Origin: Glaciihabitans arcticus
GTDB lineage: Bacteria; Actinomycetota; Actinomycetes; Actinomycetales; Microbacteriaceae
Assembly: GCF_004310685.1 (NCBI RefSeq)
Contig: NZ_SISG01000001.1
Coordinates: 186,001 to 250,000 of the forward strand
Direction of reading: 5' to 3'
Length of the DNA stretch: 64,000 nucleotides
Shown piece by piece: positions 1 to 64,000 of the stretch. Position 1 is the stretch's first letter. Every line of letters begins with the position of its first letter. A model generated the notes under the pieces. It had not been told where the DNA came from and ran no database searches. It saw nothing but the letters and a program-made list of their open reading frames with translations. The position numbers and the translations under genes are program-made.

Positions 1-1
1 C

Positions 2-1675
2 GAGACGTTCCAACGCACCGCGTTCACGGGCGATGACGCTACGGACTTCGTGGCGGCGAAGTCCACCCCGGGCAGCGCCGCGCTCGTCGAAGCCGCCGAG
101 CCCATCACCGCCGCCCAGCCGCTCGAGATCGAGGGTGCGACGGTTCGCCCCGTCTCGGTGGCCGAGCAGAAGCCGCTGCCCGCGACCGACGGCGCCGCCC
201 GCGTGATCGAGGCGTGGGCCGGCGCGTCAGACGGGCCCCTGGTGAAGCGCACCGGCCCGGGCGAACGTCGGCTCGACGCGAGCAAGCCGGTCGACGCGAT
301 CGACGACGGCTGGCTCTCGCCCTACCAGCGCCTCGTCATCGACGCGACGAAACTGAGAATGGGCTCGTCAGTGGTGTGGCGCGGCTCGAGCGTCGCGCGC
401 AACGAGCTGCAGCTGTCGGTGTGGGACTGGAGTGCTTCGACCTGGCGCCTCCTCGATGCCGGCTCGGGCGCGGGACTGTCGCTCGGCGGGGTTCTGGGGA
501 GCGGGGACATCCGGGCTCAGAGGGTGACGCTGCTTGTGCAGGACGGGCCACGCATCGAAGCGACCCTTCTCGATGGCCGCGATGGCGCGCTCGCCGCCCC
601 CGAGGACTACGACTTCGCGATCTCGCACCTCACCGACACCCAGTACCTCTCGGAGAGCTATCCCGAGGTCTACGCGGGCGTCGTTGGCTGGATCGCCCAG
701 AATGCCGACGACCGCAAGATCGCCTTCGCGACCCACACCGGCGACCTCGTGCAGAACTGGGTGGACCCCGACCAGAACGAGGTGCGCGCACGTCGCGAGT
801 TCGAGACCGCATCGAAGATGCAAGCGGTTCTGGATGCCGCTCGCGTTCCCAACAGCGTGCTCCCCGGCAACCACGACAACAAGCGGGGTGTCGACGACAG
901 CCTGTTCAACGAGTACTTCGGCCCGGAGCGCTACGCGGGCACTGAGTGGTACGGCGGATCCATCGCGCCGGACGATAACTCGGCCAACTTCTCCACCTTC
1001 GAGCGCGGTGGCGCACGGTTCCTGATGCTGTCGCTGCCCTACGCCTACGGCGAGCGGGAGATCGCCTGGGCCGAGCAGGTGGTGACCTCGCATCCCGGCC
1101 ACAATGTCGTGATCTCCACGCACGAGCACGTCACGCCGAAGACCGAGTTTGAGAAGGCGCACCGCTCGTCGACCTCGCGCTGGGTATCGCGCGGGCAGGA
1201 GCTGTGGGACCGTGTGATCGCCCCCAACCGCAACGTGACGGTCGTGCTTTCCGGCCACTTCCACGGCATCGGATCCCTCGTCACCGAGAACGCCGGCGAC
1301 ATCGAGGGCCACACGGTCGTCGAGCTGCTCGCCGACTACCAGGAGTTCCGCACGCACACGGGGGAGCGGGCGACCGGCTTCCAGCGCCTGCTGCAGCTCG
1401 ACCTCGACGCGGGCACCATCGCGGTCGACACCTTCTCGGTGCGCCTCGCCGCGAATGCGAGCCACGAGTACGACTACAAGCAGTTCGTGGCCGACAACGG
1501 CACCCCGCTCTCCGCGTCCAATGCGCGTCCGTGGCGCATCATCGAGTCCGGCCTGCAGGGTCGCTATTCAGCCACGGATGACGAGTTCCAGGCACGCGTC
1601 ACCTTCCAGCACCCGAAGCGGGTGCACACCGCAGCACTCGAGGTCGGCGCGGTGGCGGCCGCCAGCTCGCGGTAG
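2..1675 (+). CDS. Calcineurin-like metallophosphoesterase, 5'-truncated
   Basis: The frame is open from the first bases of the window, so this is the C-terminal part (about 557 residues) of a longer gene. Its true start and any signal peptide lie upstream, and the GTG at 50 is probably internal. The metallophosphoesterase motifs appear in order: a DTQ motif near 634, GD near 741, GNHDN near 866, THEH near 1120 and GHFHG near 1252. These residues normally hold a two-metal centre that hydrolyses phosphomonoesters or phosphodiesters. About 70 bp downstream is a secreted repeat protein, so an extracellular role is plausible (inference). The substrate cannot be told from the sequence. Confidence 0.85.
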   Translation, partial: ETFQRTAFTGDDATDFVAAKSTPGSAALVEAAEPITAAQPLEIEGATVRPVSVAEQKPLPATDGAARVIEAWAGASDGPLVKRTGPGERRLDASKPVDAIDDGWLSPYQRLVIDATKLRMGSSVVWRGSSVARNELQLSVWDWSASTWRLLDAGSGAGLSLGGVLGSGDIRAQRVTLLVQDGPRIEATLLDGRDGALAAPEDYDFAISHLTDTQYLSESYPEVYAGVVGWIAQNADDRKIAFATHTGDLVQNWVDPDQNEVRARREFETASKMQAVLDAARVPNSVLPGNHDNKRGVDDSLFNEYFGPERYAGTEWYGGSIAPDDNSANFSTFERGGARFLMLSLPYAYGEREIAWAEQVVTSHPGHNVVISTHEHVTPKTEFEKAHRSSTSRWVSRGQELWDRVIAPNRNVTVVLSGHFHGIGSLVTENAGDIEGHTVVELLADYQEFRTHTGERATGFQRLLQLDLDAGTIAVDTFSVRLAANASHEYDYKQFVADNGTPLSASNARPWRIIESGLQGRYSATDDEFQARVTFQHPKRVHTAALEVGAVAAASSR

Positions 1676-1774
1676 TTAACGAATAACCCCCTCCCTACCA
1701 GAACCCGCCGAGGAATAGATTTGCCCTCGAATGTGGCAACCGGCGCGTGACCGGTGGCCCTGGGGGTTGTAGTT

Positions 1775-4700
1775 ATGACGAAGTTGCTGCCGGCCCGCGC
1801 CCTCGGCGCGGGTGCCATCGCCGTTGTGCTCGCGCTGCTGGCCGCGCTGCTGAGCCCCGTCGCGGCGAGTGCCGCAGTTTCGGGAAGTGTTGCCGGGGTC
1901 GTGACGCTAAGCACCGGCGCCGTCGGAAAAGGCGTGAGTGTGCAGCTTGTTGCAATCGCGGGAGACGGCAGCGATCTCGCCCGCCATGTTTCTCAAAGGG
2001 TGACCACCGCGTCTGGAGCCTTCAGTATTCCGGGCGTCGCGCCGGGCGAGTACACCCTCGAGTTCGGGGCTCTTTCGGGGCACGGGATGCAGTTTCTTGG
2101 GGGAGCCACAACAATCGCGGCGGCCGACACGTTCACCGTCAGCGAGAACCGGACGAGCTACCTGCGCGCCGGACTGGTCGCGCCGGGCACCCTCTCCGTG
2201 TCGGTGAAGGGGCTCACCAACACGGCAGTCGCGGGTGTGAGCGTCACGGCCTTCGCGCGCAATGACCGCGACGAGTGGACGGCACGCGGCTCAGCGGTGA
2301 CGGGCAAGACCGGCGTCGCGGGCCTCGCTCTCACCCCCGGCCAATACCGGTTGTATGCGAGAGGTGCGGCCTTCCCGCCCGTCTACTCGGGTGGTGTGCA
2401 GACCCTGCTGCAGGCGACGGAGGTTCGCGTCACCCGTGGCCTCGCTACGAGCTTTGCCTTCACCGCACCGACGACGGGCGGGGTCAGCGGCACCGTTGCC
2501 GGGCTGCACGACGGCGTTGCCGTGCCGAAACTCGCCGGGATCCCGGTGACCGTGCTGCGCCTCGTCGGCACCCCGGGCAACTACAACTTCGCGACCTCCG
2601 TCACTTCGACGGTGACGGGACCGACCGGCGTTTTCACGGCGACAGGACTTCTGCCCGGTGTCGACTACACCCTGCGATTCGATCCGCCGCAGAAGACCGT
2701 AGCGGGGGTTCCCCTCGACCCCCGCTACGGAACCACGCTTCTCGGGGGAACCAACCTCCTGTGGGAGGCGAACCATTTCACGGTCACGGCCGGAGCTGTG
2801 CAGTCCGTGGGCACACAGACCCTGACCGAGGCCGGCAGCGTCACGGGCACGGTTCTCGAGTACCCGGGATTCCTTCCCGCGGCGAACGTTCCCATCTTCG
2901 CCCGCAGAACCTACGACGGAAATTCCGCCCAGCTTCCCGGTACCGAACTCACCCGCACCGCCGCCGATGGCACCTTCACGGTCGGTGGGCTCGGTGAAGG
3001 CATCTGGGCGATCCAGGCCGGCTCCTCGGCGGAGGAGGTTCGGCTCTCGACGACGCTCAACGGCAACCGGTATCCGGCGATCACCACCGTCACCGTTGTC
3101 GCGGGGCAGTCGACGCCGCTCGGCAGCAGTCTTTTCGCCACGGCGGTCAACGCAGGCAACGAGCCCGCCCTGTTCACGCCGACAACCGTCACCGGCACCG
3201 CACAGGTCGGCCAGACCCTCACGGCTGTGCCGCCCGTCTACAAGGAACCGGTCAGCGACACGGAGTTCTTCAGCGCGCCGACCCTCGCCGTATGGCTGCG
3301 CAACGGTCGGGCCATCCCCGGGGCGATCGGCACCAGCTACACGCTCACCGGCGCGGACGCGGGGGCGCAGGTCTCGGCCCGCATCCACCACTTCTTCACG
3401 ACTCGGCCCTGGCAGAGCTCGGACTCGGCGCCGGTCACGGTGGCGACCGGCGCAGCGCCCGCGGTGATCACACCGCCGGCCTTTACCACGGCGAGGAAGG
3501 TCGGCACGCCGATCGTCGCCACCGCCGGCACTTACTCCCTGCCCGGAACCACCGTGGGATACGAGTGGTGCGTCGACACCAACGACAACGGGGACTGCGA
3601 CGGGGCCATTCTCGGCACCGGGACGTCGTACACGCCCTCCTCGGCCCAGCAGGGAGCCGAAATGCTGGTTCGCGTCACGGCGTCGCGCGCCGGGTACACA
3701 TCGACGATCGGCTCGTACTATATCGGCGTCATCGGGCAGGGCACGCTGACCGTGGTGAAGCTGCCCTCGGTGACCAGGAAGGGCACGGTGTTGACGGCCA
3801 GCCCCGGAACGTGGTCGGCCCTCGGCTCGAACTTCTCGTACGCATGGAGCATCTTCGACCCGGCGGCGCAGGCCTGGGTCGGACTGGGCGTGAGCGCCTC
3901 CTCGCTCAACGTCAAGCCGTACGCGGGACGTGCGCTGCGGGTGCTCGTGACGGCGACGCAGGGCGGCTTCGTTTCGGGAACATCACAGGTCACCGCGCAG
4001 GTCGGTACGGCGGGTGCTCCGACCGGAGCCACCACCCTGCCCGCGACCGTGTCCCCGTCGACGCTCACCGCACCCGTGCCGGTCTGGTCGTCGGACACCA
4101 ACTCGAGCGACACCACCGTCAACTGGCAGTGGCAGTACCTGAAGGGCAAGAAATGGTTGGCGCTCGCGGGCAGGACCGCGGCGACGCTCGTGGTACCCGA
4201 CTCGTACATCGGTCGCTCGCTTCGAGTGGTCGTCACCGCGCGCACCGCGGGTTTCGCGCCCCGGGTTCTCACCACGAACGCGAGCGTCGTGGTGCGTCAT
4301 CCCGCACCTGATGTACCTCTGAATGTGACGGGCGCCGGCTCGGCGGCCGTCGGAAAGCCGCTCACGGCAGCCCCCGGATCGTGGACGGTGCCCGGTGTCG
4401 CCACGACCTACAGCTGGCAGTCGCGCGCGACCGGCGGTGTGTGGACGACCATTGCCGCGGCGAAATCCGCGAGCTATACCCCCACCGAAGTCGACTTCGG
4501 TCGGGAGCTGCGCGTGATCGTGCACGGCACAAAACTGAACTACGCCCCGGCGAGCGTCGTCGGTGGAGCTGGCGTCGTCGGCAACGGCAGCCTGCACATC
4601 AAGGTGCCGGGCGAGATCAGCACTGAGGGTGACGTCTACCGGTTGACCCTGCCGACCTTCGTCGAGGGCGCGGCGACCCTGACCTCGGTGCAGTGGTCTG

Positions 4701-6508
4701 CGAACCAGCCTGGGGGATCCACGATTGCCGTTCCCGGAACGGGGCTGACCGTGCCTGCCGCCGGACTCGAGAGCCGCCAGGTTCTCGCCTTCGTCACAAT
4801 GAGTCGACCGAAGTACGGCAACGACCAGACCTGGGTCGTCGGCACCTCGCCGGCCTGGCTCTCGATGTCGAGCCCCGGAACTCTCACCGTTCCCGGCGGT
4901 GCTATCCGCGTCGGCCAGGCGCTCAGCGTCGGCGGTGCGACCTTCACGGGTGTGCAGCCCGCCGCCGTCAGCTACCAGTGGGCATACAGCGACGCCGGCT
5001 CGTACAAGAACATCCCCGGCGCGGTCAACCCGACCTACACCCCGGCGCGCGCCTACGTCGGTCGCACCCTCGCCGTGTACGTGTACGGGCACCGTGAGGG
5101 CTACAACAGCTCGGGTTCCATTGTCGAAACGGATGTCGTAGCTCCGGGCTTCGGGCTCAACCCCGGACTCGATCCGGTTCTGGGCGTCGACGCCGTGGTC
5201 GGTGTGCCGATCACAGCCACCCCGGGCGGCACGTGGTCGGAACCCGCCAGCTTCGCCTATGAGTGGAAGCGCGGCTCGACGGTCATCAGCAGCAAGGCCA
5301 CCTACACCCCTGTGCCGTCCGATCAGGGCCAGACGCTCACGGTCACCGTGACGGGATCCGTGCCGGGTCTCGCGAGCGCGCTGCGCGGTGGTTCGACCGT
5401 TGTGCAGCCCGGTACCTTCGTCGCCACCAAAAAACCCGTCGTCAGCAAGAAGGGCACGGTTCTCTCCGTCTCCGCGCCGACCTGGTCGAAGAAGCCGACA
5501 GCCGTCGTCACCTCGTGGAACATCTACGACCGAGCCACCGGCATCGCGACGGTGGTGACGGCACCGAAGCTCAACGTGGCCGCGCACGCGGGCAAACGCA
5601 TCACCGTCACCCTCACGGCGCAATTGGCGGGCTATGCCGCAGCGACGAAGACGGTCGCCGCGCAGACCGGCAGGGGAGCCGCGTTCCTGTCGGGCATCGG
5701 AGCCGAGCTCATCGCCGATGCAGCAGTCGCCTCGGCGGCCACCGTCGCGAACCCGATGTTCTGGGACCTCGACGCCGTCACCACCGGTTATCAGTGGACC
5801 CGCAATGGCAAGGCCATCCCCGGCGCCACCGGTGTCCTCTACCCCTTCACCGTGGCTGACACGGGAGCCACGGTTGCCGTGCAGATCACCAAGGGCTCCC
5901 CGGGTTACGCGACGACCAGCCGGTCCTTCGCGCTGCCGTACCGCATCCCGTCGATCACACCACTGGTGGCGACCGCTCGGCCCGTTGTATCGGGAACGGC
6001 CGTGGTCGACGGCAAGCTGTCCGCGACCACGGGCAGCTGGAACAGCCCGGGCACCAGCCACTCCTACCAGTGGTTCACAGCGGATGGCGGGGCTCTCGCC
6101 ATCGCGGGTGCGACGGGCTCCACCTTCTCTCCCACCCCCGAGCTCGCCGGCGCAAGCGTCTTTGTGCGGGTGACCGCGTCGAAGCCCTACTTCACGCCGG
6201 TTGTAGCCGAGAGCAACCGTGTGGCCATCGACTACGGAACCGCTCCGACGCCCGCGAAGCTGGCGAGCATCTCGCGCCTGGGTGGCACCTTCACCGCGGG
6301 TCTCGGCGCGCTTCCGCCCGGGTTCACCGTCTCCGTGCGGTGGTTCACGGTGAGCGGGGGAGCGGCCAGCCCGATCACCGGTGCGACGGGAGTGACCCAC
6401 ACAACGACAGCCGTAGACCTGGGAACGACCTACCGTGCGGTGTTCACGGCGACGCGGATCGGATACCGGCCGGCGACCTTCGCGACGGCGGACGTGCTGT
6501 TGAACTAG
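1775..6508 (+). CDS. Large secreted protein: carboxypeptidase-regulatory-like domains plus many Ig-like repeats
   Basis: A protein of 1577 residues. ATG 1775 is preferred to an in-frame GTG at 1754 because a G-run (1762-1766) sits about 8 nt before it and the protein then opens with a clean signal peptide (positive start, Leu/Ala core, cleavage near SAAVSG). Residues ~35-450 hold about three CarboxypepD_reg/SpaA-like beta domains (pattern ...G.F...GL.PG.Y.L...). The rest is about eleven degenerate ~85-residue repeats with the pattern VGxxLTA...P...YQWxxxGxxIxGATxxTYTP...G....V.VTxxxxGY, typical of actinobacterial surface adhesin-like proteins. There is no LPXTG anchor or C-terminal transmembrane segment, so it is probably released or loosely wall-bound. 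Ligand unknown. Confidence 0.85.
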   Translation: MTKLLPARALGAGAIAVVLALLAALLSPVAASAAVSGSVAGVVTLSTGAVGKGVSVQLVAIAGDGSDLARHVSQRVTTASGAFSIPGVAPGEYTLEFGALSGHGMQFLGGATTIAAADTFTVSENRTSYLRAGLVAPGTLSVSVKGLTNTAVAGVSVTAFARNDRDEWTARGSAVTGKTGVAGLALTPGQYRLYARGAAFPPVYSGGVQTLLQATEVRVTRGLATSFAFTAPTTGGVSGTVAGLHDGVAVPKLAGIPVTVLRLVGTPGNYNFATSVTSTVTGPTGVFTATGLLPGVDYTLRFDPPQKTVAGVPLDPRYGTTLLGGTNLLWEANHFTVTAGAVQSVGTQTLTEAGSVTGTVLEYPGFLPAANVPIFARRTYDGNSAQLPGTELTRTAADGTFTVGGLGEGIWAIQAGSSAEEVRLSTTLNGNRYPAITTVTVVAGQSTPLGSSLFATAVNAGNEPALFTPTTVTGTAQVGQTLTAVPPVYKEPVSDTEFFSAPTLAVWLRNGRAIPGAIGTSYTLTGADAGAQVSARIHHFFTTRPWQSSDSAPVTVATGAAPAVITPPAFTTARKVGTPIVATAGTYSLPGTTVGYEWCVDTNDNGDCDGAILGTGTSYTPSSAQQGAEMLVRVTASRAGYTSTIGSYYIGVIGQGTLTVVKLPSVTRKGTVLTASPGTWSALGSNFSYAWSIFDPAAQAWVGLGVSASSLNVKPYAGRALRVLVTATQGGFVSGTSQVTAQVGTAGAPTGATTLPATVSPSTLTAPVPVWSSDTNSSDTTVNWQWQYLKGKKWLALAGRTAATLVVPDSYIGRSLRVVVTARTAGFAPRVLTTNASVVVRHPAPDVPLNVTGAGSAAVGKPLTAAPGSWTVPGVATTYSWQSRATGGVWTTIAAAKSASYTPTEVDFGRELRVIVHGTKLNYAPASVVGGAGVVGNGSLHIKVPGEISTEGDVYRLTLPTFVEGAATLTSVQWSANQPGGSTIAVPGTGLTVPAAGLESRQVLAFVTMSRPKYGNDQTWVVGTSPAWLSMSSPGTLTVPGGAIRVGQALSVGGATFTGVQPAAVSYQWAYSDAGSYKNIPGAVNPTYTPARAYVGRTLAVYVYGHREGYNSSGSIVETDVVAPGFGLNPGLDPVLGVDAVVGVPITATPGGTWSEPASFAYEWKRGSTVISSKATYTPVPSDQGQTLTVTVTGSVPGLASALRGGSTVVQPGTFVATKKPVVSKKGTVLSVSAPTWSKKPTAVVTSWNIYDRATGIATVVTAPKLNVAAHAGKRITVTLTAQLAGYAAATKTVAAQTGRGAAFLSGIGAELIADAAVASAATVANPMFWDLDAVTTGYQWTRNGKAIPGATGVLYPFTVADTGATVAVQITKGSPGYATTSRSFALPYRIPSITPLVATARPVVSGTAVVDGKLSATTGSWNSPGTSHSYQWFTADGGALAIAGATGSTFSPTPELAGASVFVRVTASKPYFTPVVAESNRVAIDYGTAPTPAKLASISRLGGTFTAGLGALPPGFTVSVRWFTVSGGAASPITGATGVTHTTTAVDLGTTYRAVFTATRIGYRPATFATADVLLN

Positions 6509-6523
6509 CGGAGGTGCCGCTGG

Positions 6524-6685
6524 CTAGCGGTCGAGAAGCTGCAGAATGGCCCAGCCGATCGCGGCCCACAGTGCGAGGGACAGCACCACGGCGACGGCGA
6601 AGGCGCGCAGGCGGTGGGCGTTGGCGCGGGGTGCGTAGTCGGCACGGATGCCGGCGGTGGTGCCCTCGCGCAGGTCTGTCGTCAT
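6524..6685 (-). CDS. Small single-pass membrane protein (53 aa)
   Basis: A short gene with a charged N-terminal half and one C-terminal transmembrane helix (about residues 29-50, rich in Ala, Val, Leu and Trp). The start at 6685 is chosen because CACAAT lies 6 nt before it, the leaderless spacing seen for many genes here. The adjacent GGGAGG touches the ATG and is too close to act as a ribosome site. It is divergent from mtlD. I recognise no family. Longer in-frame starts exist upstream, so the N-terminus is uncertain. Confidence 0.55.
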   Translation of the reverse strand: MTTDLREGTTAGIRADYAPRANAHRLRAFAVAVVLSLALWAAIGWAILQLLDR

Positions 6686-6791
6686 CCTCCCATTGTGCGG
6701 GTGCGGCATAAAACGTTCCATGCCCCTCTTCGGGTGGCAGGCATTCCTGCGTTCGGCGTGGTACACGGCGCTGGGGTGACCCATCCGCGCT

Positions 6792-6797
6792 TAGAAT
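6792..6797 (+). promoter_or_regulatory. -10 hexamer TAGAAT, leaderless mtlD promoter
   Basis: TAGAAT ends 6 nt before the mtlD ATG at 6804, which puts the predicted transcript start on the start codon. No convincing -35 element is visible. Confidence 0.55.
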
Positions 6798-6803
6798 TCA
6801 GGC

Positions 6804-7934
6804 ATGACGAAGACGGCAGTGCACTTCGGTGCCGGCAACATCGGGCGCGGCTTTGTCGCGCAGTTCCTGCACGCGAGCGGCTACGAAGTGGTCTTCGCCG
6901 ATGTCAGCGAGGAGCTGATCGGCGCGCTCCAGTCGCAGTCGAGCTACGAGGTCATCGAGGTCGGCGAGAACGCGAAGACGCACGTCGTCGACGGCTACCG
7001 CGCCATCAACTCCAAGTCGCACGAGGCCGACGTCATCGCCGAGATCGCCAAAGCGGACATCGTCACAACCGCCGTCGGTGCCCGCATCCTCCGCTTCGTC
7101 GCCCCCGTCATCGCGGCCGGCCTCGCCGCCCGTGCCGCTGACGCCGCACCGCTCGTGATCATCGCGTGCGAGAACGCCATCAACGGCACCGACCTACTGG
7201 CCACTGAGGTGCGCGCGCTCGGCCCGGTCGACCACGCCGTCTTCGCGAACTGCGCCATCGACCGCATCGTGCCCGAACAGCACGGTGGGCTGGATGTCAC
7301 GATCGAGTCGTTCTTCGAGTGGGTCGTGGACCGCACGCCGTTCAAGGGTGAAACCCCCGACATCTTCGGCGTGACCTGGGTCGACGACCTCGCACCGTTC
7401 ATCGAGCGCAAGCTGTTCACCGTCAACACGGCCCACGCCGCTGCCGCCTACCACGGCATCGACCGCGGCTGGGTGTCGATCCGCGAGGCGCTTGCGACCC
7501 CCGAGCTGCAGGCTGAAGTGCGCGCCGTGCTCGAGGAGACCAAGACCCTGCTCGTGAAGAAGCACGGATTCCTGCCCGACGAGCAACAGAAATACATCGA
7601 GAAGACCCTCGTGCGCATCTCCAACCCGCACCTGCCCGACACCTGCGAGCGCGTCGGACGCAACCCTCTGCGCAAGCTCAGCCGCAACGAGCGGTTCATC
7701 GGGCCCGCCGCCCAGTTGGCGGAGCTCGGGCTGCCGGCCTGGGACCTGCTCAACGCGATGGGCGCAGCCCTTCGCTTCGATGTTCCCGACGACACGGAGA
7801 GCGTCGAACTGCAGGCCCTGCTCGCGAGCGGCACACCCGCGGTCGAGATCGCTGCCACCATCTCGGGGCTCGAGCCGCAGCATCCTCTTTTCCCGCACCT
7901 CGTCGAGGTCGTCGAACTGCGTCTCGCCCGCTGA
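6804..7934 (+). CDS. mtlD: Mannitol-1-phosphate 5-dehydrogenase
   Basis: 376 residues, the usual length. It oxidises mannitol 1-phosphate to fructose 6-phosphate with NAD+ in the cytoplasm. The N-terminus carries the family nucleotide-binding signature VHFGAGNIGRGF. The middle has FANCAIDRIVP and a C-terminal helical domain follows with KLFTVNTAHAAAAYHG and NPLRKLS, all typical of MtlD. No mannitol PTS genes are next to it, so it is separated from the transporter that would supply its substrate. The start is fixed by a leaderless -10 (TAGAAT). The small membrane gene at 7938 follows after 3 bp and may be co-transcribed. Confidence 0.95.
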   Translation: MTKTAVHFGAGNIGRGFVAQFLHASGYEVVFADVSEELIGALQSQSSYEVIEVGENAKTHVVDGYRAINSKSHEADVIAEIAKADIVTTAVGARILRFVAPVIAAGLAARAADAAPLVIIACENAINGTDLLATEVRALGPVDHAVFANCAIDRIVPEQHGGLDVTIESFFEWVVDRTPFKGETPDIFGVTWVDDLAPFIERKLFTVNTAHAAAAYHGIDRGWVSIREALATPELQAEVRAVLEETKTLLVKKHGFLPDEQQKYIEKTLVRISNPHLPDTCERVGRNPLRKLSRNERFIGPAAQLAELGLPAWDLLNAMGAALRFDVPDDTESVELQALLASGTPAVEIAATISGLEPQHPLFPHLVEVVELRLAR

Positions 7935-7937
7935 CCC

Positions 7938-8333
7938 ATGGCTGTGGATGACGACGAGGCGGCCTTCCGCTGGGACGGCGACGAGCCTGATCCCGTGGAG
8001 AAGGCTCCCCGCGGCGCGGTAGCGGCTGAGTCGACCAACGCACCGACCAGCTCGTTCCTGCTGGTGAGCTACGGAATCCTCGCGGGCGCCTACCTGCTCT
8101 TCACCATCGGCTGGGCGATCGCCGTCGCGCGCAGCCCATCCCCGGCCCAGACCGTGCTCGACGAGGTCATGTACCAGTTCGGCGAGTTCCTCGCCATCGC
8201 GGCGGCCCCTCTCTGGTTTGCTGCGGTGTTCGTGCTCGCCCGAGGTGTTCGGCCGGCCGTAAGACTCATACTGCTGCTGGTGGGCGCGATAGTTCTCGTG
8301 CCCTGGCCTTTCCTGCTGGGAGGCGCGGTATGA
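7938..8333 (+). CDS. Small integral membrane protein (131 aa), unknown function
   Basis: The first ~40 residues are acidic and hydrophilic, followed by about three transmembrane helices (residues ~42-64, ~82-104 and ~108-128). It begins 3 bp after the mtlD stop and its own stop overlaps the next start (ATGA at 8330-8333), so the three genes may be one transcript. I do not recognise a domain. The coupled 8330 gene is also a small membrane protein, and the two may act as a pair (inference). Confidence 0.75.
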   Translation: MAVDDDEAAFRWDGDEPDPVEKAPRGAVAAESTNAPTSSFLLVSYGILAGAYLLFTIGWAIAVARSPSPAQTVLDEVMYQFGEFLAIAAAPLWFAAVFVLARGVRPAVRLILLLVGAIVLVPWPFLLGGAV

Positions 8334-8653
8334 CCGACGAGACCGTGGAAGCGAAGAAGCGCTTCGGCTGGCTGACGATAGCCGTGATCGTGCTGTTCGG
8401 CCTGCTCTACGCCTATGACGTGTGGGAGGCCATCGGCAATCTCCTGCAATTCCCACAGGTGTACGTCGATCAGGCGGATGTGCCGTGGTGGCTCCTCATC
8501 GCGAACCTGGCGCTGCCCGTGCTGTTGTTCGGGCTTGCGCTGTGGCTCGGATGGAAGCGCTCGTTCATCGACAAGGTGCTGCTCTTCTTCGTAGGACTGT
8601 CCGTCGTCGCCGTGCTGACCTTCGACATCTACCGGTTCATCCTGTTCGTCTAA
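8330..8653 (+). CDS. Small integral membrane protein (107 aa), unknown function
   Basis: Three predicted transmembrane helices (about residues 12-33, 52-72 and 80-103) with short polar loops. The ATG overlaps the stop of the preceding membrane gene by 4 bp, which implies translational coupling. Its TAA (8651-8653) overlaps the stop of the convergent DoxX gene. No conserved motif is recognised. Confidence 0.75.
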   Translation: MTDETVEAKKRFGWLTIAVIVLFGLLYAYDVWEAIGNLLQFPQVYVDQADVPWWLLIANLALPVLLFGLALWLGWKRSFIDKVLLFFVGLSVVAVLTFDIYRFILFV

Positions 8654-9039
8654 AGCACCGTCACTACGAGCGCCGCGATCAGCGCGACCTGCCCTGCGAG
8701 CCGCGGCCAGAACGGGATGGCGAGCGAGCGGAACGTCTCCTTGTGCTGCGAGGCGTAGACGTTTGCCGGAAATACCGCCACGAGGAACACGATCAGCGCG
8801 ATGACCGCCGCGAGCCGGGTCTGCGGCACCAGAAGTCCGATGCCGCCCAGCACCTCGCACACGCCCGTGAAGTAAACGAGGTTCAGGGGGCGGAGCAAGC
8901 CCTCACGCCGCAGGTAGGGCGGGATCATCTTCGCCATGATCTTCGCGGGACCCGGGCGGAAGTGGTTGATCCCCATCCCGATGAAGACCGCGGCGAGCGC
9001 GATGGTGAGGATCAGTTGGGCGAGCGCCGGTGCATCCAT
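8650..9039 (-). CDS. DoxX-family membrane protein
   Basis: 129 residues with four transmembrane helices and the DoxX/DoxD-like features: a first helix ending in GMGINHF, a central YFTGVCEVLGGIGLL segment, and a loop FPANVYASQH before the last helix. Family members are small quinone-associated or oxidoreductase-linked membrane proteins, and a specific role is not known. Its stop overlaps that of the convergent gene within CTAA at 8650-8653. The start is supported by GAGAAT located 6 nt upstream (leaderless). Confidence 0.85.
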   Translation of the reverse strand: MDAPALAQLILTIALAAVFIGMGINHFRPGPAKIMAKMIPPYLRREGLLRPLNLVYFTGVCEVLGGIGLLVPQTRLAAVIALIVFLVAVFPANVYASQHKETFRSLAIPFWPRLAGQVALIAALVVTVL

Positions 9040-9045
9040 CGCATC

Positions 9046-9051
9046 ATTCTC
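9046..9051 (-). promoter_or_regulatory. -10 hexamer GAGAAT, leaderless DoxX promoter
   Basis: On the minus strand GAGAAT ends exactly 6 nt before the DoxX ATG. Confidence 0.45.
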
Positions 9052-9153
9052 GCAGCGGGACGTAACCCGGCGGGCCGCGCCTCACCACTGGACTAAACTC
9101 GCAGGGTCGCGTCACGCGCGGCGAACCCCCGCCTCACACAGAAGGAACGATTC

Positions 9154-10743
9154 GTGGCCAAGCCGATCGTGCTCATCGCAGAAGAACTCTCACCCGCGAC
9201 AGTCGAGGCCCTCGGCCCAGACTTCGACATCCGCAACATCGACGGCACCGACCGTGCCGTGCTGCTCGCGGAGCTGCCGGAGGCGAGCGCGATCCTGATC
9301 CGCTCCGCGACCAACGTGGATGCAGAGGCGATCGCCGTCGCGAAGAACCTCAAGGTCATCGCGCGCGCGGGAGTGGGCCTCGACAACGTCGACATCCCGG
9401 CCGCGACCAATGCCGGAGTCATGGTCGTCAACGCGCCGACCTCCAACATCATCTCCGCGGCCGAGCTGACGGTCGGCCACATCCTGAGCCTCGCGCGTCA
9501 CATTCCGGCCGCCCACGCGTCGCTCGCCGCCGGCACCTGGAAGCGCTCCAAGTACACCGGTGTCGAGCTGTACGAGAAGACGGTCGGCATCATCGGCCTC
9601 GGCCGCATCGGCGCGCTGATCACCGCACGCCTGCAGGCCTTCGGCGTGAACGTCGTCGCCTACGACCCCTACATCACGAGCGCTCGCGCGCAGCAGCTCG
9701 GCGTCACCCTGCTCAGCCTCGAGGAGCTGCTCGCGCAGTCCGACTTCATCTCGATCCATATGCCCAAGACACCCGAGACGACCGGCATGATCTCCACGGC
9801 CCAGTTCTCGCTCATGAAGCCCACGGCGTTCATCGTCAACGTGGCTCGCGGTGGACTGATCGATGAGGATGCGCTCTACGCGGCAGTCAAATCCGGCCGG
9901 ATCGCGGGCGCGGGCCTCGACGTGTTCGTCAACGAACCGCCGCTGGGATCCCCCCTGCTCGAGCTCGACAACGTGGTACTCACGCCCCACCTCGGCGCCT
10001 CCACGGACGAGGCCCAGGAGAAGGCCGGCGTCTCCGTCGCCCGCTCGGTGCGCCTCGCCCTCGGCGGCGAGCTCGTGCCCGACGCCGTCAACGTCGCCGG
10101 AGGCGTCATCGACCCGCTCGTGCGCCCCGGCATCCCGCTCATGGAGAAGCTCGGCCAGGTGTTCGCCGGCCTCGCCGACAGCCCCGTCACGAGCGTCGAC
10201 GTCGAGGTGCGCGGCGAGATCGCCGAACTCGACGTCAGCGTGCTCAAGCTGGCCGCGCTCAAAGGCCTGTTCTCGAACACGGTCAGCGAGTCGGTCAGCT
10301 ACGTCAACGCGCCCCTGCTCGCCGAGCAGCGCGGTGTCACGGTGCGCCTGCTCACCGAGTCGGCCAGCGAGGAATACCGCAACCTGCTCACCATCTCGGG
10401 CGCCCTGAGCGACGGATCGCAGATTTCGGTGTCCGGCACGCTCACCGGCACCAAGCAGATCGAGAAGATCGTCGAGATCAACGGCTACGACGTGGAGCTG
10501 CCGATCCCACAGCACCTCATCGTCATGGTCTACACCGACCGACCCGGCATCGTCGCGGTCTATGGCAAGGAGTTCGGCGACGCGTCGATCAACATCGCCG
10601 GAATGCAGATCGCCCGCCGCGAGGCGGGTGGCCAGGCGCTCAGCGTGCTGACCGTCGACCAGCCCGTTCCCGAGGGTCTTCTCGAGAAGGTGCGCCTTGC
10701 GATCGATGCCGACCTCCTGCGCGAGATCGACATCACGCAGTAG
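9154..10743 (+). CDS. serA: D-3-phosphoglycerate dehydrogenase (long, ACT-containing form)
   Basis: 529 residues, the actinobacterial long type. It oxidises 3-phosphoglycerate to 3-phosphohydroxypyruvate, the first step of serine synthesis. The NAD-binding GLGRIG is at residues 148-153, followed by catalytic-domain signatures (NVARGGLIDEDAL, LDVFVNEPP, TPHLGAST). After the catalytic region come an intervening domain and a C-terminal ACT domain (from about residue 455, DRPGIVAVYG), the serine-binding regulatory module. The start is GTG 9154, preceded by GAAGGA. A TAAACT at 9094 may be the -10, giving a leader of about 50 nt. A strong terminator follows, so it is probably monocistronic. Confidence 0.97.
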   Translation: MAKPIVLIAEELSPATVEALGPDFDIRNIDGTDRAVLLAELPEASAILIRSATNVDAEAIAVAKNLKVIARAGVGLDNVDIPAATNAGVMVVNAPTSNIISAAELTVGHILSLARHIPAAHASLAAGTWKRSKYTGVELYEKTVGIIGLGRIGALITARLQAFGVNVVAYDPYITSARAQQLGVTLLSLEELLAQSDFISIHMPKTPETTGMISTAQFSLMKPTAFIVNVARGGLIDEDALYAAVKSGRIAGAGLDVFVNEPPLGSPLLELDNVVLTPHLGASTDEAQEKAGVSVARSVRLALGGELVPDAVNVAGGVIDPLVRPGIPLMEKLGQVFAGLADSPVTSVDVEVRGEIAELDVSVLKLAALKGLFSNTVSESVSYVNAPLLAEQRGVTVRLLTESASEEYRNLLTISGALSDGSQISVSGTLTGTKQIEKIVEINGYDVELPIPQHLIVMVYTDRPGIVAVYGKEFGDASINIAGMQIARREAGGQALSVLTVDQPVPEGLLEKVRLAIDADLLREIDITQ

Positions 10744-10803
10744 CCCTTTCGCGCTGGTTCGGGGAGCGCGGGCATCCCGAACGCGCTGGTGACGAACACA
10801 ATA

Positions 10804-10837
10804 AAGAAGCCAGGCTCTCGAGAGAGCCTGGCTTCTT
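10804..10837 (+). terminator. Rho-independent terminator after serA
   Basis: A perfect 16-bp inverted repeat (AAGAAGCCAGGCTCTC and its complement) around a tiny GA loop, followed by a short T-rich run. It lies about 60 bp after the serA stop and could serve the convergent gene too. Confidence 0.85.
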
Positions 10838-10889
10838 CGTTCGCGGGGAAATTATCTGCCCGATATCCCCGCGAGCATGGGGGTCGTCG

Positions 10890-11153
10890 CTAGGCGACGG
10901 GGCCGTCGTTGGTGGTGCTGGTGGAGCGCTGGGCGACGTTCTCGCCGCTGGCGGGGTCAACGGCCGAGCGGACGGTCGTGACCGACTGGCGCTTGCGCGT
11001 TGCGAGGATGATGCCGATGACTGTCACGATCGCTCCGGCGGCCATCAGGATCTGGCCGATCAGAACGAGGTTCACGCCTGGGACCTGGAAACTCGTGGCG
11101 AAGGTTAGGATCGCGCCGATGACCAGCAGGACTATTCCGGTTCCTATACTCAT
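10890..11153 (-). CDS. DUF6458-like small membrane protein (87 aa)
   Basis: Starts MSIGTGIVLLVIGAIL and has two transmembrane helices (about residues 3-20 and 29-50) followed by a polar tail ending STTNDGPVA. The N-terminal signature and two-helix layout match the actinobacterial DUF6458 family (recognition from memory). Function is unknown. The open frame extends upstream, but the ATG at 11153 gives the conserved N-terminus. It is divergent from leuB. Confidence 0.75.
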   Translation of the reverse strand: MSIGTGIVLLVIGAILTFATSFQVPGVNLVLIGQILMAAGAIVTVIGIILATRKRQSVTTVRSAVDPASGENVAQRSTSTTNDGPVA

Positions 11154-11246
11154 GGGAAACATCGTGGCACGGGGCACCCTCGAAAGGGGGTGTCCGCCAG
11201 CAGGCTCACAGGCAGCACTCAGAAAGAGCCGAGGGCGGCAACCCAG

Positions 11247-11252
11247 TAATCT
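11247..11252 (+). promoter_or_regulatory. -10 hexamer TAATCT, leaderless leuB promoter
   Basis: TAATCT ends 6 nt before the leuB ATG. The GGAG next to the ATG is too close to be a ribosome-binding site, so a leaderless mRNA fits better. Confidence 0.55.
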
Positions 11253-11258
11253 GGAGCC

Positions 11259-12314
11259 ATGCCCAGCAGCCCCCGCACAGTCTCCCTCGCAGTCATTCCC
11301 GGCGACGGGATCGGCCCCGAGGTCATCGCCGAAGCGCTCAAGGTCGTCCGCGCAGCTGCTCCCGAGGGCGTGACCTTCGACACCACCGAGTACCCGTTCG
11401 GCGCCGCACACTTCATCGCGACGGGGGAGATCCTGTCCGATGAGAACATCGACTCGCTCAAGCAGCACGACGCGATCCTGCTCGGCGCTGTCGGTGGCGA
11501 TCCTCGGGATGCCCGCCTCACGGGTGGGATCATCGAACGAGGCCTGCTGCTCAAGCTCCGTTTCGCGCTCGACCATTACGTGAACCTGCGTCCGACGGCG
11601 CTGTTCCCCGGTATCCAGTCACCGCTGCGGGAGCCCGGACTCGTGGACTTCGTCGTCGTGCGGGAAGGCACGGAGGGTCCCTACGTGGGCAACGGTGGGG
11701 GCATCCGGATCGATACGCCGGCGGAGGTCGCGAACGAGGTCTCGGTGAATACGGCGTTCGGTGTTGAGCGTCTTGTGCGCTTCGGTTTCGCAACGGCCCA
11801 GTCGCGCCCGGCGAAGAAGCTCACCCTCGTGCACAAGACGAACGTGCTCGTGCACGCGGGCGGCCTGTGGCAGCGCATCGTCAACCGCGTCGCCCTTGAG
11901 TTCCCGGATGTCGCCGTCGACTACCAGCACGTCGACGCCGCGACTATCCACCTGGTCACAAATCCGAGTAGGTTTGACACCATCGTCACGGACAACCTCT
12001 TCGGCGACATCCTCACCGATCTCGCTGCCGCAATCAGCGGCGGCATCGGACTGGCGGCCTCCGGCAACATCAACCCGGACGGAACCTTCCCGAGCATGTT
12101 CGAGCCGGTCCACGGATCCGCGCCCGACATCGCCGGCCAGCAGCTCGCCGACCCCACCGCGGCGATCCTGTCTGTTGCACTCCTGTTCGATCACCTCGGA
12201 CTGGCGGATGCAGCGGCGCGGGTTCGTGCGGCGGTGTCAGTCGACCTTGCCGCCCGAGGAGACAGCGCACGCAGCACCGCCGCCATCGGCGATGCCATTG
12301 CCGGAGCCCTGTAA
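11259..12314 (+). CDS. leuB: 3-isopropylmalate dehydrogenase
   Basis: 351 residues. NAD-dependent oxidative decarboxylation of 3-isopropylmalate in leucine synthesis. The family landmarks are present: [11 protein letters not shown] at the N-terminus, the substrate region [45 protein letters not shown] and the NAD-binding [13 protein letters not shown]. It stands apart from leuCD, which lie 35 kb away in this window, as is common in actinobacteria. ilvE follows 47 bp downstream. Confidence 0.96.
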
Positions 12315-12361
12315 CCGCCCCACACGTAAGCTTGACAGCAGCCTCGATAGAAAGCCGCACC

Positions 12362-13474
12362 ATGACGAACCTCCTCCAGATGGCCCAGCGCGACCTCACC
12401 TTCAGCGTGGCCCGCAACGAGAACCCGAAGAGCGAGGAGGAGCGCAACGCGATCCTCGCCGACCCCGGGTTCGGCAAGAACTTCACCGACCACATGGTCG
12501 ACATCTGCTGGTCGGAGCACGGCGGCTGGCACCGCCCCCGCGTGCAGCCCTACGGCCCGATCGCGCTCGACCCGGCCGCTGCCGTGCTGCACTACGCGCA
12601 GGAGATCTTCGAGGGTCTGAAGGCCTACCGTCACGCCGACGGCTCGGTCTGGTCGTTCCGCCCCGAGGCGAACGCCGCGCGTATGCAGCGCTCCGCGAAG
12701 CGCCTCGCGCTGCCCGAGCTTCCGACCGAGTACTTCATCGACTCGCTCAAGCAGCTTCTCGCGGTGGATGCCGACTGGGTGCCGTCCGCACCCGAGACGA
12801 GCCTCTACCTACGACCCTTTATGTTCGCGAAGGAGGCGTTCCTCGGGGTGCGCGCCGCGAAGAAGGTCAACTACTACGTGATCGCCAGCCCGGCGGGCGC
12901 CTACTTCACCGGTGGTGTTGCCCCCGTGTCGATCTGGCTGTCGACCGACTACGCGCGTGCGGGCAAGGGCGGAACGGGTGCCGCGAAGACGGGCGGCAAC
13001 TACGCGTCCTCGCTGCTCGCCCAGCAGGAGGCAGCCGAGAACGGCTGCGCCCAGGTGCTGTTCCTCGACTCGGCCGAGGGCAAGTACGTGGAGGAGCTCG
13101 GCGGCATGAACGTGGTGCTCGTCTACAAGGACGGCACACTCGTCACCCCGAAGTCCGATTCGATCCTCGAGGGCATCACGCGTGACTCGATCCTCGATCT
13201 CGCCCGCGACAGGGGGCACAAGGTCGAGGAGCGACGAGTGAGCATCGACGAGTGGCGCGAGGGTGTGGCATCCGGCGACATCGTCGAGATGTTCGCCTGC
13301 GGCACCGCAGCGGTGGTCACGCCGATCAGCCAGATCAAGGGTGCCGAGTTCACGATCGGATCGGCGGATGCCGAGGCCGGACCGCTCACCATGTCGCTGC
13401 GCGAGGAGCTGACCGATATCCAGTACGGGCGTCGCGAAGACACCCGCGGCTGGATGGTTCGGCTAGACGCATGA
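12362..13474 (+). CDS. ilvE: Branched-chain amino-acid aminotransferase
   Basis: 370 residues. A PLP-dependent fold-IV enzyme transferring amino groups between glutamate and the keto acids of Leu, Ile and Val. Landmarks: [23 protein letters not shown], the PLP-lysine segment [11 protein letters not shown], and the cofactor motif [15 protein letters not shown] 12362 (MTNLLQMAQ) is preferred over an in-frame TTG 30 bp upstream. A short AGAAAG lies just upstream. Its stop overlaps the ATG of the next gene (ATGA). Location next to leuB is metabolically sensible. Confidence 0.95.
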
Positions 13475-14241
13475 AGGTAGCGCGTTTTTCCCAGCAGGGC
13501 GGCGACCCCCGCTTCGGCATCGTCGACGGCGACGACCTCGTGGTGCTCGCCGGCGACCCGATGTTCGCGGGCTTTCAACCGCTCGAGGAGCGTGTTCCGA
13601 TCGCGGACGTCAAGCTGTTGGCGCCCGTCATCCCGCGCTCGAAGGTGGTCTGCGTCGGCCTCAACTATTCGGCGCACGCCGCCGACATGGGCGACCAGGG
13701 ACACAAGGCCCCGCTGATCTTCCTCAAGCCGAACACCGCGGTGGTCGGCCCCGGTGACGCGATCCAGCTTCCGGTCGGCGTTGGCAAGATCGTGCACGAG
13801 GGCGAGCTGGTCGTAGTGATCGGCAAGATCGCGAAGCAGGTGAAGGCCGCGGACTACGCGGACTACGTCTTCGGCTACACGATCGGCAACGACGTCTCGG
13901 CGCGCGACCTGATGGCGACCGACGGGCAGTGGGCGCGGGCCAAGGGCTTCGACACGTTCGCCCCGATCGGCCCGTACATCGAGACGGAGCTCGACGCGCA
14001 GAACGTCGAGATCACGACCTTCGTCGACGGTGAACCGCGCCGCAAGGGCAACACGAGCGAGATGATCCACAGCATCCCCGAGATCATCGAGTTCGTCTCC
14101 GACGTCTGGACGCTCCTGCCCGGCGACATCATCATGACCGGTACGCCCGCGGGTCTCGGCGGCTTCCTCGACGGTCAGACCGTCGAGATCACGATCGAGG
14201 GCATCGGCACGCTCAGCAATCCCGCGCGCGACCGCGCATAG
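13471..14241 (+). CDS. Fumarylacetoacetate hydrolase (FAH) family protein
   Basis: 256 residues with a short N-terminal beta domain and a C-terminal FAH catalytic domain. Visible signatures: [17 protein letters not shown], the metal-ligand segment [35 protein letters not shown], and the C-terminal [13 protein letters not shown]. Family members are metal-dependent C-C hydrolases, decarboxylases or acylpyruvases acting on beta-diketo acids; the exact substrate is unknown. The ATG overlaps the ilvE stop, so translation is coupled. An MFS gene starts 2 bp after its stop, which suggests an operon. Confidence 0.88.
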
Positions 14242-14243
14242 CA

Positions 14244-15473
14244 ATGTCGGCACTGGATGCCCGCGCCCGGGTTCGGGCCGTGCACCGTCGAACCCTGCTC
14301 GCGCTGGTCGCGTGCCAGATCCTGGGCGGACTGGGGTTCGGTGCGACGGTGTCGATGGGATCCTTGCTCTTCGCCGAGCTGTCGGGCACACCTGCGCTCT
14401 CGGGCATGGCCTCGACCATGAGCACGCTGGGTGCAGCGCTGGCCGCGATCCCGCTGGCCCGCCTCGCGCAGCGTTCGGGACGCCGCCTCTCGCTCAGCAC
14501 GGGCGCGGCCCTGGCTGCGGTCGGGGCGACTCTCACGGTGCTCGCGGCGGCGGTCCCCTCGCTTCCCCTGTTGTTCGTGGGCATCGCGTTCATCGGCATG
14601 GGTAACGCCGCCAACCTGCAGGCGCGTTTTGCGGCGACGGACCTCGCGGCTCCCGAGCACCGCGGCCGCGACCTCTCCGTCGTGGTCTGGTCGACGACGA
14701 TCGGCGCCGTGGTGGGTCCGAACCTGCTCGAGCCGGGGGAGGCGCTCGGCTTCGCCCTCGGCCTTCCGCACCTCACCGGTCCGTTTGTGCTCACGCTGCT
14801 CACCCAGTTGGTCGCCGTGGTCGTGTACCTCACGGTGCTGCGCCCCGACCCGCTACTGCTCGCGAACGAGCTGAGCCTCACCGCGACGAAGACGACGGCC
14901 GAGTCGGACGGCAAGCCGCGCCGGTTCTACATCTTCGCGGTGGTCGCCGTCTCGTGCAGTCACGCGGTCATGGTGGCGATCATGGCGATGACGCCCGTGC
15001 ACCTCACCGAGCACGGGGCGTCGCTCACCCTCGTCGGCATCACGATCAGCCTGCATGTCGCCGGCATGTTCGCTCTCTCCCCGGTCTTCGGAATCCTCGC
15101 CGACCGCCTGGGCAAGGTGCAGACCGTGCTCATCGGCCAGGGGCTGCTCGCCCTCGGTGTGCTGGCCACCGCGCTCGGCTCCGACTCGCACCTGTGGGTG
15201 ACGGTGGGGCTCGCGCTCGTGGGGCTCGGATGGAGCGCGGCGACCATCGCGGGATCCGCGCTCGTGACCGAGTCCACTCCCTCCGCACTGCGCACGCGCA
15301 ACCAGGGCCGCAACGATCTCGTGATGAGTCTTGCGGGCGCGACCGGTGGAGCGCTCGCGGGCCCGGTGCTCGCGGCATCCGGATACCCGGGTCTCTCGAT
15401 CGCGGGCGGCGTGCTCGTCGCCGTGGTGGTCGTGGCGAGCCTGGTGCTGCGCTCTCGCCGCGACCTCGCATGA
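14244..15473 (+). CDS. MFS transporter
   Basis: 409 residues with about twelve transmembrane helices in two halves of six, separated by a polar loop near residues 210-230 (SDGKPRR). An MFS loop 2-3 like segment (LARLAQRSGRRLSLS) and a matching second-half one (LADRLGKVQTVLI) are visible. It lies between the FAH hydrolase and a YeiH-type permease, with the downstream start overlapping its stop. The substrate cannot be inferred. Confidence 0.85.
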   Translation: MSALDARARVRAVHRRTLLALVACQILGGLGFGATVSMGSLLFAELSGTPALSGMASTMSTLGAALAAIPLARLAQRSGRRLSLSTGAALAAVGATLTVLAAAVPSLPLLFVGIAFIGMGNAANLQARFAATDLAAPEHRGRDLSVVVWSTTIGAVVGPNLLEPGEALGFALGLPHLTGPFVLTLLTQLVAVVVYLTVLRPDPLLLANELSLTATKTTAESDGKPRRFYIFAVVAVSCSHAVMVAIMAMTPVHLTEHGASLTLVGITISLHVAGMFALSPVFGILADRLGKVQTVLIGQGLLALGVLATALGSDSHLWVTVGLALVGLGWSAATIAGSALVTESTPSALRTRNQGRNDLVMSLAGATGGALAGPVLAASGYPGLSIAGGVLVAVVVVASLVLRSRRDLA

Positions 15474-16450
15474 CCCGCGCCGCCTGGCTTCCCGGCCTCG
15501 CGGTCGCGCTTGCCGCAGCGGGCGCGGGCTACATCGTTCATCTCGTCGTCCCCGTCGTGCCGTGGCTCACCGTGGCTCTTGTCCTCGGTGTGATCACGGG
15601 ATGCGTTCCGCGCGCGCGAGTCGCCCTCGACGGTGCGCTCAGGCCGGGGCTTGCCGTGGCATCCCGGCGCCCGCTGCGGGTGGGTATCGTGCTGCTCGGG
15701 CTGAAGCTCAGCCTTGAGGCGATCGCCGCCCTCGGCTGGGTCGCGATTCTCGGCATCGTGGTGCTCGTGCTGCTCTCGTTCGGCCTGACCTGGCTCGTCG
15801 CCAAAGCGTTCCGGCTGGGCGGCGACCAGCCGCTGCTGCTCGCGGCGGGCTTCAGCATCTGCGGGGTCTCCGCGGTGGGCGCGATGGCGGCGGCGCGTGG
15901 ATCCTCGGAGAAGGACACCGGGCCGCCCATCGCCCTCGTCACGCTGCTCGGAACCGCGGCGATCGTTGTGCTGCCGGCCCTCGCACCGCTGCTCGGGCTG
16001 GACGCGGTCGACTTCGGCCGCTGGACGGGCGCGAGTGTGCACGACGTCGGGCAGGTCGTCGCGACGGCGCAGGTCGCGGGCGCGGCCGCGCTCGCCGCGG
16101 CTGTCGTCATCAAGCTGACCCGCGTGCTGATGCTCGCCCCGATCGTTGCCGTAGCCGCCCTCACGGCACCGGCGCGGCAAGACGGCACGAAGCGACCGCC
16201 GATCGTGCCGCTGTTCATCGTGGGCTTCATCGCGATGGTGCTCGTGCGCAGCGTCCTGCCAGTGCCGGAAGCCGTGTTGGCGATCGCCGACCTGCTGCAG
16301 TCGGTGCTGCTCGCTGCCGCGCTGTTCGCGATCGGTGCATCGCTGCGCCTCGAGACCCTCGCCCGAAGCGGTGCCCGCACGGTGGGTGCGGGCGTGGTCT
16401 CGTGGCTGCTCATCCTCGGCCTCGCGCTCGCCCTCGTGCACCTCAGCTGA
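15470..16450 (+). CDS. YeiH/UPF0324-family putative sulfate exporter
   Basis: 326 residues with about ten hydrophobic helices. Family signatures include [29 protein letters not shown] and the later [13 protein letters not shown] segment. The family has been linked to sulfonate or sulfate export by association only. The ATG overlaps the MFS stop (15470-15473), so it closes a run ilvE-FAH-MFS-YeiH with little or no spacing. A new promoter follows for gltX. Confidence 0.85.
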
Positions 16451-16476
16451 ACTCGGGATGCGCGGGTCGTCGCCGG

Positions 16477-16482
16477 TAAGAT
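16477..16482 (+). promoter_or_regulatory. -10 hexamer TAAGAT upstream of gltX
   Basis: TAAGAT ends 8 nt before the gltX ATG at 16491, consistent with a leaderless or nearly leaderless transcript. Confidence 0.5.
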
Positions 16483-16490
16483 TGCTCGCG

Positions 16491-17978
16491 ATGTCTACTC
16501 CTACCTTCAGCACCGCGACCGGCGCCGACGTGCGCGTGCGCTTCTGCCCCTCGCCGACCGGAACCCCGCACGTCGGGCTCATCCGCACCGCCCTGTTCAA
16601 CTGGGCCTACGCGCGTCACACGGGTGGCAAGCTCGTGTTCCGCATAGAGGACACCGACGCCGCACGCGACAGCGAGGAGAGCTACGAGCAGCTGCTCGAC
16701 GCGCTCCGCTGGCTGAACATCGACTGGGACGAGGGCGTGGACGTCGGCGGCCCGCACGGCCCGTACCGCCAGTCGCAGCGCACCGACATCTACCTCGGCG
16801 TCATCGAGCAGCTCAAGGCCTCGGGCCACCTGTACGAGAGCTTCGCGACCGGCGAAGAGATCGAGGCCCGTAACGTGGCCAACGGTCGCGATCCCAAGCA
16901 GGGCTACGACAACTTCGAGCGCGAGCTGACCGCCGAGCAGGTTGCCGCCTACAAGGCCGACGGCCGCGAGCCCGCCCTGCGCCTGCGCGTGCCGGATACC
17001 GACCTCAGCTTCGACGACCTCGTGCGCGGCGAGATCACCTTCCCCGCGGGATCGTTCACCGACTTCGTCGTCGTTCGCCCCAACGGCGCCCCGCTGTACA
17101 CCTTCGTGAACCCGGTCGACGACGCGCTCATGGGTGTCACCCACGTGCTCCGCGGCGAGGACCTGCTCTCGTCGACGCCGCGACAGATCGCGCTGTACAC
17201 GGCACTCATCGAGGTCGGGGTGGCGAACGTCATCCCGCGCTTCGGACATCTGCCGTACGTGATGGGGGAGGGCAACAAGAAGCTCTCGAAGCGTGACCCC
17301 GAGGCGAACCTGTTCCACCACCGCGACCGCGGGTTCATCCCCGAGGGTCTCATCAACTACCTCGCCCTGCTCGGCTGGTCGCTCACGCACGACCGCGACG
17401 TGTTCTCGATCGACGAGATGGTCGCCGCGTTCGACGTGGTCGACGTCAACCCGAATCCCGCGCGCTTCGACCAGAAGAAGGCCGAGTCGCTGAACGGCGA
17501 CCACATCCGACTGCTGCCGGTCGAGGAGTTCACGGCCCGCCTGGTGCCGTACCTGAGTGACTCGGGCTTCGAGGCGGGCAACGCCCAGCACGAGCACCTG
17601 CTGGCAGGCATCGCGCCCTACGTGCAGGAGCGCATGCAGCTGCTCGGTGAGGCGGGCGGCCTGCTGGCCTTCCTGTTCACGTCGGATGACGCTCTCGAGT
17701 TTGACGCCGACGCCCTCCCCGGTAATGGAGCAGTCGACGTGCTCGACGCCTCGATCGCAGCGCTCGAGCAGCTCGCGGAGTGGGGGCACGACGAGATCGA
17801 GGCAACCCTGCGCGCCGCGCTCATCGACGGGCTCGGCCTCAAGCCCCGCAACGCGTTCGGCCCGCTGCGCACCGGCATCTCCGGAAAGCGCATCAGCCCG
17901 CCGCTGTTCGAGTCGATGGAGCTGCTGGGCAAGGAGTCGTCGCTCGCGCGACTCGCGAGACTGCGCGCCGTGCTGTGA
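16491..17978 (+). CDS. gltX: Glutamyl-tRNA synthetase
   Basis: 495 residues, class I aminoacyl-tRNA synthetase charging tRNA-Glu. The HIGH-type motif appears as [11 protein letters not shown] (residues 20-30) and the KMSKS-type loop as KKLSKRD. The [10 protein letters not shown] signature and the C-terminal anticodon-binding domain are present. Actinobacteria often use a non-discriminating GluRS; whether this one also charges tRNA-Gln cannot be told here. The open frame runs further upstream, but only the ATG at 16491 gives the family N-terminus. The flavoprotein gene follows immediately. Confidence 0.97.
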
Positions 17979-17989
17979 CGGAGCGGCCT

Positions 17990-18871
17990 GTGACCGAGCA
18001 GTTCGACGTCGTCGTCATCGGCGCCGGCCCCGCGGGGCTGAGCGCCGCGCTCAACCTCGTGCGCGCCCGCCGGAAGGTGCTTGTGCTCGACAGCAACCGT
18101 CCGCGCAATGCGGCGACGTTCGCCTCGCACGGCTTTGTCACGCGGGACGGCATCTCGCCGCTCGAGCTGCGCCGCCTCGGCCGCGAGGAGCTCGAGGCCT
18201 ACGAGGGTGCCACCTTCGCGAAGGCCGTGGTGAGCGCCATCGAGCCCGGCTTCGTGGTGACCGCCGGGGCCTCGTACCAAGCCAGCGCCGTGGTCATCGC
18301 GACGGGTCTCACCGAGAAGTTCCCCGCCCTGCCGAGCCTGCGCACGTTCTACGGCACCAGCATCCACAGCTGCGTGGAATGCGACGCCTACGAGTACGCC
18401 GACGCCCCCATAGCCCTCATCGGCGAGACGGACGACCTGGCCGAGCGCGCGCTGCTGATCTCCCAGTGGAGCCGCGACCTCATCGTCTTCACCAACGCTG
18501 TGGGTCGGATAACCGCCGACGAGGAGACCCGGCTCGCTGAACGGGGCGTGAGCGTCGATCGACGTGCAGTGGCCGATGTCGCGGGAGACCGGGACGGCCT
18601 CAGCGGGATCGTGTTGGCCGACGGGGACGTCATCCCTCGCAGCGCGGCATTCGTGCGGCCGATGTACTCGACCAACCTGGGTTACGCGGCATCCCTCGGG
18701 CTCGCGACGACGGCCGAGGGCTGGCTCGAGATCGACGACTCCGGACGCACGAGTGTGCCCGGCGTGTACGCCGCGGGCGACTCGACCGCGCCCGGACCGC
18801 AGCAGCTCATCGTCGCGGCCGGTGCCGGCGCGCGCGTGGCGTCCGCGGTCAATCGCGACCTGCTCGCGTGA
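17990..18871 (+). CDS. Thioredoxin-reductase-like FAD/NAD(P) oxidoreductase
   Basis: 293 residues. It starts with the FAD-binding VVIGAGPAGLSAALN, has the ATGLTEKFP segment, a CxxC pair (C128-V-E-C131) at the place of the redox disulfide of thioredoxin reductases, and the C-terminal GVYAAGDSTAPGPQQLIVAAG that completes the FAD site. The NAD(P)-binding segment is degenerate (LIGETDDLAER rather than GxGxxA). GTG 17990 is preferred because GGAG lies 6 nt before it; a GTG at 17975 overlapping the gltX stop is the alternative. The MFS gene's GTG overlaps its stop. Thioredoxin itself is not encoded nearby. Confidence 0.85.
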   Translation: MTEQFDVVVIGAGPAGLSAALNLVRARRKVLVLDSNRPRNAATFASHGFVTRDGISPLELRRLGREELEAYEGATFAKAVVSAIEPGFVVTAGASYQASAVVIATGLTEKFPALPSLRTFYGTSIHSCVECDAYEYADAPIALIGETDDLAERALLISQWSRDLIVFTNAVGRITADEETRLAERGVSVDRRAVADVAGDRDGLSGIVLADGDVIPRSAAFVRPMYSTNLGYAASLGLATTAEGWLEIDDSGRTSVPGVYAAGDSTAPGPQQLIVAAGAGARVASAVNRDLLA

Positions 18872-20070
18872 CGTCACCGCTGGGCAGCGTTCTCCGCACG
18901 CCGCACACGGTCTACCTGCTCGTCACCTCGCTCGTCGGTCGCCTGCCTACGGCGATGGCGGCGCTCGCCATCGTGCAGCTCGTGCGCCTTCAGGGCGGCG
19001 ACTTCGCGCTCGCAGGCTCCATGACCGCGGTCTACGTGGTCGCGGGGGCGATCGGCCAGCCGCTGCTCGGCCGCTGGATCGACTCGGCTGGGCAGACCCT
19101 CGTGCTGGTCGTTTCCGGCGTGGCGGGTGCCGCGGGCTTCGTCGTTATGGCCGCCAGCACAGCGGATGCCCCGGCTCTCGGCCTCGCCGGCGCCCTGCTG
19201 TCCGGGCTCGCCACGGCACCGCTCGAGCCCGCGCTGCGATCCCTCTGGCCGAGGCTGGTGCCGGATGGCCCGCAACTCAAGGCCGCCTTCAGCCTCGACG
19301 CCGGAGCCCAGGAGCTCGTCTTCATCGCCGGCCCCCTGCTCACCGTGCTGGGTATCACCGCCTTCGGCGCCACGGGCAACCTGCTCTTCGCCGCAGCCCT
19401 CGGGCTCGGCGGCACGCTCGCGTTCGCCCTCGACCGGTTCTCCCGCACGATGGAGCCGGTGGCTGTGGAGTCGGGACCGCGCCGGTCGCCCGTTCGCGAC
19501 GGCGTCTTCCGCCGGGTGGTGCTGTTCCAATTCGGGGTCGGCTTTCCGCTCGGCATGATCACCATCGCCGTCACGGCCTACGGGGAACAGCGCGGACTGC
19601 CGGAACTGGCGGGCTGGGCGCTCTCTGCGAACGCCGTTGGTGCGCTCATCGGGGCCACGGTCTCAGCGCTGCGCCCCTCGGCACTGCCGCCGTACCGCCT
19701 GCTGGCCGGCTACGGCGCGCTGCTCGCGCTCGGCTACCTGCCACTCGCCCTATTCGGGGCGCCGGAGATCGTCTGGGTGCTGCTCGCTGTGCTCGCCGGG
19801 GTCATGCTGCCGCCCACCCTCGCCCAGGTCTTCGAGTTCGTGCAGAAGATCACGCGGCCGCAGGAGCTCACTGAGGCGAACGCGTGGGCGGTGTCCGCCA
19901 TCAACGTGGGCGCGGCGGGCGGCACGGTCGCTGCGGGACTGATCGCGGAAGTCGCGGGCGGGACATCCATTCTCTGGATGGTTCTGACGGCGGTCACGGT
20001 CACCGCAGCGTGCTCGCTCGCGGTACTGCCGGGGCGCGTTTCGCGAGTGCCGATAGATGCGCTAAAGTAG
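18868..20070 (+). CDS. MFS transporter
   Basis: 400 residues, about twelve transmembrane helices. The start is GTG 18868, overlapping the stop of the flavoprotein gene (GTGA), so the two are translationally coupled. The N-terminal half has a conserved first helix (VYLLVTSLVGRLPTAMAALAI) and the second half contains TLAQVFEFVQKITRPQEL before the last pair of helices. Related actinobacterial proteins are annotated only as MFS. The substrate is unknown. Confidence 0.85.
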   Translation: MTSPLGSVLRTPHTVYLLVTSLVGRLPTAMAALAIVQLVRLQGGDFALAGSMTAVYVVAGAIGQPLLGRWIDSAGQTLVLVVSGVAGAAGFVVMAASTADAPALGLAGALLSGLATAPLEPALRSLWPRLVPDGPQLKAAFSLDAGAQELVFIAGPLLTVLGITAFGATGNLLFAAALGLGGTLAFALDRFSRTMEPVAVESGPRRSPVRDGVFRRVVLFQFGVGFPLGMITIAVTAYGEQRGLPELAGWALSANAVGALIGATVSALRPSALPPYRLLAGYGALLALGYLPLALFGAPEIVWVLLAVLAGVMLPPTLAQVFEFVQKITRPQELTEANAWAVSAINVGAAGGTVAAGLIAEVAGGTSILWMVLTAVTVTAACSLAVLPGRVSRVPIDALK

Positions 20071-20100
20071 ACAGTCGGCCCGGGCTTAGCCCGGAACCGG

Positions 20101-20172
20101 TGGGGTATGGTGTAATTGGCAACACGGAAGATTCTGATTCTTTTGTTCTTGGTTCGAGTCCAGGTACCCCAG
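20101..20172 (+). tRNA. tRNA-Gln, anticodon CUG
   Basis: Folds as a full cloverleaf of 72 nt: acceptor TGGGGTA/TACCCCA, D stem GTGT/ACAC, anticodon stem GAAGA/TCTTT with loop TTCTGAT (anticodon CTG at 20134-20136), a four-base variable loop, T stem CTTGG/CCAGG with TTCGAGT loop, discriminator G. CCA is not encoded. A TAAAGT at 20063, inside the end of the MFS gene, may be its -10. Confidence 0.95.
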
Positions 20173-20185
20173 CTTTCCTGACAAG

Positions 20186-20210
20186 GCCCGCTCATCGAGC
20201 GGGCTTTTTT
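20186..20210 (+). terminator. Rho-independent terminator after tRNA-Gln
   Basis: An 8-bp perfect stem (GCCCGCTC/GAGCGGGC) with a 3-nt loop followed by six T residues, 14 bp after the tRNA. Confidence 0.9.
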
Positions 20211-20238
20211 GTTGTCCGCCTACTTATAGACACAACCG

Positions 20239-20261
20239 CTATCGATAGTTACACTATCGAT
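20239..20261 (+). promoter_or_regulatory. Candidate operator/promoter of the MerR gene
   Basis: CTATCGAT occurs twice (20239-20246 and 20254-20261), and the first copy is part of a perfect 10-bp palindrome CTATCGATAG. CACTAT at 20252 lies 5 nt before the ATG and could be a -10. MerR-family proteins usually bind inverted repeats within their own promoters, so autoregulation is a reasonable inference. Confidence 0.4.
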
Positions 20262-20262
20262 T

Positions 20263-20907
20263 ATGAGAATGGCAGAGTTGAGCGAGCGCAGCGGCGTCGC
20301 TGTACCGACCATCAAGTTCTACCTGCGTGAGCAACTGCTCGCTTCGGGGGAGCGCACCAGCCCCAACCAGGCCGCCTACGACGAGAGTCACGTCGATCGG
20401 CTGCGGCTCGTGCGCGCCCTGCTCGACGTCGGCGGCCTGAGCGTCACCGCCGTGCGGGCAGTACTCGCCGCCATCGACAACACGGAGCTTCCGCTCGACT
20501 GGGCCTTCGGCATCGCCCAGCAGGCGCTCCCCGCTGTTCTTCCCGACGAGGATGACGCGGCCTCCGCCCGAGCCATCGATGACCTGATCGCCGAGCGCGG
20601 CTGGCGCATCGACCCCAACAATCCCGGACGTGCAACCGCTGCCCGCGTGCTCTCCCGCTATGAGAGCCTCGGCCTCGGCCACCTGCGCCAGACGGCGGGG
20701 GAGTACCTGCGCGCAGCCGAGATAGTCGCGGCCGCCGACCTCGACTCGGTCATCGCGTCACCCGATCGCTCGACCCAGGTCGAGACCGTCGTCGTCGGCA
20801 CCGTGCTCGGCGATTCTCTTTTTGCCGGACTCCGCCGCATCGCCCAGGAGCAGCGATCACACACCCTCTTCGACCCCACCGGTTCAGAATGCGAGGAAGC
20901 GCAATGA
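20263..20907 (+). CDS. MerR-family transcriptional regulator
   Basis: 214 residues. The N-terminal winged helix-turn-helix is clear: MAELSERSGVAVPTIKFYLR, then a wing ending YDESHVDRLRLVRALLDVGG. The C-terminal two thirds are helical, with no metal-binding cysteines and no recognised ligand domain, so the signal is unknown. The ATG of the downstream membrane protein overlaps its stop by 4 bp, so that protein is the likely regulated partner. Confidence 0.88.
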   Translation: MRMAELSERSGVAVPTIKFYLREQLLASGERTSPNQAAYDESHVDRLRLVRALLDVGGLSVTAVRAVLAAIDNTELPLDWAFGIAQQALPAVLPDEDDAASARAIDDLIAERGWRIDPNNPGRATAARVLSRYESLGLGHLRQTAGEYLRAAEIVAAADLDSVIASPDRSTQVETVVVGTVLGDSLFAGLRRIAQEQRSHTLFDPTGSECEEAQ

Positions 20908-21881
20908 CCACCACCGCCACCATCACTCGTTCACCCACCATCATCCCGGCCACCAGCACCTGGCACCGACCCCTGCTGTGGCTCGCCGCCGCAATGGGGG
21001 TGCTCGCGGTTATCGCACTGGTCGGCTCGCTCGTCGACACTCGCGAGGTACTCGGCGTGAACCTCTGGATCAAGCCGCTTAAATTCGCGATCTCGGTCGG
21101 CATATATGCGGTCTCCCTGTCGTGGGTGATCGGCCTGTTGCAGAAACGCGCCCGCCTCGGCCGCATCATCGGCACGGTCAGCGTGATCGGGCTCGTCATC
21201 GAGATGGTCATCATCGTGGGCGCTGCGGCCGCGGGCCTCACGAGCCACTTCAACGTCTCGACCCCCTTCCATGCCGCCCTGTGGTCGACGATGGCGGTAT
21301 CGATCGTCGTCGTCTGGGCGATGACGCTCGTCGCCGCAATCGCGCTGCTCCGCACCGACCTCGGTGATCCCGCGAGAAGCCTCGCTATTCGAGCCGGCGC
21401 CGTTCTGGCCGTGATCGGGATGGGCCTCGCATTCCTGATGACCTCGCCGAGCGCCCAGCAGCTGGCCAGCTTCCAGGGCATCGCCGGAGCTCATGCCGTG
21501 GGTGTGGCCGACGGTGGACCCGGCCTCTTCCTCCTCGGCTGGAGCACGGTCGCCGGTGACCTCCGCATCCCGCACTTCGTCGGGATGCACGCGCTGCAGG
21601 TATTCCCGCTGCTCGTCGTGGGGCTCGAGCTGCTCGCGAGCCGGGTCCCCCGGCTCGCCGACGGCCGGGTGCGCGCGCGGCTGGTGCTCGTCGCGATCGT
21701 GAGCTTCAGCTCCACGCTGGCTGTGCTGACCTGGCAGGCGCTTAGCGGGCAGTCCATCGTGCAGCCCTCGGGCGCCGTGCTCGTCGCGGGGGTCGCGGTG
21801 GCTGTTGCATCCCTCGTCGCAGCTATTGCAGTGCTGTTCGCGCCGACTCGGTCGGCGCCAGCCGTGGCCGACCCCGCTTAG
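20904..21881 (+). CDS. Multi-pass membrane protein coupled to the MerR regulator
   Basis: 325 residues with about eight transmembrane helices. After a Thr-rich start it has LGVNLWIKPLKFAISVGIYA, a loop with HFNVSTPFHA, and IPHFVGMHALQVFPLLVVG near residue 230; the conserved His residues in membrane-proximal loops are notable. I do not recognise a named family. The start at 20904 overlaps the MerR stop (ATGA). Its TAG overlaps the stop of the convergent hydrolase (TTAG at 21878-21881). Confidence 0.75.
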   Translation: MTTTATITRSPTIIPATSTWHRPLLWLAAAMGVLAVIALVGSLVDTREVLGVNLWIKPLKFAISVGIYAVSLSWVIGLLQKRARLGRIIGTVSVIGLVIEMVIIVGAAAAGLTSHFNVSTPFHAALWSTMAVSIVVVWAMTLVAAIALLRTDLGDPARSLAIRAGAVLAVIGMGLAFLMTSPSAQQLASFQGIAGAHAVGVADGGPGLFLLGWSTVAGDLRIPHFVGMHALQVFPLLVVGLELLASRVPRLADGRVRARLVLVAIVSFSSTLAVLTWQALSGQSIVQPSGAVLVAGVAVAVASLVAAIAVLFAPTRSAPAVADPA

Positions 21882-22513
21882 AGGTCCAGCGTTTCGCCGG
21901 GCTCGAGCGGGAAGAACTCCCCGCCACCCTGGCGCGTTGCCGCCTCGATGCGACCGTTCGACATGGTCTTTCCAGCGACCGAGAGCACCATCTCGTGGGT
22001 CGGGAACGAGCGCTTCGGGGCGACGGCGATCGTGTAGTCGATGCTCTCGGCGATCTTCAGCCACGGCGCGCCGGCGGGAACCGCGAGGGTGTCGACCGGC
22101 ACGGGCGGGATCGTAAAGGAGTCGCCGCCGTACCAGAGCGTGTCGTCGACGAGCACGCCCACGTTGTCGATGACCGGGATGCTCGAGTGGATGATCGCGT
22201 GCTTGGCCCCGTAGAAGGCGAGCGTGAAGGCGCCGACCTCGTGGGTGTCGCCGTCTGCGACCACCGTGATGTTGTAGGTGGATGCCGCGGCCGCAACTCC
22301 GGCCGGGCCGAAGATCCTCGCATCAGTGTTCACCTCGAGGATGCGGTCGAGCTGCTCCGGGGTCCAGTGGTCGGGGTGCTCGTGGGTGATGACGATTGCA
22401 ACGACGCCACGCAGGTCGTCAAGGGGCATCGTGAAGCTGCCCGGATCGACGACGAGCACGTCGCCGCTCTTCTCGAGGACAAGGCAGGCGTGTTCGTGCT
22501 TGGTGAGCTTCAT
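21878..22513 (-). CDS. Metallo-beta-lactamase-fold hydrolase
   Basis: 211 residues. The metal motif THEHPDHW is at about residues 43-50, and preceding strands carry ACLVLEKSGDVLVVDPG, the pattern of UlaG-like/L-ascorbate-6-phosphate-lactonase-related MBL proteins. Later His/Asp ligands appear in YGAKHAIIHS and YGGDSF. The substrate is unknown. It is divergent from the copper regulator. TAGGCT lies 6 nt before the ATG (leaderless), so its promoter abuts the CsoR operator region. Confidence 0.85.
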   Translation of the reverse strand: MKLTKHEHACLVLEKSGDVLVVDPGSFTMPLDDLRGVVAIVITHEHPDHWTPEQLDRILEVNTDARIFGPAGVAAAASTYNITVVADGDTHEVGAFTLAFYGAKHAIIHSSIPVIDNVGVLVDDTLWYGGDSFTIPPVPVDTLAVPAGAPWLKIAESIDYTIAVAPKRSFPTHEMVLSVAGKTMSNGRIEAATRQGGGEFFPLEPGETLDL

Positions 22514-22519
22514 GGTCGA

Positions 22520-22525
22520 AGCCTA
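22520..22525 (-). promoter_or_regulatory. -10 hexamer TAGGCT, leaderless promoter of the MBL hydrolase
   Basis: On the minus strand TAGGCT ends 6 nt before the ATG at 22513. Confidence 0.45.
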
Positions 22526-22545
22526 TCGACGAGCGCTGGCGCGGA

Positions 22546-22565
22546 ATACCCCCGGGGGGTATGCT
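22546..22565 (+). promoter_or_regulatory. CsoR-type operator overlapping the csoR -10
   Basis: ATACCCCCGGGGGGTAT (22546-22562) is a near-perfect G/C-run palindrome flanked by AT steps, the form bound by CsoR-family repressors. Its right end overlaps a -10 hexamer TATGCT (22560-22565) that lies 7 nt before the csoR ATG. Bound repressor would block RNA polymerase; metal-bound repressor would leave. Confidence 0.85.
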
Positions 22566-22572
22566 GTTGGGC

Positions 22573-22854
22573 ATGATCGCAGATATCAAGAAGCGCGCAC
22601 TCCACCGCACTCGCATCCTCGAGGGCCAGATGCGAGGCCTCGAGAAGATGATCGATAACGAGGACTACTGCATGGACATCATCACGCAGTCGCTCGCCAT
22701 CCAGAAGTCGCTGCGCAGCCTCAACAAGCTGCTCGTCGAGAACCACCTGCGCACGCACGTGAGCGACATGTTCGCGGCTGGCGGCGAACAGCAGGAGCAC
22801 GCGGTGGATGAGCTGCTCAAGGTCTACGAACTCAACAACAACCGCGGAGAGTAA
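22573..22854 (+). CDS. csoR: CsoR/RcnR-family metal-responsive repressor
   Basis: 93 residues, an all-helical DUF156 protein beginning MIADIKKRALHRTRILEGQ. Candidate metal ligands in the CsoR positions are C33 (EDYCMD), H58 and H62 (ENHLRTH), giving Cys-His-His rather than the Cys-His-Cys of classical copper CsoR. ATG 22573 is preferred over ATG 22561 because it gives the family N-terminus and leaves a TATGCT -10 seven nt upstream. It sits 6 bp before a CopB-type ATPase and behind its own operator, so it should derepress itself and copB when metal is high (inference). The gene symbol reflects family and context. Confidence 0.85.
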   Translation: MIADIKKRALHRTRILEGQMRGLEKMIDNEDYCMDIITQSLAIQKSLRSLNKLLVENHLRTHVSDMFAAGGEQQEHAVDELLKVYELNNNRGE

Positions 22855-22860
22855 GCACCC

Positions 22861-24924
22861 ATGTCACACGACCATTCCACGATGGAGCACGACCACGCTT
22901 CGACAGGCTCAGCGACCGGGCACGAGCACCACGACCACGACGAGCATGCGGGGCACGGCGACCACTCGCACCACGACCCCGCTCAGTTCAAGCGCAAGTT
23001 CTGGCTGAGCCTCGTGCTCACGATTCCCACGATGGTCTTCTCGCACGGGCTGCAGGACATCCTCGGTCTCAGCGGGCCGCGTTTCCCGTTCAGCGAGTAC
23101 ATCCCGGCCGTCTTCGGCATCGTGCTGTTCTTCTACGGCGGACTCGTCTTCCTGAAAGGCGGCCTGCAGGAACTGCGGGCGAAGCAGCCCGGGATGATGA
23201 CCCTCATCTCGCTCGCGATCGTGGTCGCCTTCGGCTACAGCCTCGCGGTTACCCTGGGCTTCCCAGGCATGGACTTCTGGTGGGAGCTGGCCACCCTCAT
23301 CACCATCATGCTGCTCGGCCACTGGATCGAGATGTCGGCGATCATGGGCGCGCAGAACGCGCTGGGTGAACTGGCAAAACTCATCCCCGACGAAGCGACG
23401 ATGATGCACGGGGACCACCAGATGACCGTGAAGGTCTCGGAGCTCAAGGTCGGCGACCTCGTGCTCGTACGACCGGGTTCGGCGATCCCCGCGGACGGCG
23501 AGGTGACCGACGGCGAATCCGAGGTCAACGAGGCGCTGCTCACGGGCGAGTCGACGCTGGTCGGCAAGACCGTCGGCGCATCGGTCATCGCGGGCAGCAT
23601 CAACGGCGACGGCTCGCTCACTGTGCGGGTCACGAAGACCGGCGGGGACACGGCGATCGCGGGCGTGATGAAGCTGGTCGCCGAGGCGCAGGCGAGCAAG
23701 TCCGGCGCGCAGGTGCTCGCCGACCGGGCAGCCGCCTGGCTCTTCTACATCGCGCTCGGCGCCGCCGTGCTGACCCTGATCGCCTGGGCGCTCATCTCTC
23801 CCGATGACCCGGCGTTCGTCATCGAGCGCGTCGTAACCGTGCTCATCATCGCCTGCCCGCACGCACTCGGACTCGCGATCCCGCTGGTCGCGCAGCTTTC
23901 CACCGCGATCGGGGCGAAGAACGGCCTCCTCGTGCGCAGCCGTTCAGCCCTCGAGGACGCCCGCACCGTGCAGGTGGTGCTGTTCGACAAGACCGGAACG
24001 CTGACCGAGGGTCGCCAGGGCGTGGCGCAGGTCACAGCGGCAGCCGGGCTCGAGGTGGACGAGGTGCTCGCGCTCGCGGCATCCATCGAAGCAAAGTCGG
24101 AACACCCGATTGCACGGGCGATCGTCGCTGAGGCGAAGGAGCGGAAGCTGAGGATCGAGCGCACAACACAGTTCGCGAACCTGGCGGGCCGTGGCGCCGA
24201 GGCGAACCTCGGCGATCGTCGCGTCACCGTCGCGAGCCAGCGCCTCGTGACCGAGCGAGGTCTCAGCATCGGGGTCGATCTCGTGCACTCGACGCGCGCC
24301 GCGACCGGCGAGGGCAAGACCGTGGTGTTCGTCGTGGACGAGTCGGGCGTGCTCGGCTCGATCGCGCTCGCCGACGTGATCCGCCCGGAGTCGGTCGAGG
24401 CGGTGTCGAAGCTGCGCAAGAGCGGCATCCGCGTTGCGATGCTCACGGGCGATTCGCACGCGGTCGCAGCGTTTGTCGCCGCGAAGCTCGGCATCACCGA
24501 GATCTTCGCCGAGGTGCTCCCGGGCCAGAAGGCCGACGTGGTGAAGAAGCTGCAGTCGGACGGTACCCGGGTGGCTATGGTGGGCGACGGTGTCAATGAC
24601 GCTCCGGCCCTGGCACAGGCCGACGTCGGCATCGCGATCGGTGCGGGCACGGATGTCGCGATCGAATCGGCCGGCATCGTGCTCGCGTCGAGCGACCCGC
24701 GCGGTGTGCTCGCGGCGATCACGCTGAGTCGGTCCACCTACCGCAAGATGCAGCAGAACCTGTTCTGGGCGACGGGGTACAACGCGATCGGCATTCCGCT
24801 CGCTGCGGGCGTGCTGTTCGGTGCAGGGGTGCTGCTGTCGCCCGCGCTCGGCGCGGTGCTCATGTCGGCGTCGACAGTCGTGGTGGCGCTCAATGCCCAG
24901 TTGCTGCGGAGGCTCAAGCTCTAG
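22861..24924 (+). CDS. copB: CopB-type (P1B-3) heavy-metal-transporting ATPase
   Basis: 687 residues. The N-terminus (residues 1-39) is very rich in His-Asp/His-Glu and probably binds metal. P-type ATPase landmarks follow: LLTGEST (actuator), the membrane C332-P333-H334 motif that marks CopB/P1B-3 pumps rather than CPC copper pumps, D376KTGTLTEG (phosphorylated Asp), an HP pair (SEHPIAR) and GDGVNDAPALAQADVGIAIG. It probably exports copper or silver. It follows csoR by 6 bp and shares its operator. A 23-bp repeat-like segment lies inside the His-rich leader without breaking the frame. Confidence 0.93.
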   Translation: MSHDHSTMEHDHASTGSATGHEHHDHDEHAGHGDHSHHDPAQFKRKFWLSLVLTIPTMVFSHGLQDILGLSGPRFPFSEYIPAVFGIVLFFYGGLVFLKGGLQELRAKQPGMMTLISLAIVVAFGYSLAVTLGFPGMDFWWELATLITIMLLGHWIEMSAIMGAQNALGELAKLIPDEATMMHGDHQMTVKVSELKVGDLVLVRPGSAIPADGEVTDGESEVNEALLTGESTLVGKTVGASVIAGSINGDGSLTVRVTKTGGDTAIAGVMKLVAEAQASKSGAQVLADRAAAWLFYIALGAAVLTLIAWALISPDDPAFVIERVVTVLIIACPHALGLAIPLVAQLSTAIGAKNGLLVRSRSALEDARTVQVVLFDKTGTLTEGRQGVAQVTAAAGLEVDEVLALAASIEAKSEHPIARAIVAEAKERKLRIERTTQFANLAGRGAEANLGDRRVTVASQRLVTERGLSIGVDLVHSTRAATGEGKTVVFVVDESGVLGSIALADVIRPESVEAVSKLRKSGIRVAMLTGDSHAVAAFVAAKLGITEIFAEVLPGQKADVVKKLQSDGTRVAMVGDGVNDAPALAQADVGIAIGAGTDVAIESAGIVLASSDPRGVLAAITLSRSTYRKMQQNLFWATGYNAIGIPLAAGVLFGAGVLLSPALGAVLMSASTVVVALNAQLLRRLKL
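22896..22918 (+). repeat. Interspersed-repeat-like segment inside copB
   Basis: The stretch containing CTTCGACAGGCTCAGCGACC matches a short repeat that I recall as widespread in intergenic DNA of Micrococcales and other high-GC bacteria. Here it lies in the His-rich leader of copB and adds the non-histidine residues ASTGSAT in frame. Its identity as a repeat rests on memory, not on a second full copy in this window. Confidence 0.5.
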
Positions 24925-24972
24925 TGAACGGCAGCCGCACCCGAGCCGCGCGCCCGGGTTCCGCGACAGCGG

Positions 24973-24978
24973 CATAAT
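24973..24978 (+). promoter_or_regulatory. -10 hexamer CATAAT, leaderless promoter
   Basis: CATAAT, one base from the consensus TATAAT, ends 7 nt before the ATG at 24986. This favours 24986 over the in-frame ATG at 24977, which overlaps the hexamer. Confidence 0.55.
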
Positions 24979-24985
24979 GATCCCC

Positions 24986-25933
24986 ATGCCCGCGAAGAAG
25001 CCCCTGTCCATTGTGGTGGCGATCAATCCCACAGCGTCGTTCGGCAAGGGGCGCGAGGTCGGGCCGGCCGTCGTGGCAACGCTCCGCGCACTGGGCCACG
25101 AGGTGACGAGCCTGACCGAGCCCGACTTCGAACAGCTCGTCGCGGCGGGCCGCCGGGCGGTTGCCGCCAAACCCGATGCCCTCGTCGTGGTCGGTGGCGA
25201 TGGCATGGTGAGCCTCGGAACCAATCTCGTCGCGAAGACGCGCGTGCCTCTCGGCATCGTGCCGTCGGGCACGGGCAATGACATGGCGCGAGGGCTGGGC
25301 ATCCCGATCGGCAACACCGAGGCTGCGATCGAGTACCTCGTCGACGCGCTCGGCAGGCCGCCGCGCATCATCGACGCGGGGCTCGTGCACCACGAGAACG
25401 ACGAGACGGGCGAGCCGACCACGACCTGGTTCGCGTGTGTGCTCTCGGCCGGGTTCGACGCGATCGTGAACGAGCGCGCAAACATCCTGCGCCACCCCAA
25501 GGGACCGAGCCGCTACCTGCTCGCCCTCGGCATCGAGCTCGTGAAGCTGCGGCCGATCCGCTACCGCCTGGTGCTCGACGGTGTCGAGACGGTGACCGAG
25601 GCCGCGCTCGTCTCGGTCGGCAACAACATCTCGCTCGGCGGCGGCATGAAGGTCACCCCGAACGCGATTCTGGATGACGGCCTGTTCGACGTGCTCGTCG
25701 TCCAGCCGTTGTCCCGAACGGCGTTCCTCAGGGTCTTCCCGCGCGTGTTCAAGGGCGAGCACCTGAGCGACCCGCGGGTCGCCGTGCACCGGGCCAGGCG
25801 CGTCGTGATCGAGGCGGAGGGTGTCGTCGCCTACGCGGATGGCGAGAGGGTCGGACCCCTGCCTATCGACATCGAGATGATGCCCGGGGCGCTGAGGGTG
25901 CTGGCCGCCGAGAGCACGGAGTCGACCGTCTAG
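24986..25933 (+). CDS. Diacylglycerol kinase / lipid kinase family protein
   Basis: 315 residues. DAGK catalytic-domain motifs: VVAINPTASFGKG at the N-terminus, VVVGGDGMVSLGTNLV (nucleotide-binding GGDG), GIVPSGTGNDMARGLGIP, and the C-terminal domain with VSVGNNISLGGGMKVTPNA and DDGLFDVLVV. Such enzymes phosphorylate diacylglycerol or related lipids using ATP at the membrane. Its TAG shares bases with the stop of the convergent lipoprotein gene (CTAG at 25930-25933). Confidence 0.92.
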   Translation: MPAKKPLSIVVAINPTASFGKGREVGPAVVATLRALGHEVTSLTEPDFEQLVAAGRRAVAAKPDALVVVGGDGMVSLGTNLVAKTRVPLGIVPSGTGNDMARGLGIPIGNTEAAIEYLVDALGRPPRIIDAGLVHHENDETGEPTTTWFACVLSAGFDAIVNERANILRHPKGPSRYLLALGIELVKLRPIRYRLVLDGVETVTEAALVSVGNNISLGGGMKVTPNAILDDGLFDVLVVQPLSRTAFLRVFPRVFKGEHLSDPRVAVHRARRVVIEAEGVVAYADGERVGPLPIDIEMMPGALRVLAAESTESTV

Positions 25934-26442
25934 TCGGTGGTCTCGGCCTCGCCGGTCTCGACATCGGTGGGAGCCGCCTCGGGGGCCTTCGGGTCGAGCG
26001 CGACGCAGGAGTAGGCCTGCACCTCGACCTCGTCGACGGTCTGCTTGCTCACGAAGAACTGCTGCTTGGTCTTCAGCCCGCTCTCGGTGAGGGCGGTCTT
26101 GAAGGTCGTGAACGGCTCGTCACACGCGCCCGAGACCGCGTTCTGCAGTCCACCGGCCGCCTCGACCTGCGCGGTCGTGAGCTGGCCCTCGGCCAGCACC
26201 TTCGAGGTGTGATCGTCGGTGCAGGGGATGACGGTGACCGTCGCGAGATCCGTGCCGTCACCGATGTACGAGAAGCAGTCGCCCGGCAGCAGGTCGGGGG
26301 AGTCGATGACCGTGCTCTCGAGCACCTGGCCGCTCGCGTCGCGCTCGATCTCGCCGAGTCCGAGGAGGGAGCACCCGGAGAGGAGCACTGCCGCTGCGGC
26401 GAGCGTGCTGACGATGACTGAGTGGCGCAGGGCGGATCGCAT
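25930..26442 (-). CDS. Septum-formation-family lipoprotein
   Basis: 170 residues. The N-terminus has a lipoprotein signal with lipobox LLSGC (Cys near residue 22). The mature part has LLPGDCFSYIGDG...VIPCTDDHTSKVLAEG, the GDC...C...H pattern of the actinobacterial septum-formation domain family, and ends in an acidic tail. The start at 26442 is chosen for the GAGGA 4-8 nt upstream and the clean signal peptide; the frame extends 14 codons further. Function is not established beyond the family name. Confidence 0.82.
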   Translation of the reverse strand: MRSALRHSVIVSTLAAAAVLLSGCSLLGLGEIERDASGQVLESTVIDSPDLLPGDCFSYIGDGTDLATVTVIPCTDDHTSKVLAEGQLTTAQVEAAGGLQNAVSGACDEPFTTFKTALTESGLKTKQQFFVSKQTVDEVEVQAYSCVALDPKAPEAAPTDVETGEAETTD

Positions 26443-26599
26443 GGTTCCTCTTCGGATGACGTAACAGAGCTGTGTAATTGTCATCGTAACCGGAGCGCGA
26501 GCGGATATCGTCCCCGCGTTCTGGGGTGTCGATCGGGAAACCCACGCTCGTTTTGGTGAGGGCGCCAGTCATATGGCATACTCGTCTAGTTGCTCTGAC

Positions 26600-26672
26600 G
26601 GCCCCATCGTATAGCGGCCTAGTACGCTGCCCTCTCACGGCGGTAACACCGGTTCGAATCCGGTTGGGGTCA
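26600..26672 (+). tRNA. tRNA-Glu, anticodon CUC
   Basis: A 73-nt cloverleaf: acceptor GGCCCCA/TGGGGTC (one G-T pair), D stem GTAT/GTAC, anticodon stem CTGCC/GGCGG with loop CTCTCAC (anticodon CTC), variable TAAC, T stem ACCGG/CCGGT with TTCGAAT, discriminator A. The next three bases are CCA. Likely promoter elements are TTGGTG at 26553 and CATACT at 26577. Confidence 0.95.
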
Positions 26673-26681
26673 CCAACACCG

Positions 26682-26711
26682 TGTTTGTCACAAACCTGTT
26701 TGTCACAAACA
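26682..26711 (+). repeat. Two tandem copies of a 15-bp palindromic unit
   Basis: TGTTTGTCACAAACC (26682-26696) is followed directly by TGTTTGTCACAAACA (26697-26711). Each contains GTTTGTCACAAAC, a 13-bp hyphenated palindrome with a TCA centre. It lies between tRNA-Glu and its terminator. Possible roles are a protein-binding site or an RNA-processing hairpin; nothing in the sequence decides. Confidence 0.8.
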
Positions 26712-26715
26712 CAGC

Positions 26716-26751
26716 AAAAGCCCGTTCTCGATTGTCCGAGAACGGGCTTTT
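26716..26751 (+). terminator. Rho-independent terminator after tRNA-Glu
   Basis: A 15-bp perfect stem (AAAAGCCCGTTCTCG and its complement) with a 6-nt loop, ending in a T-rich run. It can act in both directions and also precedes the stop of the convergent YqhA-family gene. Confidence 0.92.
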
Positions 26752-26774
26752 TGCTTTTCGTGACGTTCTGCGCG

Positions 26775-27413
26775 CTACGAGCTCGCGGGGATGGCGCGCG
26801 GGTGCGGGCCGGACTGCGAGATCTTATCGATCCAGGCGAGGGCCACGGCCGACAGGATGAACACGAGGTGGATCATGACCTGCCAAAACACGCCGTCCGA
26901 CGTATAGGTGGTGCCGTCCTCGGTCGCGGGGTTGCTGTCGGAGAGGTCGTGTACCGCGATGAACGTCTTGAGCAGGTGGATCGACGAGATGCCGATGATT
27001 GCCATGGCGAGCTTGACCTTGAGCACGTTCGCGTTGACGTGGGAGAGCCACTCGGGCTGGTCGGGGTGTCCGTCGATCTTGATCTTGGAGACGAAGGTCT
27101 CGTAACCGCCGATGATGACCATGATCAGCAGGTTCGCGATCATGACCACGTCGATCAGGCCGAGCACGGCGAGCATGATGTCCGCCTCGTCGATATGGAT
27201 GCCCTCGCCGGTGAACAGGCCGCCAAAGACCTCTTCGCCGAGGTGCCACAGCTCGGTCATAAAGACCACGACGTAGATGACCTGGGCGGCGATGAGGCCG
27301 AGGTAGAGGGGCGCCTGCAGCCACCGGCTGAAGAAGATGAGGTAGCCGACGCCGGCCACCCACGGTGACTGGTCGCGGAACTGGCGGGGGCTGGGTGTAG
27401 GGATCTCGCTCAC
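26775..27413 (-). CDS. YqhA/UPF0114-family membrane protein
   Basis: 212 residues starting with GTG. There are four hydrophobic segments. Family signatures: [36 protein letters not shown], and the polar loop [30 protein letters not shown]. The family is widespread and its function is unknown. TAAGAT lies exactly 6 nt before the GTG, supporting this start and a leaderless transcript. The C-terminal ~15 residues are polar. Confidence 0.9.
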
Positions 27414-27419
27414 ACAGCG

Positions 27420-27425
27420 ATCTTA
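27420..27425 (-). promoter_or_regulatory. -10 hexamer TAAGAT, leaderless yqhA-family promoter
   Basis: On the minus strand TAAGAT ends 6 nt before the GTG start at 27413. Confidence 0.55.
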
Positions 27426-27560
27426 GAGTGCGCTGTCTGGGGGTTCGGCTGACCGACTATTACGACATGCAGCGCATCCAAACGCAAGGGTTTGCACTAT
27501 TCACCCAGCAGGATGAAGGATATACAAGACCGACCAGTCTCAGCGAGAAGGGACCGCCCG

Positions 27561-29021
27561 ATGGACACACCCACCAGCGGCCCCGGCAGCATCCTCCTCC
27601 GCGAGCGCTACCGACCGACCGAGCTGATCGCGCGAGGCGGCATGGCCTCCGTCTTCCGAGCGCGGGATGAACAGCTCGACCGCGACGTCGCGGTGAAGAT
27701 CTTCCAGGCCACCGCGCCGGGCCAGATCGAGGTGGGCAAGCAGGAGCTCAAGGTGCTCGCGAGCCTCACCCACCATGCGCTCGTCCCCCTGCTCGACGCG
27801 GGCGTCGACCACTCCACGCCCGATGACCCGCACATCTTCCTGGTGATGGAGTACGTGCAGGGCACGGACCTGCGCCGCAAGTTGCTCGAAGGCCCGCTGT
27901 CTCCGCGCCAGGTCGCCTACTTCGGGTTCGACCTCGCCGAGGGGCTCGAGTACATCCATTCGCGTGACGTGGTGCATCGCGACGTGAAGCCGGCGAACGT
28001 GCTGCTGGTCGAGTACAGCGACGATGACGTTCGACCGCGCGCCAAGCTCACCGATTTCGGCATCGCCGTGTTCAGCGGGGCGCAGGAGGCGATCATCAAC
28101 GGGCGCACGGTGGGCACGGCCGCATACCTCAGTCCCGAACAGGCGCGGGGTGAGCCGGTGACCCCGGCGAGCGACGTGTACTCGCTCGGTCTCGTGCTGC
28201 TCGAGGCGCTCACCGGCGAGCTCGCCTTCCCCGGCCAGCCGCTGGAGTCGGTCTCAGAGCGCCTGGCCCGCGATCCCCGCATCCCCGACACTCTCCCGTT
28301 CGGCTGGGACGTGCTGCTCTCCGCCATGACCGCCCGCGAGCCCGCCGACCGTCCGCGGGTGCGCGATGTGATCGTGTCCCTGCGCAGTCTCGTGGTCGAG
28401 GAGCTCGGCAAGCACCGTGCCGCGAACACCCAGCCGATGCCGGTGGTCGTCTCGTCCGCGACGCAGCTGACCGTGCCAGCCATCCTCACCACCGAGCAGG
28501 TCTCGGTGAGCCAGTTCCCGACCGCGGAGGAGCGGGAGGAGGCGCGGCTCGCCGCGGTGAAGCGCTACGGCTCCCTCGACGGTGTCGCCGACTCGACGAT
28601 CGAGCGGGTCGCCGGCCTTGCCGCACGCCTTCTCGGCACCCCGGTCGCGCTCGTGAGCTCGGTGGAGCGCGACGTCATCCGTTTTCGCACCAATCTGGGC
28701 CTTGACCTCGACGAGGTGCCGCGCCAGCCCGGGCTGTGCTCGACCGCGATAGAACGCAGCACCCCGCTCGTCATCGAGGACACCCACCTCGACCCGCGCT
28801 CGCGCGACAACCAGCTGACTCTCGACTCAGGCATGCGGTTCTACGCCGGCGCTCCGTTGCGAACCCGCGAGGGCTTCGCGCTAGGCACGCTCTGTGTTCT
28901 GGATGCCACTCCGCGCACCTTCTCTGCCGACGACATCGCCACCCTCGAGGACCTCGCGGCTCTCGTCATGAACGACCTCGAGCTGAGGCTTGACGCACAG
29001 TTGGCCGGACGCACCGGATAG
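27561..29021 (+). CDS. Soluble Ser/Thr protein kinase with C-terminal GAF domain
   Basis: 486 residues. The kinase domain spans about residues 15-280: glycine loop ARGGMASVF, catalytic Lys in VAVK46IF, HRDVKPANVLL catalytic loop, DFGIAV, and SPEQ in the activation segment. A linker leads to a GAF-like domain (about residues 335-480: VSSVERDVIRFRTNLGL, RFYAGAPLRT, GTLCVLD). There is no transmembrane helix, unlike most PknB-type kinases, so it probably senses a cytoplasmic small molecule or redox signal (inference). ATG 27561 has AAGGGA 7 nt upstream; an in-frame TTG 69 bp upstream is less likely. Confidence 0.9.
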   Translation: MDTPTSGPGSILLRERYRPTELIARGGMASVFRARDEQLDRDVAVKIFQATAPGQIEVGKQELKVLASLTHHALVPLLDAGVDHSTPDDPHIFLVMEYVQGTDLRRKLLEGPLSPRQVAYFGFDLAEGLEYIHSRDVVHRDVKPANVLLVEYSDDDVRPRAKLTDFGIAVFSGAQEAIINGRTVGTAAYLSPEQARGEPVTPASDVYSLGLVLLEALTGELAFPGQPLESVSERLARDPRIPDTLPFGWDVLLSAMTAREPADRPRVRDVIVSLRSLVVEELGKHRAANTQPMPVVVSSATQLTVPAILTTEQVSVSQFPTAEEREEARLAAVKRYGSLDGVADSTIERVAGLAARLLGTPVALVSSVERDVIRFRTNLGLDLDEVPRQPGLCSTAIERSTPLVIEDTHLDPRSRDNQLTLDSGMRFYAGAPLRTREGFALGTLCVLDATPRTFSADDIATLEDLAALVMNDLELRLDAQLAGRTG

Positions 29022-29035
29022 CGGCCGCGGAGCCG

Positions 29036-29165
29036 GTAAGCTGGAAGGGCGAAGGGGAGTATCCCACCTCGCCGTGAACGTCAACACGGGTTGCAGCGCA
29101 GCGGCCCCGGACACGGCGGCAATCACTTCTGTGGTTGCGGGAGAGACTTTCGAGCTGTTGCACGC
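29036..29165 (+). ncRNA. yybP-ykoY (manganese) riboswitch
   Basis: The leader of the TerC gene contains the conserved elements in order: GAAGGGGAGTA (29051-29061), CGTCAACA (29079-29086) and GGGAGAGACTTTCG (29139-29152). CGAAGG (29050-29055) pairs with CTTTCG (29147-29152) to close the element, with internal hairpins between. This is the yybP-ykoY motif, a Mn2+-sensing riboswitch that commonly precedes TerC/Alx and other manganese exporters. A TAAGCT at 29036 may be the -10. No terminator hairpin is obvious, so control may be at translation (inference). Confidence 0.85.
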
Positions 29166-29189
29166 CCACTCCTCCCCGAAACGGATTTC

Positions 29190-30299
29190 ATGGAAACCCT
29201 CGCCCTGCCCGCATGGTTCGAGATCGGCTCGTTCGTCGTTCTCCTGCTGATCCTCGCCGCGGACCTCATCCTCGCCTACAAGCGCCCGCACATCCCCTCG
29301 ACCCGTGAGTCTGCGCTGTGGGTTGGCTTCTACGTGCTGCTGGCCCTGATCTTCGCGGGCCTGATGCTCGTGATCGGCGATGCGGAGCACGCCGGGCAGT
29401 TCATCGCCGGCTGGGTGACCGAGTACAGCCTGTCGATCGACAACCTCTTCGTGTTCGTCATCATCATGGCGCGCTTCTCGGTGCCGAGGAAGTACCAGCA
29501 GGAGGTGCTCATGGTAGGCATCATCCTCGCCCTGATCTTCCGCGGCATCTTCATCATCCTTGGTGCCGTCGTCATCGAGCAGTTCAGCTTCGTCTTCTAC
29601 ATCTTCGGCGCGTTCCTGCTCTACACCGCCGCGAACCAGGCGTTCACCAACCACGATGACGAGGCGGAGACCGAGAACAAGCTCATCGCGTTCCTGCGTC
29701 GCCGCATCGCGATCACCGACGTCTACGACGGCGGCAAGTTGCGCACCGTCATCGACGGTAAGAAGGTGTTCACGCCGATCATCGTGGTGTTCATCGCCCT
29801 CGGCACCACCGACCTCGTCTTCGCGCTCGACTCGATCCCGGCAATCTTCGGCATCACCCAGAGCCCGTTCATCGTCTTCACGGCCAACGTCTTCGCGTTG
29901 ATGGGCCTGCGACAGCTGTACTTCCTGCTCGGCGACCTCATCGACAAGCTCGTGTACCTCAAGTACGGCATCGCGTTCATCCTCGCCTTCATCGGTGTGA
30001 AGCTCGTGCTGCACGCGATGCACGAGAACGAGCTGCCGTTCATCAACAACGGCCAGCACATCGAGTGGGCGCCCGAGATCGACACCTGGACCTCGCTCGG
30101 CGTCATCCTCGCCTCGATGGCCATCGCGACGATCGCGAGCCTCGTCAAGCTGCGAGTGGATGCCCGGCGCGCGCCCGCGCCCGTGCAGGCCACAGCAGCC
30201 GACGAGCCGACCCCCGGCGACGGCAGCACCTCCGCGACCGCCGTTACCGACGCCACTGCTTCATCCACTTCTCCCGACAAGTCGACCACCCCCGAATAG
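29190..30299 (+). CDS. TerC/Alx-family integral membrane protein
   Basis: 369 residues with about nine transmembrane helices. Family signatures: SLSIDNLFVFVIIM, the Arg/His-containing FRGIFIILGAVVIEQF, TTDLVFALDSIPAIFGIT, and a C-terminal helix pair. The conserved membrane Asp residues (SIDN, TDLVFALDS) are the expected metal-coordinating positions of this Mn2+ efflux-associated family. The C-terminal ~40 residues are a Pro/Thr/Ser-rich cytoplasmic tail. The leader carries a manganese riboswitch. Two small membrane genes follow, the first after 13 bp. Confidence 0.92.
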   Translation: METLALPAWFEIGSFVVLLLILAADLILAYKRPHIPSTRESALWVGFYVLLALIFAGLMLVIGDAEHAGQFIAGWVTEYSLSIDNLFVFVIIMARFSVPRKYQQEVLMVGIILALIFRGIFIILGAVVIEQFSFVFYIFGAFLLYTAANQAFTNHDDEAETENKLIAFLRRRIAITDVYDGGKLRTVIDGKKVFTPIIVVFIALGTTDLVFALDSIPAIFGITQSPFIVFTANVFALMGLRQLYFLLGDLIDKLVYLKYGIAFILAFIGVKLVLHAMHENELPFINNGQHIEWAPEIDTWTSLGVILASMAIATIASLVKLRVDARRAPAPVQATAADEPTPGDGSTSATAVTDATASSTSPDKSTTPE

Positions 30300-30312
30300 C
30301 AAGGAGCAGCCC

Positions 30313-30555
30313 ATGGCACCGCCGACCGACGTCCAGCACGACGAGCCGCCGGTGCCGCCCGGGGATCTGGACTGGCTCACCGATTTCGACGCCGCCGAGG
30401 GCGACAAACACCGCGGGCGGGTGCTCGGCCGATCGGATCGGCTGTTCGCCCGCTACCCGTGGCCGACGGCGATCTTCGTCGGGAGTCTGGTGATCGCTGC
30501 GGTCATGCTGATCGCGTCGCTGCTCTGGCCGCTCCAGCTGGGCGGGAGGGGCTGA
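30313..30555 (+). CDS. Small single-pass membrane protein (80 aa)
   Basis: Residues 1-45 are acidic/polar and Pro-rich; one transmembrane helix spans about residues 52-73, ending with LGGRG. AAGGAG at 30301-30306 lies 6 nt before the ATG. It follows terC by 13 bp and its TGA overlaps the next ATG (TGATG), so it is translated as part of the terC operon. No family recognised. Confidence 0.75.
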   Translation: MAPPTDVQHDEPPVPPGDLDWLTDFDAAEGDKHRGRVLGRSDRLFARYPWPTAIFVGSLVIAAVMLIASLLWPLQLGGRG

Positions 30556-31241
30556 TGGCCGACGTCGCCGTGGCGCACGCCCGGCCCAGCCGCGGCCGCG
30601 TCGTCGTCGCCTGGATCGTGTCCGTTTGTGCGGCCGTCATTGTGGACGGCCTCGCGCTCCTGGGAGCCACGCAGATCGTCGAGTTCCGGGTGAGTCACTC
30701 CACGCCGGTGGCCAGCCCTGGCGGGTCGGCGAGTTCTCCGCCGCCGCCGCGACCCACCTCGACCGCAGTAGTTCCTGAACGGGACAGCCGGGTGCCGAAT
30801 GAGTGCAGTGGGCTGTACAGCGCCGCCATGGTCGGCACGCTCATCGACGCCGGTCTGCGCCTGCAGCTCGAGGCGACCCCGGCCGACATCGTCGACAGTG
30901 GTTCGGGTGACCAGACCCTGCGCGAGCTGATGCTCCAGCGGCCGCTCATCGAGTGCGTCTGGCTGGACTCGGCCGGAGGCAAGCAGAGCGGTGTGCTCAC
31001 GGTTGTGGCCGAGGCGACGCCGCAGCTCGCTGCCGCAGTCGAACAGCGGGCGAGCCAGCTCGGGCTCACCCGGCTCAGCGAGAACGGTGGACAGCGCTGG
31101 GTGACCGAGGGCACGGACGCCGACGGAACGAAGACCGGCGAGTCGCACTTCCTGCGCGACGGGCTCTGGTTCGCGACCCGCTGGTACGGCCAGGGCCCGT
31201 ACGGCTACACGTCCGACATGGTGAAACGGGTGTTCGCCTGA
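30555..31241 (+). CDS. Membrane-anchored extracytoplasmic protein, unknown function
   Basis: 228 residues. An N-terminal transmembrane helix (about residues 15-38) is followed by a Ser/Pro linker and an extracytoplasmic domain of ~150 residues with two cysteines (NECSGLY and IECVWLD) that could form a disulfide. The ATG overlaps the previous stop, so it is the third gene of the terC unit. I do not recognise the domain. Confidence 0.7.
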   Translation: MADVAVAHARPSRGRVVVAWIVSVCAAVIVDGLALLGATQIVEFRVSHSTPVASPGGSASSPPPPRPTSTAVVPERDSRVPNECSGLYSAAMVGTLIDAGLRLQLEATPADIVDSGSGDQTLRELMLQRPLIECVWLDSAGGKQSGVLTVVAEATPQLAAAVEQRASQLGLTRLSENGGQRWVTEGTDADGTKTGESHFLRDGLWFATRWYGQGPYGYTSDMVKRVFA

Positions 31242-31331
31242 GGCAACTTGGGTCGCACCCCGCTGTTCCCTTAGTCTGGAACCCGTTTTGTACGATCCCT
31301 TTCCACCAGCCAGGCTGAGGAGCTTTGGACC

Positions 31332-32420
31332 ATGCTCCACTACGCTCCGACCGCCGAGCGGACTTGGCTGGCGTTTGCCACGGCCGACCGTGTGCTGCTC
31401 GTCGAGGCGGGCGCCGCGACATCCGCCGACCGCATCTGGACGCAGCTCGCCGTCGATGGCACGCAGGCCGTGCTCGACGAGCTGACCGCGAGCGGCCTCG
31501 GTGCGACGCCGTCGTTCGCCCTCGTCTCCTGGACGCCCGGTGTGGCGCCAGACACACTCGCCCTGCTCTGCATCGTGCGCGGGGCGGCATCACTCGGCGT
31601 CGAGACGCCCGCGGGCGCGGTGGTGATCGACGGTTCGAGCGCGAGCACCTGGGTCGAACGCAGCATTGCGGCCGCCAGCCGATTCACCGTGACGACGACC
31701 GGGGATGCCACGGGCGCCCCGCTTCCGCTGGGCACGGGTGCGGCGTGGGCGACCTCGGTGACGCTCGAGGTCGCCGGCGCTGTCGCCGTGCCGGTCGTGG
31801 AGGCCGCGCTGCCAGCCCCCGAGCCCGAGGATCCCGAGGAGCTCGACGACCACACGGTTGTGATGCCGAGCCGCGCCGAGCGCGCTGCCGCCGAGGCGCC
31901 GACCGACGACCCGTTCGACGCCACCATCGTGCGGCCGCGCATCGCGCCCGCGAACGGCACGCACGTCGCGCCGGTTCCCGTCGAGGATCCCGACCACGAC
32001 GGCGCCACCATCATGAGCGTCGACCGTGCCCAGCTGCGCTCGCGCCGCACCACGGCTCCGGTCGCACCCGCGGCTCCGAGCGTGCCGCGCTACAGCCTGC
32101 AGTTCTCGACCGGTTTCACCGAGAATCTCGAGATCCCGATCGTCGTCGGACGCGCGCCGAGTGTGATGCCGGGCGGTGCGGGGGAGTCCCCGCTGCTCGT
32201 GCCGATCCCGGGCGATGAGGACATCTCGCGCAATCACGCACGTTTCGCCGTCGAGGGCGACTCGGTCACCGTCACCGACCTGCACTCGCGCAACGGCACT
32301 TCCATCGCGATTCCGGGACGCCCGCCGCAGCGCCTGCGCCAGGGCGAGCCGACCACCGTGCTCGTTGGCACGGTCGTCGATCTCGGCGGCGGCATCACGA
32401 TCACCGTGCAGGAGCGTTGA
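31332..32420 (+). CDS. FHA-domain protein, first gene of the kinase/MoxR cluster
   Basis: 362 residues. The C-terminal ~110 residues are an FHA phosphothreonine-binding domain, with IVVGRAPS, DEDISRNHARFAVEG, DLHSRNGTS and the last strands up to ITVQER. The N-terminal ~160 residues form an unrecognised alpha/beta region, and the middle is acidic and Thr-rich (HTVVMPSR, DATIVRPR, GATIMSVD), repeated Thr motifs that look like kinase targets. GAGGAG precedes the ATG. Its TGA overlaps the ATG of the downstream kinase, so substrate reader and kinase are made together. Confidence 0.88.
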   Translation: MLHYAPTAERTWLAFATADRVLLVEAGAATSADRIWTQLAVDGTQAVLDELTASGLGATPSFALVSWTPGVAPDTLALLCIVRGAASLGVETPAGAVVIDGSSASTWVERSIAAASRFTVTTTGDATGAPLPLGTGAAWATSVTLEVAGAVAVPVVEAALPAPEPEDPEELDDHTVVMPSRAERAAAEAPTDDPFDATIVRPRIAPANGTHVAPVPVEDPDHDGATIMSVDRAQLRSRRTTAPVAPAAPSVPRYSLQFSTGFTENLEIPIVVGRAPSVMPGGAGESPLLVPIPGDEDISRNHARFAVEGDSVTVTDLHSRNGTSIAIPGRPPQRLRQGEPTTVLVGTVVDLGGGITITVQER

Positions 32421-34084
32421 TGCGCCGCGCGCCCTCCTCGCCTCCGGCAATCGAGGGCTACGAGCACGTTCGACTGCTCGGCGCGGGCGGATTCTCCGAC
32501 GTGTTCCTCTACGAGCAGCGTCTCCCGAAGCGGCGGGTTGCCGTGAAGGTGTTGCTCTCCGATGAACTCGGGGAGGCGAGCCGCGCGGCGTTCGTCGCCG
32601 AGGCGAACCTGATGGCGCAGTTGTCCGCGCATCCCTATATCGTCACGATCTACCACGCGGATGTCGCGCGCGACGGCCGGCCCTACTTCGTGATGGAGTA
32701 CTGCTCGGGCCCAAGTCTCGCCGAGCTGTACAAGCGCGAGCCGTTCAGCGTGGCCGACGCGCTCCGTACCGGCGTACGCCTGTCGAGCGCAATCGCGACG
32801 GCGCACTCCGCGGGCATCCTGCACCGCGACATCAAGCCCGCGAACGTGCTCACCAACGACTACGGCTGGCCCGCGCTCACCGACTTCGGCATCGCCTCGG
32901 CGGTCGATGAGGACCTTCCGACCGTGGGGGCCGCGGTCGGCGACATCGACTCGACCGGCACCTCCAATGCGGCAGGCGAGACCGGCAGCCAGTCGGTCGG
33001 CATGAGCATCCCGTGGTCGCCCGCCGAGATGTTCGAGGATGACCCGCAACCCGACGTGCGCTCCGACGTGTTCTCGCTTGCCGCCACGATCCACACCCTG
33101 CTCGCCGGCCGCACGCCGTTCGAGGTCTTCGGCAAGTCGAACGGCGCTCTCGACCTCGTGTCGCGCATCGAGCACGGCCAGATCACGCCGATCGATCGGG
33201 ATGACGTTCCACGCTCCCTGCTCGCCGTGCTGCAGAAAGGTATGGCGACACGCCGCGAGGACCGCTTCGCGAGCGCCGTCGAATTCGCCCGCGCGCTGCA
33301 GCGGGTGGAGCTCGAGCTCGGCTACACGCCCACCGGCATCGAGGTGCCGAATCTGGACATCGTGCAGGCGCCCCGTGTCGCCGATCCCGCACCGGGCGCT
33401 GACGACAACGAGACCCGCGTGCGCTCGGTGTCGACCATCAACGCGCAGGCGCCGTCCCCGCAGCAGGACGAGGAGACTCGTATCCGGCCTGTCACGGTCA
33501 TCGCCCCGCCGGCGGTGCCCGCCTCTCCGGTCGCGCCTGCCCAACCCTCGCTCACCGGCTCCGCCTCCCTCACCGGTAACGAGGAGACGATCGTGCGGCC
33601 GCGCCCGGCGCCGGTTGTCGCGGAACCTGTGCCCGCGGCATCCAGTGCACCTAAATCCACGCGGGGACTCGTCGTCGGGCTTGTGTCGGCCGCCGCGGTG
33701 CTGATCGTGGGTGGCGTTGTCACGGCGGCGATCCTCGGCGCGGGCGGCGGCCTGCGCGAGGCGACCCAGCCGTCGAACACCCCGCCTGGTGGCGGACCGG
33801 GTTCTGCGATCGGTGGCGAGATCGTGCCGCAGCCCGTGGATGGCACGGCCACCCCGTCCGCGAACGGCACGAGCGTCACGTACTCCTGGTCGAACCCCGA
33901 GCCGCTCGATGGTGACACCTACCGCTATGCGCGTTCGGAACAGCCGGGCAGCCTGATGCCACTCGCCGAGGCGTCGGTGACCATCGACGGACTCGCGGCC
34001 GGGCAGCGCCAGTGCATCGAGGTGTACATCACCCGTGCGGGCGATCTCTCGGCCGTCCCGTTAGAGATCTGCTACCCCGAGTAG
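32420..34084 (+). CDS. Transmembrane Ser/Thr protein kinase (PknB-like)
   Basis: 554 residues. Kinase domain about residues 12-280: GAGGFSDVF loop, VAVK43VLL, HRDIKPANVL, DFGIAS and a WSPAE activation segment. A Thr-rich juxtamembrane stretch with repeated ETRVR/ETRIR/ETIVRP motifs follows, typical of autophosphorylation sites read by FHA domains. One transmembrane helix lies at about 418-440, then a ~110-residue extracytoplasmic domain with a fibronectin-type-III-like pattern and two cysteines. The ATG overlaps the FHA stop (TGATG). The outside domain could sense the surface protein encoded next. Confidence 0.92.
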   Translation: MRRAPSSPPAIEGYEHVRLLGAGGFSDVFLYEQRLPKRRVAVKVLLSDELGEASRAAFVAEANLMAQLSAHPYIVTIYHADVARDGRPYFVMEYCSGPSLAELYKREPFSVADALRTGVRLSSAIATAHSAGILHRDIKPANVLTNDYGWPALTDFGIASAVDEDLPTVGAAVGDIDSTGTSNAAGETGSQSVGMSIPWSPAEMFEDDPQPDVRSDVFSLAATIHTLLAGRTPFEVFGKSNGALDLVSRIEHGQITPIDRDDVPRSLLAVLQKGMATRREDRFASAVEFARALQRVELELGYTPTGIEVPNLDIVQAPRVADPAPGADDNETRVRSVSTINAQAPSPQQDEETRIRPVTVIAPPAVPASPVAPAQPSLTGSASLTGNEETIVRPRPAPVVAEPVPAASSAPKSTRGLVVGLVSAAAVLIVGGVVTAAILGAGGGLREATQPSNTPPGGGPGSAIGGEIVPQPVDGTATPSANGTSVTYSWSNPEPLDGDTYRYARSEQPGSLMPLAEASVTIDGLAAGQRQCIEVYITRAGDLSAVPLEICYPE

Positions 34085-34193
34085 CGCCTTCCTGACAGCC
34101 CGCTCCTGTCCCGCTGTAAGGAATGATTCTGTTAAGGTGAGAACGACTGGTCTCACCCCCGTAGGGGTCACACGGAACTCGGAGCTCTAGGCG

Positions 34194-37100
34194 GTGGCTG
34201 TCTCGAACTGGTGGAAGCGCAGCCGTAAGGCGATAGCGTCCACCACCGCGATCCTCGTCGTCATCGGTGTACCCACTACCTTCGCGGTGCTGCACGAGGG
34301 TTTCCCGATCACCGACGTCGACCTCACTACCCGTGACGTGTGGGTCACCAATGGCGAGCAGTTCCTGGCCGGCCGCCTCAATCGCCAGATCGAGGAGCTC
34401 AACGGCGCGGTCTCCGCCGCCTCGAACGGGCTCGACGTGGTGCAGAACGGCACCAACGTCTTCCTGGTCGACAACGTCTCCGGGTCGCTCGAACGCATCG
34501 ATCCCGCGTTCACGCGCCTCGTCGAGCGCGTCGACCTGCCCGCCTCTTCCACTGTGGTGCTGGGCGGCACGAGCCTCGCGATCCTCTCGCCTGCGAAGGG
34601 CGAGCTGTGGGTCGTCGACGTGGCGAACGGGCTCGACTTCAGCCCGAGCGATCCGCCGGCCGTTGAACTGGGCAAGGGCGCGCGGGTGACGGTGTCGCCC
34701 GAGGGACGGGTGTTCGCGACATCCAGCACCGACCAGACACTGTTCACCATCGATGGCGTCGGGGCGAAGCCGACGGAACGCCAGCTTGAGTTCGGGGCCG
34801 CCCACCAGCTCACCGCGGTGGGCGAGCGTGCGGTGATCCTCGACACCGACGAGAACGTGCTGGTGACGGATGACGGCACCCGCACCGAGCTCGGCGAGAA
34901 CACCGGCCTCAAGCTGCAGCAGCCCGGCAAGCCGAATGACCAGGTGATCGTCGCGACCGGCGACGGACTGCTGCGCGTGCCGCTCGGCGGCGGAACCCCC
35001 GAGCTCTCCAAGGCGCCGATCGACAGCCCGCTCGTCGACCCGAACGGCGTCTCCTCGCCGGTCTGGCTCGACGGTTGCGCGCACGGCGCGTGGGGCGGTG
35101 CGCAGCAGTACCTGCTCTCCTGCGACGACGAGAAGGCCGTATCCGACAAGATCCCGCAGCCGACCCAGGGTTCGATCGTCGAGTTCCGTGTCAACAAGTC
35201 GGTCATCGCACTCAACAACCTGAACAACGGAAACGTCTGGCTGGTCGACAACGAGATGCGTCTCGTCGAGAACTGGGACGAGGTCACCCCGCCGCTCGAA
35301 GACGAGACCGAGGAGGGCGACGAGAAGTCGTCGACCCAGTCGTTCGAAGACACCCTCGCGGAGCGCACCGACCAGAACCGCGTGCCGCTGGCCCGCGACG
35401 ACCAGTTCGGCCTGCGCCCCGGCCGCACCACGATCCTGCCGGTACTCGAGAACGACACCGACCCCGATGGCGATGTGCTCACGATCACCGCGACGAGCGC
35501 CCTCGACGAGAGCGTTGGGGTGCTGGACTACATCGACGGTGGCCGCGCACTGCAGTTCACTCCGGCCGAGGGCACCTCCACCGCCTCGTTCCGCTACACG
35601 GTCGACGACGGGCGGGACGGCGTCGCTGAGGCCTACGTGTCCCTTCGGGTCGTGCCGAATGCCGCCGCCAATACGGCACCCGAGGAGAAGCGCACCACGA
35701 GTGTCAGCGTCGAGGCACGCGGCACCATCAACTACAACGTGCTCACCGACTGGATCGACCCCGACGGCGACGACCTGACGCTCATCTCTGCCGCCCCGGT
35801 GAGCGGCGACGACGTGCGCTTCACCCCCGACGGCTTCCTGACCTTCGAGAGCAAGTCCTCCCAGCTGGGTGAGAAGGAGGTGCGGCTCGTCGTCGGCGAT
35901 GGCGACCTCACCATGACCGGCACCTTCCTCGTCGACGTCAAGGCACCCGGAACCCTCCCGCCGATCGGCACTCCCGATTACGCCGAGGTCTTTGTGAACG
36001 AGACGGTGGTCATCAAGCCGATCGACAACGACGTCACGCCCTCGGGTGAGGACCTCGTGCTGCTGAACGTCGACAAGCTGCCGAAGAACGCAACTGTCTC
36101 ACCCAACCTCGAGCGCCAGACCGTGGGCTTCTCCGCCCCCAAGGCGGGCACCTACTACTTCTTCTACGGGGTGGGCGCGGGAGCGAAGTCGAGCATCGGG
36201 CTCGTCCGTGTCGACGTGCGCGAGGAGCCGAAAGAACCCCTGCCGCCGATCGCCGTGAAGGACACCGCCTACCTGCGGGCCAACGAGCCGACCGTCGTGA
36301 AGGTGCTCGCCAACGACGTCTCGCCCACCGGCCTGGTGCTGGCCATCCAGGGCACCGACACCGACAGCACGGCGACCGGACTCTCGGTCGAAGTGTTGAA
36401 CAACACGAACATCCGCATCACGTCATCCTCTGCTTTGACGGAACAGACCCAGTTCACCTACACGATCTCCGACGGTGCGAATACGGCGCTCGCGGGGGTC
36501 ACCGTCGTGCCGGTCGCTCCGATCGTCAACCGGCAGCCTCCCGTCGCGATGGACGAGGCGGTGAGCGTGCGCGCCGGCGACATCGTGAGCGTGGACGTTC
36601 TGAGCAACGACTACCACCCCGATGACTCGCAGCTGATCCTCGACCCCGACCTCGTCGACGTGAGCAACACCGGTGGCGGCCTCGCCTTCGTCAACGGCAA
36701 GAACGTGCGCTACCAGGCGCCGCGCGAACCCGGTGACTACACCGCGGTCTATCGCGTGACAGACAAGTTCGGTGAGTCCGCGACCGCGACCGTCACCTTC
36801 GTCGTCAAGGCTCCCGATCTCGAGAGCAACCAGCCGCCGCTGCCCGAACCGCAGACCGCGCGCGTGTTCGCAGGCGAGAAGGTGCTCATCACCATCCCGC
36901 TCGACACGATCGATCCGGATGGCGACTCGGTCATGCTGACCCGCTTCGTACAGCCGCCCACCAAGGGCGTGCCCAGCGAGCAGACCGAGAACTCCTTCAT
37001 CTACAAGGCCGATGTCACGAACACCGGCACGGACACCATCCGCTACGAGGTCGAGGACACCTTCGGCGCGAAGGCGCAGGGCGTGATCCAGATCGGTGTG

Positions 37101-39746
37101 ATCCCGCAGGGTGAGTCGAAGGAACCGCCGAACGCCGTCGACGACAGTGTGGAGATCCGTCCGGGTCGTACCGCGTCCGTCGACGTGCTGCTCAACGACT
37201 CCGACCCGAACGGCGCCTCGCTCTCGGTGACCGACCCGCTCGTCGAGGTGGACAAGGGCATCGACGCCCGGGTCTCGAAGAGCAACAAGGTCGTACTGCA
37301 GGCGCCCGACGTCGAGGGCACCTTCTCGATCCGGTACCAGATTGAGAACGGCAAGGGCGGCGTTGACCAGGCCTTCCTGCAGGTTCGGGTCACCAAGGAC
37401 GCCAAGCCGATCTACCCGACGGCCGAGGACTACTACGTGCCGATCGACGACGTGCTCGAGGGCGACGCCGTGGTGGTCGACCTCGACGGTCTCATCGCCA
37501 ACCCGTCGGGTCTCGACGAAGACCTGATCATCTCGCTCGAGGGCCCGAACGCCGATATCGCGACCTTCGACCAGGACACCCGCACCGTCTCGGTCACGCC
37601 GCAGGAGCTGCGCACGGCAGTGGCCTATCGCGTGACCAACGAAGAGGACAACCTCAGCGGCACGGCGTTCATCGTGATCCCGCCCAAGGTCAGCGCGAGC
37701 TATTCACCACCGCCGTACCTACGCACCGACCTCGGTGATGTCGTCGTCGACATGAACAGCGAGACGGAGTGGAAGCTCGAAGACCTGCTCGTCGTCCCCT
37801 CCGGTCGGCCCGCGGTGATCACGGCCAAGAGCACGGTCAAGGCGCCACGGAGCGACGGCTCGAGCCCGTATGTCGACAAGAGCACGATTCGCTTCGCTCC
37901 TCTCGAGGACTATCGGGGCGCGGCATCCATCACCTTCGAGGTGACGGACGGCAAGGATGCCGACGACATCAACGGCAACAAGGCGACCATCGTCTTCGGC
38001 TTCAGCGTCGGTGACCCGAACTTCACCGACACCCCGCCCGAGTTCACGACCCAGAACGTGACGATCGAGGCGGGCGAGCCGGAGACCACCGTCGACCTGC
38101 GCGCCTCGAGCTCGCACCCCAATCCTTCGGTGATCGGGCAGCTGCGCTACGAGGGACTGAGCGGCGCAACCTCGGCGATCCAGGCGAACATCAGCGGTGG
38201 CAATCTGCTCATCAGGTCGGACCGCGGTGTGCAGCCGGGGCAGAAGACGACCCTGCGTTTTGTGATCAAGTACGAGGACTTCGAGGTGCCGGGCGTCGTC
38301 ACCGTGTCGACGGTGCGCTCGACCAAGCCGCTCTCGCAGCCGGTCGAGGACGCCGCCAAGGGAAAGCGCGGCGTGCAGCAGGGCGCGCTCAACGTGCTCG
38401 CGAACGACTACAACCCCTTCGCCGCGACCAACGAGCCGCTGCGGCTCACCGACGCCCGCATCGACAATGCCGCCCAAAGCGGTGCGACCGTCAGCCACAC
38501 GCCCGACGGCAATGTGACGATCGTGCCCGGGCCGACCTTCATCGGTGTGGTCAGCGTGGTCTACACGGTTCGGGATGCGACGGACGACCCGACCCGCGAC
38601 ACTCAGGGTCGCTACCTCCTGACGGTGCGCGACGTGCCGAGCAAGGTGGATCCGCCGGTTGCGACCCCGGGTGACCTGCGCGCGAGCGTGACCTGGAGGA
38701 CCCCGGACACCAACGGCGAGCCCATCGACAGCTACACGGTGACCTGGACTCCGGCCCAGGGCGCGGGCGGCGGAACGGCAACCGTGCCGGGCAACTCCGC
38801 GAGCCACACGGTGACCGGCCTGACCAACGGCACCGATTACCGCTTCCGGGTCGTCGCGCACAATTTGCTCGGACCGAGCACGATCTCCGACGAGAGCAAT
38901 GCAGCACGCCCCAAGGGGCAGGCGACGGCGCCGACAGCGCTCAACCTCTCGGCGACCGACTCGGGCAACGGCCAGGTCAACATGTCGTGGAATGGTGCGG
39001 GGGCCAACGGTGGTGAGATCACGGGCTACACCTGGACGGTCTGGGCGGGCAGCACGGCGGCCGCAACGGGACAGACCGCGGGCGCCGCGAACGCGACCTG
39101 GGCCGGCAATGTCGGTACCGCCTACACGTTCTCGGTGGTGGCTCTCGCGACCGGTGGTGACTCAAACCCCTCGGGTCGATCCGGTGGCGCGACGCCCAAG
39201 CCGGGTCAGCCGGGAGTGACCCTGTCGGCACCCGGTGGACCGGGCGACTACACGGTCAACGGCGGGTATACGGCGGCGACTGCGCGCGGCGCCAATCCCA
39301 CCTACTCATGGAGCGTGAGCGGCGGTCCGAGCGGCAACCAGAACGCCCCGCACACCTTCAGCTTCACCGGCGGCGCGAGCAGCAGCTACACGCTCACCGT
39401 CACCGCGACGGTCGGCGGCGTGAGCAATTCTGCGAGCCGCTCGGTCACGACTCCCGGTGTTCCCGCCCCCACGTCATGGAGTGCCAATGCGGGTGCGGGT
39501 TCGTGCCCGGAAAGACGGAGTGGAAGTGGGCTCTCCGCATCCCACTACAACCCGAGCGGACCCACCTGTTCGTCGGCGCACGGCTTCGTCAACAACGCGA
39601 TCACGGTCTTCTGCTACTCGACCTACAACACGTCGAGCGGTCGCGGCCCCTGGTACGAATTCGAAGGCGACGGCTACACGCGCGGTGAGGGCTGGCTCGT
39701 CAAGGGCGATACCATCACCGTCAACGGCAACCCTCCCGCCTGCTGA
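34194..39746 (+). CDS. Giant membrane-anchored surface protein: beta-propeller-like, cadherin/Ig-like repeats, FN3 domains
   Basis: 1850 residues from a GTG with GGAG about 9 nt upstream. A signal-anchor helix (about 12-32) leads to a beta-propeller-like region (40-370), an acidic linker, then about nine Ig/cadherin-like repeats carrying VLxNDxDPxGxxL signatures (for example PVLENDTDPDGD, DVLLNDSDPNG, NVLANDYNP). Two FN3-like domains follow (from about residue 1485), and the C-terminus has four cysteines (GSCP, PTCSS, VFCYS, PPAC), probably two disulfides. It lies between a kinase and MoxR. It probably extends from the membrane through the wall; ligand unknown. Confidence 0.88.
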   Translation: MAVSNWWKRSRKAIASTTAILVVIGVPTTFAVLHEGFPITDVDLTTRDVWVTNGEQFLAGRLNRQIEELNGAVSAASNGLDVVQNGTNVFLVDNVSGSLERIDPAFTRLVERVDLPASSTVVLGGTSLAILSPAKGELWVVDVANGLDFSPSDPPAVELGKGARVTVSPEGRVFATSSTDQTLFTIDGVGAKPTERQLEFGAAHQLTAVGERAVILDTDENVLVTDDGTRTELGENTGLKLQQPGKPNDQVIVATGDGLLRVPLGGGTPELSKAPIDSPLVDPNGVSSPVWLDGCAHGAWGGAQQYLLSCDDEKAVSDKIPQPTQGSIVEFRVNKSVIALNNLNNGNVWLVDNEMRLVENWDEVTPPLEDETEEGDEKSSTQSFEDTLAERTDQNRVPLARDDQFGLRPGRTTILPVLENDTDPDGDVLTITATSALDESVGVLDYIDGGRALQFTPAEGTSTASFRYTVDDGRDGVAEAYVSLRVVPNAAANTAPEEKRTTSVSVEARGTINYNVLTDWIDPDGDDLTLISAAPVSGDDVRFTPDGFLTFESKSSQLGEKEVRLVVGDGDLTMTGTFLVDVKAPGTLPPIGTPDYAEVFVNETVVIKPIDNDVTPSGEDLVLLNVDKLPKNATVSPNLERQTVGFSAPKAGTYYFFYGVGAGAKSSIGLVRVDVREEPKEPLPPIAVKDTAYLRANEPTVVKVLANDVSPTGLVLAIQGTDTDSTATGLSVEVLNNTNIRITSSSALTEQTQFTYTISDGANTALAGVTVVPVAPIVNRQPPVAMDEAVSVRAGDIVSVDVLSNDYHPDDSQLILDPDLVDVSNTGGGLAFVNGKNVRYQAPREPGDYTAVYRVTDKFGESATATVTFVVKAPDLESNQPPLPEPQTARVFAGEKVLITIPLDTIDPDGDSVMLTRFVQPPTKGVPSEQTENSFIYKADVTNTGTDTIRYEVEDTFGAKAQGVIQIGVIPQGESKEPPNAVDDSVEIRPGRTASVDVLLNDSDPNGASLSVTDPLVEVDKGIDARVSKSNKVVLQAPDVEGTFSIRYQIENGKGGVDQAFLQVRVTKDAKPIYPTAEDYYVPIDDVLEGDAVVVDLDGLIANPSGLDEDLIISLEGPNADIATFDQDTRTVSVTPQELRTAVAYRVTNEEDNLSGTAFIVIPPKVSASYSPPPYLRTDLGDVVVDMNSETEWKLEDLLVVPSGRPAVITAKSTVKAPRSDGSSPYVDKSTIRFAPLEDYRGAASITFEVTDGKDADDINGNKATIVFGFSVGDPNFTDTPPEFTTQNVTIEAGEPETTVDLRASSSHPNPSVIGQLRYEGLSGATSAIQANISGGNLLIRSDRGVQPGQKTTLRFVIKYEDFEVPGVVTVSTVRSTKPLSQPVEDAAKGKRGVQQGALNVLANDYNPFAATNEPLRLTDARIDNAAQSGATVSHTPDGNVTIVPGPTFIGVVSVVYTVRDATDDPTRDTQGRYLLTVRDVPSKVDPPVATPGDLRASVTWRTPDTNGEPIDSYTVTWTPAQGAGGGTATVPGNSASHTVTGLTNGTDYRFRVVAHNLLGPSTISDESNAARPKGQATAPTALNLSATDSGNGQVNMSWNGAGANGGEITGYTWTVWAGSTAAATGQTAGAANATWAGNVGTAYTFSVVALATGGDSNPSGRSGGATPKPGQPGVTLSAPGGPGDYTVNGGYTAATARGANPTYSWSVSGGPSGNQNAPHTFSFTGGASSSYTLTVTATVGGVSNSASRSVTTPGVPAPTSWSANAGAGSCPERRSGSGLSASHYNPSGPTCSSAHGFVNNAITVFCYSTYNTSSGRGPWYEFEGDGYTRGEGWLVKGDTITVNGNPPAC

Positions 39747-39782
39747 CCCCAGTTTTTCTGTACACCCCGATCAAGGAGAGAA

Positions 39783-40751
39783 ATGCCCGTAACGCAGGAG
39801 CAGGCGACCTGGTTCGCCGACGCGTTCGACAAGCTCGTCGGCAACGTCGACCAGGCCATCCTCGGCAAGAGCCAGGTGATCCGCCTCGTGGTCACGGCGC
39901 TGCTCAGTGACGGGCACGTGCTGCTCGAGGACTTCCCGGGTACCGGCAAGACGGTGCTCGCGAAGGCGCTCGCCAACACGCTCGACGGCACCAACTCGCG
40001 CATCCAGTTCACGCCCGACCTGCTGCCCTCCGACGTCACCGGCGTCACAATCTACGACCAGGGCAAGGGTCTCTTCGAGTTTCACAAGGGACCGATCTTC
40101 GCCTCGATCGTGCTCGCCGACGAGATCAACCGCGCGAGCCCGAAGACGCAGTCCGCGCTGCTCGAGGTCATGGAGGAGGGCGTCGTCACGGTCGACGGTG
40201 TCGGCCACTCCGTCGGCAGCCCGTTTATGGTGATCGCGACCCAGAACCCGATCGAGCAGGCGGGCACCTACTCGCTGCCCGAGGCGCAGCTCGACCGCTT
40301 CCTCATCAAGACGAGCCTCGGCTACCCCGACCACGCAACCGCCGTGACCCTGCTGATGGATTCCGGCAACCGCGCCCGCGCCTCGAAGATCACCCCGATC
40401 ATCGCGTCGAGCTCAATCCCCACCATGTCGCAGCTGGCCTCCGAGGTCTTCGTCGACGTGAGCGTGATGCAGTACCTGAGCGAGATCGTGACGGCCACCC
40501 GCACCGACAAAGACGTCACCCTCGGCGTGAGCATGCGCGGCGCCATGGCGCTCTCCCGTGCCGTCAAGACGTGGGCCATCTCCGCGGGTCGTACCTACGT
40601 GACTCCGGATGACGTTCGCGACCTCGCGGTCCCCGTGCTCGCTCACCGCATCATCGTCGACCCCGAGTCGGAGTTCGCCGGCGTCAAGGCCGAAGACATC
40701 GTGAGCCGCATCCTCGTCTCGATCGCACCGCCCGCCTACCGCGCCGCATGA
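39783..40751 (+). CDS. moxR: MoxR-family AAA+ ATPase
   Basis: 322 residues. Walker A is PGTGKT (residues 52-57), Walker B is VLADEINRA, sensor 1 is ATQNP, and EAQLDRF is the arginine-finger region; a C-terminal lid domain follows. MoxR ATPases act as chaperone-like remodelers, usually with a VWA or DUF58 partner. Here the next two genes, DUF58 and a transglutaminase-fold protein, overlap head to tail, which is the conserved MoxR-DUF58-transglutaminase arrangement. An AAGGAGAGAA stretch precedes the ATG. Confidence 0.95.
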   Translation: MPVTQEQATWFADAFDKLVGNVDQAILGKSQVIRLVVTALLSDGHVLLEDFPGTGKTVLAKALANTLDGTNSRIQFTPDLLPSDVTGVTIYDQGKGLFEFHKGPIFASIVLADEINRASPKTQSALLEVMEEGVVTVDGVGHSVGSPFMVIATQNPIEQAGTYSLPEAQLDRFLIKTSLGYPDHATAVTLLMDSGNRARASKITPIIASSSIPTMSQLASEVFVDVSVMQYLSEIVTATRTDKDVTLGVSMRGAMALSRAVKTWAISAGRTYVTPDDVRDLAVPVLAHRIIVDPESEFAGVKAEDIVSRILVSIAPPAYRAA

Positions 40752-42013
40752 CCTCCTTCGGCACGAGACTCCGGGGATACTCGACGACGGCGCTCCGCGT
40801 CGCGCGCGTCTCCGGCAACGTTCTGGCGCTTCTCGCGCGCCGGGTCTGGGCCGTTCTCGCGCCAGTGCTGTCGGTCGTGAGTGGCACCGGATGGCTCGTG
40901 CTGCTCGTCGTTCTCGTGCTCGGTGGGGTCGGCCTCGCCTTCGGCTGGCAGGAGTTCGTCTACGTCGCCGTCACCCTGCTCGGTGGCCTGTTGGTCTCGG
41001 TGTTCTTCATTTTCGGGCGCTCCGCCTTCGCCGTGCAGATCGAGCTGAACCCGCGCCGTGTGGTCGCGGGGGAGCGGGCGCTCGGGCAGATGGACGTCAC
41101 CAACCGCGGCTCGAAGAAGTCGTCACCGTCGCGCTTCGAGCTGCCGGTGGGTGCGGGAGTGGCGGAGTTCGTCATCCCGTCTCTCGATGCGGGCGCATCG
41201 CACGAGGAGCTCTTCGCGGTGCCCACCCACAAGCGGGCGGTCATCGTCGCGGGTCCGGCCGTCTCGGTGCGCGGCGACCAGCTAGGGCTGCTGCGCCGCA
41301 CGGTGCGCTGGACCGACCCGGTCGAGCTGTTCGTGCACCCGGTCACCGCGCGTCTCGCGCCGTCGGCTGCCGGGCTGATCCGCGACCTCGAGGGCGAGAT
41401 CACCAAGAAGATCACCAACAACGACATCTCCTTCCACGCGCTGCGCGCCTACGAGCCCGGCGACGACCGCCGCTACGTGCACTGGCGCACGTCGGCCCGC
41501 ACCGGTCAGCTGATGGTGCGCCAGTTCGAGGAGACCCGCCGTTCGCAGCTGACGATGATGCACTCGACCGATCGCAGTGCCTACGGTTCCGATGAGGAGT
41601 TCGAACTGGCCGTGTCGATCACCGCCTCGATCGGTGCACAGGTGCTTCGGGATGGCACGCGCCTCAGTGTCGTGAGCGACACCGTTCCGCTGCGCTCGCT
41701 GAACGCAACGGCCTTTCTGGATGACATGTGCCGCCTGGCTCCCATCCACTCCCCGTACGCATCGGCGCGTGCCTTCGCCCGCGAGGCGACCCTGCGCCTG
41801 CCCCCGCCGAGTGTCGCGATGTTCGTCACCGGTTCCCGCGTCGCCCCCGTCGAGGTGCGTGCGGTCGAGTCACTCTTCGGCAAGGAGGTGAACACGATCG
41901 GCTTCCGGGCCGAGTTCGGTGCTCCCTCCCGCGTCGGTCGTGTCTCCGGTCTCACTCTCGTCACGGTGGGTGCGCTCTCCGACCTGCCCCGACTGATGGG
42001 CAGGGTGCGATGA
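40748..42013 (+). CDS. DUF58-domain membrane protein
   Basis: 421 residues. Two adjacent N-terminal transmembrane helices (about residues 36-84) are followed by an extended beta region and the DUF58 signature LRAYEPGDDRRYVHWRTSARTG (residues ~234-255, shown here in short), then a vWA-like C-terminal part. DUF58 proteins work with MoxR ATPases. The start overlaps the moxR stop (ATGA) and the stop overlaps the next start, so all three are coupled. Confidence 0.9.
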   Translation: MTSFGTRLRGYSTTALRVARVSGNVLALLARRVWAVLAPVLSVVSGTGWLVLLVVLVLGGVGLAFGWQEFVYVAVTLLGGLLVSVFFIFGRSAFAVQIELNPRRVVAGERALGQMDVTNRGSKKSSPSRFELPVGAGVAEFVIPSLDAGASHEELFAVPTHKRAVIVAGPAVSVRGDQLGLLRRTVRWTDPVELFVHPVTARLAPSAAGLIRDLEGEITKKITNNDISFHALRAYEPGDDRRYVHWRTSARTGQLMVRQFEETRRSQLTMMHSTDRSAYGSDEEFELAVSITASIGAQVLRDGTRLSVVSDTVPLRSLNATAFLDDMCRLAPIHSPYASARAFAREATLRLPPPSVAMFVTGSRVAPVEVRAVESLFGKEVNTIGFRAEFGAPSRVGRVSGLTLVTVGALSDLPRLMGRVR

Positions 42014-44379
42014 GCGAGCCGATCACCCCCGCGAAAACCCGCATCGGCGGGCGCGCTATCGTCGACGTCGTCGTCCTGACCATCCTGTCCACGATCGGCA
42101 TCCTCGGCTTCGCGACCGCGTACCAGGACGAGGGCTGGATCCTCGCCGGCCTCGGCGGACTCTTCGTCGGAACCGCAGCCGCCATCGGCGCGTACTTCCT
42201 GCGGCTCGGCGCGATCACCACGATGCTGCTCGCGATCATCGCGTTCTTCCTGTTCGGCAGCGCGTTCGCCGCCCCCGGTGTCGCGCTCTTCGGCTTCCTG
42301 CCGACCCTGCAGTCGCTCGCCTCCCTCTCGATCGGCACGATCTTCGGCTGGGCCGACGTGCTCACCCTGCGCGCCCCCGTTAGCCTGCCCGAATACGTCA
42401 CGGCCGTGCCCTACGTCGCGACCTGGTTCGTCGGTGTCGTCTCCGCAACGCTCGCCGTGCGCTGGCTCCCCGTGCGCCGCCGCACGGCCTGGCGCGCAGG
42501 CCTCCTGCTGCTCGGCCCGCTCGCGCTCTACATCGTCGGTGTGCTGTTCGGCACCGAGGAGCCTTTCTTCGCCGCCCTCCGCGGCATCACCTTCGCCGCC
42601 CTCGCGCTCGTCTGGCTCGGCTGGCGGCACACCGTCACCTCGAAGGTCGGCGCGCAGGGCAACCGACTGCTGCTGCGCAACAAGATCGTCGGCACGAGCG
42701 TGCTGGTCGTGGCATCCATCGTCGTCGGAATCTTCGGCGGGGCGCTGCTGGCCCCCGCACCCGACAACCGTTTTGTGCTGCGCGAAGAGGTGCAGCCGCC
42801 GTTCGAGCCGCTCAACTACCCGAGCCCGCTCGCGGCGTACCGCAAGTACACCAAGACCCTCGAGGAGACCACGCTCTTTACCGTCGAGGGGCTGAAGCCG
42901 GGGCAGAAGCTGCGCCTCGCCACCCTCGACACCTACGACGGCATCATCTGGGGCGTCGCCGGCTCCGAGGTCGCGAGCGACGGCTCGGGCGCGTTCAGCC
43001 TCGTCGGGCGCAACTTCCCTCGTGCACCGCTCGCCACGATAGACGGCGCGAGCGAACTGACCATCACCGTCGACGACTACGAGGACTACTGGATCCCCGA
43101 CATCGGCTACATCTCGAACCTCGAGTTCGCGGGCTCCGAGGCGAAGGCCGCGGCCGAGGCGCTGCGCTACAACCCCGCAACCGGCACGGCAGTACTCACC
43201 TCGGGCTTGAGCGAGGGCGACAGCTACAGTCTCACCGCGAGGCTGCAGCGCGACTACGAGACCGATGAGCTTCTGGATGTCCCGGTCGCAGGCCTCGCGC
43301 TGCCGCCCGTGTCCAACATCCCCGACGTGCTCACGGCCAAGGCGAAGGAGCTCGCGGGCGACGCGACGACCCCCATCGAGCAGCTTCGGGCGATCGAGAC
43401 TGCGCTGCAGACCACCGGCTACCTGAGCCATGGCGCGGCCGACGACGCCGTGAACTCGCGCGCCGGCCACGGCGCCGACCGCATGGTCGACCTCATCACG
43501 CGGGAGCCCTTCATCGGCGACGAGGAGCAGTACGCCTCCGCGTTCGCGCTCATGGCCCGCAGCTTCAACTATCCGGCCCGTGTGGTCATGGGCTTCGACC
43601 CGAAGATCGAGACCTCGGGCGGCGAGGTGAAGGTGCTCGGCGCGCACGTCACGGCGTGGGCCGAGGTCGCGTTCGAGGGCGTCGGCTGGGTGCCGTTCTA
43701 CCCGACGCCCGACGACACCGATATCCCGCAGGACCAGAACCCCAAGCCCCAGTCGGAGCCGCAGCCGCAGGTGCGCCAGCCCCCGCGCACCGAGAAGGAC
43801 CCGAACGACCTGGTCGCCGGCGTCGAGATCGACGACAGCGAAAAGGAGGACGACTGGTTCCTGCAGATTCCGGGATGGGTCTGGGTGGTGCTCGTCTCCC
43901 TGCTCATCCCTGCGCTGCTGGTCTTCGTGCCGCTGCTGCTCGTGATGCTCATCAAGAGCCGCCGCGAGAAGCAACGGCGCAACGCGGCCAGCGGTGACGT
44001 CGCGGCGGCCGGCGCGTGGGATGAACTCGTCGACCGGTTCTCCGAGCTCGGCTACGTCATCCCGGCTAATCGCACTCGCAAGGGTGTCGCTACGGATCTC
44101 GTGACGCAGGTCGGCGAGGCCGGCGCACCGCTTCCGCTGATCGCGCGGCGCACCGACGAACTCGTATTCGGTGGCGAGACGATCGAGCCGGAGCGGTCCG
44201 TCGACATCTGGACCGAGGCCATGGGCGCGGTCGAGGCCGCGCGCGCGACCGTGACGAAGGGTCGGCGACTGCTCGCCCGTTACCGGGTGAGCACGGCACG
44301 CGCCTGGTTCGCCTCGCTCGTCGCACGGGCCGCCGCCGAGTCGGAGCGACTGCCACGCAGGGGCAAGCGCCGCGCCTAA
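42010..44379 (+). CDS. Transglutaminase-fold membrane protein lacking the catalytic triad
   Basis: 789 residues. Six or so N-terminal transmembrane helices (to about residue 250), an extracytoplasmic domain containing a transglutaminase-like core (about 440-570), a Pro-rich stretch, one more transmembrane helix (about 620-645) and a cytoplasmic tail. In active homologues the core reads GxCxQ...HAWxEV...FDPTP. Here the equivalent positions are GDE505EQYASAF, VT548AWAEV and PFY564PTPD, so Cys, His and Asp are all replaced. The fold seems kept but peptidase or transamidase chemistry should be lost. It overlaps the DUF58 gene by 4 bp. Confidence 0.88.
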   Translation: MSEPITPAKTRIGGRAIVDVVVLTILSTIGILGFATAYQDEGWILAGLGGLFVGTAAAIGAYFLRLGAITTMLLAIIAFFLFGSAFAAPGVALFGFLPTLQSLASLSIGTIFGWADVLTLRAPVSLPEYVTAVPYVATWFVGVVSATLAVRWLPVRRRTAWRAGLLLLGPLALYIVGVLFGTEEPFFAALRGITFAALALVWLGWRHTVTSKVGAQGNRLLLRNKIVGTSVLVVASIVVGIFGGALLAPAPDNRFVLREEVQPPFEPLNYPSPLAAYRKYTKTLEETTLFTVEGLKPGQKLRLATLDTYDGIIWGVAGSEVASDGSGAFSLVGRNFPRAPLATIDGASELTITVDDYEDYWIPDIGYISNLEFAGSEAKAAAEALRYNPATGTAVLTSGLSEGDSYSLTARLQRDYETDELLDVPVAGLALPPVSNIPDVLTAKAKELAGDATTPIEQLRAIETALQTTGYLSHGAADDAVNSRAGHGADRMVDLITREPFIGDEEQYASAFALMARSFNYPARVVMGFDPKIETSGGEVKVLGAHVTAWAEVAFEGVGWVPFYPTPDDTDIPQDQNPKPQSEPQPQVRQPPRTEKDPNDLVAGVEIDDSEKEDDWFLQIPGWVWVVLVSLLIPALLVFVPLLLVMLIKSRREKQRRNAASGDVAAAGAWDELVDRFSELGYVIPANRTRKGVATDLVTQVGEAGAPLPLIARRTDELVFGGETIEPERSVDIWTEAMGAVEAARATVTKGRRLLARYRVSTARAWFASLVARAAAESERLPRRGKRRA

Positions 44380-44422
44380 TCGGTACGATGGGAAACGCTA
44401 CGCAACGGCAAAGGAGACGACC

Positions 44423-45097
44423 ATGAGCGAGGAGAACCCCTTCCTCATCGGCGCCCCGCCCGGATTCATCACGCCGCCGCCCGCAGCCGCTGAGCCTGAG
44501 AAGGTGGAGAAGCCCGAGGTTATCCACCTGCCGCCGGGGCTCGAGACCGTCACCTACAAGGTGGCGCCCAGCCGAGGTGTCGAGACGTCGGATGCCCCGC
44601 TCATCAACTCCGCCCTGTTCCCGACTCCCGGGGCCGCGATCCTGCCGGTCGGTGTCCCGCAGGTGGTCGGTGAGGAGCCCGAGGCCATCACGACCGAGGC
44701 CGCGCTCCCGACCGAGGTCACCTCGGCGCACGAGCTGCCCGCCGCCGGTGTGCCCGTGGTCGCCGCCGCGACCTGGCGGCTGGTGCTGCCCAATGCCGAT
44801 CCGCTCGCCGTCGAGGGGGCCGTGCTGCTGGGGCGCAATCCCGAAGCGCTGCCGGAGTACCCGATGGCCGCGCTCGCGAAGATCGTGGACCCGAACCGCT
44901 CGGTCTCGAAGTCGCACGCCCTGCTGGGGGTTGACGGCACCGGACTCTGGGTCGCCGACCTCGGCTCCACTAACGGCACGTTCGTGCGCACGCCGACCGG
45001 AGGGGACGCACGGGTGGAACCCGGCGCCCCCGTCTACGCGCCGGCCGGAAGCTCGATCGAGCTCGGCCAGTACCGCGTACAGGTCGCGTTCGACTAG
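44423..45097 (+). CDS. FHA-domain protein closing the MoxR cluster
   Basis: 224 residues. The first ~115 residues are Pro/Ala/Glu-rich and disordered-looking. The FHA domain (about 118-224) has GAVLLGRNP, NRSVSKSHALLG, DLGSTNGTFVRTP and a final strand YRVQVAF, so all phosphothreonine-binding positions (Arg, Ser, Asn) are present. AAAGGAGA precedes the ATG. It lies 43 bp after the transglutaminase-fold gene and probably connects the two kinases to this membrane complex (inference). Confidence 0.88.
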   Translation: MSEENPFLIGAPPGFITPPPAAAEPEKVEKPEVIHLPPGLETVTYKVAPSRGVETSDAPLINSALFPTPGAAILPVGVPQVVGEEPEAITTEAALPTEVTSAHELPAAGVPVVAAATWRLVLPNADPLAVEGAVLLGRNPEALPEYPMAALAKIVDPNRSVSKSHALLGVDGTGLWVADLGSTNGTFVRTPTGGDARVEPGAPVYAPAGSSIELGQYRVQVAFD

Positions 45098-45109
45098 CTG
45101 TTTGCTCGG

Positions 45110-46180
45110 CTAGATGCCAACGCCGACGGTTCCGCGCAGGCGGCCGTTCGCGAGCCGCTCGGCCGCTTCGAGGGTCGTGATGCCGGTGGCTGCGGCGTCG
45201 CGGAAGATCTCGGCGATGGTGTCGCCGATCGCTGCGACCCGCTCCTCGATGGCGACCTGGCTCGCGCCCGGAAGCGCAGCCTGGTCGAGGTAGATGACCC
45301 CGCCCGCGTTGACCACGAAGTCGGGCGCCCAGAGGATGCCGCGCGCCGCGAGCTGATCCGCTCCCGCGCGCTCGGCGAGCTGGTTGTTCGCGGCACCCAC
45401 AACGCCGGGCACCCGCAGCTCGTCGATCACGCGCTCGGTGAGCACGCCGCCCAGACCGCACGGCACAAACAGGTCGGCTGCGACGGAGTGGGCGTTCGGC
45501 ACGTCGACCCAGGTCGCTCCGAGATCGGTGGCGAGGGTCATCCTCGTCAGGTCGACGTCACTGACCGTGAGACGTGCACCGGCCGCGGCGAGGGATCGGG
45601 CGAGTCGTCCGCCGACCTGGCCGAGACCCGAGATGACGATGTGGCGCCCCTCGACCTCGCGCGTGCCGAAGATCGCCTCGAGGGTCGCGAGAACGCTCGC
45701 GTGCACACCGGCGGCCGTCGCATCGGCGGGCTCGCCCACGCCGCCCTGCTCGGGCGGCAAGCCGCAGACATGGGTGGTGCGCTCGGCGACGATCGCCATG
45801 AGCTCGGCGCTCGTGCCGACATCCTCGGCGGTCATGTAGGCGCCGTTCAGCGATTCGACCGCATCGCCGAGGTCGAGCATGGCGTCGCGCTTCTGCGCCT
45901 CGCTCAGCACGGTGCCGAGTGGCAGATGAATGACGGACTTGCCGCCGCCGCGGGGCAGTCCGGCCGCGGCATTCTTCAGGGTCATCGCGGCGGAGAGGCG
46001 CAGCGCGTCGGCGAGGGCGTCCGTCCAGCTCGGGTACTGCCACACGCGGGCGCCGCCGAGGGCCTGTCCGAGAACCGTTGAATGCACGGCGACGATGATC
46101 ACCAGACCGGAGCGGGAGCCGGTGGTGACGAGCACTCGTTCGTGCGTGAAGTCGATGACGGGGATGGGTTCAGCAGACAT
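45110..46180 (-). CDS. Glu/Leu/Phe/Val dehydrogenase (branched-chain type)
   Basis: 356 residues, the length of leucine/valine dehydrogenases rather than of the longer glutamate dehydrogenases. It deaminates an L-amino acid to the keto acid with NAD+. Landmarks: the catalytic-lysine segment AAMTLKNAAAGLPRGGGKSVI, DVGTSAELM, and the nucleotide-binding VISGLGQVGGRLAR. Branched-chain substrates are likely but not proven. ATG 46180 has AGGAG about 7 nt upstream; the frame extends two codons to a TTG. It is convergent with the FHA gene. Confidence 0.9.
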   Translation of the reverse strand: MSAEPIPVIDFTHERVLVTTGSRSGLVIIVAVHSTVLGQALGGARVWQYPSWTDALADALRLSAAMTLKNAAAGLPRGGGKSVIHLPLGTVLSEAQKRDAMLDLGDAVESLNGAYMTAEDVGTSAELMAIVAERTTHVCGLPPEQGGVGEPADATAAGVHASVLATLEAIFGTREVEGRHIVISGLGQVGGRLARSLAAAGARLTVSDVDLTRMTLATDLGATWVDVPNAHSVAADLFVPCGLGGVLTERVIDELRVPGVVGAANNQLAERAGADQLAARGILWAPDFVVNAGGVIYLDQAALPGASQVAIEERVAAIGDTIAEIFRDAAATGITTLEAAERLANGRLRGTVGVGI

Positions 46181-46438
46181 GGGCAAACTCCTTCGAATGC
46201 AGCCTTATGGGCTCGCGGTGGCGGGCGCGCTTGTGGGCGCCACCCTCGCATTCTAGAGGCGGGATGACGCCCAGCGGCAGGGCCCCTCCCGCTCGGATAG
46301 ACGATCGTCGCCCCGAAAGGGGGATTCCGCGACACTTCCTCGCGGAGCACCCGGCTGGAAGGATTGACGCGACACGATCCCGCGCCCGCCACCCGAAGGC
46401 GGAAGCCGGTGAGGTCGGGTCCCTGGGGGCGATTCAGT

Positions 46439-46834
46439 GTGGCGTGGGAAGACGTGTCTGACGATACGGTCGTGGTGCGCCGTCGTCGAAAGGCCGTCCC
46501 CTGGTACCTCGTGCTCGACAGCGGGCGCCACGTCGAGGTCACCGGTCGTGTGATCATCGGACGCGGTGCCGCAGCTGATGCGCGGTGGCCGGACGCCCTG
46601 CTCGTGCACGTCACCGACACGGGTAAGACCGTCTCCAAGACACACGCGCTCGTCGAGGCCGACGGCGACGCACTGTGGTTCACCGACCTCGACTCCACCA
46701 ACGGCATGTCGATCGCGCGCGGCAGGACCGAGCCCGTGCAGCTCGTTACGGGGGAGCGCGAGCGGGCGTCGGCGGGCGATCGAGTGCATCTGGGGCAGTT
46801 CGTCATCCTCGTCTCCCGGGAGCCGGCGCTGTGA
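46439..46834 (+). CDS. Small FHA-domain protein
   Basis: 131 residues if GTG 46439 is the start, supported by GGGGG (46425-46429) at about 9 nt; GTG 46454 and TTG 46364 are alternatives. Most of the protein is one FHA domain: GRVIIGRGAAAD, GKTVSKTHALVEAD, DLDSTNGMSIARG and the final strand FVILVSREP, with the phosphothreonine-binding Arg/Ser/Asn intact. It is the third FHA protein within 16 kb. The 258 bp upstream (46181-46438) hold only imperfect hairpins and no gene that I can support. Confidence 0.78.
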   Translation: MAWEDVSDDTVVVRRRRKAVPWYLVLDSGRHVEVTGRVIIGRGAAADARWPDALLVHVTDTGKTVSKTHALVEADGDALWFTDLDSTNGMSIARGRTEPVQLVTGERERASAGDRVHLGQFVILVSREPAL

Positions 46835-46861
46835 CCGACGGCACTACCGCCGGATAGCTGT

Positions 46862-46867
46862 TAAGCT
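46862..46867 (+). promoter_or_regulatory. -10 hexamer TAAGCT, leaderless promoter of the leu leader peptide
   Basis: TAAGCT ends exactly 6 nt before the GTG of the 14-codon leader peptide, so the transcript should begin on that GTG and the first thing translated is the Leu-rich peptide. Confidence 0.5.
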
Positions 46868-46873
46868 GTATCG

Positions 46874-46918
46874 GTGCTGTACGCCGGGCTTCTTCTTAGT
46901 CGCCGCGACGAGTCCTAA
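46874..46918 (+). CDS. leu operon leader peptide (14 aa, three consecutive Leu codons)
   Basis: GTG start followed by the sequence MLYAGLLLSRRDES and a TAA. It has four leucines in 14 residues, three of them consecutive CTT codons, which are scarce in this GC-rich genome where CTC and CTG dominate. It lies immediately before a strong hairpin and 69 bp before leuC. This is the architecture of a ribosome-stalling leader: low leucyl-tRNA would hold the ribosome on the CTT run and change folding downstream. It is too short for gene finders. Confidence 0.72.
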   Translation: MLYAGLLLSRRDES

Positions 46919-46943
46919 TCTCCAGGCCTCCCTCGTCGCGGTG
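46901..46943 (+). promoter_or_regulatory. Attenuator hairpin between leu leader peptide and leuC
   Basis: CCGCGACGAG (46903-46912) pairs perfectly with CTCGTCGCGG (46932-46941), extendable by two more pairs. The left arm lies within the last codons of the leader peptide, so a ribosome finishing the peptide would cover it, while a ribosome stalled at the Leu codons would not. No T-run follows. TCTTCTT of the Leu codons (46891-46897) can also pair with GAGGAGA (46969-46975), the leuC ribosome-binding region, so control may be translational (inference). Confidence 0.65.
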
Positions 46944-46986
46944 TTAGTCATGGGCTGGCAATACTTCTGAGGAGAAAGAGCACATC

Positions 46987-48471
46987 GTGATTGAAACAAC
47001 CTCTGCCGGAACCGCCTCCAGCGAGCAGGCCACTCGGCCGCGCACCCTCGCCGAGAAGGTGTGGGATGACCACCTCGTCGTCAAGGGCGAGAACGGCACT
47101 CCCGATCTCATCTACATCGACCTGCATCTCGTGCACGAGGTGACGAGCCCGCAGGCCTTCGACGGCCTGCGCCTCGCCGGTCGCCCCGTGCGCCGTCTCG
47201 ACCTCACGATCGCGACCGAGGACCACAACACCCCGACGCTCGACATCGACAAGCCGATCGCCGACCTGACGAGCCGTACGCAGATCCAGACCCTGCGCAA
47301 CAACGCCGCCGAGTTCGGGGTTCGCCTGCACTCGCTCGGCGACATCGAGCAGGGCATCGTGCATGTCGTCGGACCCCAGCTCGGCCTCACCATGCCGGGC
47401 ATCACCGTCGTCTGCGGCGACTCGCACACGAGCACACACGGCGCGTTCGGCGCCATGGCCTTCGGCATCGGCACGAGCGAGGTGGAGCACGTGCTCGCCA
47501 CGCAGACCCTTCCGCTCAAGGCCTTCAAGACGATGGCGATCACCGTCGAAGGCGAGCTGCGTCCGGGCGTGACGGCGAAGGACATCATCCTCGCCGTCAT
47601 CGCGAAGATCGGTACGGGAGGCGGGCAGGGCTACGTGCTCGAGTACCGCGGCAGCGCCATTCGCGCCCTTTCGATGGATGGCCGCATGACCATCTGCAAC
47701 ATGTCGATCGAGGCCGGCGCGCGCGCGGGCATGGTCGCCCCCGACCAGACCACCTATAACTACTTGAAGGGTCGCGCGCATGCGCCGACCGGCCAGGACT
47801 GGGACGACGCCGTCGCCTACTGGGAGACCCTCGCCACCGACGAGGGCGCGACCTTCGACGCCGAGGTCATCCTCGACGCGAACGAGCTCGAACCCTTCGT
47901 CACCTGGGGCACCAACCCCGGCCAGGGCGTCTCGCTGAGTGAGCCGGTTCCCGACCCGGCCCTCGTCGCCGACCCGAACGAGCGCTCGGCCGCCGAGCGC
48001 GCGCTCGAGTACATGGACCTCGAGGCCGGTACCCCCATGAAGGACATCCGCGTGGATGCCGTGTTCATGGGCTCGTGCACCAACTCCCGCATCGAAGACC
48101 TGCGCGCCTTCGCGAGCATCATCAAGGGCAAGAAAAAGGCCGACGGCGTTCGCGTGATGGTCGTCCCGGGTTCTGCCCGCGTGCGCATCGAGGCCGAGGC
48201 CGAGGGCATCGACCAGATCGTCAAGGACTTCGGAGCGGAGTGGCGTTTCGCCGGCTGCTCCATGTGCCTCGGGATGAACCCCGACCAGCTTGCGCCGGGT
48301 GAACGTTGCGCGTCCACGAGTAACCGCAACTTCGAGGGGCGCCAGGGCAAGGGTGGCCGCACGCACCTCGTCTCGCCCCTCGTCGCCGCCGCGACAGCCA
48401 TTCGGGGTACTCTCAGCAGCCCGTGGGACCTGGCCGCCGAGAGCTCGACCGCAGAGAAGGTGGGTGCGTAA
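46987..48471 (+). CDS. leuC: 3-isopropylmalate dehydratase large subunit
   Basis: 494 residues. With LeuD it isomerises 2-isopropylmalate to 3-isopropylmalate using a [4Fe-4S] cluster. Cluster cysteines are in [14 protein letters not shown] and in [15 protein letters not shown]. Other aconitase-family signatures present are [15 protein letters not shown] and EDHNTPT. The start is GTG 46987, with GAGGAG 12 nt upstream and AAGAG closer. It lies behind the leucine leader and its stop overlaps leuD (TAATG). Confidence 0.96.
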
Positions 48472-49076
48472 TGGACAAGATCTCCACCGTCTCCGGCGTC
48501 GCGGTTCCGCTCAAGCGGTCCAACGTCGACACCGACCAGATCATCCCCGCCGTGTTCCTCAAGCGCGTAACGAAGACCGGATTTGAGGACGCGCTGTTCT
48601 ACGGCTGGCGCCAGGACCCCGAGTTCATCCTCAACCAGCCCGCGTTCCAGAAACCCCGCATCCTCGTGGCCGGCCCGGACTTCGGTACCGGCTCGAGCCG
48701 CGAGCACGCGGTCTGGGCGCTACGGGACTTCGGTTTCCAGGCGGTGATCAGCGCACGTTTCGGCGATATCTTCCGCGGCAACTCCGGCAAGCAGGGGCTG
48801 CTCGCGGCCCAGGTGAGCGAGTCCGACATCGAGCGGATCTGGGCCCTCATCGACGCCGAGCCCGGAATATCCGTCTCGGTCGATCTTGTTGCACGTACAG
48901 TCACAGCAGGTGGCCTGAGTGTTCCTTTCGAGATCGACGATTACACTAGATGGCGCTTGCTCGAGGGGCTGGATGACATCGGCCTAACCTTGCGCGACGA
49001 AGCGCAGATCACGGAGTTCGAAGCTCGCCGGGAATCCTGGCGGCCGTTGACTCTCCCGGCACGACAGAGCGAATAG
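48471..49076 (+). CDS. leuD: 3-isopropylmalate dehydratase small subunit
   Basis: 201 residues, the swivel subunit partner of LeuC. It has [20 protein letters not shown] near the N-terminus (active-site loop) and the [17 protein letters not shown] signature. The ATG overlaps the leuC stop, ensuring matched synthesis. The open frame runs further upstream but only 48471 gives the family N-terminus. murA follows 45 bp downstream. Confidence 0.96.
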
Positions 49077-49121
49077 CCCACCAGGCGACAATTCGTTCGA
49101 CAAGTCATTGAAGGTACGTGT

Positions 49122-50489
49122 ATGAATTCTCTCGGCATCGATTCCAGCAAGGCTGGTGAGCGTGTGGGACTGAAGTCCGACAAGATCGTCATCAACGGCG
49201 GCAAGCCGCTGCGCGGTCGCATCGAACTCCGCGGCGCGAAGAACCTCGCCACCAAGGCCATGGTCGCGGCACTTCTCGCCGATTCGCCGTCGACGCTGAA
49301 GGACGTTCCGACCATCAGTGACGTCGGTGTCGTCACCGGCATGCTCGAGGCCTACGGGGTTTCCGTAACCGAGACGGCCCCCGGCGTGCTCGTGCTCGAC
49401 CCGAGCAACGTCGAGAAGGCGCACTTCGCCCAGATCGATGCGCTCGCCGGCTCCAGCCGCATTCCGATCCTCTTCTGCGGCCCGCTGCTGCACCGCCTCG
49501 GAGAGGCACTCATCCCCGACCTCGGTGGCTGCCGCATCGGCGACCGCCCGATCGACTTTCACCTCGACGCCCTGCGCGCCTTCGGTGCCATCGTGGACAA
49601 GAGCTACGAGGGCATCCGCCTGACCGCGCCGAACGGCCTTACCGGTGCGCTCATTGACCTGCCCTACCCGAGCGTTGGCGCGACCGAGCAGGTACTTCTG
49701 ACCGCGGTGCTCGCCAAGGGCGTCACCGAACTCAAGAACGCGGCCATCGAGCCCGAGATCATGGATCTCATCGCGATCCTTCAGAAGATGGGCGCGATCA
49801 TCAACGTCGAGCCCAACCGCGTGATCTTCATCGAGGGCGTCGACAAGCTGCACGGCTACAACCACCGCGCCCTGTTCGACCGCAACGAGGCAGCGAGCTG
49901 GGCGTCGGCCGCTCTCGCGACCGAGGGCGACATCTTCGTCGGCGGCGCGAAGCAGCAGGAACTCATGAACTTCCTCAACATCTTCCGCAAGGTGGGCGGT
50001 GCGTTCGACATCGAGGAGGACGGCATCCGCTTCTACCACCCGGGCGGACCACTCAAGCCTGTTGTCGTCGAGACCGACGTGCACCCCGGATTTATGACCG
50101 ACTGGCAGCAGCCGCTCATTGTCGCCCTGACCAAGGCCGAGGGCATCTCCGTTGTGCACGAGACCGTCTACGAGAACCGTTTCGGCTTCACCGATGCGCT
50201 CATCGAGATGGGTGCGAACATCGTTGTGCACAAGGAGGGCATCGAGTCGGTGACCCGTCGTGTGCCGCGCCGCCGCCTCGAGCAGGCCGCCGTCATCACC
50301 GGTCCGACCCCGCTGCACGGCGCCGACATCGAGGTTCCCGACCTGCGCGGTGGCTTTAGCCACCTCATCGCGGCCCTCGCGGCCGAGGGCCAGTCGACCA
50401 TCACGAACGTCGGCATCATCTCGCGCGGCTACGAGAACTTCGCCGACAAGCTGGCCGCACTTGGAGCCGACTTCGTCTACGAGGGATAA
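49122..50489 (+). CDS. murA: UDP-N-acetylglucosamine 1-carboxyvinyltransferase
   Basis: 455 residues. Transfers enolpyruvate from PEP to UDP-GlcNAc, the first committed step of peptidoglycan synthesis. The N-terminal GGKPLRGRIELRGAKN (Lys/Asn at the active site) is present. The catalytic cysteine is C137 in GGCRIGDRPIDFH; this is the fosfomycin-alkylated Cys, which mycobacteria replace by Asp, so this enzyme is of the Cys type. The C-terminus has DLRGGFSHLIAAL. GAAGG precedes the ATG. The frame leads directly into a lipid-synthesis pair. Confidence 0.96.
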   Translation: MNSLGIDSSKAGERVGLKSDKIVINGGKPLRGRIELRGAKNLATKAMVAALLADSPSTLKDVPTISDVGVVTGMLEAYGVSVTETAPGVLVLDPSNVEKAHFAQIDALAGSSRIPILFCGPLLHRLGEALIPDLGGCRIGDRPIDFHLDALRAFGAIVDKSYEGIRLTAPNGLTGALIDLPYPSVGATEQVLLTAVLAKGVTELKNAAIEPEIMDLIAILQKMGAIINVEPNRVIFIEGVDKLHGYNHRALFDRNEAASWASAALATEGDIFVGGAKQQELMNFLNIFRKVGGAFDIEEDGIRFYHPGGPLKPVVVETDVHPGFMTDWQQPLIVALTKAEGISVVHETVYENRFGFTDALIEMGANIVVHKEGIESVTRRVPRRRLEQAAVITGPTPLHGADIEVPDLRGGFSHLIAALAAEGQSTITNVGIISRGYENFADKLAALGADFVYEG

Positions 50490-50496
50490 TCCTCAG

Positions 50497-51255
50497 GTGA
50501 CAACGACGCCCGACAAGAAGCAGAAGTCCGAGAAGGTTCCGATCTTCCGCTTCATTGCGGCCCTTGTGCTTCCACCGATGCACTTTCTCGCGCGCTACAA
50601 GCTGCAGGGGGTCGAGAACGTGCCGAAGACGGGCGCCTTTGTGCTCTCGCCGAACCACTACAGCGAGATCGACCCGCTCGTGATGGGTGTCGCCATGTGG
50701 AAGGTCGGCCGCATGCCGCGCTTCCTGGCCAAGGCCTCGATCTTCAAGCTGCCTTTTCTCGGGATGCTCATGCGCAAGTCGGGGCAGGTTCCCGTCGAGC
50801 GTGCCGGGGCATCCCGCAACAGTGACCCGCTCGCGGCCGCGCGGCAGATCGTCAAGAACAACCTCGCCGTCGTGATCTACCCGGAGGGATCGCTGACGCG
50901 CGACCCCGGCCTGTGGCCGATGCGCGGCAAAACGGGTGCGGTGCGCATGGCGCTCGAGGCAGGCATACCGATCGTGCCCGCAGCACATTGGGGAACCCAG
51001 CTGGTCATGCCGCGCTACGGCAAGAAGATCAGCCTGTTTCCGCGCAAGACCATCACGATCCTCTTCGGACCGCCCGTCGACCTCTCGGCGTTCGCGGGCC
51101 GTCCCCTCGACAACGCGACCCTCACCGAGGCGACCGCCGTGCTCATGGATGCCATCACCGTGCTCTTCGAGGACCTGCGCGGCGAGAAGGCTCCGGCCGA
51201 ACGCTGGGATCCGATCAAGAACAACCAGAAGGAGACCGGCCGTTTTGAACAGTGA
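50497..51255 (+). CDS. plsC: 1-acyl-sn-glycerol-3-phosphate acyltransferase
   Basis: 252 residues from a GTG 7 bp after the murA stop. Acyltransferase motifs: NHYSEIDPLVMG (the NHx4D catalytic motif), LMRKSGQVPVERAG, YPEGSLTRDPGL and PIVPAAHWGTQ. It adds the second acyl chain to make phosphatidic acid at the membrane. N-terminal hydrophobic segment at about residues 15-33. The gpsA start overlaps its last codons, so glycerol-3-phosphate synthesis and acylation are coupled. Confidence 0.93.
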   Translation: MTTTPDKKQKSEKVPIFRFIAALVLPPMHFLARYKLQGVENVPKTGAFVLSPNHYSEIDPLVMGVAMWKVGRMPRFLAKASIFKLPFLGMLMRKSGQVPVERAGASRNSDPLAAARQIVKNNLAVVIYPEGSLTRDPGLWPMRGKTGAVRMALEAGIPIVPAAHWGTQLVMPRYGKKISLFPRKTITILFGPPVDLSAFAGRPLDNATLTEATAVLMDAITVLFEDLRGEKAPAERWDPIKNNQKETGRFEQ

Positions 51256-52276
51256 CGTGCAGACCGAGCCGAGAGCAGCCCGCAAGGTCGCCGTGCTCGG
51301 TTCCGGTTCATGGGGGACCACCTTCGCCAAGATCCTCGCCGACGGTGGTGCGGATGTCGCGATGTGGGCCCGACGCCCCGAGCTCGCGCGCGAGATCTCG
51401 CAGTCAAAGCGCAACTCCGACTACCTGCCCGGCATCAACCTGCCGCGCAGCATCTGGGCGAGCTCACGCCTGCCCGAGGTGCTCGAGGGCGCCGAGCAGG
51501 TCTACGTCTCCGTGCCCGCGCAGTCACTGCGCGAGAACTTGCTGATCGTGCGGGAGCTGATCCCGGCCGACGCGATCGTCATCTCGCTCATGAAGGGCGT
51601 CGAGAAGGGCACCCGCTTCCGTATGAGCCAGGTCATCGACCAGGAGCTGCGCATCGGCGCCGACCGCGTCGCCGTGGTCTCCGGCCCGAACCTCGCCCTC
51701 GAGATCGCCAAGGAGCAGCCGACCGCCGCCGTCGTCTCCTCGCAGAGCCTCGAGACGGCCACAACGGTCGCGATGACCGCGACCAACCCGTACTTCCGCT
51801 CCTACGTCAACACGGATGTCATCGGCACCGAGTTCGGCGGAGTGCTCAAGAACCTCATCGCCGTCGCCATCGGCATCGTCGATGGCGTCGGCTACGGCGA
51901 GAACACCAAGGCCTCGATCATCACCCGCGGTCTCGTCGAGATGACCGACTTCGCGGTCGCCTTCGGGGGGCGCGCGGAGACGCTCGCCGGCCTTGCGGGT
52001 CTCGGCGATCTCATCGCCACCTGCGAGTCCTCGCTCTCCCGCAACAACACCGCCGGTCGTCTCCTCGGCCAGGGCTACAGCTTTTCCGACGTCGTCAAGC
52101 AGATGAACCAGACGGCCGAGGGATTGTCGTCCGTGGCACCCATTCTCGAACTCGCGCTCTCCAAGGGCGTCGAGATGCCGATCGTCTCGCAGGTCGCCGA
52201 GGTGCTCGCGGGCACCCTCGACCCGCGCGACATCGCGCCGCACCTCACCACCGACCCGATGCCGCAGGGGGAGTAG
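51245..52276 (+). CDS. gpsA: NAD(P)H-dependent glycerol-3-phosphate dehydrogenase
   Basis: 343 residues if TTG 51245 is used, supported by AAGGAG at 51229-51234; GTG 51257 is the alternative, without a ribosome site. Reduces dihydroxyacetone phosphate to sn-glycerol 3-phosphate for phospholipids. NAD-binding VLGSGSWGTTFAK, SLMKGVEKGT, SGPNLALEIA, the substrate-binding EFGGVLKNLIAVAIGI, and GLAGLGDLIATC are all present. It overlaps plsC by 11 bp. Confidence 0.93.
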   Translation: MNSDVQTEPRAARKVAVLGSGSWGTTFAKILADGGADVAMWARRPELAREISQSKRNSDYLPGINLPRSIWASSRLPEVLEGAEQVYVSVPAQSLRENLLIVRELIPADAIVISLMKGVEKGTRFRMSQVIDQELRIGADRVAVVSGPNLALEIAKEQPTAAVVSSQSLETATTVAMTATNPYFRSYVNTDVIGTEFGGVLKNLIAVAIGIVDGVGYGENTKASIITRGLVEMTDFAVAFGGRAETLAGLAGLGDLIATCESSLSRNNTAGRLLGQGYSFSDVVKQMNQTAEGLSSVAPILELALSKGVEMPIVSQVAEVLAGTLDPRDIAPHLTTDPMPQGE

Positions 52277-52295
52277 TGCTTATGGAGATGCGCCA

Positions 52296-53033
52296 ATGCT
52301 GACCGCCCTCGCAGATGGCGCCCTGCTCGCCGAGAAGACCGGCGCCACCCCGCCCACCGTCGTCGCCCTGCACGGCTGGATGCGCACGGGTGCCGACTTC
52401 GCCGCCATCGTGAGCGGCCTCGACGCCGTGTCCATCCATCTGCCCGGCATGGGTGTGACACCCGAGCCGCCGGAGGCCTGGGGCACCGAGCGGTACGCGG
52501 AGGCCGTCGCCGACGCGATCGAGGGCTTCGGGCCCGTCATCCTCGTCGGCCACTCGTTCGGCGGAAGGGTCGCCGTGCGACTCGCCGCCTCGCGCCCCAA
52601 TCTTGTGCGTGGTGTTGTGCTCACAGGGGTTCCGCTCGTGCGGCTCACCGCGGCGAAGAAGCCGGCGCTCGGATTCCGCATCGTGCGCTCGCTCGCGAAG
52701 GCGAAGCTCGTTCCGCAGTCGGTGCTCGAGAAGCAGCGACGTAAGCACGGCTCGGCCGACTACCTCGCTGCTCGCGGAGTGATGCGGGACATCCTCGTGC
52801 GAACCGTCGGTGAGAACTACGACGACGACCTGCGCAGGCTCTCCACGCCCGTGCGCATGGTCTGGGGAGAGAACGACACCGCTGCACCCGCCGACGCAGG
52901 CCGGGCCGCCGCTGCGATGGTCCGCGGCGCGCGGTTCCGGGTCGTGCCCGGAGCTGGACATCTGCTCGACGGCGAGCTGCGCACCGCGGTGCGCGAAGAA
53001 CTGACCGCCATGATCGAGGAGACTGAAGCGTGA
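52296..53033 (+). CDS. Alpha/beta hydrolase, first gene of the MurF-like/Ddl-like unit
   Basis: 245 residues with an alpha/beta-hydrolase fold: oxyanion region LHGWMRTGADF, nucleophile elbow GHSFGG (Ser near residue 90), the acid in VWGENDTAAP and the C-terminal His in VPGAGHLLDGE. Its TGA overlaps the GTG of the MurF-like gene, and it lies 19 bp after gpsA. Tight linkage to two peptide-ligase-like enzymes suggests it acts on their product or precursor, perhaps as an esterase or amidase (inference). Confidence 0.85.
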   Translation: MLTALADGALLAEKTGATPPTVVALHGWMRTGADFAAIVSGLDAVSIHLPGMGVTPEPPEAWGTERYAEAVADAIEGFGPVILVGHSFGGRVAVRLAASRPNLVRGVVLTGVPLVRLTAAKKPALGFRIVRSLAKAKLVPQSVLEKQRRKHGSADYLAARGVMRDILVRTVGENYDDDLRRLSTPVRMVWGENDTAAPADAGRAAAAMVRGARFRVVPGAGHLLDGELRTAVREELTAMIEETEA

Positions 53034-54583
53034 CCCCGGAAACCATCATCTACGTTGGCACCCTCGTCGTCGGCGTGATCGTCGCCGTCGTGGCCGGCTT
53101 CCGCTGGCTGCGCGTTGCCCAGCGCGAGCACTACATCGCGCCGTGGGTCTCGATCATCGCCGCCCTCTGGCTGCGGGTTGTGCCGGTCAACCTCGCCTAT
53201 GTGGGCGGCGCCGTGCTGTTCACGGTGCTCGCGATCGTGATCCCGCAGAACGGTTCGGCGCTTCAGCTCGCGCTGCCCGCCGTCGCGGTGGCCGCCCTCG
53301 CCTCCGTGCCGATCGGGCTCGGCGTGCGCGGCACGAGCGCCAAGCTCGCGTGGACCGCGCGACTGCGTCGCCTGGTCGTCGTCTGGGTGCTGCTCGTGGC
53401 CGTCATCGGTGCCGCTCTCGTGCTTCTCATCGGGCTGCCCGGGGTGCCGATCGTCATCCTCGCTCTCGCACCGATCACGGATCTGGCACTCGTCATTCTC
53501 AAGCCGATCGAGAAGGCGCTCTCGCGCAAATACCTCGTCAGCGCGCGCAAGCGCCTGCAGCAGGTGCGCCCGACGATCGTGGCGATCACCGGCTCATACG
53601 GCAAGACCTCGACCAAGGGCTACGTCGCGCACATCCTCGGCGCCGCCTTCACGACCGTCGCCTCGCCCGCGAGCTTCAACAATCTCATGGGCCTGTCGCG
53701 CGCCGTCAACGACCGCGTTGTTCCCGGCACCGAGGTGTTCATCGCCGAGATGGGCGTCTACGGCCGCGGCGAAATCCGCGAGCTGAGCGAGAGCTTCCCA
53801 CCCGACATCGCTGCCATCACCACCATCGGAGAGGCGCACCTCGCCCGCATGGGCTCGCGCGAGGTCATCTTCCAGGCCAAGTCCGAGATCACCGAGAAGG
53901 CGCGCATCGTGGTGCTGCCGGTCGACGAGATCGAGCTCGCCGGGCTCGCCGCGCTCTGCCGCACCCAGGGCAAGCGGGTCGTCACCGTCTCCACCGTGCC
54001 CGGCACGGACGCTGATGTGATCGTGGATGCCGCGGCCGGTACCGTCACGGTCGCCGCCGTCACCGCGCCCGTGTCGATCCCGGCCGTGGGCCACGCCGTC
54101 AACCTCGCCATCGCCGTGGGCATCGGAGTCTCGCTGGACATGGACTTCAGCACGATCGCCAAGCGCCTCAGCCACCTGCCCGACTCCCGCCACCGCGCCG
54201 AGATCCAGGAGGCGCCGAGCGGCGTGCTGATCATCGACGACACCTACAACTCGAACCCGGTGGGCGCCGCGCGTGCGCTCGAGGGTGCGGCACTCCTCGC
54301 GCAGGAACGCGGCGGACCCCTCGTCGTCGTGACGCCGGGCATGGTGGAGCTTGGCAGCGTGCAGTTCGCGCGCAACCGGGCGTTCGCTGCATCCATCGCC
54401 GAAAAGGGCGGGGACCTGTTCGCCGTCGCCCGCACCAACAGGGCGGCACTCGTCGAGGGCAGCGCGGGCGGAACCGTGCGCGTCTTCGAGCGACGTGTCG
54501 AGGCCGTCGCCGCGGCACTCGATCAGGCCGGCGACCGAGGCGTTATCCTCTATGAGAACGACCTGCCCGACCACTACCCCTGA
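53030..54583 (+). CDS. Membrane-anchored MurF-like Mur ligase
   Basis: 517 residues from a GTG overlapping the hydrolase stop. The N-terminal ~160 residues form about five transmembrane helices in place of the UDP-binding domain of normal MurF. Then comes the Mur-ligase central domain: ATP loop ITGSYGKTSTK (about 185-195), SFNNLMGLSRAV, EMGVYGRGEI, TTIGEAHLARMGS, and the C-terminal domain with IIDDTYNSNPVGAARALEG, the last typical of MurF. MurF normally adds D-Ala-D-Ala to the UDP-linked tripeptide in the cytoplasm; loss of the UDP domain points to a membrane-linked acceptor (inference). Confidence 0.85.
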   Translation: MTPETIIYVGTLVVGVIVAVVAGFRWLRVAQREHYIAPWVSIIAALWLRVVPVNLAYVGGAVLFTVLAIVIPQNGSALQLALPAVAVAALASVPIGLGVRGTSAKLAWTARLRRLVVVWVLLVAVIGAALVLLIGLPGVPIVILALAPITDLALVILKPIEKALSRKYLVSARKRLQQVRPTIVAITGSYGKTSTKGYVAHILGAAFTTVASPASFNNLMGLSRAVNDRVVPGTEVFIAEMGVYGRGEIRELSESFPPDIAAITTIGEAHLARMGSREVIFQAKSEITEKARIVVLPVDEIELAGLAALCRTQGKRVVTVSTVPGTDADVIVDAAAGTVTVAAVTAPVSIPAVGHAVNLAIAVGIGVSLDMDFSTIAKRLSHLPDSRHRAEIQEAPSGVLIIDDTYNSNPVGAARALEGAALLAQERGGPLVVVTPGMVELGSVQFARNRAFAASIAEKGGDLFAVARTNRAALVEGSAGGTVRVFERRVEAVAAALDQAGDRGVILYENDLPDHYP

Positions 54584-54621
54584 TCGTGGCAGCCTGACCG
54601 GCAATCCTTGGAGTTTTTAGC

Positions 54622-55752
54622 GTGAGTTCACCGTGGGCAGTTCTGTTCGGCGGGCCATCGCCCGAGCACGAGATCTCGATCCTCACGGGTCTGCAGTCCG
54701 AGCGGGTTCTGACCGCCGCGGGCGAGAAGGTCACCCCCATCTACTGGTCGCCCTCAGGTGAGTGGTTCCTCGTGCCATCGGGCACCGAGGCGAAGGACTA
54801 CCTGGACGGCGTGCCGAAGGGCTCCAAGCCGATCGAGGTGCGCCTGTCCGGCGACTCCGGTCTCTACGTCAAGCGCAAGGCGCTGCCGATCTCGGCCGTG
54901 CTTCTCACCCTGCACGGTGGTGTCGGCGAGGGCGGGGGCGCTGCCGCGCTGTTCACGCTGCTCGGGATTCCAGCCACCGGCTCCTCGCTCTTCGCGGGTG
55001 CGGTCGGCATGGACAAGCTCGCCTTCGGTGGGCTCATGGCGGCAGCGGGCATCCCGTCACTGACTCGCGAACACCTGTCCGCGGACGTCCCGCCGACCTT
55101 CGCGGGTCCGTACATCGTCAAGCCGCGCTTCGGTGGCTCGTCCATCGGTATCGAGATCGTCGAGGATGCCGAGACTGCCCTCACGATCGCGAAGGCCAGC
55201 GCCCACCTGCGCGCCGGAGCCGTGGTGGAGCCCTACCGCCCCGACCTCGTCGACCTGAACATCTCCTTCCGCACCTACCCGGCGCTCGAGGTCACCGCCG
55301 TGGAGAAGCCGCTGCGCGGCGACACGGCGGGCGCCCTGTACTCGTACGCGGAGAAGTACCTCTCCGGTGGCGAGGGTGCCGAGGTCGGTTTCACGAGCGC
55401 GCCGCGGGAGTTCCCGGCCGACATCCCGTCTTCCGTTGCAGACCTCGCTGCCTCACTGGCCCGCCGTGTCGCCGCGGTGACCGGCCTGACCGGTGTCTGC
55501 CGCCTCGACCTGCTCTTCGACGAGAAGACCGGCGAGCTCTTCGTCAACGAGGTCAACTCGATCCCCGGTGCGATGTCGCTCTACCTCTGGGCTCCGCAGG
55601 CCGCTGCCGCGGTTGTGCTGAAGGATGCCCTCGTCGAAGCACGGGATCACCGCGTTGTGCTGCCCGCCTCCGGCTTCGGCTCGGGCGCCGCGCTGCGCGC
55701 CGCGGGCGGTATCGCCGGCAAGCTCGTCGGTCTCGACGGGCCGCGCGCGTAG
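54622..55752 (+). CDS. D-alanine--D-alanine ligase family protein (divergent)
   Basis: 376 residues from GTG 54622, with TTGGAG upstream. An ATP-grasp ligase of the Ddl type: GGPSPEHEIS (active-site Glu), KPRFGGSSIGIEIVE (active-site Ser), YSYAEKYLS, CRLDLLFD and NEVNSIPGAMS. One segment departs from canonical Ddl: HGxxGEDGxxQG here reads HGGVGEGGGAAALF. It may be the main D-Ala-D-Ala ligase, since the surrounding order is the usual actinobacterial one, or a specialised D-Ala-D-X ligase paired with the MurF-like enzyme. The sequence does not settle this. Confidence 0.85.
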   Translation: MSSPWAVLFGGPSPEHEISILTGLQSERVLTAAGEKVTPIYWSPSGEWFLVPSGTEAKDYLDGVPKGSKPIEVRLSGDSGLYVKRKALPISAVLLTLHGGVGEGGGAAALFTLLGIPATGSSLFAGAVGMDKLAFGGLMAAAGIPSLTREHLSADVPPTFAGPYIVKPRFGGSSIGIEIVEDAETALTIAKASAHLRAGAVVEPYRPDLVDLNISFRTYPALEVTAVEKPLRGDTAGALYSYAEKYLSGGEGAEVGFTSAPREFPADIPSSVADLAASLARRVAAVTGLTGVCRLDLLFDEKTGELFVNEVNSIPGAMSLYLWAPQAAAAVVLKDALVEARDHRVVLPASGFGSGAALRAAGGIAGKLVGLDGPRA

Positions 55753-55755
55753 CTG

Positions 55756-56229
55756 CTACTCGAGCGTGTCCGCGACCTCGGTGCAGGATGACGTCGCCGT
55801 GGTCGCCGCCACCGCCCGTGACACGTCCAGCAGGGCGGGCGCCGGGGCCACGAGATCCCGGTTCAGAATGACCTCGGTCGCTGGAGAGCGGCCATAGGTC
55901 GTGTAGACGTAGTTGGGGGAGCCCGCGTCATCCACCAGCCAGAAGACCCCGCCGACCTCGTAGCAGGGCAGCGTTGCGGTGGGATCGGGCTCGGGAACCC
56001 CGCAGCGCAGCAGCACTGCGGCGGGACTGCCCCACGCGAGCGTTCCCTGGGCGTTCGTCTCGCGGATCGGGAGCTCGGCGACGTCGCTCGGCGCATCCAC
56101 CATCACCTGCGCGCAGAGCGGATCCACGGCGAACTCGGCCGGCCGCAGCGACACGGTCTGCACGCACCCGGTGAGGGTCAGGGCGAGGGCGGCCAGCAGC
56201 GCGAGTCTCTTCAGCGGCTGGGTCGTCAC
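55756..56229 (-). CDS. DUF3515 lipoprotein, copy 1
   Basis: 157 residues from a GTG. Signal peptide with lipobox ALTLTGC. The DUF3515 region carries VDPLCAQVMV, ETNAQGTLAWGSPAAVLLRCGV and the YVYTTYGRSPATEVILNRD segment. The family is found next to ddl and thiL in actinobacteria; function unknown. A second copy lies just upstream on the same strand. TACGCT ends 6 nt before the GTG, and this spacing is repeated in the second copy, which fixes the start. Confidence 0.88.
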   Translation of the reverse strand: MTTQPLKRLALLAALALTLTGCVQTVSLRPAEFAVDPLCAQVMVDAPSDVAELPIRETNAQGTLAWGSPAAVLLRCGVPEPDPTATLPCYEVGGVFWLVDDAGSPNYVYTTYGRSPATEVILNRDLVAPAPALLDVSRAVAATTATSSCTEVADTLE

Positions 56230-56235
56230 CGGTTC

Positions 56236-56241
56236 AGCGTA
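56236..56241 (-). promoter_or_regulatory. -10 hexamer TACGCT, leaderless DUF3515 copy 1
   Basis: On the minus strand TACGCT ends 6 nt before GTG 56229. The flanking bases match those of copy 2 (GGATAC.CTGAACC). Confidence 0.55.
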
Positions 56242-56333
56242 TCCGGCTCGTCGCCCGACTCTCGTCGCCCGCCTTAGCGACCGGCGCCCGGGGTGTGACC
56301 CGGGCGGGCGTCCGTAGACCGGGCGGCGACGGG

Positions 56334-56813
56334 TCAGTCGGCGTCGGTGGGGTTGCCGAGGGTGTCCTCGACCTCGGTGCAGGTGCCCGTGGACTCCGTG
56401 TAGCCGATCGCGCCGGTCAGGGCGTAGAGGGCGGCACCGGGCGAGACGACATCGCGGTTGATGACGACCTCGGTGGCGGGGGAGCGGCCATAGGTCGTGA
56501 AGACGTAGTTGGGCGCGTCGGTGTCGTCGCGCAGCCAGAACACGTCATCCACCTGCACGCAGGGAAGGGTCGAGGTCGGCTCGGGCTCGGCGACGCCGCA
56601 ACGCAGGATCACCGCGGCCGGGCTTCCCCACGCGGTGACGCCCTGGGCGTTGGTCTCCCGCAGCGGCAGATCGGCGACGTCGTAGTTGGTGTGCACGATG
56701 ACGTCCGCGCAGCCGGGGTCGGCCGCGAACTCGGCGGGCTCGTAGGCGAGGGACTGCGCGCAGCCGGTGAGGGTGAGAACGGCGAGGGCGGCGATCGCGA
56801 GCAACTTCTTCAT
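56334..56813 (-). CDS. DUF3515 lipoprotein, copy 2
   Basis: 159 residues. Signal peptide with lipobox VLTLTGC. It shares long stretches with copy 1: RETNAQG.(T/V)AWGSPAAV.LRCGV, YVFTTYGRSPATEV.INRD and a C-terminal CTEVEDTL. The most variable parts are the first 30 mature residues and the tail. Same-strand tandem order with copy 1 (104 bp between) and closely similar promoters indicate a local duplication. It is divergent from thiL. Confidence 0.88.
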   Translation of the reverse strand: MKKLLAIAALAVLTLTGCAQSLAYEPAEFAADPGCADVIVHTNYDVADLPLRETNAQGVTAWGSPAAVILRCGVAEPEPTSTLPCVQVDDVFWLRDDTDAPNYVFTTYGRSPATEVVINRDVVSPGAALYALTGAIGYTESTGTCTEVEDTLGNPTDAD

Positions 56814-56820
56814 CGGGTTC

Positions 56821-56826
56821 AGGGTA
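56821..56826 (-). promoter_or_regulatory. -10 hexamer TACCCT, leaderless DUF3515 copy 2
   Basis: On the minus strand TACCCT ends 7 nt before ATG 56813, matching the arrangement in copy 1. Confidence 0.55.
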
Positions 56827-56915
56827 TCCCGTGGCGCCTGTGTGCCGACAATGCGCCGGTTTGCCAACAGCGCGCCCTCGGCCCGCCTCGCGCGGTTGGC
56901 AGAAGCCCGCGCTGT

Positions 56916-56921
56916 TACCGT
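56916..56921 (+). promoter_or_regulatory. -10 hexamer TACCGT, leaderless thiL promoter
   Basis: TACCGT ends 6 nt before the thiL ATG at 56928. Confidence 0.55.
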
Positions 56922-56927
56922 AGGGGC

Positions 56928-57869
56928 ATGGACACAGTCGGCTCGATCGGTGAGTCGGCGACCCTGGCTCGCATCTTCCCGCGGCTTCCCCACGCGGATG
57001 CCGCTCTGCTCGGCCCCGGCGACGACTCGGCAGTCGTCGCGGCACCCGATGGGCGGTTCGTGGTCACGACCGACATGATGATCCACGGTCCAGACTTCCG
57101 CCTCGCCTGGTCCAGCCCGCACGACCTCGGCTTCAAGGCCGCCGCCTCCAACCTCGCCGATGTCGCCGCCATGGGCGCGCGCCCCACGGCCCTCGTCGTC
57201 GCCCTTGCGGTGCCCGCCGACTCGCCGGTGAGCCTGCTCGAGGGCATCGCCGACGGCTTCCGTGACGCCTGCGCCGAACTCGCCCCGGGCTGCGGCGTCG
57301 TGGGCGGCGACCTCTCCGTCTCCGAAACGCTCACCATCGCGGTCACCGCGTTCGGCGACCTCGAGGGTCGAGCCCCGGTGCTCCGCTCGGGCGCGCGCCC
57401 GGGTGACGTTGTCGCGGTATCCGGAGCCCTCGGCCAGGCTGCGGCCGGGCTGCGCATCCTCTTCGAACACGGCGTGCGGGATGCCGCAGCTCTCCGCCAG
57501 GCCCACCCCGAGGTCGCGGCTCAACTCGCCCCGCGCCCGCCGATCGCGGACGGCGTGCTCGCGGCGCTCGCCGGAGCCACCGCCATGCTCGACCTCAGTG
57601 ACGGCCTCGCCCTCGACGCCCGCCGTGTGGCTGCCGCGAGTGGGATCGCCATCGACTTCGACGCCGCGTCCATCGGCTCGCGTGAAGCCCTCGACGGCGG
57701 GGAGGACCACTCCCTGCTCGCGACCTTCCCGCCGGGGACGGAACTGCCGGGAGGGTTCCGTCGGATCGGGGTCGCCACCACCGGCGAGGGCGTGCTTGTC
57801 GACGGCGTCCCCTACGAGTCGCGCGGCGGCTGGGACCCGTACGAGGGCTGGGACGGCAACGCCGGCTGA
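56928..57869 (+). CDS. thiL: Thiamine-monophosphate kinase
   Basis: 313 residues. ATP-dependent phosphorylation of thiamine monophosphate to thiamine diphosphate in the cytoplasm. Family landmarks: GPGDDSAVVAAPDG at the N-terminus, TTDMMIHGPDF, the PurM-like helix KAAASNLADVAAMGARP, VVGGDLS, AVSGALGQAAAGL and MLDLSDGLALDARRVA. The ATG at 56928 is supported by TACCGT 6 nt upstream and gives the family N-terminus; the frame runs upstream without a better start. Confidence 0.94.
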   Translation: MDTVGSIGESATLARIFPRLPHADAALLGPGDDSAVVAAPDGRFVVTTDMMIHGPDFRLAWSSPHDLGFKAAASNLADVAAMGARPTALVVALAVPADSPVSLLEGIADGFRDACAELAPGCGVVGGDLSVSETLTIAVTAFGDLEGRAPVLRSGARPGDVVAVSGALGQAAAGLRILFEHGVRDAAALRQAHPEVAAQLAPRPPIADGVLAALAGATAMLDLSDGLALDARRVAAASGIAIDFDAASIGSREALDGGEDHSLLATFPPGTELPGGFRRIGVATTGEGVLVDGVPYESRGGWDPYEGWDGNAG

Positions 57870-57874
57870 CCGGC

Positions 57875-57894
57875 GATCGAGCGAAGCCGAGATC
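57875..57894. repeat. Candidate short interspersed repeat between thiL and rsmD
   Basis: GATCGAGCGAAGCCGAGATC fills the 23-bp gap between the convergent genes and overlaps the rsmD stop. It has GATC ends and partial self-complementarity, resembling short GAGCGAAGC-type repeats of actinobacterial intergenic DNA (from memory). No second copy was seen here. Confidence 0.3.
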
Positions 57895-58453
57895 AGGCGA
57901 GCCCGAGCCAGTACACCGCCGTGTCCCCGTACTTCTTGAGCTTGTCGAGCACCAGCCCGGGGGGCCACTCGGGCGGAGCATCCCGCGACGCGCGTTCGAG
58001 CATCACCACGGCGTCGGGCGAGAGCCGTGGCAGCAACAGCGCGAGCGCCCGGGCCAACTCGACCGAGGAGAGCTCGTACGGCGGGTCGATGAACACGAGA
58101 TCCCAGGTGTCGCGCGACGACTCCAGGAACGACTGCACGGGAGCCCCCGAGACCTCGACGCTGAGCGGGAAGGGCGCCTTCCTGGAGAGCAGTGCGCCGT
58201 TGGCCCGGCATGCCCTAACAGCCTGCGCCCCCGACTCCACGAGCGTCACCCGCGTGGCGCCGCGGGACGCAGCCTCGAGCCCGAGGGCGCCGGAGCCGGC
58301 GTAGAGGTCGAGCACGGCGCATCCCGAAATAGCATCGCGCGCCTCGAGTGCCGAGAAGATCGCCTCGCGCACGCGCTCGCTCGTGGGGCGCGTGCCGGTC
58401 GAGGGCACGGCGAGGGTGAGGGAGCCGGCGAAACCGGAGATGATGCGGGTCAC
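57893..58453 (-). CDS. rsmD: 16S rRNA (guanine(966)-N2)-methyltransferase
   Basis: 186 residues. N-terminal TRIISGFAGSLTLAVP and PTSERVREAIFSAL, SAM-binding VLDLYAGSGALGLEAASRG, and the catalytic DPPYE motif in LVFIDPPYEL. It methylates G966 of 16S rRNA, as is usual next to recG and coaD. GTG 58453 is chosen because it gives the family start and TACCGT lies 7 nt upstream. Only 29 bp separate it from the divergent GNAT start. Confidence 0.93.
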   Translation of the reverse strand: MTRIISGFAGSLTLAVPSTGTRPTSERVREAIFSALEARDAISGCAVLDLYAGSGALGLEAASRGATRVTLVESGAQAVRACRANGALLSRKAPFPLSVEVSGAPVQSFLESSRDTWDLVFIDPPYELSSVELARALALLLPRLSPDAVVMLERASRDAPPEWPPGLVLDKLKKYGDTAVYWLGLA

Positions 58454-58460
58454 GGCACCA

Positions 58461-58466
58461 ACGGTA
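58461..58466 (-). promoter_or_regulatory. -10 hexamer TACCGT, leaderless rsmD promoter
   Basis: On the minus strand TACCGT ends 7 nt before GTG 58453, within a 29-bp divergent intergenic region. Confidence 0.5.
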
Positions 58467-58482
58467 CAAGAGACAATGGGGC

Positions 58483-58905
58483 ATGGATGTTTCTGCGCCC
58501 GAGTTCGAGCTGGTCGACGGCCGCACCCTCGACCTGTCCCGCGTTCTGGACCTCTACGGCGCCGTGGGCTGGACGGTCTACACGAACGACCCCGGCACGT
58601 TGTCGCTGGCGCTCGCCGGATCCACGACGGTCGTTGTGGCCCGCCGCGGTGAGGCGATCGTCGGGCTCGCACGGGTCATCTCCGACCGGGCGACCATCGC
58701 CTACCTGCAGGACGTGCTCGTGCATCCCGCGGAGCAGCGCAGGGGAGTGGGCCGCACCCTGGTCGAGCTCGCCCTGCAGCCTTATGCGCACGTACGCCAG
58801 AAGGTGCTGCTGACGGATGACGAACCCGCGCAGCAGGCGTTCTACGAGTCGCTCGGCTACTCGCTCGTCGGCGGGTCCCTGCGGGCGTTCGCTCGCTTCG
58901 ACTGA
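58483..58905 (+). CDS. GNAT-family N-acetyltransferase
   Basis: 140 residues. The acetyl-CoA binding motif is clear: AYLQDVLVHPAEQRRGVGRTLVELAL (R/Q-x-x-G-x-G/A form), followed by the QQAFYESLGYSLVGG strand. The N-terminal part has LYGAVGWTVYTND. Substrate unknown. GACAAT lies 5 nt before the ATG, a weak leaderless promoter. recG starts 25 bp after its stop, and the gene is often found in this neighbourhood in related genomes (recollection). Confidence 0.88.
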   Translation: MDVSAPEFELVDGRTLDLSRVLDLYGAVGWTVYTNDPGTLSLALAGSTTVVVARRGEAIVGLARVISDRATIAYLQDVLVHPAEQRRGVGRTLVELALQPYAHVRQKVLLTDDEPAQQAFYESLGYSLVGGSLRAFARFD

Positions 58906-58918
58906 CGGCCGTGGCGGG

Positions 58919-58924
58919 TAATCT
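58919..58924 (+). promoter_or_regulatory. -10 hexamer TAATCT, leaderless recG promoter
   Basis: TAATCT ends 6 nt before the GTG start of recG at 58931. Confidence 0.5.
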
Positions 58925-58930
58925 TGAGCG

Positions 58931-61072
58931 GTGACCTCCCCGCTCGACGGAAAGCTGAGTAACGCCCTCGGCGGGCGCACGGCGACCGCGCTCGAGAAGG
59001 GGCTGCGCCTGCGCACTGTCGGCGACCTGCTCAGCCACTACCCGCGCCGCTATGCGCAGCGCGGCGAGCTCACGGCACTCACAGCTCTGCCGCTCGACGA
59101 GAACGTCACGATCGTCGCCGAGGTGCTCGAGGTGCGCAGCCGTCCGATGCGGGCGCGCGGCGGATCGATTCTCGAGGTGCGCATCAGCGACGGCAAGGGA
59201 ATCCTGACCCTCACCTTCTTCAACCAGGCCTGGCGCGACAAAGAGCTGCGCGTCGGCGTGCGCGGCATCTTCGCGGGCAAGGTCGGCGAGTACCGCGGCA
59301 CGCTGCAGCTCGCGCACCCCGACTACGAACTGTTTGACGAGACCATCGAGACCGACCCCGAGAAGGCGAAGGCCTGGGCGGAGCTGCCCATCCCGATCTA
59401 TCCGGCGACCTCGACGATGGCGAGCTGGCAGATCCAGAAGGCGATCGAGATCGTGCTCGACACCCTTCCCGAGCTCGACGATCCGGTGCCCGACAGCGTG
59501 CGCAAGGGCCGCCGGCTGATGCCGTACAAGCGCGCCGTCGAGCTCATCCACCGACCTCTCACCGACGCGGACTGGGCCGGCGCGCGCAAGTCGCTGCGGT
59601 TCCAGGAGGCGTTTGTGCTGCAGGCCGCACTGCTGCAGCAGCGCGCCCGGCTGCGGGAGGCAGCGGCGAAGCCGCGCATCCAGGGCCAGCTGCTCGACGA
59701 CTTCGATGCGGCGCTGCCGTTCACCCGAACCGGCGACCAGGAGCGGGTCGGCTTCGAGATCAGCCGAGACCTGGCCGAGGGCATTCCGATGAACCGGCTC
59801 GTGCAGGGCGAGGTCGGCTCGGGCAAGACCCTCGTCGCGCTGCGGGCGATGCTCGCGGTCGCGCAGGACGGCGGACAGTCAGCCCTGCTCGCCCCCACCG
59901 AGGTGCTCGCCCAGCAGCATCTGCGCTCGATCGTGAAGACGCTCGGCCCCGACCTCTCCGCGCGCCTGCGGCCGACCCTGCTGACCGGCCAGCTCAGCGC
60001 TCCCGAGCGTCGCAAGGCGCTGCTCAACATCGTCGCGGGCGGGTCGCGCATCGTCGTCGGCACACACGCGCTGCTCGGCGACAGGGTCGAGTTCATCGAC
60101 CTCGGCCTTGTTGTGGTGGATGAACAGCACAGGTTCGGCGTGGAACAACGCGAGGCACTCCGGGCCAAGGGCGCGGTACCCCCGCATGTGCTGGTGCTGA
60201 CGGCCACGCCGATCCCGCGCACCGTGGCGATGACCGTATTCGGTGACCTCGACATCTCGACGATCGCCGAGCTGCCCTCGGGCCGTGTGCCGATCGTGTC
60301 GCACGTCGTCTCGAACAAAGGACTCTACGACCGGGCGTGGCAGCGCGCCGCCGAGGAGATCGCGAAGGGCCGCCAGGTCTTCGTCGTGTGCCCGGCGATC
60401 GACGAGGCCGAGGTGGAGGAGCCGCTAGAGGTCGCCCCTGACCAGCCCTCGCCCACCAAACCCGCCAACGTCACCGCCACCCTCGCCGAGCTGCAGGCCA
60501 ATCCGGTGCTCGCGGGTGCCCGCATCCAGCCACTGCACGGACGCATGACGAGCGACGAGAAGGATGCCACGATGCGCGCCTTCGCCGCCGGCGACATCGA
60601 CGTGCTCGTTGCCACGACGGTCATCGAGGTCGGCGTGGATGTTCCCAACGCCTCGACCATGATCATCCTCGACGCCGACCGGTTCGGCGTCTCGCAGCTG
60701 CACCAGTTGCGCGGTCGCGTCGGCCGTGGCGGGGTTCCCGGACTGTGCCTGTTCGTGACGAAGGCGACGGATGACACCCTCGCCCGTGAACGCGTCGAAG
60801 CGGTCGCCGCCACACTCGACGGGTTCGAGCTCGCCCAAAAGGATCTCGAGCTCCGCCGCGAGGGCGACGTGCTCGGCAGCACACAGTCGGGCGGTCGCAC
60901 GGGCCTGCGGCTGCTGCGTGTCGCGAAGGACGGCGAGCTGATCGCCGAGGCCCGCGAGCTCGCGGCATCCATTCTGGATGATGACCCGTCACTCGCGGGG
61001 CACCCGGCGCTGCGCGAGGCACTCGATCGTCGTCTGGATGAGGCCGAGGCCGCGTTCCTCGCCAAGAACTGA
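58931..61072 (+). CDS. recG: ATP-dependent DNA helicase RecG
   Basis: 713 residues, standard length. N-terminal wedge/OB domain (residues ~1-170, with YPRRYAQRGELT), then the SF2 helicase core: Walker A GEVGSGKTLVA, LLAPTEVLAQQH, VVVDEQHRFGV (DEQH box), LTATPIPRTVAM, and the C-terminal ATTVIEVGVDVPNAST and HQLRGRVGRG. It remodels stalled forks and Holliday junctions. The start is GTG 58931. coaD follows 42 bp downstream. Confidence 0.96.
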   Translation: MTSPLDGKLSNALGGRTATALEKGLRLRTVGDLLSHYPRRYAQRGELTALTALPLDENVTIVAEVLEVRSRPMRARGGSILEVRISDGKGILTLTFFNQAWRDKELRVGVRGIFAGKVGEYRGTLQLAHPDYELFDETIETDPEKAKAWAELPIPIYPATSTMASWQIQKAIEIVLDTLPELDDPVPDSVRKGRRLMPYKRAVELIHRPLTDADWAGARKSLRFQEAFVLQAALLQQRARLREAAAKPRIQGQLLDDFDAALPFTRTGDQERVGFEISRDLAEGIPMNRLVQGEVGSGKTLVALRAMLAVAQDGGQSALLAPTEVLAQQHLRSIVKTLGPDLSARLRPTLLTGQLSAPERRKALLNIVAGGSRIVVGTHALLGDRVEFIDLGLVVVDEQHRFGVEQREALRAKGAVPPHVLVLTATPIPRTVAMTVFGDLDISTIAELPSGRVPIVSHVVSNKGLYDRAWQRAAEEIAKGRQVFVVCPAIDEAEVEEPLEVAPDQPSPTKPANVTATLAELQANPVLAGARIQPLHGRMTSDEKDATMRAFAAGDIDVLVATTVIEVGVDVPNASTMIILDADRFGVSQLHQLRGRVGRGGVPGLCLFVTKATDDTLARERVEAVAATLDGFELAQKDLELRREGDVLGSTQSGGRTGLRLLRVAKDGELIAEARELAASILDDDPSLAGHPALREALDRRLDEAEAAFLAKN

Positions 61073-61102
61073 CCAATTCACGAGCCTGTAACACTCAGCG
61101 GC

Positions 61103-61108
61103 TAGGGT
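61103..61108 (+). promoter_or_regulatory. -10 hexamer TAGGGT, leaderless coaD promoter
   Basis: TAGGGT ends 6 nt before the coaD ATG at 61115. Confidence 0.5.
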
Positions 61109-61114
61109 GAACGC

Positions 61115-61597
61115 ATGAGCCGGATCGCTGTTGTTCCGGGGTCGTTTGATCCCGTCACCCTTGGCCACCTCGACGTCATCGAGCGGGCCGCCGGACTCTT
61201 CGACGAACTGCACGTGCTGGTTGTGCACAACCCGGGCAAGACCGCGCTGCTGCCGATCGCCCAGCGGGTGTCGCTCATCGAGCAGTCGATCGTCGAAGCG
61301 GGACTGCCCGGCAACATCAAGGTCACCAGCTGGAGTGTCGGACTGCTCGTCGACTACTGCACCGATGTCGGGGCCAGTGTGCTCGTCAAGGGCATCCGCT
61401 CGCAGATCGATGTCGCCTACGAGACGCCGATGGCGATCGTGAACCGCAACCTCGCCGGGGTCGAGACGGTGTTCCTTCTACCGAACCCCGCACACGCCCA
61501 CGTGTCGAGCTCGCTCGTGCGCCAGGTCGCGGCACTCGGCGGTGACGTGAGCCCGTACGTTCCGCCCGCCGTGTTCGCGTACCTCGAGAAGGACTAG
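61115..61597 (+). CDS. coaD: Phosphopantetheine adenylyltransferase
   Basis: 160 residues. Makes dephospho-CoA from 4'-phosphopantetheine and ATP. N-terminal [17 protein letters not shown] holds the TxGH nucleotidyl-transfer motif, [14 protein letters not shown] is conserved, and the C-terminal [18 protein letters not shown] binds ATP (ISSS/T motif). Leaderless promoter upstream. It is convergent with the TetR gene. Confidence 0.96.
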
Positions 61598-61601
61598 CGG
61601 C

Positions 61602-62168
61602 TCAGAGCCCTGCGACCTGTCGCGCCGTGCGGATGAACGTCTCGCGGATCGTGTCCGGCCCGTCCAGGTAGCCGCCGACGAGTGCGGCGTCGCGCAGCAG
61701 CACGAGGGCGCGGGCGCGCTCGGGAGCGTCATCGCGTCCGGCTTGTTCAAGTGTGGTCTCGAGCGTGTGAGCGAACCAGTCGCGGTGGGCTCGCACGGTC
61801 TGTCGAACGAGGCTCGTGGCATCCGGATACTCAGCGGCCGCATTGATGAACGGGCAGCCGCGGGTGTGGTTGCGGGTCACGTCGTCGGCGATGCCCTGAA
61901 TGATCTGTTCGAGGATGACGTCGGGCTCTCCCTCGACCTGTGCGAAGTAGCCGCGCAGCGCGCCGTCTTCCAGGTCGAGGTAGGCGCGTACGAGATCCTC
62001 CTTGCCGGGGAAGTGGCGGTAGAAGGTCGCGCGGGTGACCGCGGCCTCGGCGACGATGCGGTCGACGCCGACGGCGTGGATGCCCTCGCGGTAGAAAAGC
62101 TCCGCAGCTGTGGATAACAGGCGCTCACGTGCCTGCGATGTGCGAGTTTGGGCGGAAGTTGTGGACAT
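61602..62168 (-). CDS. TetR-family transcriptional repressor
   Basis: 188 residues. N-terminal HTH domain: ARERLLSTAAELFYREGIHAVGVDRIVAEAAVTR (residues ~13-46, quoted in part) then TFYRHFPGKEDLVRAYL. The C-terminal helical domain has RGCPFINAAAEYPD, a segment common in TetR regulators of oxidoreductase or hydrolase genes. It is divergent from the hydrolase at 62302, with two operator-like palindromes between. TATCAT lies 7 nt before its ATG and touches the first operator, implying autorepression. Confidence 0.92.
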   Translation of the reverse strand: MSTTSAQTRTSQARERLLSTAAELFYREGIHAVGVDRIVAEAAVTRATFYRHFPGKEDLVRAYLDLEDGALRGYFAQVEGEPDVILEQIIQGIADDVTRNHTRGCPFINAAAEYPDATSLVRQTVRAHRDWFAHTLETTLEQAGRDDAPERARALVLLRDAALVGGYLDGPDTIRETFIRTARQVAGL

Positions 62169-62175
62169 GTCCTAA

Positions 62176-62181
62176 ATGATA
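62176..62181 (-). promoter_or_regulatory. -10 hexamer TATCAT, leaderless tetR promoter
   Basis: On the minus strand TATCAT ends 7 nt before ATG 62168 and overlaps the edge of operator 1. Confidence 0.55.
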
Positions 62182-62259
62182 GAACGATCTTTCTCTTTTT
62201 GCTTGACAACTTCGACAGCGCGGCGTAACTTCTCAGGTAGCAGAAAGAACGATCGTTCT
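62181..62259 (+). promoter_or_regulatory. Divergent promoter region with two TetR operators
   Basis: Operator 2, AGAACGATCGTTCT (62246-62259), is a perfect 14-bp palindrome. Operator 1, AGAACGATCTTTCT (62181-62194), is the same with one mismatch pair. Between them is a textbook promoter for the hydrolase: TTGACA (62203-62208), 17 bp, TAACTT (62226-62231). Operator 2 lies just after the expected start site, operator 1 at the tetR -10, so one repressor can control both directions. Confidence 0.85.
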
Positions 62260-62301
62260 CTCATTGGGGAGAGCGGCACTCCGATCAGAAGGATTGAAGA
62301 A

Positions 62302-63123
62302 ATGACTATCGATTCCCCCAAGACCATCGTCCTGATCCACGGCCTGTGGATGACCCCCTCCAGCTGGGACACCTGGGCTGAGCGCTACCGCGCCGCCGGC
62401 CACACCGTGGTTGTTCCGGGCTGGCCCGGCATCGATGACCGCACGGTTGCGGACATCCGCCGCGACCCGTCAGCCCTGAAGGGCATCGGCATCAAGCAGA
62501 TCGTGGACAACTACGAGCGCATCATCCGCGCGCTGCCCGGCTTCGCCGAGGGGCAGAAGCCGATCATCATGGGCCACTCTTTCGGTGGCCTGATGACTCA
62601 GATGCTCGCGGACCGCGGGCTGGGTTCCGCCTACGTCGGTGTCGCCCCCGGCCAGCCGGCCGGAATCACGACGCTGCCGTTCTCGACGCTCCGCACCGGT
62701 TTCCCGATCCTGTCGAAGCCGTGGGCCAAGGGTGACGCGTCCCCGTTCTCGAAGGGACACTTCCACTACACGTTTGCGAATGACCTCGACCGCGACGCGT
62801 CCGATGCGCTCTGGGAGCAGTCGGCGGTGAACTCGTACAACCGGGTCTTCTTCGAGGGTGTTGCGGGCGCCTTCAACGAGAAGGGCGGAGTCTCGCACGT
62901 CGACTACGCCCGGGCTGACCGTGCTCCGCTGCTACTGATCGCGGGTGGCATTGACCACGTTGTGCCGCCGGCCATCGTGAACGCGATCGCCGCCAAGTAC
63001 ACCGGCCCGGCGGTCGTCTCGAAGAAGGAGTACGCGGGTCGCACCCACCGTCTGGTCAGCCAGGACGGCTGGGAGGAGATCGCCGACTACGCCCTCACCT
63101 GGGCTGTCAGCCACAGCAAGTAA
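62302..63123 (+). CDS. Alpha/beta hydrolase controlled by the TetR regulator
   Basis: 273 residues. Fold landmarks: IVLIHGLWMTPSSW (oxyanion region), nucleophile elbow GHSFGG with S93, acid in GGIDHVVPP, and the catalytic His in GRTHRLVSQ. The substrate is unknown; regulation by a dedicated TetR repressor suggests an inducible detoxification or degradation role (inference). AGAAGGA lies about 10 nt before ATG 62302. An open frame begins 126 bp upstream but would run through the promoter and operator. A GC-rich hairpin terminates it. Confidence 0.88.
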   Translation: MTIDSPKTIVLIHGLWMTPSSWDTWAERYRAAGHTVVVPGWPGIDDRTVADIRRDPSALKGIGIKQIVDNYERIIRALPGFAEGQKPIIMGHSFGGLMTQMLADRGLGSAYVGVAPGQPAGITTLPFSTLRTGFPILSKPWAKGDASPFSKGHFHYTFANDLDRDASDALWEQSAVNSYNRVFFEGVAGAFNEKGGVSHVDYARADRAPLLLIAGGIDHVVPPAIVNAIAAKYTGPAVVSKKEYAGRTHRLVSQDGWEEIADYALTWAVSHSK

Positions 63124-63133
63124 ACCCTCCGCG

Positions 63134-63167
63134 AAAGGCGCGGCACCCCTCGGGGCGCCGCGCCTTT
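63134..63167 (+). terminator. Hairpin terminator after the hydrolase
   Basis: An 11-bp perfect stem (AAAGGCGCGGC and its complement) with an inner CCCC/GGGG helix. Only three T residues close it, so it may be a weak intrinsic terminator. Confidence 0.7.
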
Positions 63168-63201
63168 GCTGTGCGCGCGCCGGGTGGCACCGGAACCAGA
63201 G

Positions 63202-63207
63202 CAGAAT
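63202..63207 (+). promoter_or_regulatory. -10-like CAGAAT upstream of fgd
   Basis: CAGAAT ends 6 nt before the ATG at 63214, the same spacing as at the other leaderless genes. Confidence 0.4.
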
Positions 63208-63213
63208 AGAACC

Positions 63214-64000
63214 ATGACCCTGAAACTCGGATACAAGGCATCGGCAGAGCAGTTCGACCCCCGCGAGTTGGTGGAGATCGCCGTCGCCGCCGAGGCGCAC
63301 GGCATGGAGAGCGTCGCCGTGAGCGACCACTTCCAGCCCTGGCGCCACGAGGGTGGCCACGCCCCGTTCTCGCTCGCGTGGATGGCAGCGGTGGGGGAGC
63401 GGACATCCACCATCACAATCGGCACCTCGGTCATGACCCCGACGTTCCGGTACAACCCGGCCGTCATCGCCCAGGCCTTCGCGACGATGGGCGTGCTGTA
63501 CCCGGAGCGCATCTTCCTCGGTGTCGGCACCGGCGAGGCCCTCAACGAGATCGCGACCGGTTGGAAGGGGGAGTGGCCGGAATTCAAGGAGCGGATCGGG
63601 CGTCTGCGCGAATCCATCGAACTGATGCGTCTGCTCTGGACCGAGGACCGCGTCAGCTACGAGGGCGAGTACTACCAGACCGTCGACGCCAACATCTACG
63701 ACCGTCCCGAGAAGCCGGTGCCGATCTACGTCGCGGCGGGCGGCCCGCAGGTCGCGCGCTTCGCCGGTCGCGTCGGGGATGGGTTCATCTGCACGTCGGG
63801 CAAGGGAATGGAGCTCTACACCGAGGCGCTGCTGCCGGGTGTGAAGGAGGGGGCCGAGAAGGCCGGCAAGTCATTCGACGACATCGACCGCATGATCGAG
63901 ATCAAGCTCTCCTACGAGACCACCGAGGAGGTCGCCCTGGAGAACACTCGCTTCTGGGCGCCCCTCGCGCTCAGCAAGGAGCAGAAGCACGACATCACCG
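63214..64000 (+). CDS. fgd: F420-dependent glucose-6-phosphate dehydrogenase, 3'-truncated
   Basis: 262 codons are present and the gene runs off the right end. It oxidises glucose 6-phosphate to 6-phosphogluconolactone while reducing cofactor F420. Matches to the Fgd branch of the luciferase-like (LLM) family run throughout: [85 protein letters not shown] and TSGKG. These include the His/Trp/Glu residues used in F420 chemistry. The organism should therefore make F420. A leaderless -10-like hexamer precedes the ATG. Confidence 0.93.

Follow-up and report, generated by a model that had tools for sequence, protein, structure and literature searches.

A putative membrane-anchored MurF/Ddl module associated with loss of canonical MurF in Actinomycetota

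To our knowledge, MurF is generally taken to be a universal cytoplasmic step, and it is generally taken to be a drug target. Several described systems resemble parts of the locus analysed here. The substrates reported for MurT/GatD, which has no uridine-binding domain, are lipid I and II rather than UDP-linked precursors (PMC6085368). In Campylobacter jejuni, murF, an alpha/beta hydrolase gene and ddl are clustered (Cj0795c, Cj0796c, Cj0798c), and the hydrolase is possibly essential (PMC5530802). Another report gives D-Ala-D-Lac as the ends of C. jejuni peptidoglycan (PMC7700173). Our searches of the open-licence literature turned up no account of a membrane-bound MurF.

The window, that is, the whole stretch of 64,000 nucleotides from Glaciihabitans arcticus that was analysed, contains a trio of the same gene kinds. 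The MurF-type ligase with a membrane domain is hereafter called mMurF, and the Ddl of the trio DdlV:

52296..53033, + strand: first of the three genes, encoding an alpha/beta hydrolase (open reading frame, Pfam Abhydrolase_6)
53030..54583, + strand: mMurF, MurF-type ligase with an N-terminal membrane domain, starting inside the hydrolase stop region
53030..53569, + strand: residues 1-180 of mMurF, its helical membrane domain, signature WLRVAQREHY
53570..54583, + strand: mMurF catalytic region with Mur_ligase_M and Mur_ligase_C, C-terminal YENDLPDHYP
54622..55752, + strand: DdlV, Ddl-type ATP-grasp ligase of the trio
54925..54945, + strand: altered loop of DdlV, GEGGGAA, against GEDGxxQG

All three open reading frames were found as the first-pass annotation described them, at 52296-55752 on the + strand, with a 4-base overlap between hydrolase stop and mMurF start (GTGA, 53030-53033); 38 bases separate mMurF from DdlV. 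The hydrolase matches Abhydrolase_6 at 8e-20, and its Ser87, Asp194 and His222 are invariant among 34 homologues. An Rfam search returned two tRNAs and gave no lead on the trio.

In mMurF, Pfam detects only Mur_ligase_M (186-360) and Mur_ligase_C (388-507). The N-terminal Mur domain (PF01225) is not found there even at E<=1, whereas it is present in the canonical MurF of the same genome. The murF model TIGR01143 aligns to mMurF from profile position 65 onward only, and the score of 179.2 bits lies below the curated cut-off of 288.6. An AlphaFold2 model (mean pLDDT 94.5) is helical through residue 179. About five N-terminal helices are hydrophobic enough to span the membrane, the count of five being our own assignment; charges obey the positive-inside rule in 80 homologues, and the ATP-using domains are predicted to lie in the cytoplasm. 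Pfam, TIGR01143 and the structural model together bear out the earlier description of a MurF-like ligase in which a membrane domain of some five helices replaces the UDP-sugar-binding domain.

MurF is one of the closest known systems to mMurF. Both proteins have central and C-terminal Mur domains with the P-loop and the FNN, EMG and N-x-NP stretches, the MurF active-site residues are invariant in 63 homologues of mMurF, and the MurF fold is common to both (3zl8, 4qf5). MurF structures are the best matches in structure comparison (3zl8: Z 37.0, 357 residues, rmsd 4.6), and mMurF occupies the place of MurF in the gene content of many species' genomes. It differs in its membrane domain, where MurF has the UDP-binding one, in the C-terminal YENDLPDHYP and in the sub-cut-off score; in the MurF tree, the split between mMurF and canonical MurF has a support of only 90/99 and 87/94.

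MurT/GatD likewise combines a Mur-type ligase with the lack of uridine binding, but MurT, which lacks a multi-helix membrane domain, amidates D-Glu in partnership with GatD. The window genome encodes its own MurT/GatD elsewhere. We rejected the identification of mMurF as MurT or another named Mur-type ligase, since no MurT model appears among its NCBIfam matches at E<=1 and the genes beside it encode a hydrolase and a Ddl.

The order hydrolase-mMurF-Ddl was found repeatedly across Actinomycetota. In 90 of 96 cases a short gap separates mMurF from Ddl, both lying on one strand, and an overlapping hydrolase/mMurF start is available in 85 of 101. An arrangement kept across a phylum is not due to chance, and the survey of co-occurrence proposed in the first-pass annotation shows a conserved trio that is not peculiar to this window. 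Chance open reading frames were considered and rejected. In the plasmid search no place covered 80% of mMurF, and those of the listed matches that carried an annotation were ordinary MurF or Ddl enzymes or Van ligases; the search of viral contigs gave no lead on the trio. The C. jejuni cluster, likened here by gene order only, has the same three gene kinds close together, so that the trio may be older and more widespread. If that cluster is the same module, the D-Ala-D-Lac ends reported for C. jejuni mean that the dipeptide may differ, which counts against the reading given below. HP0738-HP0740 of Helicobacter pylori may be the same trio, for which a literature search gave no confirmation.

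Does the trio add to the housekeeping MurF or take its place? No MurF above the curated cut-off was found in 51 of the 55 genomes with mMurF. Microcella alkaliphila AC4r and Salinibacterium sedimenticola are cultured examples with mMurF and no canonical MurF. Both kinds occur in the genome of the window and in three of Nocardioides, an observation that runs against replacement. In the phylum table of 396 genomes, 1 has both kinds, 29 mMurF only, 338 canonical MurF only and 28 neither (Fisher p 5e-27, with lineages that are not independent). Within Microbacteriaceae, the family of the window (329 genomes), the corresponding numbers are 1 (the window's own genome), 30, 296 and 2; many surveyed genomes are incomplete MAGs, and here too lineages are not independent. 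A search for a further murF and ddl had been suggested earlier, and its outcome is mixed: the window genome has them, in a murF-alr-ddl operon, but canonical MurF is absent from its two most complete congeners (best murF matches 2.6e-55 and 9.7e-54) as well as from the 51 genomes. A dead C-terminal MurF remnant follows murE in the dcw cluster of the window genome and three congeners. Among 14 genomes of families f34, f39 and f64 with a sub-cut-off MurF, none reached mMurF scores (6.5e-46 or weaker), and G547 and G641 were rejected as mMurF.

These absences, in the 51 genomes and the two congeners, argue that the pair mainly replaces the housekeeping MurF step and is not an added ligation system. 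The sequences show the architecture, its conservation, the mutual exclusion with canonical MurF and the decay of the dcw murF. The trio is probably an alternative, membrane-anchored MurF/Ddl module in the synthesis of peptidoglycan precursors that displaced soluble, UDP-binding MurF in the lineages having it. DdlV would make a D-alanyl dipeptide. With its five or so helices as membrane anchor and the ATP-using domains in the cytoplasm, mMurF would join the product of DdlV to the stem tripeptide. The hydrolase, whose gene is coupled to that of mMurF, might be an accessory, perhaps clearing wrong ester or peptide products. The Ddl of the trio is the only Ddl match in 17 genomes, mostly Acidimicrobiia, where the module would also supply the sole Ddl found. 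Replacement of the soluble enzyme in many actinobacteria suggests that the step moved to the membrane there. Neither mMurF nor DdlV reaches the curated cut-off for its family, which also weighs against replacement.

Because the membrane domain stands where the UDP-binding domain is gone, our first candidate for the acceptor, put forward tentatively, is a lipid-linked one (lipid I or II tripeptide), in which case the pentapeptide would be completed after MraY. The action reported for MurT/GatD, a ligase likewise without uridine binding, on lipid I and II speaks in favour (PMC6085368). The precursor order could then be changed in whole lineages of Actinomycetota, a proposal just as tentative: the tripeptide would first be transferred onto the lipid carrier, and a membrane-embedded MurF, served by a Ddl of its own and by the coupled hydrolase, would add the D-alanyl dipeptide to this lipid-linked precursor, no UDP-MurNAc-pentapeptide being formed. 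The first-pass annotation had envisaged a membrane MurF/Ddl pair acting on a lipid- or wall-linked acceptor. The pair is real and conserved and the lipid-linked acceptor plausible; the wall-linked one is not supported, as the ATP-using part is predicted to be cytoplasmic.

Alternatively, mMurF may have replaced MurF yet still use UDP-MurNAc-tripeptide, the membrane domain serving only to dock it to MraY or to the cell-division apparatus. We regard this as somewhat less likely than not. The MurF-like central and C-terminal domains fit such a role, and the replacement of canonical MurF would lend indirect support to the addition of D-Ala-D-Ala to UDP-MurNAc-tripeptide. One report offers a precedent for membrane docking: in H. 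pylori, Csd5, a membrane protein, is described as recruiting to the envelope a MurF that makes the soluble precursor (PMC9507126). Against this alternative stand the missing UDP-binding domain of mMurF and the reported failure of MurT, another ligase without uridine binding, to use UDP-linked precursors (PMC6085368).

DdlV has both Ddl domains (Dala_Dala_lig_N and _C) above the gathering score, but its 150.2 bits fall below the TIGR01205 curated cut-off of 245.65. As in Ddl proteins of that model, active-site residues are kept: E15, H98, S173/S174, K245, Y246, R294, D296, E310 and N312 are invariant in 64 sequences and, in our reading of the alignment, would correspond to the DdlB active site, whose numbering we take to be Glu15, His63, Ser150, Tyr216, Arg255, Asp257, Glu270 and Asn272. 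DdlV differs by its longer C-terminus and by GEGGGAA in place of GEDG, a change restricted to its own clade. A PG-S/A-x-x-x-Y-L stretch is common to DdlV and 2pvp, presumably the Ddl of H. pylori; 2pvp is a long branch in the Ddl tree, and its grouping with DdlV is therefore unsure. GEGGGAA does stand at 54925-54945 in place of GEDGxxQG, as first noted, but the modified dipeptide deduced from it is not supported: 63 of 97 aligned Ddl rows of relatives keep GEDG, and an account centred on GEGGGAA was abandoned for this reason.

Could the changed loop instead be coupled to the presence of a second Ddl, DdlP? A GE[G/N/S/A]GG loop occurs in 17 of 17 tallied genomes with a second Ddl and GEDG in 18 of 21 rows where the trio's Ddl is the sole kind (L143, whose one listed match is DdlP, being omitted, and L130 and L193 being one genome); DdlP also adjoins the trio in Actinotalea, Nocardioides and Frankiales MAGs. 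Yet the association is fully confounded with phylogeny, the changed loops forming one clade in the Ddl tree. Rows L153 and L155 have a changed loop without a second Ddl match, L128 has GEAGT with a single Ddl, and the active-site residues of DdlV remain invariant. Many relatives without the trio also have a second Ddl match, so DdlP is not tied to it, and we regard such a coupling as unlikely.

The suggestion of the first-pass annotation, in which the trio would supplement housekeeping MurF and Ddl and attach a modified dipeptide to an acceptor linked to lipid or wall, is very improbable: the genomes with both MurF kinds and the altered loop speak for it, but canonical MurF is missing from most mMurF genomes, the trio supplies the only Ddl match in 17 genomes and the loop change is limited to one clade.

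If a membrane form has indeed replaced MurF in many species, this would show that the final ligation of the cytoplasmic stage can be relocated to the membrane. Precursor pools would then be expected to differ, as would the responses to inhibitors of MurF and MraY and to D-cycloserine. Replacement would also give a testable context to the alpha/beta hydrolase encoded next to murF and ddl, which is reported from Campylobacter as well and for which there is no explanation so far.

The three genes of the trio lie where the first-pass annotation had put them:

52296-53033, plus strand, alpha/beta hydrolase (open reading frame)
53030-54583, plus strand, MurF-type ligase, mMurF (open reading frame; Pfam)
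54622-55752, plus strand, Ddl-type ligase, DdlV (open reading frame; Pfam)
54925-54945, plus strand, GEGGGAA loop of DdlV (sequence)

The overlap reported between the hydrolase stop and the ligase start amounts to four bases, and the changed Ddl loop is present as GEGGGAA. Pfam likewise bears out a MurF-like ligase devoid of the UDP-binding domain: mMurF has central and C-terminal Mur domains only, while the canonical MurF of the window genome has the N-terminal domain PF01225 too. Both Ddl domains are found in DdlV. Against the curated models, mMurF scores 179 bits (TIGR01143, cut-off 288.6), with an alignment that begins at profile position 65, and DdlV 150 bits (TIGR01205, cut-off 245.65).

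An AlphaFold2 model of mMurF (63 sequences, mean pLDDT 94.5) places N-terminal helices at residues 3-32, 39-50, 52-70, 77-91, 110-134, 138-144 and 146-179. From hydropathy, we assigned five membrane-spanning segments and took helix 39-50 as surface-lying. In 80 homologues, the three predicted cytoplasmic loops hold on average 5.4, 3.8 and 5.5 Lys/Arg residues and the two outside loops none, but the latter are short (6 and 4 residues). This distribution predicts an outer N-terminus and cytoplasmic catalytic domains. The solved structures closest to the model, which the first-pass annotation had proposed to build, are indeed MurF: 3zl8 (Z 37.0, 357 residues, rmsd 4.6) and 4qf5 (Z 36.7, 356 residues, rmsd 4.5; also the top Foldseek match), both spanning model residues 109-515. 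The P-loop, SFNN, AEM, H270, K284, R389, N407, N409 and P410 are invariant in 63 sequences. The C-terminus reads YENDLPDHYP where three aligned canonical MurF have VLVKSSKS.

What is the acceptor of this ligase? MurT, which PMC6085368 describes as acting with GatD on lipid I/II and not on UDP-linked precursors, has no uridine/UDP-binding domain. mMurF lacks this domain too and has a membrane domain. Because of these two features, a lipid-linked acceptor is our leading candidate, with somewhat less than even confidence. A strong rival is that mMurF docks at the membrane and still uses UDP-MurNAc-tripeptide; in H. pylori, Csd5 is described as bringing MurF to the envelope (PMC9507126). Searches of open-licence papers gave no description of a membrane MurF.

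At E<=1e-42, an mMurF profile from five genus members has matches in 30 of 396 phylum genomes, one of them the window genome. Scanning named genomes gave 262 loci encoding relatives; the best 80 of these come from Microbacteriaceae (including Glaciihabitans, Marisediminicola, Salinibacterium, Microcella, Yonghaparkia and Gulosibacter), Actinotalea, Arsenicicoccus, Nocardioides, Propionibacteriaceae, Frankiales MAGs and many Acidimicrobiia. Co-occurrence of the genes, which had been singled out for survey, was followed in 104 loci. Both mMurF and Ddl could be extracted in 96, and in 90 of these they share a strand and are separated by a short gap; 85 of 101 offer an mMurF start codon that overlaps the hydrolase gene. 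Family f22 keeps this order, but its Ddl exceeds the canonical cut-off in 3/3 genomes tested.

MurF above the cut-off is present in 339 of the 396 phylum genomes. Among the 30 with mMurF, the window genome alone can have one, since the other 29 best matches are 2.5e-73 or weaker or, for G214 and G311, not under 1e-46. One genome thus has both forms, 29 mMurF only, 338 canonical only and 28 neither (Fisher p 5e-27, with lineages that are not independent and some incomplete genomes among the 28). In 55 genomes picked for having mMurF (G214 and G465 being one genome), MurF above the cut-off occurs in four, which are three Nocardioides plus the window genome.

The family sample comprised 329 genomes, each at least 90% complete, with 297 above the MurF cut-off and 30 having a weaker match only. 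This family is probably Microbacteriaceae, as its genomes have coordinates in common with named members such as Marisediminicola senii. A repeat search of 29 genomes with a weak best match recovered mMurF in 27, at 6.5e-182 or better; eleven canonical controls (six from the family, three from the order, two from the class) gave 7.3e-57 to 8.3e-49. G547 and G641 were ruled out as mMurF, their canonical matches being in pieces. With the congeners G001, G003 and G005, the family sample comes to 30 mMurF-only, 296 canonical-only, one both and two neither; for G737, which has three matches, the count rests on those listed. G001 and G003 (99% complete) each encode six Mur-type ligases, by place and score MurE, MurD, MurC, mMurF, FolC and MurT. 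Genera g289 and g327 have canonical MurF in some species and mMurF in others, reflecting either a repeated switch, gene transfer or mixed genera. Family f34 genomes, such as G266 and G339, encode MurF-type proteins of about 440 aa, well below the cut-off and distinct from mMurF; these are another divergent MurF form.

The dcw clusters of the window genome and of three congeners carry, as the next gene after murE, a MurF remnant 219-316 aa long:

L016 7994-8653, degenerate MurF after murE in the genus dcw cluster, still an open frame but devoid of the P-loop
L109 8427-9338, degenerate MurF after murE
L110 8179-9120, degenerate MurF after murE
L111 10769-11719, minus strand, degenerate MurF after murE

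All four remain open frames that align with MurF over its C-terminal portion and have no P-loop, FNN or EMG region; that of G001 has zero Pfam matches. Judged by sequence, they are a direct trace of soluble MurF loss. Partial murF profile matches, comparable in extent to the remnants, occur in G434, G435 and G436.

The trio occupies the ordinary ddl slot of relatives, with murA, plsC and gpsA domains upstream and two DUF3515 genes and an AIR-synthase-type (thiL-like) gene downstream; most Microbacteriaceae loci examined have the same placement. In relatives' ordinary-Ddl loci, DUF3515 adjoins Ddl in 8/8, and gpsA-ddl-DUF3515-thiL is whole in three, the other loci being truncated. The window's DUF3515 genes (55756-56229 and 56334-56813, minus strand), adjacent and mutually similar, are a tandem duplication. 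The proposed search for a canonical murF and second ddl found a canonical murF-alr-ddl operon, possibly a later gain, in the window genome as well (L017 8252-11708, near 1.91 Mb). No other genome of the family sample has been shown to combine such an operon with mMurF. A further Ddl paralogue, DdlP (L018 7898-8857), adjoins a ParB-like gene; it has LEASVMPG in place of NEVN..PG, the stretch with Asn272 of DdlB, and its counterparts adjoin the trio in Actinotalea, Nocardioides and Frankiales MAGs.

The trio's Ddl is the sole Ddl match at E<=1e-30 in 18 rows (17 genomes), on the same contig as mMurF; the named ones are mostly Acidimicrobiia, and one of the 17, G117, consists of a single contig and is 99% complete. 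The one Ddl match in G257 is on another contig than mMurF, and G470 has two trio copies. In 97 aligned rows the loop is GEDG in 63, GE[G/N/S/A]GG in 33 and GEAGT in one. Changed loops form one clade (100/100), which also holds L171 with GEDGG. The loop is changed in 17/17 genomes tallied with a second Ddl, and GEDG is kept in 18/21 rows where the trio's Ddl is the only kind. Since this pattern follows phylogeny and second Ddl matches also occur in relatives devoid of the trio, we draw no functional conclusion. Y321, five residues past the PG of NE.N..PG and presumably equivalent to Ser281 of DdlB, is nearly invariant in the trio's Ddl family; 2pvp, which we take to be H. pylori Ddl, has the same Tyr, so that Y321 alone is no sign of a new product. 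In the tree, the trio's Ddl, f22 Ddl and 2pvp (a long branch) split from ordinary actinobacterial Ddl (99/99).

Ser87, Asp194 and His222 of the hydrolase are invariant in 34 sequences, so the enzyme is probably active; our guess is that it clears wrong ester or peptide products. In C. jejuni, PMC5530802 places Cj0796c, of alpha/beta hydrolase fold, near MurF (Cj0795c) and Ddl (Cj0798c), and reports that deletion attempts failed and that about 1 in 10 transformants with an added copy grew filamentous. A hydrolase-MurF-Ddl trio may thus occur in Campylobacter too. PMC7700173 gives the C. jejuni peptidoglycan ends as D-Ala-D-Lac. If this is true and the clusters are kin, the trio's dipeptide may differ from D-Ala-D-Ala, and an esterase would then make sense.
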